This document shows, in pieces, positions 1 through 22,336 of a stretch of 22,336 nt of DNA. Below the pieces are notes generated by a model that was not told where the DNA came from, searched no databases, and saw only the letters and a list, made by a program, of their open reading frames with translations. A program made the position numbers and the translations under genes. How positions within the stretch are numbered: position 1 is the first letter of the stretch; the number at the start of each line of letters is the position of its first letter. The stretch spans positions 1 to 22,336 of the IMG/VR virus record IMGVR_UViG_3300035180_003311; one strand, written 5' to 3'. The DNA is from a virus.

Positions 1-87
1 TTCGACATCATTATTTGATGCTTTTTTTATTAATTCTTTGTGCATTCCTGCAATAAGATCTTTTTCAAAAACACTTTTTTTAATCAT
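1..87 (-). CDS. Left-edge partial protein, unknown function (N-terminus only)
   Basis: Twenty-nine codons are visible from an ATG at 87-85 and the frame stays open to the left edge, so the gene is 5' complete and 3' truncated. The start overlaps the TGA of the upstream gene as ATGA, the coupling used by several neighbours. The peptide starts MIKKSVFEKDL and carries I-A-G-M-H-K-E-L followed by KKAS. The AGMHKE string also occurs near the C-terminus of the adjacent upstream protein, suggesting a shared short helical element. No function can be assigned. By operon position it is probably another small head protein ahead of the major capsid gene. Confidence 0.6.
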   Translation of the reverse strand, partial: MIKKSVFEKDLIAGMHKELIKKASNNDVE

Positions 88-302
88 ATAACCTTATTTT
101 TAACCATACTTTGTATGACAGAAATTACTTCTTTTGCTTCTTTGTGCATACCTGCATTTTCAAATAATTCAGCGGCTGAATTAAGAAAATCGGCAGCTTT
201 GGATAATCTATCAAATCCATAGTTTGATTCAATTTGATTAGAAACTAATTTCTTTTCCATAGACTCATATAACTCTTGCTCAAAACTGCCGATTTTATAC
301 AT
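84..302 (-). CDS. Small helical phage protein, unknown function
   Basis: This encodes 72 residues from the ATG at 302; an in-frame GTG at 314 would give 76. The ATG is preferred because an AAGTGAG stretch lies about seven bases upstream, while the GTG has no visible ribosome site. The protein is predicted helical. Its C-terminal half reads A-A-D-F-L-N, then AAELFENAGMHKEA, then a hydrophobic helix, a helix-turn-helix-like hairpin that recurs in loose form in other proteins of this window. It follows the Ser/Asp-rich gene after a short gap and overlaps the next gene by four bases (ATGA). There is no catalytic or metal motif. It is most likely a minor structural or assembly component; no family is recognised. 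Confidence 0.6.
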   Translation of the reverse strand: MYKIGSFEQELYESMEKKLVSNQIESNYGFDRLSKAADFLNSAAELFENAGMHKEAKEVISVIQSMVKNKVI

Positions 303-314
303 TTTTTTACTCAC

Positions 315-953
315 TTATTTTGAAGATTTTGCTACCATAGCTTTTTCTTTAGCAGCTTTTTCTTTAGCAGCTTTTTCTTTAGCTAATTTATCTTTTGCTG
401 ATTGCATATCTTTTTCTTTTTTTGCTTTTTCTTTAGCTAATTTATCTTTAGCCATTTGAGAATCTTTTTTGGCTTTTGATGATACTGCCGCAGGATCTCT
501 TTTCTTAGCATTAACAACTAATGTTGCTAATTTAAGACTTAAACTAGAGCCGTTAGACAATCCGATTGAATCAAGTGCGGCTGATGCTGTTAATAAACCA
601 TCAATTGCAACATCAAATGCGGCTGATACTTGTAACGCATCATCGTCTGCATATGAACTATCCATGTGATCTTTTGTATCATAGTCTTCAGAAGATGAGC
701 CGTCTGATTCAGAAGATGAGCTACTAGAATCAGAAGATGAGCTACTATAATCATCTGACGAATCTTTTACATCATTGTCATTTGCTTTATTTTTATTACA
801 TACACATAACGATTGCTTGCATACATGACAAGACGCATCTTTTTCATCTGAGGCATATTTATATTGTGTTGCAAAAAGAGACTTATGTTCGTCACTTTTC
901 AATACTGTATCCATTGCTACCGCAACAAAATCTGATATATTACTATTTTTCAT
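315..953 (-). CDS. Ser/Asp-rich cysteine-motif protein with Lys/Ala coiled tail, unknown function
   Basis: The 212-residue protein has four parts. The N-terminus includes SLFATQYKYAS. A small cysteine cluster C42-x2-C45-x4-C50-x-C52 is a likely metal knuckle. A strongly acidic serine-rich tract (about residues 63-105) is encoded partly by a 21-bp tandem repeat. A helical segment follows with A-x-x-A-L-D-S-I-G, then a Lys/Ala/Glu tail from about 155 built of A-K-E-K-A units. GAGGAAAT precedes the ATG at good spacing. It sits directly downstream of the protease-scaffold gene. Low complexity and charge separation suggest an internal or scaffold-like virion protein. The serine tract could be phosphorylated, which is speculative. 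No enzyme signature is present. Confidence 0.7.
   Translation of the reverse strand: MKNSNISDFVAVAMDTVLKSDEHKSLFATQYKYASDEKDASCHVCKQSLCVCNKNKANDNDVKDSSDDYSSSSSDSSSSSSESDGSSSEDYDTKDHMDSSYADDDALQVSAAFDVAIDGLLTASAALDSIGLSNGSSLSLKLATLVVNAKKRDPAAVSSKAKKDSQMAKDKLAKEKAKKEKDMQSAKDKLAKEKAAKEKAAKEKAMVAKSSK
339..383 (-). repeat. 15-bp tandem repeat, three exact copies (AKEKA coding)
   Basis: The unit agctttttctttagc (plus strand) occurs three times head to tail without mismatch. It keeps frame and encodes Ala-Lys-Glu-Lys-Ala units at the C-terminus of the 315-953 protein. Imperfect relatives continue to about 460, consistent with growth of the basic/acidic helix by replication slippage. Confidence 0.9.
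688..750 (-). repeat. 21-bp tandem repeat, three copies (Ser/Asp/Glu coding)
   Basis: Three units beginning tcagaagatgagc start at 688, 709 and 730, an exact 21-base period. They encode the serine/aspartate-rich tract of the 315-953 protein. The period is a multiple of three, so copy number can change without a frameshift. Confidence 0.85.
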
Positions 954-974
954 TTATTTCCTCTATTATTACGA

Positions 975-3900
975 TTAGAACATTCTCTTTGTTGTTTTAC
1001 TAAATGCAGCGGATAATTGTGACCAATCATCGTCCGCAAATACAGCACTGTTCATTTCACCAGAGCCAATCATACCAACTTGTGGCATACGTCCAGCTTC
1101 TTTGTGCATTACTGGCGAGTGTCTTGCAACAACTTTCTTCAATGTTTCAAAATTTGCTTCATTAAAATTCATTAATTCATCAACGTGGGATGCAATAATT
1201 TGTCTGTCGTGAGCTACTAATCCACGATCAACCATGTCATAAGTTAATTCATAAGCTCTTGCCATTTTAATCTTGAATGTATTTAACTCTTTTTCAAGTT
1301 CAGCTTTAACATGCTCTTTTACAAGCTCACTTGCGAACTCTCCTCCGCCATCAACATCTCCAAAGTATTTCTTGTAATAAGAAACTGCATCTTTGTCTAG
1401 ACCTTCTGCAACTAGTGCATCTAAATCTGTTGGATCAAGTTTACCTTCTGAAACTAGTCTATGAATTGCTTCAGCTTCTTTACGAACCTTTGGTGGTGCG
1501 CCAGCTAATTCCATCATACGACGATTTACTTCTGGAAGTGTCTCGACCAATCCAAGATTATCAGATGGTTTTACATCTAATTCTGTTTGTCCATCAGTAA
1601 GACTATTCGCAGTATCTAACATATCACTGAATTTAGCCTTTGACATATCTTGAAGATCTCCGCTATCTTCTTTCCCTAGCGCATTTGCCGCTAATTTTGC
1701 TCTTAGAGCCGAACGTCCTGCTTTTGAATTAAATGAAGCGCCTTTGTATTGTAGTTCTTTATTAGCTAATTCTGGCGGAACAACTTCTCCGGCCTCAAAT
1801 TTAAGATCATTATCATCAGCATGGTTTTTATCTTCAAGACCCTCAAGACCCTCAAGACCCTCAAGATCCTTAAGATCCTTAAGATCCTTAAGATCCTTAA
1901 GATCCTCAACATGTTCTAAAGCGCCATGTTCGTGTGGCTCTACTTCATCATCTAATAATGCCATAAGCGCTGCATCGTTATCTTCTTTATTATTACCCAT
2001 ATCCATATCATGATCTCCGGCTAATGCTTGTAGTTGTGCTTCGACTTCGGCGCGCTTTACTATTGCTTGAGTGCCACGAGCATATTTTACGAATGCAGTC
2101 ATTAATTCAAATCCGCTTGCAAGAGCTGTTTTTGAATCTGTTAATGCGTCCTCTATAATAGATGATACAAAATCATTATTTGAATTACTTATAGCGCCAT
2201 TATCATGCATATCAGAAATCATATCTAGTTCTTGTTGGTGATCTGCTAATTTAGCAATTGCATCTTTCATAGCGTAACTTAATTCACTATTAAGTTCTCT
2301 TCTAATTGAATTCATGTGAGCTACACTAAATGAATTTGATGCACTTGCCGCCTTTTGTACAGACTCTTCTGGAGTTGCTTTGCCAATTTCATTTGATTCA
2401 CCTGTTAATGCGTTAACAGCTTCTTTTAAATCTGAAATTTGCTCATTTAATTTTTCGGAAGTTGCTTGAACCTCTTCCATTAATTGTGGCGCTGATTCTT
2501 TTGGATCACCTGTTGCTCCAGCGTCTTGTCCCACTGGCATTGCATCAACTGCTGCTGATTCTGGGGATGCTGGTGCCGGTGGTGCTGATGGTGCTGGTGG
2601 TGCTGGTGGTGCTGCTTGGGCATCTTGTCCACTTTTAACTAATGCGCGAACTCTATCTGCGCCAAATGTCTTAATATTATCAAGTAATTTTGCGCCGTAT
2701 TCTTTTGTGGCGATATTAGAATACATCTCATTAACTTTGCCACCAGATAAATCACCTACAGATGCACTAAGTAATAGTTTGTCTCCTAAATAAACTTCCC
2801 AAGCACTCTTTGCTAAATTTTGAGTACCATCACTATTTGATGCGCCAACAAATCTAGCTTTTAATGATGCTCTGCGTAATAATTCTTTACGCTTTAATTC
2901 ATCTGAAATTTCGGCGGAATTTGGTGATGGGTGCATTTCATCTACTGGCCCAACACCTGGGAATGGCTTTTGTCCTACCATATGTTTATCAGAATCCTCA
3001 CGAAGATCATATTGTAGTTTATCTACTGGATATTTTTGTTGACCTGGTGTTGGTGATCCTGGATTTTTATCGCTACCATTTTGAAAATATGCTTTTTTAT
3101 TTTCAAGAGCCTGTTTTGCAAGAGTAACAATTGCATTGCGTTTCATTGCATTTTCTTCTGCCTGAGCACGAGCAAGCATTTTCTTGCGCTCAAGTTCGCT
3201 AGATACATCTGCTGAACTTGGTGATGGATGAATCCCATCTACTGGTCCAACATCTGGGAATGGTGATTGTCCTACCATTTGTCTGTCTTCATTTTCACGA
3301 AGTTGCTCATTAAGAGGATCCTTTGTGTATTTGGCTTGACCAGGTGTAGGCTCCTCGGTACCTTGGTAATAACCCTTTTTATTTATCTCTTTTGATCCAG
3401 GCATGTTTTCCTCTTGTGTTTGTGTAAAACTGTTTGATAACTTATCTAAGTTTATTTTCATAAAGCTAATTTTTTCTTCAATGGCTGCCGTAACCTTACG
3501 GAGCTCACTTATTGAATCCATATCCAAATCCTCAGAAGCAAATCTTGCATGAGGTGGAGCCAATCCAGAATCCGTATTTGGTACATCAGTCTCATCCATC
3601 GCAATGGTTCCTGATGATTGATTGAATGCATAATTATTAGCATCTTGTTGAGATAAATCAACTGAACTCTTAATTTCGCCTAATTTATTTACGGCGGTTT
3701 CAAGCTCACTGCGGAATTGTTCCAAACTATCTGCATTAATATCTAATCTATTACTCTTATTTCCAGACTGATCTCCAACAGTAACTGAAATTGAAGCGGA
3801 ATATGTTTCATTGGCTAATTTTCTTAATTCATTAGAACGATTTTCTAAGTAATTATTCATTGTATTTGCGGCAGCAATAATATGTTTAATATTGGCTTTT

Positions 3901-4613
3901 GGATCCGCACCATTTACAACAATTGATAATTCAATGGGATTTAAGTCTACGTTAATTTCGCCATAGCCGCTCTTTTTACGCATATGTTCACAGAAATCAC
4001 TTTCTGTTCTAGCTACTCTGGCACAATCTGAACAAATTGCTTTTCCAACGGCAGTGCCCATTGATACGCTATTTGAAACTCCAGTTGAAACTTGTCTAGC
4101 TAATTGTGGATAACCTTTTTTATCTAACGCGCATAATGCAATAACTCTTTTTAAGTTACGATCATAATATGTATCAACAATAAAGCCTCTTACATGATCT
4201 ACTGAGCTTGATTTATGATCTATGCAAAGAGGCTTTCCTACCCACTTCCTATATGCTTTAACTAATTCTTCTTCTGGAAATATATCGCCATTTGAATTTT
4301 TATATGGTTTAACATTAGAGTCATTAGAAGTCCATCTCCAAGTTCCTCCGCTTTTATCCCAGCCTACCTGAACTTGCTCGCCTCTTGCTGTTAATTTATT
4401 AGTTCCATCATCGTTAAGTGCGGCAGCCTCAGCTGCATGCATCATAATAGCAGAAAAATATAAAAAATCTTCAGCTTTTGGCGCGACTTTTTTTAAGTTA
4501 GATGCAAATTTTTTGAAATTATCTAAAATTTCTTGACTAACAGCTGGTATACAAGAATCAGTATTTTCAACCCTGCTAATCTCAATAAGTTCGCCTAGTT
4601 TAATAAATGACAT
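975..4613 (-). CDS. Prohead maturation serine protease fused to a long scaffold-like region
   Basis: The 1212-residue protein carries an N-terminal prohead protease (about 1-250). Visible are GKPLCIDHK with H133, a second H140, TGVSNSVSMG with S184 as likely nucleophile, a zinc-like C194-x2-C197-x10-C208-x-H210, and NPIELSIVVNGADP at 225-238, typical of the herpes-assemblin-like phage protease fold. Behind it lie a duplicated module (about 413-485 and 508-582, each with TPGQ..KY, MVGQ.PFP.VGPVD and HPSP.SA), a small globular segment (about 603-662), a Pro/Ala linker (668-684), helical regions, a DLK/GLE repeat and a helical C-terminus. Stand-alone prohead proteases are usually a few hundred residues or fewer, so this is a fusion. 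GGGAGA precedes the ATG. It should process capsid and scaffold and may cleave itself. The protease call is strong; the scaffold role is inferred. Confidence 0.85.
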   Translation of the reverse strand: MSFIKLGELIEISRVENTDSCIPAVSQEILDNFKKFASNLKKVAPKAEDFLYFSAIMMHAAEAAALNDDGTNKLTARGEQVQVGWDKSGGTWRWTSNDSNVKPYKNSNGDIFPEEELVKAYRKWVGKPLCIDHKSSSVDHVRGFIVDTYYDRNLKRVIALCALDKKGYPQLARQVSTGVSNSVSMGTAVGKAICSDCARVARTESDFCEHMRKKSGYGEINVDLNPIELSIVVNGADPKANIKHIIAAANTMNNYLENRSNELRKLANETYSASISVTVGDQSGNKSNRLDINADSLEQFRSELETAVNKLGEIKSSVDLSQQDANNYAFNQSSGTIAMDETDVPNTDSGLAPPHARFASEDLDMDSISELRKVTAAIEEKISFMKINLDKLSNSFTQTQEENMPGSKEINKKGYYQGTEEPTPGQAKYTKDPLNEQLRENEDRQMVGQSPFPDVGPVDGIHPSPSSADVSSELERKKMLARAQAEENAMKRNAIVTLAKQALENKKAYFQNGSDKNPGSPTPGQQKYPVDKLQYDLREDSDKHMVGQKPFPGVGPVDEMHPSPNSAEISDELKRKELLRRASLKARFVGASNSDGTQNLAKSAWEVYLGDKLLLSASVGDLSGGKVNEMYSNIATKEYGAKLLDNIKTFGADRVRALVKSGQDAQAAPPAPPAPSAPPAPASPESAAVDAMPVGQDAGATGDPKESAPQLMEEVQATSEKLNEQISDLKEAVNALTGESNEIGKATPEESVQKAASASNSFSVAHMNSIRRELNSELSYAMKDAIAKLADHQQELDMISDMHDNGAISNSNNDFVSSIIEDALTDSKTALASGFELMTAFVKYARGTQAIVKRAEVEAQLQALAGDHDMDMGNNKEDNDAALMALLDDEVEPHEHGALEHVEDLKDLKDLKDLKDLEGLEGLEGLEDKNHADDNDLKFEAGEVVPPELANKELQYKGASFNSKAGRSALRAKLAANALGKEDSGDLQDMSKAKFSDMLDTANSLTDGQTELDVKPSDNLGLVETLPEVNRRMMELAGAPPKVRKEAEAIHRLVSEGKLDPTDLDALVAEGLDKDAVSYYKKYFGDVDGGGEFASELVKEHVKAELEKELNTFKIKMARAYELTYDMVDRGLVAHDRQIIASHVDELMNFNEANFETLKKVVARHSPVMHKEAGRMPQVGMIGSGEMNSAVFADDDWSQLSAAFSKTTKRMF
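1834..1905 (-). repeat. 9-bp minisatellite, eight units, inside the protease-scaffold gene
   Basis: Eight consecutive 9-base units are seen on the plus strand: three tcaagaccc, one hybrid tcaagatcc and four ttaagatcc. Read on the minus strand they encode runs of Asp-Leu-Lys, then Gly-Leu-Glu. The two homogenised subtypes with one hybrid between them indicate two rounds of local expansion. Confidence 0.95.
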
Positions 4614-4616
4614 GAA

Positions 4617-4772
4617 TTATCTCCCTGATTGCTTCAATTCAGAAGCCTCAGTATTATTTGACTGCTTAACTTGTTGTGACAAATCCTTGGCAGATTTTTT
4701 CTGCTCCTCTGTGAGTTCTTCCTCATCAATTACTGTAACTATTTTCCCGTCACCACGTTTTATAAAAGACAT
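4617..4772 (-). CDS. Short 51-residue phage protein ahead of the protease
   Basis: The frame runs from ATG at 4772 to TAA at 4617 and has TGGAGAAT placed eight bases before the start. The product begins MSFIKRGDGKIVTVIDEEEL and continues as a hydrophilic Glu/Gln/Lys helix ending KQSGR. Its first five residues MSFIK match the N-terminus of the protease-scaffold protein encoded immediately downstream, whose ATG comes three bases after this stop. The tight spacing, good ribosome site and coding-like composition support a real gene. The function is unknown. A small structural or protease-regulating protein is possible but unsupported. A hairpin spans its ribosome site. Confidence 0.75.
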   Translation of the reverse strand: MSFIKRGDGKIVTVIDEEELTEEQKKSAKDLSQQVKQSNNTEASELKQSGR

Positions 4773-4776
4773 TTAT

Positions 4777-4793
4777 ATTCTCCAGTAGAGAAT
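4777..4793 (-). promoter_or_regulatory. Small hairpin spanning the ribosome binding site of the 51-residue gene
   Basis: On the minus strand ATTCTC and GAGAAT form a perfect six-base stem around a five-base loop TACTG. The Shine-Dalgarno GGAG straddles loop and 3' arm, just before the ATG at 4772. Such a hairpin could reduce or time translation of the small gene and the protease behind it. It is short and AT-containing, so chance is possible. Confidence 0.4.
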
Positions 4794-4907
4794 CACAATT
4801 TAAACACTCAATTAATATAATGAATTATTGCTACAATTTTCCAAAAACTACCAGAAACGTTATTTGTATATAATAATATTACCAGCTTAATATGAAAAAT
4901 TATATAA
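4794..4907. other. Non-coding leader between two leftward genes
   Basis: Very AT-rich spacer downstream of the 4908-5567 gene and upstream of the 51-residue gene. I see no credible ORF and no strong intrinsic terminator. Several AT-rich hexamers resemble -10 boxes, but none has a convincing partner, so no promoter is called. With the protease unit behind it, this is a reasonable place for an internal promoter. Confidence 0.4.
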
Positions 4908-5567
4908 TTATGATTTTCTCTCCTTTATTACATTATTTAATTTTTGCTGCCTCTGATTAAAAAGATCTATAATTAAAGGCGTTTTTTCTTCAATTTTCAT
5001 TTGCAATTCATTGCTTACAGAATCTACCCAACTTGTTGCTAAAATATTAGATTGAATATGATTTTTTATTCTATCATCTATTATTTTTTCAATCTCATCG
5101 CATTGCTCTTGAATTCCTTCAATAGATGTAACGACATTTTTTGTAAAATCTTTTGACTCTAAATCATTAAATAAAAGTGCAAAATCATTAACTGAATTCT
5201 CTAAATCATTTACAGAATTAATAAAAGACTTCATTAATTTTACTGTTTGCGTATCTGATGCGAATGGTTGCATAGAATTAACGCACTTAAAAGCATATTT
5301 CTTAAAGATAGTAAAATTCTCTAATGATTTATCTCTAAATTTACGAATTTTTACCCTAGCATTAAATACTGCTTTGGGATCCATTTCTGGATTATCTTTA
5401 AATGGTGTTTTCATTATGTTAAGATGCTCTTTGGCTGAACTCAGCTTTTTCATAGCATGAGTAAAACTCAATAAAGCATTTTCTGCTGACTCTTTTTCCG
5501 AATCAGAAATATCGTATGACATTTGCGTACTATACGATTTCTTAATTATGCCATTTCCATTAGTCAT
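4908..5567 (-). CDS. Helical (coiled-coil) phage protein, unknown function
   Basis: The 219-residue protein is taken from the ATG at 5567, with GGTGGA upstream at suitable spacing; an in-frame GTG at 5579 would add four residues. It is mostly predicted helix: MKTPF near residue 52, then long heptad-like stretches with many Asn, Asp, Lys and Leu (for example FINSVNDLENSVNDF) and a charged end. There is no signal peptide, membrane segment or catalytic motif. The start overlaps the phosphatase stop by eight bases, so the two are translationally coupled. It is probably a structural or internal head protein; no family can be named. Confidence 0.7.
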   Translation of the reverse strand: MTNGNGIIKKSYSTQMSYDISDSEKESAENALLSFTHAMKKLSSAKEHLNIMKTPFKDNPEMDPKAVFNARVKIRKFRDKSLENFTIFKKYAFKCVNSMQPFASDTQTVKLMKSFINSVNDLENSVNDFALLFNDLESKDFTKNVVTSIEGIQEQCDEIEKIIDDRIKNHIQSNILATSWVDSVSNELQMKIEEKTPLIIDLFNQRQQKLNNVIKERKS

Positions 5568-6306
5568 ATATAAATCCACCAGTATTTAAAGTTGGTCCAG
5601 TTCCTTGTATCCCAGTGTTATTATACACTCCAACCAAAGGCACAACATCTTTATGTTCTTTTATTGACTTATAATCATTATAATTTTCACGAGTTGGAGA
5701 CTGATCATTAATATCATTATATACACTATCAAATGGATATTGTCTGGTAGGACTTAAATATGGAGCAAAAGAACCCTGATGTGCCTCGTCTAATGGTCCA
5801 GAGCGATTATCACTAATATATTCTCTTTCATTAGAAACTATATCAGCATTGTTATTATCTTTTGAAGGTTTGCATGATCTAATTATTTTTTCATATAAAT
5901 TAATTATTTGGGGGTCTACGCCAACACCGAATCCCAAAGATTTAGCTTCTTCAATTGCGTCTTCTGGATCTTTACCCATATATTTACATTCAAATAGTGC
6001 CGCTAATAACCCAGTTCTATCTTTGCCTTCATAACAATGAATATAAGTCGGACCATCATCAAGTAATAATTTCTTTAAATTATGCTGAAGCAAATTAAGT
6101 AATGAACTTCTACTGCCATCTAAATATATTTTTTCTTGCTTAATATTTAATAACTTACATGTTCTAGATATTCTCTCTCCAGACATTTCATCGAGACTTA
6201 TAATTTTATTTATTCCAAGATTATTTTTAAGAATCTGAACGTCATGCGGCGAAGGGGCGCTTCCACGCCACAAACCTTCCGTTATTTTTTTTAGTCTTTT
6301 AATCAT
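5560..6306 (-). CDS. Dual-specificity/tyrosine phosphatase-like protein
   Basis: The 248-residue protein has an N-terminal cysteine-phosphatase domain (about 1-152) and an Asn/Asp/Pro-rich, probably disordered tail. The signature is at 89-99, IHCYEGKDRTG, giving nucleophile C91, phosphate-binding R97 and a following Thr-Gly. ITEGLWRGSAP near residue 8 matches the start of atypical dual-specificity phosphatase domains, and D63 is a candidate general acid. The family hydrolyses phosphotyrosine or phosphoserine/threonine, and some members act on RNA 5' ends or phosphoinositides; the substrate here is unknown. It overlaps the upstream gene by ATGA and the downstream gene by eight bases, so it belongs to the head operon. 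The active site looks intact. The biological role is open. Confidence 0.85.
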   Translation of the reverse strand: MIKRLKKITEGLWRGSAPSPHDVQILKNNLGINKIISLDEMSGERISRTCKLLNIKQEKIYLDGSRSSLLNLLQHNLKKLLLDDGPTYIHCYEGKDRTGLLAALFECKYMGKDPEDAIEEAKSLGFGVGVDPQIINLYEKIIRSCKPSKDNNNADIVSNEREYISDNRSGPLDEAHQGSFAPYLSPTRQYPFDSVYNDINDQSPTRENYNDYKSIKEHKDVVPLVGVYNNTGIQGTGPTLNTGGFIYD

Positions 6307-7043
6307 TGAGATAAATTCCTAACTAAATTATTAAGAACAACCCTAATATATTGAGGACTATGCCCAAAAAGTATCTGTTTAACGAAACTAATGCTCTGAC
6401 CAATAGATGATGACGCTGGTATATTTTTATTAGCTACTTCATCCGCATAAAATTTGTGCTTTAAATTTTCAATAGCAGACATTCTTTTATCTGGAGATAA
6501 TTTGTTAATTGTAAACTTTACAATATCAGAAAGATATTTTCCAACTAAAGCAGGATCCCCTAATTCACTTACTGCCGCATTTTTAACTAATTTTTTTTTC
6601 AATTTAATTGGATGTACCTTATTAAATTTAATAAGAGAATTTTGTAATGCAACTTTTTCTGGTTTTTGTAGTTTTTTCTTAACAGCAGAATCAAATGCAT
6701 CTTTAAAAAATTTCAAAAATAACATAACTTGTTCTTTAGATGCTTTTTGCCTCATTTTACGCATTATCGCAGAATAGGCAAATTCATCAGCATCCATTAA
6801 ATCAATTACGTCCTGATTATCATCAGATTTCATTTTATCTCTATGTTTAAAAAACTCAACTTGTTTTAATCTTTTAACTGCTTGAGTTTTAGTATCTGAA
6901 GTACCTAAATTTTTACCTTTTTGAGATAATACGCGAAATTTACCACTTGGCAGCTTTCTAATACGAGCATATTTGACCAAATTATTAATGCAATTTGATT
7001 CATAATACTCTGCAAGTTGTGATATTTCGTTTATAGTTTTCAT
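6303..7043 (-). CDS. Basic helical phage protein with a KLPSGKxRVLS element, unknown function
   Basis: The 246-residue, lysine-rich protein carries an N-terminal element at about 26-68: IRKLPSGKFRVLSQKGKNLG, then AVKRLKQVEFFKH. This looks like a small beta-hairpin followed by a helix, possibly nucleic-acid or capsid binding. The remainder is helical, with many Lys/Leu segments and a C-terminus ending NNLVRNLSQ. The start ATG overlaps the stop of the 7040-7435 gene (ATGA), and its own TGA overlaps the phosphatase ATG the same way, so three genes are coupled. There is no catalytic signature. The basic charge fits an internal DNA-contacting virion protein; this is inference only. Confidence 0.7.
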   Translation of the reverse strand: MKTINEISQLAEYYESNCINNLVKYARIRKLPSGKFRVLSQKGKNLGTSDTKTQAVKRLKQVEFFKHRDKMKSDDNQDVIDLMDADEFAYSAIMRKMRQKASKEQVMLFLKFFKDAFDSAVKKKLQKPEKVALQNSLIKFNKVHPIKLKKKLVKNAAVSELGDPALVGKYLSDIVKFTINKLSPDKRMSAIENLKHKFYADEVANKNIPASSSIGQSISFVKQILFGHSPQYIRVVLNNLVRNLSQ

Positions 7044-7435
7044 TTATCTATAAATTCATCTTTGATAATTAATGACTCTCTACTTCTTAAAAACATATCT
7101 TCAATTATACCAGTTCCATCTATTTGTGTTAATCCTCTTATTGCCCTTTCATTTAAAAACATTACATTACCAAGCTTCATTTTTTTAGAAATTTTATCTA
7201 CATATACTGAATTAATAATTAAGCATTCTTTAAATGCTCCAATTACTTTACCACAAAATACTGCAGGATAATTTGTTGATATTTGTTCAACGCTAACCTC
7301 TTCATAAGAATCGCCTAAATATATCTCAATATATTTTTGATCAAATAATTCTGCTATAAATTCAGCAAAAGTTTTACCCCTATGATTAGTATTATAATCC
7401 TGAATTAAATTTTTTATTTCATCTTCTGATGCCAT
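7040..7435 (-). CDS. Small phage protein, probable beta-rich domain, unknown function
   Basis: The 131-residue product starts at an ATG preceded by AAAGGA at about seven bases. After a short acidic helix it alternates hydrophobic strands (KYIEIYLG, AVFCGKVIGAF, CLIINSVYVD) with the conserved-looking stretch LGNVMFLNERAIRGL and an acidic end DMFLRS. This suggests a compact barrel-like fold, perhaps SH3-like or Sm-like, but this is judged from strand pattern only. It lies nine bases after the lytic transglycosylase gene and is coupled by ATGA to the following basic protein. A head completion or adaptor role would fit the location; nothing proves it. Confidence 0.65.
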   Translation of the reverse strand: MASEDEIKNLIQDYNTNHRGKTFAEFIAELFDQKYIEIYLGDSYEEVSVEQISTNYPAVFCGKVIGAFKECLIINSVYVDKISKKMKLGNVMFLNERAIRGLTQIDGTGIIEDMFLRSRESLIIKDEFIDK

Positions 7436-7444
7436 ATTTGTCCT

Positions 7445-8572
7445 TTAGATAAATTTAAGCAGGAAATTCCTGTGTTGAGTTATTGCTGTCTTTAAACTAA
7501 TTTCACTATTATATGATTTGCTATTAGGAATTATTGTAGTATTAATTACTAACCCGCCAATTTTATTTGTAGCCATTTTAAAAGCGCTAGCAGTAGCATC
7601 TGTTAATTCTTTAATAGCACTAAAACACTCTTCATCTGGTCCATGTATACAACATTCCACTTCAACATTATTATCGTCTGAATGAATAAAAGCTTTAGCC
7701 ATTAATTCTTCGTCTAATACAGAACATAATACTCTTCCAAACTCAATTGCATTAGTATAATCGCTACATCCAATTTTAATTACCGCAAAATTAGCTGGTA
7801 GATATTTTTTATACAAATCTTTGTTTGTTTTTTCATAGGCAGTTACCATTCTTAAATATTTATTTAAAATATCAAATAAATATTCATGTGATGTTTCTTG
7901 AGTTTTATTATGTGGTGATAATTTTGAATTACTAGCTATCATAGAAGGCTCTTTTGTTTCAACTATATAGTTAGTTTTATTTTGTAAAGTAGCGATTGCT
8001 TGCTGATATCTAGGATCAGATCTTTTATCCTCAATTCGTCTTGCAAAATCACCAAGAGTAAGAGTGCCAGGTCTTTCCATTTTTAATGGGTTACCTTTAT
8101 ATGCTTTTATTTCTTGTTCTGGAGTTATTTTTATACCTATATCTAAATATTTTTTACTAAATCCATTTTTTACTTCCGGATTTAATTCTAAAACTGGAGT
8201 ATCTAAATTTCCTTTTTGAACTCCTGGTAATTGTAGCCCAACTGGCCATATATTACCAACATAATACTGCCCAATTGAACTAAAATGTTTTTCTGGTAAC
8301 TTTTCAACTAACTTTTTAATAAACTTTTTTACATAATCTAATTGTTGCTCTCCAGATAACTTAGTAAAATCTTCACGAGTTCCGGTATATCCAAGATCTT
8401 TAAGTGTACCAGGCATAAATCCTATTAATCCAGTAGCTTTATGCTGCGTTGGAGGGCTAGGATCTAATCCAGATTCAGATATCATTACTGCAATCAAATC
8501 TTCAGGTTTTAATCCAACATCAGATGACAATTGAACTAATTTTGGATAAAAATTCTCTCCTAAATTAGCCAT
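7445..8572 (-). CDS. SLT-type lytic transglycosylase with an unrecognised C-terminal domain
   Basis: The 375-residue protein begins with a lysozyme-like SLT domain (about 8-125): EDLIAVMISESGLDP holds the expected catalytic Glu at residue 33, and GLIGFMPGT matches the family's G-L-x-x-F/M-P motif. It would cleave the MurNAc-GlcNAc bond of peptidoglycan non-hydrolytically. A linker (about 150-220) leads to a mixed alpha/beta domain (about 225-375) with several Cys and alternating strands, not recognised. There is no signal peptide. Lying between structural genes rather than in a holin/endolysin cassette, it is more likely virion-associated, helping DNA entry or assembly across the wall. GAGG precedes the ATG, which follows the upstream stop by two bases. 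Confidence 0.85.
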   Translation of the reverse strand: MANLGENFYPKLVQLSSDVGLKPEDLIAVMISESGLDPSPPTQHKATGLIGFMPGTLKDLGYTGTREDFTKLSGEQQLDYVKKFIKKLVEKLPEKHFSSIGQYYVGNIWPVGLQLPGVQKGNLDTPVLELNPEVKNGFSKKYLDIGIKITPEQEIKAYKGNPLKMERPGTLTLGDFARRIEDKRSDPRYQQAIATLQNKTNYIVETKEPSMIASNSKLSPHNKTQETSHEYLFDILNKYLRMVTAYEKTNKDLYKKYLPANFAVIKIGCSDYTNAIEFGRVLCSVLDEELMAKAFIHSDDNNVEVECCIHGPDEECFSAIKELTDATASAFKMATNKIGGLVINTTIIPNSKSYNSEISLKTAITQHRNFLLKFI

Positions 8573-8574
8573 AA

Positions 8575-10269
8575 TTAAACCTCGATGGATGAAGCGATTT
8601 TGAAAAGCTTAATTGCTGTTTCAGGATCTGATTCTTTAATTAATTTAGCATACTTACTTATATATAACGCCAATATAATTGGAGATTCAGATGCCATTTT
8701 TTGTAAAGAATTATAAAAATTCGTGTGAGTATAAGTTCTTCTAACTGGCGGTCTCGGCATCCCCTGTCCTTGTGATCTTGCCCGTTCTCTTTCAATGGCA
8801 GCAAGTGTTGCAGCTGGTACTCTTGGTGTACCTGGCGTGGCACCTCTCTCCTCTGCTGGCGGCAATGCTGTACCCGGCTCTATTGGTGGCGCTGTTGCTA
8901 CTCCACGTCTACTCTCTATTATTGGAGCGACTTCTGCTGATTGTGACGCAGGATCATGGGTAGGATCCAACGCTTGTTGTGCTACTGTCCCTGCGACTTG
9001 TTCTGTCGCTGGTTTTGCCGCTGATTTTGCTGGCTTTGCTGCTGATTGATTGCCTGAGCCTAATAATGCTTCGGCAGCTCGGCGTCGTTCAAATTCTTCC
9101 AAACGATTTTTTAATTCAGCCTCATTTGCACCAACAATAGTATCACTTTCATCTTTAGGTAAATCTAATAATTCTTTTTTCCTATCTTCAATTTTCTTTT
9201 TTTCTTCATCTGTTAAAATGGAAGAGTCAAATTGTGATCTTGTATTATCAATTGCTGTACCTGATTGAACTACTGGAGGTACAGTTGTCTTTTCAATGTG
9301 AGTAAAGACTGATTCATCTTTAGGTAAATATAACTTTAATTTATCAGTTAATTCTTTTTTCCTACCTTCAATTTTCTTTTTTTCTTCATCTGTTAAAATG
9401 GAAGAGTCAAATTGTGAGCTTGTATTATCAATTGCTGTGCCTGATTGAGCTATTGGGGGTGCAGTTGTCTCTTCAATGTGAGTAAAGACTGATTCATATT
9501 TTTTTAAATTATCTTCATAATATTTTTTGAATACTGCGTTATATGAATCATAAAATTTAATAAGTTTTTTAGATGATTCAATATATTTATCTGGATTTCT
9601 AGTGGCTCTTGCAGATGCCATATCTTTTAATAATGGCATTATTTTAGATAATAATTGCTCTGAGCTTTTTAACAATACATTCGTATCATTTTTAATTTTA
9701 CCAACTTCTTTTGGATGAGATTTCTCCCATGCACGCAAAGCTCTGCCTCTCTCCGTGGTTATTGTACTAAAAAAATCTGATATGTATGATATTATACCAG
9801 CTTGTTTTTCAATATTAAACTCTGACTCTGCAAATCTTGTTTTTAAAGACTGGAAACGTTTTTTGCTTTCATCATCTAAACTATCAAATAAAAATTTTTG
9901 ATGTACTTTATCTACATTATACGTAAATGAGTTAAGTATTTTTACAACTTCGCTCATCTTTTCGTGAAATAAAGATAAACTAGATACAGTTAACATATAT
10001 TCGCGTCTATTAATAAATGATTTTGCTTCTGCTAAAATATCTTTTAAAGATTTACCGTCATGTGATGTTAATGTGTCGCCAATTTGCTCGCCAGTAATAA
10101 TAGAGCGTATTGCATCATCAGTATCATAACGCAATTTATTCATAATCGTATCAAACTCGGGAGCAAATGCGTTTTCTTGAGAACCGGCATCTAAACCCTC
10201 TATTTTTTCTCTTAATTTATTGAAAATGCCTCTTCCAGTTTGCCTCTCACTTTGCGCACTTTTATACAT
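8575..10269 (-). CDS. Large coiled-coil and Ala/Pro-rich structural protein with internal duplication
   Basis: The 564-residue protein is helical and charged at the N-terminus (1-258). Two nearly identical blocks of about 50 residues follow at 259-308 and 319-368, each starting ESVFTHIE and containing SGTAIDNT, QFDSSILTDEEKKKIE and RKKEL. A Glu/Arg helix, a low-complexity Ala/Pro region (about 405-510) and a helical end ALYISKYAKLIKESDPETA complete it. No catalytic motif is visible. It lies directly downstream of the portal gene, so an internal head, portal-associated or scaffold role is plausible. Its GAGGG ribosome site lies in one arm of an inverted repeat in the 80-base leader, suggesting translational control. 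The function is otherwise unknown. Confidence 0.75.
   Translation of the reverse strand: MYKSAQSERQTGRGIFNKLREKIEGLDAGSQENAFAPEFDTIMNKLRYDTDDAIRSIITGEQIGDTLTSHDGKSLKDILAEAKSFINRREYMLTVSSLSLFHEKMSEVVKILNSFTYNVDKVHQKFLFDSLDDESKKRFQSLKTRFAESEFNIEKQAGIISYISDFFSTITTERGRALRAWEKSHPKEVGKIKNDTNVLLKSSEQLLSKIMPLLKDMASARATRNPDKYIESSKKLIKFYDSYNAVFKKYYEDNLKKYESVFTHIEETTAPPIAQSGTAIDNTSSQFDSSILTDEEKKKIEGRKKELTDKLKLYLPKDESVFTHIEKTTVPPVVQSGTAIDNTRSQFDSSILTDEEKKKIEDRKKELLDLPKDESDTIVGANEAELKNRLEEFERRRAAEALLGSGNQSAAKPAKSAAKPATEQVAGTVAQQALDPTHDPASQSAEVAPIIESRRGVATAPPIEPGTALPPAEERGATPGTPRVPAATLAAIERERARSQGQGMPRPPVRRTYTHTNFYNSLQKMASESPIILALYISKYAKLIKESDPETAIKLFKIASSIEV
9171..9497 (-). repeat. Recent tandem duplication, 180-bp period
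   Basis: Plus-strand segments 9171-9317 and 9351-9497 align without gaps over 147 bases with eight substitutions by my count, about 95% identical. The distance between copies is exactly 180 bases, a multiple of three, so the reading frame of the 8575-10269 gene is kept. The sequence between the copies differs. Confidence 0.93.
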
Positions 10270-10274
10270 AATAA

Positions 10275-10329
10275 CCCTCTACATTTATAGAATCAGTAAA
10301 AGAATACTAAATTATACATACGTAGAGGG
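10275..10329 (-). promoter_or_regulatory. Inverted repeat that could mask the ribosome binding site of the 8575-10269 gene
   Basis: CCCTCTAC at 10275-10282 and GTAGAGGG at 10322-10329 (plus strand) are perfect eight-base complements separated by 39 bases. On the minus-strand mRNA the downstream arm GTAGAGGG is the Shine-Dalgarno of the gene starting at 10269, and the upstream arm is its exact antisense. A TATAAT hexamer at 10316-10311 (minus) lies between the arms. A transcript starting there would lack the masking arm, while read-through RNA from the portal gene would carry it. Confidence 0.5.
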
Positions 10330-10349
10330 CTATTAGATATTTTTTTTAA

Positions 10350-12155
10350 TTATACTGGAGGAGGTCCGCCTGGAGGTGGTCCGCTTGGCGGTGGCGGTCC
10401 ACCCATTGAAGGCATAGGAGGTGAACCACCTACATCTAATCCTGGTAATCCCCCCGGAGCTTCTCCTGGCAATGGCGCCCCTGGCTGTCCTTGCATCTGA
10501 GCATCTGAAATTTCATCATCATCATCTAGTGCTCTTAATGCGTTTAGATCCATGGTTCCTAATGCTGCCTTTTCTTTTGCAAAAATAACATTTTGAATTG
10601 ATTCTTTGCGCATTTTTCTAATTTCATCTTCATATTCAAGACCCATTGATCTATATAGTGTATGCAATGATGCTCTTTTAGCATCGCCCTCTCCCTGAGT
10701 TAACGTAACTAAATTGTTAATATAGTCACCAGCATCAAATAATGACATATGATTCCAATCAATATCTGGAATAATAAGTTGTTTTTCACCATTTGAGTAA
10801 TCATAAAATCCTTGAATTTTAGATATTGGTGCAAAAATCTTTCTTTTTAACCAATGAGTAAGCATATTACGGAAACCCATATAACGTTGTCTTAATACAT
10901 CAAGGGCAACTCCGCCATTTGCATATGTTGTGTCTGCGCCACCATCCATTAATACTGATGGAACCTGCAAACCAACATATATTTCTTTTATAATCTGTGT
11001 TATATCCCCAGAAATATCATATATTCCAGCCCCATAACCAATTCTTTCAACAGTAACTCCAGCATGGCTAAAGATTTTGAAATCTTTATCATATTGAGCC
11101 TCTTCAAATACATTTTTCCAAGCCTCTATGTCTGCAAATGTTGGATGTAATCCATCTGGTCCATCAGTTCCAATTTTAACTAATGTTAATGGATTAATCA
11201 TATTATCAGCTTGCGCATATTTTGATTCGCGAAGTTTATCAAATAACATTAACTGGCGGAAAATACAAACAGGAAGTCCGGTCCCCCTAATTTCATAAGG
11301 GCTTATCTTTCTTGCCAAATGATGAACATGGAAATTATCTAGTGGAATATTTTGCCCACGTTTTACTGAATCAATAATGTGTTGATTTAATTGTTTTCGC
11401 TGTTCAATATCATTTGGTTTATTTGAAAATACTATCTTTTTTAAATTTTCATCTGGTCGTAGCATTATAATAGGCTCATCTGCCACTACAGTTCTTTTCA
11501 CAATCATATAATCAGGGTTTTGAATTAATAATCTACTCCATTTCCCTTTACTTTCATCTAGTTCGGCATATACAAATGATTCTCCCAATAACCAATATTC
11601 TTGAGCTATTTGCACGCAAATATTCATTAAATCAATTTCTTCAATCATATCATTGAAGAATTTTTCAATATCTTTATTGGGGCATTTTATATTTAATTTA
11701 CTAATAGGATATGTACTATGAAGATTAATAGCATTATGTACAAAAGGATTTAACGCATAAAAACTTCTACACCAAGCATTAATAGTTGGGCGGTCTCTTG
11801 GTAAATTTAAATTACTATTTAACCATAATGGAGAATATACTTCTGGTGTTTGTTTTACGACATTACCTCCAGAGCCTCCAAAGCCGCCACCACTACTTAC
11901 AACTTGAGCATATTTGCTTAAACCAACAGATGATGTTACAAAAGATGCATTGGTATGACCATTTTCTTTTGGAGATGGTCCCGATCCATCTCTAAATAAA
12001 CCATTATCTACTTCATTAGAGAGAATATCTCTTCTAGATTGTGATACACCTTTAGCCATAAGTGCGCTAACCTGCGGAACTGAAGATCTAGATTGTAAAT
12101 ATTGATCTGAATTGGATGGTCCAATCCATATTTTTTGAGTTTTATTAATAACCAT
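10350..12155 (-). CDS. Portal protein
   Basis: The 601-residue product is a phage portal, the dodecameric ring at the capsid vertex through which DNA is pumped and to which the tail attaches. A flexible glycine-rich N-terminus (GGGFGGSGGN near 89-98) precedes the portal core: DRPTINAWCRSFYALNPFVHNAI, split here as DRPTINAWCRS then FYALNPFVHNAI, then EYWLLGESFVYAE, a clip/wing region with IRGTGLPVCIF, and the long helical segment with KEIYVGLQVPSVLMDGG and RQRYMGFRNML. The C-terminus (about 545-601) is a Gly/Pro/Met tail with PPPP runs, probably disordered. It directly follows the terminase gene, the usual order, with a TGAGG ribosome site. Length is normal to somewhat long for portals. Assignment rests on fold-like motifs and context. 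Confidence 0.85.
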   Translation of the reverse strand: MVINKTQKIWIGPSNSDQYLQSRSSVPQVSALMAKGVSQSRRDILSNEVDNGLFRDGSGPSPKENGHTNASFVTSSVGLSKYAQVVSSGGGFGGSGGNVVKQTPEVYSPLWLNSNLNLPRDRPTINAWCRSFYALNPFVHNAINLHSTYPISKLNIKCPNKDIEKFFNDMIEEIDLMNICVQIAQEYWLLGESFVYAELDESKGKWSRLLIQNPDYMIVKRTVVADEPIIMLRPDENLKKIVFSNKPNDIEQRKQLNQHIIDSVKRGQNIPLDNFHVHHLARKISPYEIRGTGLPVCIFRQLMLFDKLRESKYAQADNMINPLTLVKIGTDGPDGLHPTFADIEAWKNVFEEAQYDKDFKIFSHAGVTVERIGYGAGIYDISGDITQIIKEIYVGLQVPSVLMDGGADTTYANGGVALDVLRQRYMGFRNMLTHWLKRKIFAPISKIQGFYDYSNGEKQLIIPDIDWNHMSLFDAGDYINNLVTLTQGEGDAKRASLHTLYRSMGLEYEDEIRKMRKESIQNVIFAKEKAALGTMDLNALRALDDDDEISDAQMQGQPGAPLPGEAPGGLPGLDVGGSPPMPSMGGPPPPSGPPPGGPPPV

Positions 12156-12233
12156 GAAGCCTCATTATTTTCACTATATCTCTTTACATACTCAATAAAT
12201 AATATATCCTTCAAATATTGATATTTAAAGTAA
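12156..12233. other. Terminase-portal spacer
   Basis: A 78-base AT-rich spacer. It contains a weak six-base hairpin (AAATAT/ATATTT at 12213-12226) and the portal ribosome site. No terminator or clear promoter is visible, so terminase and portal are probably co-transcribed. Confidence 0.4.
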
Positions 12234-14126
12234 TTACATTCTTCTTGATATATATCCCGACATAACAAGTGGCTTATTAATTTGTTTAAAACTTTGTGTC
12301 ATTAAAATTGGGTTATTATTCGTAAATCCTTTTGTAATAATGAATTTATACGCCAAATATGCATTTAAAAGAGCCATGAAACCATCGTTTGGTGTACCAC
12401 CTTTAACATAATGAACAGTAGGTTCACCTATTCTGGATATTGATGGTTTTATTTCCATACTTGCACAGTGCTCTATTAACCAAGCAACTTTTTCATAGTC
12501 ACCAAATGGAAATTTGATTTGACCATTTTTCATATAATCATACAATTCTGAAATATAGTAGTCTCTCTCAAAACATATTTCTTTAGGGAAGGCATCCTCT
12601 GAATATTTTACATGACCATTGACTTTATTGTGCGCCCTTGATACAATGTAACGATCTCCATAAGCATTATGTAAAATATTAGAAAAGTCTGCAGAATAAC
12701 CAATATCTCCCACAGCTAATTGAACGCTGTATTGTCTCATTAACTGATCAATAATGCCCTTTTTACTTTCCAAATCATTTCTTTTAAATTTGGTAGCAAA
12801 CTCTATATTAAGTAATTGGGGACCTTTTGCCGATAAAATTACTGCTGTACTATATGATTGCCCTACGGATTTAACTTTATCTGGATTTGCTAATTGCTCT
12901 AAATCTGCTCTAGCTCCGTAATCTATACCCATAACAACAATTTGTCCCATAATTGATGCGCCTGGTGGTGGCGGCAGTATTCTTGCACTAAATTTTCTTC
13001 CAACATCAGCACATTTTTCCCTAATTTCTTCCGTTGTAATTGGGCTAGAATCACCTTGAAAAAATTCTCCTAAAACTTCATTCATAAATACGCGTTCGGT
13101 ATTGATTGGATGAATACCGGGCTTTTCTCTAATGATATCTTCTTTTGTAAACATTGGCATATAAAGCTGGTTTATATGAAATCCTACCATAAGACAGTCT
13201 GGGTCATTTTGATCTTTAATGGCTACCCACTTACCACGCTCTGCTGCATCTAATTTATTTTGTTCATGACCACATTTAGTACATTTTACTATGTGACCAT
13301 ATAACCAAATCTTTTCCCAATCATCTGAGCCAGGTGTATAAAGTGGGAAATGAGCCTTACACTTCTCACAACCTAAATAATAATATTGCTGTGATGATGT
13401 CTGCCACATTTTATGAAAATCAGAACCTTTGCGACGTGGAGTTCCAAAATATATTTGAACACCTTTAGATGGCTTTCCATATTTTGCAGTTGTTAATATT
13501 TTAAGAGCATTTCCAATTGCCTGGCTAGTAGTTTTCTGAACTTCATCAAAAAACATAACATCACAAGTTCTACCCATTATTCTATCTGCATCTAAACCCG
13601 TTGATTCTACCCATAAATGGTTACCTCCAATAAATTGTTTAAAATGTAAAGAATCATTTGTTGCAGTTGATTGGTCTAACAATGTCTGCATATAAGATTT
13701 TGTCTTTTTAGAATCATCTCCCGTTGAGATTTGAACAGATGATGAGATCATTTGATTAAGTTTTGTTTTAGAATAAGCCGCAGCCAATTCTAATTGTGGA
13801 AATGCATGAATAATTCTTATTGGAGGTTTATCTCCAACACCAAACATTCCAGATCCCATAAAATACATCTCTAATGCACTTGCCATCGTAGTAGCGCCAA
13901 CCTGTCGACCTTTAACCATAATAACAGGTTTGGAATTTGGTTCAAGTGCCTTAATTCCAATATAACGATATATATCGGCGAAAGGTCGATACCCATTTCC
14001 ATGTAATCTAAATGGTTTTCCATCTAACATTAAAAATTGCTCGGTAAATGCAACCGGGTCTAGCATTAATAATTGTTTTTTTAACTTAAGAAATAACTCT
14101 TTATCTTCTATATTTATAGTTCCCAT
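12234..14126 (-). CDS. terL: Terminase large subunit, GpA-like
   Basis: The 630-residue packaging motor has an N-terminal ATPase and C-terminal nuclease. Walker A is VKGRQVGATT (71-80), Walker B is MFFDE (191-195) with catalytic E195, and the coupling motif is YFGTP (226-230). A zinc-ribbon insertion with C253, C256, C282 and C285 is typical of the GpA-like family. Nuclease acidic residues are D402 in MGIDYG, D474 in VGDIGYS and D581 in PNDGF. All key residues are present, so it should be active, translocating DNA into the prohead through the portal and cutting concatemers. The start ATG lies 26 bases from the divergent zinc-finger gene, and no clear Shine-Dalgarno is seen. Upstream read-through would have to cross that antisense gene, so terL may have its own promoter. 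Confidence 0.96.
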   Translation of the reverse strand: MGTINIEDKELFLKLKKQLLMLDPVAFTEQFLMLDGKPFRLHGNGYRPFADIYRYIGIKALEPNSKPVIMVKGRQVGATTMASALEMYFMGSGMFGVGDKPPIRIIHAFPQLELAAAYSKTKLNQMISSSVQISTGDDSKKTKSYMQTLLDQSTATNDSLHFKQFIGGNHLWVESTGLDADRIMGRTCDVMFFDEVQKTTSQAIGNALKILTTAKYGKPSKGVQIYFGTPRRKGSDFHKMWQTSSQQYYYLGCEKCKAHFPLYTPGSDDWEKIWLYGHIVKCTKCGHEQNKLDAAERGKWVAIKDQNDPDCLMVGFHINQLYMPMFTKEDIIREKPGIHPINTERVFMNEVLGEFFQGDSSPITTEEIREKCADVGRKFSARILPPPPGASIMGQIVVMGIDYGARADLEQLANPDKVKSVGQSYSTAVILSAKGPQLLNIEFATKFKRNDLESKKGIIDQLMRQYSVQLAVGDIGYSADFSNILHNAYGDRYIVSRAHNKVNGHVKYSEDAFPKEICFERDYYISELYDYMKNGQIKFPFGDYEKVAWLIEHCASMEIKPSISRIGEPTVHYVKGGTPNDGFMALLNAYLAYKFIITKGFTNNNPILMTQSFKQINKPLVMSGYISRRM

Positions 14127-14155
14127 ACTAATATAATGGTATATGTACTAGTATG
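14124..14155. promoter_or_regulatory. Divergent start region with an inverted repeat containing both start codons
   Basis: CATACTA (14124-14130) and TAGTATG (14149-14155) are perfect inverted copies. Each outer triplet is a start codon, of terL leftward and of the zinc-finger gene rightward. TATAAT lies at 14132-14137 on the plus strand. Neither start has a clear Shine-Dalgarno. The region could be a shared operator or back-to-back promoter. Confidence 0.45.
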
Positions 14156-14785
14156 TCTTCACAGAAAAAAGACGGTCCGAAACAATGTATCAAATGCCAT
14201 CATTTATTGACTAATAAAAATTGGAATAAATATGATAAAGATGTAAGTCATTATATTTGTAGTTTATGTAGAAAAGAACAAGATAAAACAAGATATACAT
14301 CAAATTCTGAGTATAATAAAAAACAAATAAGCAGATATCATCGTAAGCGTAGCGCAGTAATTCATGCATATGGAGATAGCTGCGTAATATGTGGGTCTGA
14401 TGATTATGAAAAATTAATGATTGAGAATATTAATAATAAAAAGGTAAAATCATTATACGAATATCTATATAATCAACCTCCATTAAAAAATGAATATCAG
14501 GTTTTGTGCTATAATTGTAACGCCAATAAAAACACAAAATATAAAGACAAATACTTTCTAATTAATAAAAAAATAGTTATTGAAAAATTTGGCAATAAAT
14601 GTCGTGAGTGTGGTGAAGATAAAATTACACTATTAACTATTGCTTATAAAAATGAAATTGGCGTCGAAAAACGACGCCAAAACAAGTGTTGTGCCAACTC
14701 TGCATTCTATAGATCTATTATTAAAAATAATTTTATAGATAATGATTTAGAAGTATTGTGCTATAACTGTAATCAGGTTATTTAG
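14153..14785 (+). CDS. Zinc-finger protein with two degenerate HNH-like units
   Basis: The only rightward gene, 210 residues. It contains three Cys4 modules: C12/C15/C36/C39 (a small ribbon with NWNKY), C77/C80/C119/C122 and C150/C153/C203/C206. The last two resemble each other (CVICG then VLCYNCN; CRECG then VLCYNCN) and match the layout of phage HNH homing-type nucleases, in which a T-I-D-H-I-N-N-D-G segment carries the catalytic His. Here that segment reads MIENINN (residues 89-95) in the first unit and LTIAYKNE (161-168) in the second, so Asp-His is replaced in both. It is probably DNA binding and nuclease-dead. It converges with the 14778-15458 gene, sharing eight bases at the stops. Its inverted orientation suggests insertion into the packaging cluster. 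It is the only gene ending in TAG. Confidence 0.75.
   Translation: MSSQKKDGPKQCIKCHHLLTNKNWNKYDKDVSHYICSLCRKEQDKTRYTSNSEYNKKQISRYHRKRSAVIHAYGDSCVICGSDDYEKLMIENINNKKVKSLYEYLYNQPPLKNEYQVLCYNCNANKNTKYKDKYFLINKKIVIEKFGNKCRECGEDKITLLTIAYKNEIGVEKRRQNKCCANSAFYRSIIKNNFIDNDLEVLCYNCNQVI
14644..14680 (-). terminator. Possible intrinsic terminator for leftward transcription, inside the rightward zinc-finger gene
   Basis: TTGGCGTCG (14658-14666) and CGACGCCAA (14672-14680) form a perfect nine-base GC-rich stem with a five-base loop. Read leftward it is followed by TTTCATTTTTAT, an interrupted U-tract, so it fits an intrinsic terminator on the minus strand about 100 bases beyond the stop of the 14778-15458 gene. 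Read rightward no U-tract follows. The same bases encode I-G-V-E-K-R-R-Q of the zinc-finger protein. Confidence 0.55.
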
Positions 14786-15458
14786 CCGGATTTAATGCAG
14801 AGAACGCATCATTATTATCTGGGTCTATATCATCTGAATTAGAATAATCTATTGTCCCAAGTTTTCCATCATCTGAATTATTGTGTAATTTCTTTAATTG
14901 TTCTTGCAAACTTAAATCGCTAACATATTGTTTTAGATCCTGTTCTTCCCAATGTTTGCTATCACCAACATCTCTGTCATGAATATATCTAATATGTGCA
15001 ATTACAGCGGATATAGCCAGATTACCTCCAGAAGATTCTATATATCGCTTAATAGTATGCTCTATTTTAGGATATTCTTGTATAATTTTTGGCAAACTTA
15101 CTTTCTCTGTTTTTTCTAATGGTATCTTTTTGTCAAATGAATCATTATTATCAGACGCCGTTTTCTTTTTCATCAATTCATCAATTGAAATTGTATTTGA
15201 TGTCTTATTTATTTTATTAAGATATGCTGTTAATCCGCTTCTTTCTTTCATATCTTCTACGGCAGCCTCAACAGAAGGATACTTAGATTTATTATTCATT
15301 ATTGAATTAATCTGTTCAAATAAAGATACATCAACGCTTCTTGGTTGGACCGCATTTTTTTGTAATGATTTTTGAAATTGTTTAAGCCAATGCTCTTCAT
15401 CTATATATTCATCTGCTTGTCTATATATGACTGATTGATGCCTATTATATTTTGACAT
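14778..15458 (-). CDS. Phage protein of unknown function, acidic C-terminus
   Basis: The 226-residue protein is taken from the ATG at 15458, preceded by AAAGGATAATT; an ATG at 15485 would overlap the upstream gene by 25 bases and lacks this ribosome site. Visible blocks are an N-terminal basic helix (MSKYNRHQSVIYRQADEY), a segment with NSIMNNKSKYPSVEAAVEDM near 60, a helix bundle around 130-190 with IIQEYPKIEHTIKRYIES, and an Asp/Asn-rich end. No enzyme motif or membrane segment is seen. It lies two bases after the preceding gene, at the end of the leftward run that stops at the antisense zinc-finger gene. It is likely a virion or packaging accessory protein; no firm assignment. Confidence 0.7.
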   Translation of the reverse strand: MSKYNRHQSVIYRQADEYIDEEHWLKQFQKSLQKNAVQPRSVDVSLFEQINSIMNNKSKYPSVEAAVEDMKERSGLTAYLNKINKTSNTISIDELMKKKTASDNNDSFDKKIPLEKTEKVSLPKIIQEYPKIEHTIKRYIESSGGNLAISAVIAHIRYIHDRDVGDSKHWEEQDLKQYVSDLSLQEQLKKLHNNSDDGKLGTIDYSNSDDIDPDNNDAFSALNPAK

Positions 15459-15460
15459 AA

Positions 15461-16435
15461 TTATCCTTTGAAATTTTTTGACCAATCATAACCTTTATCT
15501 TCAACCTTATCGTCTGGCATATAGCCTCTATCTTGGCGTAAAGCATAGCCCATATCAGATAATAATTGCATGACCTCGGCTTGTTCACGATCATTTAATG
15601 CATATTTTTTTACTTGGTCTTGGTAAATATCTTCAATATCATGTCCGGCTGATACCATTCCATTAATACAAACTCTGGCTATTCTAGAAATAAGCAATGG
15701 AACAGTAACATAAATTCCTTGCACACCAGTAATTTTTTGAGCTTCTTTAATTATTACAGAGTCAGATAAATCAATTTCAGCAAAAGATGTCTTTTTCTTT
15801 CTGCGATTTTTACTTTGTTTTTTTACTTTATCTAACCTATCATTAAGTCTAGATAATCCATCATCAATTTTAGATCTAACTGTTTCAATTTTATTTGCGT
15901 CTAATTCGCCGTCAAGATCTAATCTCATTGCCCTAGAAATTTCATTATCTAATCTTTCTAAATAAGATATAGCTCTTTCCAACCCAGCAGAATCATACCC
16001 AGAATGTTTTGGGACATCATCTATTCTTACTTTGATCCATGATATAAACCCATGAGGACCATGCGACTCCCAATCCCATTTTTCATTCTTTTTAGATTTT
16101 TTTGCATCATTTTCATCTGCTTCTTGAAAGTCAGGCAAATCTGATACTTCCAATTTATCTTCATCTTTTGGTTCAGGAGTACCAGGAGGAGCTCCAGCAA
16201 TATCGCCTAGTAATTCTAAAATTACATGAACTTCATCAGGTTTTGATTCAATATGATCATTATGCACATCATGATCCGTGCTAACCTCTAATGGGATAAT
16301 TCTATCAGAATCATTTACAGTAAATTCATGATTTGGTTCCGAAACTTCTAGATGCCCATTATCTGCTAATTCATCTGGTGAATCTACAATTAATATTGCA
16401 TTATTTTGATCTTGTGCGTTTGATTTTAATGACAT
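15461..16435 (-). CDS. Phage protein with acidic N-terminus and helical core, unknown function
   Basis: The 324-residue protein has a disordered acidic first third (to about 115; Asp, Glu, His and APPGTPEPKDED). A central helical domain follows, starting GPHGFISWIKVRIDDVPKHS and continuing with LERAISYLERLDNEI and a basic stretch KKQSKNRRKKK near 205-215. The C-terminal domain (about 225-324) contains ITGVQGIYVTVPLLISR and an EQAEVMQLLSDMGY helix. AGGGG precedes the ATG at about eight bases. The next gene follows by two bases. There is no catalytic motif. It is probably a structural or assembly protein of this phage group; the function is unknown. Confidence 0.7.
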   Translation of the reverse strand: MSLKSNAQDQNNAILIVDSPDELADNGHLEVSEPNHEFTVNDSDRIIPLEVSTDHDVHNDHIESKPDEVHVILELLGDIAGAPPGTPEPKDEDKLEVSDLPDFQEADENDAKKSKKNEKWDWESHGPHGFISWIKVRIDDVPKHSGYDSAGLERAISYLERLDNEISRAMRLDLDGELDANKIETVRSKIDDGLSRLNDRLDKVKKQSKNRRKKKTSFAEIDLSDSVIIKEAQKITGVQGIYVTVPLLISRIARVCINGMVSAGHDIEDIYQDQVKKYALNDREQAEVMQLLSDMGYALRQDRGYMPDDKVEDKGYDWSKNFKG

Positions 16436-16499
16436 TTAAATACCCCTAGAATATATTTACCCTATATGCATATATGTAACAATATACGCAGTTTTAAAT
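16436..16499. other. Short spacer with an ATATGCATAT palindrome
   Basis: A 64-base AT-rich spacer between the zinc-ribbon gene and the 15461-16435 gene. It contains a perfect ten-base palindrome ATATGCATAT and the AGGGG ribosome site of the downstream gene. It may hold a promoter or operator; no terminator is visible. Confidence 0.4.
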
Positions 16500-17099
16500 T
16501 TATGTATTATAAAAAGTGTTTCCAGAATTAGTGGTTCCATATTGAGATTGTTCATTACTTGGAGCATCTAAATCTTCAGGATCATTTATACCATCAGGAA
16601 GCCCATATAATGACGTCTCTTTTGGCGTTAATATTTGCGGTCCACCTTTATGACATTTGGGGCATGGATAAGTTACATCATATATTACGTCTTTATTCCC
16701 AATAAATCCACAATTAGCACAGCCTTTTGGAATATAATCATCCGCATCCGCATCCGCATCCGCATCAGCATAGCCATGATTAAGAGCAGTGTTAGGCTTT
16801 CCTTCAAAGTCTGGCAATAACATGGATTCATCCGATAATCCACCAATTTGCGCAGCATCACTTGCCGTACCGGAATTTCCTAAAATAGGTGTTGAGCCTA
16901 TTTGATCATCAATTGGAAAATCGATAGCAATTTTTAATATTCTAGATAATAGCATTGCCCTCGTTTTCATTTTACTAATACGTTGTTTTCTATTAGATTC
17001 TGTGTATTCAATCCAAGAGTCATCTGCTTTATACTTATCCTTCATCTTTTTTCTTCTATCTTTTAAAAAGTCAGAAACACTTTTATAATTTTGAAACAT
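16500..17099 (-). CDS. Zinc-ribbon protein with an AD-repeat linker, unknown function
   Basis: The 199-residue protein is taken from the ATG at 17099, with AAAGG eight bases upstream; the frame also offers ATG at 17117, six codons earlier, which overlaps the nucleotidyltransferase more. A basic helical N-terminus (FLKDRRKKMKDKY) leads to an acidic linker with an ADADADADAD run and a Cys4 ribbon C127-x2-C130-x15-C146-x2-C149 containing PCPKCHKGGP. A Gly/Asn/Ser-rich tail ends the protein. Zinc ribbons of this type often mediate protein or nucleic-acid contact. Its start lies within the end of the nucleotidyltransferase gene, so translation is coupled. The specific role is unknown. Confidence 0.7.
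   Translation of the reverse strand: MFQNYKSVSDFLKDRRKKMKDKYKADDSWIEYTESNRKQRISKMKTRAMLLSRILKIAIDFPIDDQIGSTPILGNSGTASDAAQIGGLSDESMLLPDFEGKPNTALNHGYADADADADADDYIPKGCANCGFIGNKDVIYDVTYPCPKCHKGGPQILTPKETSLYGLPDGINDPEDLDAPSNEQSQYGTTNSGNTFYNT
16741..16770 (-). repeat. 6-bp tandem repeat, five units (Ala-Asp coding)
   Basis: Four exact tccgca units and one tcagca (plus strand) encode alternating Ala and Asp in the linker before the zinc ribbon of the 16500-17099 protein. Copy changes would stay in frame. Confidence 0.9.
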
Positions 17100-17856
17100 T
17101 AATTTTGCCTTTAACATTTTTTAAATAATATGGTTGAGCAATTTCTGTTATTGGTATATGTTTCCATAAATTCATTTTTGTTATTAAGTAACTTGCTTTA
17201 TCTGCATCTCTCTCAAATGCTTCATTAATTTTTTCTACTAATAATTTGTTGCTAGATATTTGCACAGTTTGAGGATTTTTCGATACAAATTCAATTATAC
17301 TATTATCTACATCAAAACCTAATTTAGCTGCCAAATATATAGATCGTATTACTCTATTTCTATTTGTTGTTAAAGTAATTTCCGGAGATAAACATGTTCT
17401 AATAGTTTTATCTTTTAAGTCTTTAAACCCTCTATTAGTTGGGTCAGTGATATCTTTTAAATCTAATGATAATATTAAAGAATTACATGTAAAATCTCTA
17501 CTAAACATTTCTTTTTGCATACTAGTAGGATTTTTGATATTCATGTTCGCTAAAATTGAATCTATATTGGGGCAATTAAAATTAGAAGAAAAATCTAATT
17601 TTAATTTTCCTATAAATATAGTATTGTGGTCTGTTAATGTTTTTCTAATTACATTATACTTTTTGCTTAATTCACTGCCAAACTCACTTGATAGATAATC
17701 AATACTTTTATCTCCAGTAGTTATATCAATATCAGAAATATTCTCTAAATGACCAAGATATTTATCTCTTGGTGTACCTCCGCAAATTTTAGGCGGCGAA
17801 GATTTTGTTTTTTCCGCCACTCGTTCCATTATTTGAAGTAATTCTCTTAGTTTCAT
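17083..17856 (-). CDS. PAP/CCA-family nucleotidyltransferase (poly(A) polymerase or tRNA CCA-adding type)
   Basis: The 257-residue enzyme has the class II nucleotidyltransferase head and neck. GGTPRDKYLG (26-35) followed by SDIDITTGD gives the G-G...D42-x-D44 catalytic pair, and LKLDFSSNF supplies a third candidate carboxylate D88. FSRDFTCNSLILSL (118-131) matches the R-R-D-F-T-x-N-A motif, and NRNRVIRSIYLAAKLGF (165-181) matches the nucleotide-binding helix. Such enzymes add nucleotides to RNA 3' ends without a template. The protein is shorter than typical bacterial members (often 350-450 residues), lacking much of the body and tail, so tRNA recognition may be altered. No ribosome site is evident; the ATG follows the upstream stop by six bases, suggesting coupled translation. 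Placement in the structural operon is unusual. The substrate is unknown. Confidence 0.87.
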   Translation of the reverse strand: MKLRELLQIMERVAEKTKSSPPKICGGTPRDKYLGHLENISDIDITTGDKSIDYLSSEFGSELSKKYNVIRKTLTDHNTIFIGKLKLDFSSNFNCPNIDSILANMNIKNPTSMQKEMFSRDFTCNSLILSLDLKDITDPTNRGFKDLKDKTIRTCLSPEITLTTNRNRVIRSIYLAAKLGFDVDNSIIEFVSKNPQTVQISSNKLLVEKINEAFERDADKASYLITKMNLWKHIPITEIAQPYYLKNVKGKINVSKL

Positions 17857-17862
17857 AAGATA

Positions 17863-19641
17863 TTATCTAGCTGGTGGAGGAGGTGGGGCAGGTGGAGCAG
17901 GTGGTGCTTCTGGTTTTGCGCCCAAATCTTCTTCTATGTCTATTTTGGGTGTCTCTTTATCATGAGATTCCATATCAGATATTTCTTGGTCTTTCCTCAT
18001 CTGCTTTCTTGCTTTTTCCTTATCATCATCTGATTTTAATTTATTTTTTATTCCAGCAATTTCTGGTTTCTCTTCCGCATCTCCCTTCAAATCAATATCA
18101 TGCGTACCAATAGCTCCACGTAATTTTGAAATTATATCTTCAACACGAGTTGAAATATAGTTATTTGATTCTAGAGATTTATTTGTAGCCTCTGATAATG
18201 ATGGGAAATAAGATGCTAATCCCAAGCTATCTAACATCATATCAACTATGCCTAATTGTCTTGGTATTTCTCTTGTTTTAAATACTTTTGCCAAATCTTC
18301 TAGTTTGGTAATAACATCTAAAATTGTTATATTTGCAAAAACTTGATTTACTCTATTATCAAAATCACTTACTGTTTTAGTATCTTTAGATATTTCTGGA
18401 GAAGGTGTAATATCTTTTTCTGTTACTTCTAATTGTGGCGCTTTATTTGTTGGCTGCTTCATTACAGGAGATTTTTCTGGAAGTGGTAATGGCATATCTG
18501 GTGTCGCTGGTGGTGCCACTTGAGCTTCTACGACCAATAAATCATCTCCATCAGAAATCTCTAAATCATCCGCTTTTGCTTTATCAAGATTAGTTATTTT
18601 TGCAGTACTCAAATTATTTAAAAATTCATTGAGCCCAGCATTTTCATTTGGCGCATCTGATTGATTTGATGGAGACCCAGGTCCTGTTGATGGTAACCCT
18701 CCTGGTGCTCCACTTGGTTGCATTGGTGGTGCTGGTGGTGGTGGTACTGGCGCTGGCATTGGCTGTGCGTCTGGTTTACCTGTGCCTGGAGGTGGAGGAT
18801 TATTAGCTTGTGCAACTGAATATAATAATTCTGCTGCTTTAAAAAACCCTCCCCTATTAAGAATATTAGCTTCTCGTACAATCATATCTTCATATAATTT
18901 TGTTGAAGAGCTAATTTTATTTACCATTTGAATTTTCTTTTTTAACTCATAAATAGCTTCAAGTAATGTTTCAAATTCTTTACCTGCAAACATTTGACCT
19001 TCATTAGATCGCATTAATTTTTCTGCAGAATCTAGTCTTCCAATAATTTTGTATCTTTGCTTCTCAATAATATTCTTTTTTTCACTAGAACCAGTGTCTA
19101 AAGTATTAGTATCTCTAGAAAAATCAATATTTTTCTCTTCTTCTTTTTTTGGGTCTGGCTTTATATGTAAAAAATATCCTGGTTGCTCAGTGTTTTCATA
19201 CCATAATTGTGCGAATTTATATTTCATATGGCTTTTTGATTCATAAAATTTAAGCCAGTTCAAAAAATCAAAAGTTTCAGTAGGCGTCCAAGAAGACGTA
19301 ACTTTACGTATTGAATCAATTCTTCCAGAATTATTTCTCTCTAAATAATAAATTGTTTTTACTGCTTCCATCCATTTATTTACATCATGCTGGCGTGGAA
19401 TGTGCATATATTCATCATTATTAGGATATCCCTTAGAGTTTAAATTAGGATTAAAATTATATGTTTTATCTAAATCTAATTTTGGCAGTGGAGTAGATTC
19501 AGATTCAATGTCAGTTGAAAGCCCTAATCTCGTATAAGCTCTTTGTATTCCTTTAAGAATTTCTGCTAATTCATCTTTAGAATACGAATCTATAGGGTCA
19601 AGATTTTTTATTATTTCTCTAATATTATTTTTATTGCTCAT
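17863..19641 (-). CDS. Large proline-rich structural protein, unknown function
   Basis: The 592-residue protein has several segments: a helical start; an aromatic-rich domain around 85-160 (FDFLNWLKFYES, KYKFAQLWYENTEQPGYFL); a helical region around 195-275 ending REANILNRGGFFKAAELLYS; a Pro/Gly linker (about 280-320, with PPPP runs); a second helical domain around 430-505 containing REIPRQLGIVDMMLDSLGLA; a charged tail; and a final Pro/Ala run. No catalytic or transmembrane features are visible. The start follows the 19644-20399 stop by two bases with GGATAAGT upstream. The architecture fits an internal head, scaffold or packaging-accessory protein. I recognise no named family. Confidence 0.75.
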   Translation of the reverse strand: MSNKNNIREIIKNLDPIDSYSKDELAEILKGIQRAYTRLGLSTDIESESTPLPKLDLDKTYNFNPNLNSKGYPNNDEYMHIPRQHDVNKWMEAVKTIYYLERNNSGRIDSIRKVTSSWTPTETFDFLNWLKFYESKSHMKYKFAQLWYENTEQPGYFLHIKPDPKKEEEKNIDFSRDTNTLDTGSSEKKNIIEKQRYKIIGRLDSAEKLMRSNEGQMFAGKEFETLLEAIYELKKKIQMVNKISSSTKLYEDMIVREANILNRGGFFKAAELLYSVAQANNPPPPGTGKPDAQPMPAPVPPPPAPPMQPSGAPGGLPSTGPGSPSNQSDAPNENAGLNEFLNNLSTAKITNLDKAKADDLEISDGDDLLVVEAQVAPPATPDMPLPLPEKSPVMKQPTNKAPQLEVTEKDITPSPEISKDTKTVSDFDNRVNQVFANITILDVITKLEDLAKVFKTREIPRQLGIVDMMLDSLGLASYFPSLSEATNKSLESNNYISTRVEDIISKLRGAIGTHDIDLKGDAEEKPEIAGIKNKLKSDDDKEKARKQMRKDQEISDMESHDKETPKIDIEEDLGAKPEAPPAPPAPPPPPAR

Positions 19642-19643
19642 AC

Positions 19644-20399
19644 TTATCCGTTAACCTTTTTGTTAATGGTTTCACTTAAAAGTTTTGCCTCTGCCAATTG
19701 CATGTCTATATTTGGTGCGGCATCTTTTTCTGGAGCTTTTAATTTAGACATTTTCTCATTAAAAACCTCCATAAAATACATGGATGTTTCCAAATCCATT
19801 TGAGATAAAACTTCTTTTATTACATCATGAAATACCGTAATATGCTGATCTACTACCTGCAAAGTTACATTGTGCTGAATAATTTGGTCTGCAGGCGCCT
19901 CAGTGAATTTATAATATTTTTCTAATATGTTACCAAGCACTTCGGTGTAGTCAATTAATAATCTATCTACCTTAGTATTTATATTCCTAGGGTCTTCTTG
20001 AATCTCATCAAAAACTTGAGCTAATCTAGTTTCCACTGCATGACATAAATTTGCTACAGATGTTCTTACGTCAAGTTGTTTTGTAGCAGTTTGCAACATA
20101 ATATTTTTATATGCTGTATTATTTTTTACAGCTAACTCCAATTGATCTTCTGTGCTAGATTTAATTGCAGTTTTAGTCTTAGCCAAATCTTCTTGAATTA
20201 AATTGTAAATATCTAAATAATTTTCTTGAAATGATTTTAAAGATTTCTCAGCTATAATAAATTTTGATTCGCTAACGTTTGTGTATTTAGCTTCGAGCCA
20301 ATCATGTACATCTTTAGTTGATTGCCCAATAATTAATTTGGCAATGATTTCATCCTTATCTGGATGATCTAAAATTTTTTTCAATGCGTTCTTATTCAT
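19644..20399 (-). CDS. Helical protein with N-terminal DNA-binding-like region; possible terminase small subunit
   Basis: The 251-residue protein is taken from the ATG at 20399; an in-frame TTG at 20414 gives 256. AGAGAGG touches the TTG but is 15 bases from the ATG, so the start is uncertain. The N-terminus DKDEIIAKLIIGQSTKDVHDW followed by LEAKY and an FQENYLDIY helix resembles the HTH opening of small-terminase-like phage proteins. The rest is long helices (LAQVFDEIQ, VDRLLIDYTEVLGNILEKYY), as expected for an oligomeric coiled protein. It is the first gene after a strong terminator and lies upstream of terL with several genes between. A small terminase is the best guess, though it could be another DNA-binding head protein. 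Confidence 0.6.
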   Translation of the reverse strand: MNKNALKKILDHPDKDEIIAKLIIGQSTKDVHDWLEAKYTNVSESKFIIAEKSLKSFQENYLDIYNLIQEDLAKTKTAIKSSTEDQLELAVKNNTAYKNIMLQTATKQLDVRTSVANLCHAVETRLAQVFDEIQEDPRNINTKVDRLLIDYTEVLGNILEKYYKFTEAPADQIIQHNVTLQVVDQHITVFHDVIKEVLSQMDLETSMYFMEVFNEKMSKLKAPEKDAAPNIDMQLAEAKLLSETINKKVNG

Positions 20400-20400
20400 A

Positions 20401-20464
20401 TATTTATAAATCAACCTCTCTTATAAATACTGAGTTATAACCTAATAGTTGGCGCATTTTATTA
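20401..20464 (-). promoter_or_regulatory. Putative leader/promoter region of the 19644-20399 gene
   Basis: Sixty-odd AT-rich bases lie between a strong terminator and the next start. Since leftward transcription should stop at the terminator, a promoter is expected here. AT-rich -10-like hexamers (TTATAA, TATAAG) occur, but no TTGACA-like partner is seen. AGAGAGG is the ribosome site. The promoter is inferred from position, not from a clear motif. Confidence 0.4.
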
Positions 20465-20500
20465 TAAAAAAAAATAAAGGCGGCTCAAATGAACCGCCTT
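20465..20500 (-). terminator. Intrinsic terminator after the 20524-21237 gene
   Basis: On the minus strand AAGGCGGTTC, loop ATTT, and GAGCCGCCTT form a ten-base stem with one G-U pair (20477-20500), followed directly by TATTTTTTTTTAT. GC-rich pairing plus a long U-tract is the classic intrinsic terminator, standing out in this AT-rich DNA. It begins 23 bases after the TAA of the upstream gene and separates two leftward transcription units. Confidence 0.93.
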
Positions 20501-20523
20501 CAATAAATTAACTTTTAACAATT

Positions 20524-21237
20524 TTATTTGTTTGCTTGAAGTATTCCTTCTCGCGTATCAAATATAGAGTGCGAAGGAGTATCTAAACCTTGAGTTTGTT
20601 GAGATACATCGCCACCAGGCACCTTATTACCATTATTTAATGTAAAACCATTATCAAAATCATAGGTTTTTTTATCAAGCTCACATTGCCAAACATGTTC
20701 TCCAATTCTTGCAAGCTGTACTCCAGGATGATCTGGGCAATATCTTGAACTTAATGGCGCTTCTAATATTCTATATTGTTTTGTGAGATTGCTTTTCTCA
20801 ATTGCTTTTTCAGAGTCAGCAATTTTATTAGTATCAGCTAAATCTTTTCTTGGTTGCTCATACTTTTTTTTTAATTCTTCTAAGCGATAATCTTCTGCCG
20901 CTTTTGCAGCTTTATATGACCCTTGTGGCGCCGCAATTCCCAAAATAAGCTCATCTATAACTGAAGCTTGTTTTTTTAACGCTGGATCCCCAGAAGACTC
21001 TAGTGCATGAGCTAAATTAGCTAAACCGTCTATTGACTCAGCAGTAATTTGTGATTCTTCTGGTGGTTCTAAATAATCAACTTCTTCTGCTGCGTTTTTT
21101 ATAAGAGCAGCTGCCAATACGCATGATTCTGATACAATTTTCATACAATCATCATTTGCTTCTGCAAGCAGCATTGCTTCATTATCTGGACTTTCTAGCC
21201 AAGAGGCAATTGCCTGTAACATTTCTGATATTCTCAT
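20524..21237 (-). CDS. Helical phage protein with partial zinc-like motif, unknown function
   Basis: The 237-residue protein has an Ala/Glu-rich helical N-terminus (to about 100, including LANLAHALESSGDPALKKQA), a charged helix (115-155) and a C-terminal region YCPDHPGVQL with C167 and H170, then VWQC with C185, and YDFDNGF followed by KVPGGDVSQQT. The Cys/His arrangement looks like a zinc ribbon lacking one ligand, or a ribbon-like beta fold that has lost metal. The start overlaps the upstream TGA (ATGA), so translation is coupled. The gene ends 23 bases before the strong terminator, as last of its transcription unit. It is probably a structural component; the function is unknown. Confidence 0.7.
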   Translation of the reverse strand: MRISEMLQAIASWLESPDNEAMLLAEANDDCMKIVSESCVLAAALIKNAAEEVDYLEPPEESQITAESIDGLANLAHALESSGDPALKKQASVIDELILGIAAPQGSYKAAKAAEDYRLEELKKKYEQPRKDLADTNKIADSEKAIEKSNLTKQYRILEAPLSSRYCPDHPGVQLARIGEHVWQCELDKKTYDFDNGFTLNNGNKVPGGDVSQQTQGLDTPSHSIFDTREGILQANK

Positions 21238-22336
21238 ATAGCGCCTCTTTTTAATAAGCCTGCAATATAAGCTCTAGCTTCACTTCGCTTATCTCGTGCT
21301 TTCTGTTCATCATCTTCAAATGATTCTTCTTGTTTTGAACCATACATATTTTGTAATTTTTGCTCTTCAAGTTCACGTTGACGTGTGGCAACAGCCTCAT
21401 CTCTTCGCTTAATCTGAGGAGCCAATCTTTCTAAAGATCGTTGGTGCGTGTAATCTCTTGGCTCAAAAAATGTATCGAATTTAGCCTTCTCTTTATCAAT
21501 AATTGATCTTTCTTCAGCTGGAGTTAAAAGATTAGTATTTTCTTCAAAAATTGGGGTATTAGTTTCAGTAAGCTCCCTTTTTCTTTTTGTTATTTCTGCA
21601 ATATCATCAGCTAAACTTGAGAAATAAATTTTATTTTTATCTTCTCCGCCAGTTCTCTTCCAAGTATTAACAAGATGAACGATTTGTTGCCTTAAAAGTG
21701 GATGCGTAAACATTTCATCCCAATTATCTATATTTAATCCATGCGCTGCTGCGACTGGTGATACTAAAAAGTCTTTTATGTGTGTTTCCTGAAGATCTGT
21801 TGGCGCTACAGAAACAGTCCCAGTTTGCAATTCTTTGCCTTTAAAGTTCAAAGAAGTATTTTCTGGTACAAACTTTTTTAATACCAAAAATACCTTTCTT
21901 AGGTCCTTAGATACACTTTCTATTCTATTATCAACACCGCGTTTTAATTGAATTTTTATTGCATTTATAGCTTTATTGCTTCTTGATCTTTCATTCAAAA
22001 AATCAGTAATAACATTTGGTGCTGTAACTTCATTGCATGCATCCAACATTTTAGCAACTAATTTATATAATTTTATTACATCTATAGAATCTATATCATA
22101 CTCTAGAGCTTCAAAATAATCAAATAATTTATTTATATTATTTTCGCCTAAATCTCTTAGAACAAAAAGAGCGTCCATAGATATAACTGGTACTTTTCTT
22201 TTTGCCCTTTCTTTTTCATTAAAGAAATTATTATATAATTCTGTTAATTTCTTTTTTTGATTAATTATAATATGTGATGGTGCCTGGATATCAGATCCTT
22301 GAGCGTTCTTCACAAGACTATATTTCTTATCAAATA
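21234..22336 (-). CDS. Right-edge partial phage protein, helical, unknown function
   Basis: The frame is open from the TGA at 21234 to the right edge. A GTG at 22313 could be used as a start, but the codons before it (reading F-D-K-K-Y-S-L) contain no stop and no ribosome site is visible, so the true start is probably outside the window. The visible 360-odd residues are mainly helical and charged: a Lys-rich beginning, helices around 45-160, a segment with HGLNIDNWDEMFTHPLLRQQ near 195-215, and a long Glu/Arg/Lys coiled coil to the end (ending YIAGLLKRGAI). No catalytic motif is seen. It is coupled by ATGA to the next gene. A structural or accessory protein is likely. Confidence 0.65.
   Translation of the reverse strand, partial: FDKKYSLVKNAQGSDIQAPSHIIINQKKKLTELYNNFFNEKERAKRKVPVISMDALFVLRDLGENNINKLFDYFEALEYDIDSIDVIKLYKLVAKMLDACNEVTAPNVITDFLNERSRSNKAINAIKIQLKRGVDNRIESVSKDLRKVFLVLKKFVPENTSLNFKGKELQTGTVSVAPTDLQETHIKDFLVSPVAAAHGLNIDNWDEMFTHPLLRQQIVHLVNTWKRTGGEDKNKIYFSSLADDIAEITKRKRELTETNTPIFEENTNLLTPAEERSIIDKEKAKFDTFFEPRDYTHQRSLERLAPQIKRRDEAVATRQRELEEQKLQNMYGSKQEESFEDDEQKARDKRSEARAYIAGLLKRGAI

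What the first reader, a model, noticed from the sequence alone, without database searches (positions are those of the whole stretch)
5560..6306. Intact cysteine phosphatase within a phage head-assembly operon
The sequence shows HC-x5-R (H90, C91, R97) and an atypical-DSP-like N-terminus, coupled by overlapping codons to structural genes on both sides. Phosphatases of this type are rarely discussed as phage morphogenesis genes. It could dephosphorylate a virion protein (the Ser/Asp-rich 315-953 product is a candidate), be packaged and act on host signalling, or process RNA 5' ends. The active site is seen in sequence; the role is inference.
Basis: partly seen in the sequence, partly recalled or inferred. 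Interest (0 to 1): 0.72.

Follow-up and report, generated by a model that had tools for sequence, protein, structure and literature searches.

The report
Huge-phage phosphatase with conserved tail
A large group of giant, uncultured bacteria-infecting viruses carries, among the genes that build and fill the virus head, a protein phosphatase with an intact active site and a unique conserved floppy tail, probably an enzyme built into the particle, a known theme in insect and pox viruses but hardly described in phages.

Summary
Window 6306-5560 (minus strand) encodes a 248-aa protein with an intact PTP-fold domain (HC-x5-R; Pfam PF03162 above its cut-off; AlphaFold2 pLDDT ~90+; Z 16 to Siw14/PFA-DSP1). 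It is not a stray gene. It is a single-copy gene at the same position, between the same two uncharacterised genes, in the portal-protease segment of a clade of huge phages (contigs up to 481 kb). Its active site, HCxxGKDRT, is the published MptpB-type P-loop signature and is kept in 81 of 83 distinct sequences. Each protein also has a ~100-aa tail, predicted disordered, as conserved as the enzyme domain and found nowhere else. Natural variants separate the parts. One phage (L024) lost the catalytic Cys and Arg; its enzyme domain decayed while its tail stayed normally constrained. A nested two-member clade lost the gene, together with g131. So catalysis is under strong selection but is not needed for head assembly, and the tail does something besides catalysis. 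Best reading: a tail-docked, probably virion-borne phosphatase. Packaging, activity and substrate are not shown. The Ser-rich substrate candidate is not supported. A conserved kinase-like gene occurs in all 13 contigs of at least 268 kb. New variant of a known kind.

The parts
5560..6306 (-). Phosphatase gene, 248 aa, ATG 6306, stop 5560-5562
   Evidence: orthologues at the same place
5869..6306 (-). N-terminal PTP-fold domain, residues 1-146
   Evidence: PF03162/PF13350 above cut-off; pLDDT ~90-95; Z 16 to AtPFA-DSP1/Siw14
6010..6039 (-). P-loop H90-C-Y-E-G-K-D-R-T-G99; nucleophile C91, K95, D96, R97
   Evidence: HCxxGKDRT in 81 of 83 distinct orthologues; published signature HCXXGKDR (PMC3091653)
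5563..5868 (-). C-terminal tail, residues 147-248: two conserved motifs (DxNNADIVSNxREY...SFAPYL...DQSPTRENY and PxVGxYDNxAGxxGxGPxENxGGF), predicted disordered
   Evidence: alignment A3; conservation equal to the enzyme domain; pLDDT <60; one copy per genome, never without the PTP domain
6303..7043 (-). Conserved upstream neighbour (up246), no known family above cut-off; 4-nt overlap with the phosphatase start
4908..5579 (-). Conserved downstream neighbour (down223), no known family; fused in frame to the phosphatase in L061
7040..7435 (-). g131, conserved small protein; lost together with the phosphatase in L233/L252
7445..8572 (-). Lytic transglycosylase-domain protein (SLT)
   Evidence: PF01464 22.4 bits, cut-off 21.3
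10350..12155 (-). Portal protein
   Evidence: phrog_16240 E 2.7e-52; 32.6% to Bacillus phage G portal
12234..14126 (-). Terminase large subunit
   Evidence: PF05876 1e-13; phrog_675 3e-59
975..4613 (-). Long protein with N-terminal head maturation protease domain
   Evidence: phrog_18299 4.5e-15, residues 106-214
315..953 (-).

Best explanation
The gene encodes a cysteine-based phosphatase of the Siw14/TpbA (atypical dual-specificity) fold with an MptpB-type P-loop. C91 would form the phospho-cysteine, R97 and K95 would hold the phosphate, and D96 inside the P-loop would act as general acid. Its disordered, strongly conserved C-terminal tail docks the enzyme on a phage protein made from the same cluster (candidates: down223, up246, g131, portal or the protease-scaffold protein). 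The enzyme is thereby built into the prohead or portal region and carried in the virion. Its activity serves the phage early in infection or in the particle (host phospho-signalling, or phospho-groups on phage proteins), rather than being needed to assemble heads. Shown here: fold, intact catalytic residues, purifying selection on both parts, single copy, fixed location, and separability of tail and catalysis. Inferred: activity, docking, packaging, delivery and substrate.
For: Fold and family. Active site: HCxxGKDRT in 81/83, Cys/Arg in 82/83, identical to the published signature in which Lys and Asp of the P-loop were shown to matter (PMC3091653); there is no conserved acid in the usual D-loop, while D96 is invariant. 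Selection: dN/dS mostly 0.02-0.16 in both domain and tail for close pairs. Location: same neighbours in every locus that reaches the site, except the one clade that lost the gene; one copy in each of 20 long contigs. Tail role apart from catalysis: in L024 (HC..GKDR changed to HG..DEDI) mean identity to other orthologues is 0.36 in the enzyme domain (median 0.58) but 0.53 in the tail (median 0.55), 0.56 in up246 and 0.62 in down223; the domain-minus-tail difference is about 4 SD from the mean. Physical linkage: in-frame fusion to down223 in L061 and co-loss with g131 in L233/L252. Precedents: AcMNPV PTP is a component of the apical cap beside the DNA portal (PMC12103608); vaccinia H1 phosphatase is a core protein whose loss gives normal-looking but non-infectious virions (PMC4213562); phage enzymes encoded among head genes are often inferred to be packaged (PMC9503650).
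Against: There is no proteomic or biochemical evidence. Position in a late cluster does not prove packaging. The adjacent genes have no known function. The single dead orthologue is one case and the gene-less clade two contigs of 10-13 kb, in which the gene could have moved elsewhere. No tail motif is shared with other proteins, so no general head-targeting signal was found. The closest cultured relative, Bacillus phage G, lacks the gene, so no virion data exist to consult.
Confidence: 0.5

Rival explanations
1. Morphogenesis regulator: the phosphatase acts inside the infected cell on phosphorylated phage structural proteins, possibly countering the phage's own kinase-like protein, and is not itself a virion component.
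For: Late-gene position. A conserved kinase-like gene with G-loop, Lys, HxDxHxRN and DxD residues occurs in 13 of 13 contigs of at least 268 kb, so a phage-encoded kinase/phosphatase pair is plausible.
Against: Catalysis lost in L024 and the gene lost in L233/L252 while the cluster stays intact; the tail is retained without catalysis; the kinase-like gene lies far from the phosphatase and its activity and substrate are unknown; the Ser-rich candidate substrate is not conserved in its Ser run.
Confidence: 0.22
2. Counter-defence or host-signalling enzyme expressed late from the head operon only for convenience, acting free in the cytoplasm; the tail binds a host partner.
For: MptpB-type enzymes act on host phospho-substrates; catalysis under strong selection yet dispensable in some lineages.
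Against: Never found at another locus in 20 long contigs or with other accessory genes; a fixed place among late genes is unusual for an accessory gene; in-frame fusion to down223 in one phage.
Confidence: 0.18
3. RNA 5' or nucleotide phosphatase, as known for baculovirus PTP.
For: Same superfamily fold; baculovirus RNA 5'-phosphatase appears among Foldseek matches.
Against: P-loop is HCxxGKDR, the published protein/phosphoinositide signature; better matches to Siw14, DSP1 and TpbA.
Confidence: 0.06
4. The protein is mainly structural and its enzyme domain is a vestige.
For: Tail as conserved as the domain; one dead orthologue.
Against: 81 of 83 keep the whole active-site signature and dN/dS in the domain is mostly 0.03-0.16.
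Confidence: 0.04

Closest known systems
UniProt A0A6J5RU40 'Protein-tyrosine phosphatase, SIW14-like' [uncultured Caudovirales phage]
   Same: 89% identity over 248 columns in Foldseek/BFVD; plainly an orthologue, already labelled as a phosphatase in the database
   Different: No described role, tail, cluster position or clade-wide conservation in the name; no such family in PHROGs
Siw14 / AtPFA-DSP1 / bacterial TpbA (PF03162, atypical dual-specificity phosphatases)
   Same: Fold (Z 15-16), sequence profile, CX5R active site
   Different: ~20% identity; P-loop GKDR instead of GKHR/GNNR as in the printed alignments; long conserved phage-specific tail
MptpB / atypical lipid phosphatases (HCXXGKDR; PF13350), PMC3091653
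   Same: P-loop signature HCxxGKDR[TA]G with conserved Lys and Asp; no conserved D-loop acid
   Different: Sequence similarity to MptpB confined to the active-site stretch; lipid activity untested
AcMNPV (baculovirus) PTP, a nucleocapsid apical-cap component (PMC12103608)
   Same: CX5R phosphatase of a dsDNA virus, sited by the portal vertex of the particle
   Different: Unrelated virus; globular docking without a long tail; RNA triphosphatase activity; the phage protein is not shown to be in virions
Vaccinia H1 (VH1) phosphatase
   Same: Virus-encoded phosphatase described as a core protein needed for infectivity but not for virion form (PMC4213562)
   Different: Different virus realm; packaging of the phage protein unproven
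Bacillus phage G (Donellivirus gee)
   Same: Closest cultured phage by portal (32.6%)
   Different: No match to the phosphatase, the tail or down223 profiles

Membership tests
CX5R protein tyrosine / dual-specificity phosphatase superfamily | PTP fold (Rossmann-like sheet with P-loop at helix N-terminus) | tested here: met
   AF2 domain pLDDT ~90-95; Foldseek E down to 5e-8; VIA Z 16.3, rmsd 2.7 over 139 residues
CX5R protein tyrosine / dual-specificity phosphatase superfamily | Catalytic Cys and phosphate-binding Arg in HC-x5-R | tested here: met
   H90, C91, R97; Cys and Arg kept in 82/83 distinct orthologues
CX5R protein tyrosine / dual-specificity phosphatase superfamily | Phosphatase activity lost on C to S | not testable with these tools
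   needs purified protein
Pfam PF03162 (Y_phosphatase2, Siw14-like) | Score above the curated cut-off | tested here: met
   34.2 bits against 27; 11 of 13 long contigs over cut-off
Siw14 / PFA-DSP inositol pyrophosphatases | Activity on inositol pyrophosphates | not testable with these tools
   P-loop differs (GKDR, not GKHR; alignment)
MptpB-type atypical lipid phosphatases | P-loop HCXXGKDR with Lys and Asp | tested here: met
   81/83; signature from PMC3091653
MptpB-type atypical lipid phosphatases | Further conserved regions C1-C3 and C5 along the whole chain | tested here: inconclusive
   PF13350 above cut-off but matched only at residues 79-105; 1ywf (PtpB) matched only over 28 profile positions
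MptpB-type atypical lipid phosphatases | Phosphoinositide and protein phosphatase activity | not testable with these tools
   needs assay
Virion-packaged viral phosphatase (VH1, AcMNPV PTP type) | Protein present in purified particles | not testable with these tools
   uncultured phages; only cluster position, fusion and tail conservation
Phage head/packaging gene cluster | Terminase, portal and maturation protease nearby | tested here: met

The most novel reading that the evidence does not exclude
A whole clade of huge phages uses its own core kinase-like protein and a tail-docked, virion-borne phosphatase as a reversible phosphorylation pair, analogous to the vaccinia F10 kinase and H1 phosphatase, to control particle maturation or to reset host phospho-signalling at injection. 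This would be a regulatory layer not described in tailed phages.
Probability: 0.15. Interest if true: 0.8.

Novelty: new variant of a known kind. Interest (0 to 1): 0.52.

Why it matters
It shows a signalling-type enzyme kept as a core gene of a head cluster in many phages of the largest size class, with natural variants that already separate its catalytic and non-catalytic roles. If virion-borne, it would be a tailed-phage counterpart of the particle-bound phosphatases of baculoviruses and poxviruses and would make the question 'do phages use reversible protein phosphorylation in or from the virion?' testable. The conserved tail could also be a cargo-loading signal for huge phage heads.

Tried and rejected
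Chance motif or pseudogene: rejected. Stray cargo gene: rejected by single-copy, fixed-place conservation. Host-derived tail: no tail in the cellular-genome hits listed, which match mainly the active-site region or the PTP domain (best cellular hit a Bdellovibrio MAG protein, residues 2-126, 36%). Tail as a shared head-targeting signal: the tail profile finds nothing else in 20 long contigs or the flanks. Ser-rich 315-953 protein as substrate: Ser run not conserved. Annotated phages: no PTP match in 50,697 records at E 0.1. Bacillus phage G as a cultured model: lacks phosphatase, tail and down223 matches. More catalytically dead members: a scan with the L024 protein found only itself and the active L023/L086 contig; a scan for more divergent members added none without the catalytic Cys and Arg. 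PHROGs/NCBIfam scans of neighbours gave no functions. Literature: no paper pairs dual-specificity phosphatase with jumbo phage; passages found in two jumbo-phage overviews do not discuss one.

Full report
WHAT IS THERE. The ORF at 6306-5560 (minus strand) is 248 aa and has HCYEGKDRTG at residues 90-99. Its N-terminal ~146 residues are a PTP-fold phosphatase domain: PF03162 34.2 bits against a cut-off of 27 and PF13350 28.4 against 22.2. Nearest solved relatives by sequence are TpbA, Siw14 and AtPFA-DSP1 (profile E 5e-12). With 64 orthologues as alignment, AlphaFold2 gives block pLDDT mostly 87-95 for residues 1-140 and under 60 for the tail; VIA-align gives Z 16.3, rmsd 2.7 over 139 residues to AtPFA-DSP1 and Z 16.1 to Siw14. 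The gene overlaps its upstream neighbour by 4 nt and its downstream neighbour by 8 or 20 nt. The window is an IMG/VR fragment of 22,336 bases.

WHERE IT OCCURS. PHROGs holds no such family and 50,697 annotated phage genomes gave no match. In IMG/VR the terminase and the phosphatase bring in the same clade. In every locus that reaches the place, the phosphatase lies between up246 and down223, in the order terminase - portal - g564 - SLT - g131 - up246 - phosphatase - down223 - protease protein - Ser-rich protein; the only exception is the gene-less clade described below. Twenty contigs of 160-481 kb each have exactly one phosphatase and one tail. The closest cultured phage by portal is Bacillus phage G (32.6% identity), which has no match to either. 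One close orthologue already sits in UniProt as 'SIW14-like' (A0A6J5RU40, 89%). Detection of the protein is therefore not new; its clade-wide conservation, tail and natural variants are what this work adds.

ACTIVE SITE. Of 83 distinct N-terminally complete sequences, 81 have HCxxGKDRT, one (L215) has GCSAGKDRT and one (L024) has HGQKDEDIS. HCXXGKDR[TA]G is the published landmark of MptpB-like phosphatases, in which the P-loop Lys and Asp were shown by mutagenesis to serve substrate binding and catalysis, and which act on phosphoproteins and phosphoinositides (PMC3091653). In the phage family no acid is conserved in the loop where other PTPs keep their general acid (position 63 is D in 51% and D/E in 72%), whereas D96 is invariant. 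The inferred mechanism is: C91 attacks, R97 and K95 hold phosphate, D96 protonates the leaving group.

THE TAIL. Residues 147-248 are as conserved as the enzyme domain (mean column majority 0.67 and 0.68). The tail is predicted disordered, occurs once per genome, and is never seen without the PTP domain. It has two conserved blocks separated by a variable linker; L096 carries a ~100-aa insertion there. dN/dS for close pairs is mostly 0.02-0.16 for both parts.

NATURAL VARIANTS. (1) L024 lost Cys and Arg. Its enzyme domain has diverged to a mean identity of 0.36 with other orthologues (median 0.58), while tail (0.53, median 0.55), up246 (0.56) and down223 (0.62) are ordinary; the domain-minus-tail difference is about 4 SD from the mean of all orthologues. 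Catalytic loss was thus accompanied by decay of the domain alone. (2) L233 and L252 have no phosphatase between a shortened up246 and down223, and also lack g131; g131 is present in all 146 other loci (many overlapping) where both flanks are held. Their down223 sequences form one clade (support 1.0) nested among phosphatase-bearing phages under midpoint rooting, so this is most likely a loss, with the caveat that the contigs are short. (3) In L061 the phosphatase, tail included, is fused in frame to down223. Together these say: catalysis is selected but not needed for head assembly; the tail has a role of its own; g131 and down223 are the likeliest partners. The last is inference.

KINASE-LIKE GENE. 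A 203-236 aa protein with G-loop (GxGADGxVF), VIK lysine, HxDxHxRN and DxD residues is present in 13 of 13 contigs of at least 268 kb and in none of eight shorter, probably partial ones. It scores below Pfam's Pkinase cut-off (20.5 against 31.7 bits) and lies elsewhere in the genome. A phage-encoded kinase/phosphatase pair is possible but unproven.

INTERPRETATION. I favour a tail-docked phosphatase carried in the particle, by analogy with AcMNPV PTP, found in the apical cap beside the DNA portal (PMC12103608), with vaccinia H1 (PMC4213562) and with the general inference that phage enzymes encoded among head genes are packaged (PMC9503650). No step from activity onwards has been tested. RNA 5'-end processing is disfavoured by the P-loop type.

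NOVELTY. The enzyme fold and virion-bound viral phosphatases are known; a core phosphatase with its own conserved tail in huge-phage head clusters was not found in the literature searched (search limited to open-access PMC). I rate it a new variant of a known kind.

Noticed in passing
L021:7870-10815, L023:454-2781 (terminase); L023:2840-6910 and L027:11948-14956 (portal): Terminase large-subunit genes of several relatives hold inteins (PF14890 above cut-off in L021 and L023); enlarged portal genes carry LAGLIDADG domains. The window's own copies are uninterrupted.
   Followed up: partly
window 14153-14785 (+): Antisense ORF with paired CxxC motifs, HNH-like by eye, just upstream of terL; homologues at the same spot in many relatives, probably a homing endonuclease; no Pfam hit.
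   Followed up: no
L160:1000-1617, L157:1486-2121, L158:1480-2139, L240-L248: Conserved kinase-like core gene of these huge phages, in all 13 contigs of at least 268 kb, with the full set of kinase hallmark residues.
   Followed up: partly
L233:8537-9709, L252:3992-5167: Lineage that lost the phosphatase, g131 and the N-terminal ~70 residues of up246 while keeping the rest of the cluster: points to a functional unit of these three pieces.
   Followed up: partly
L031 3546-4404, L092 10736-11034, L093 10751-11987, L191 147-932: Unusually long gaps between phosphatase and down223 in some relatives; in L191 a LAGLIDADG endonuclease lies directly before down223, so the junction may be a target of mobile elements.
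   Followed up: no
window 315-953 and downstream genes in L170, L174, L187: N-termini of several small proteins after the protease gene look alike (SDFVAxxMDxxL, FEDELxxxMxxxL) and could be a shared prohead-targeting signal.
   Followed up: no
window 17083-17856 (-): CCA-adding / poly(A) polymerase head-domain protein (PF01743) inside the structural cluster and conserved there in the relatives.
   Followed up: no
window 975-4613 (-): Tandem DLKDLKDLKDLKDLEGLEGLEGLED repeat inside the protease-scaffold protein.
   Followed up: no
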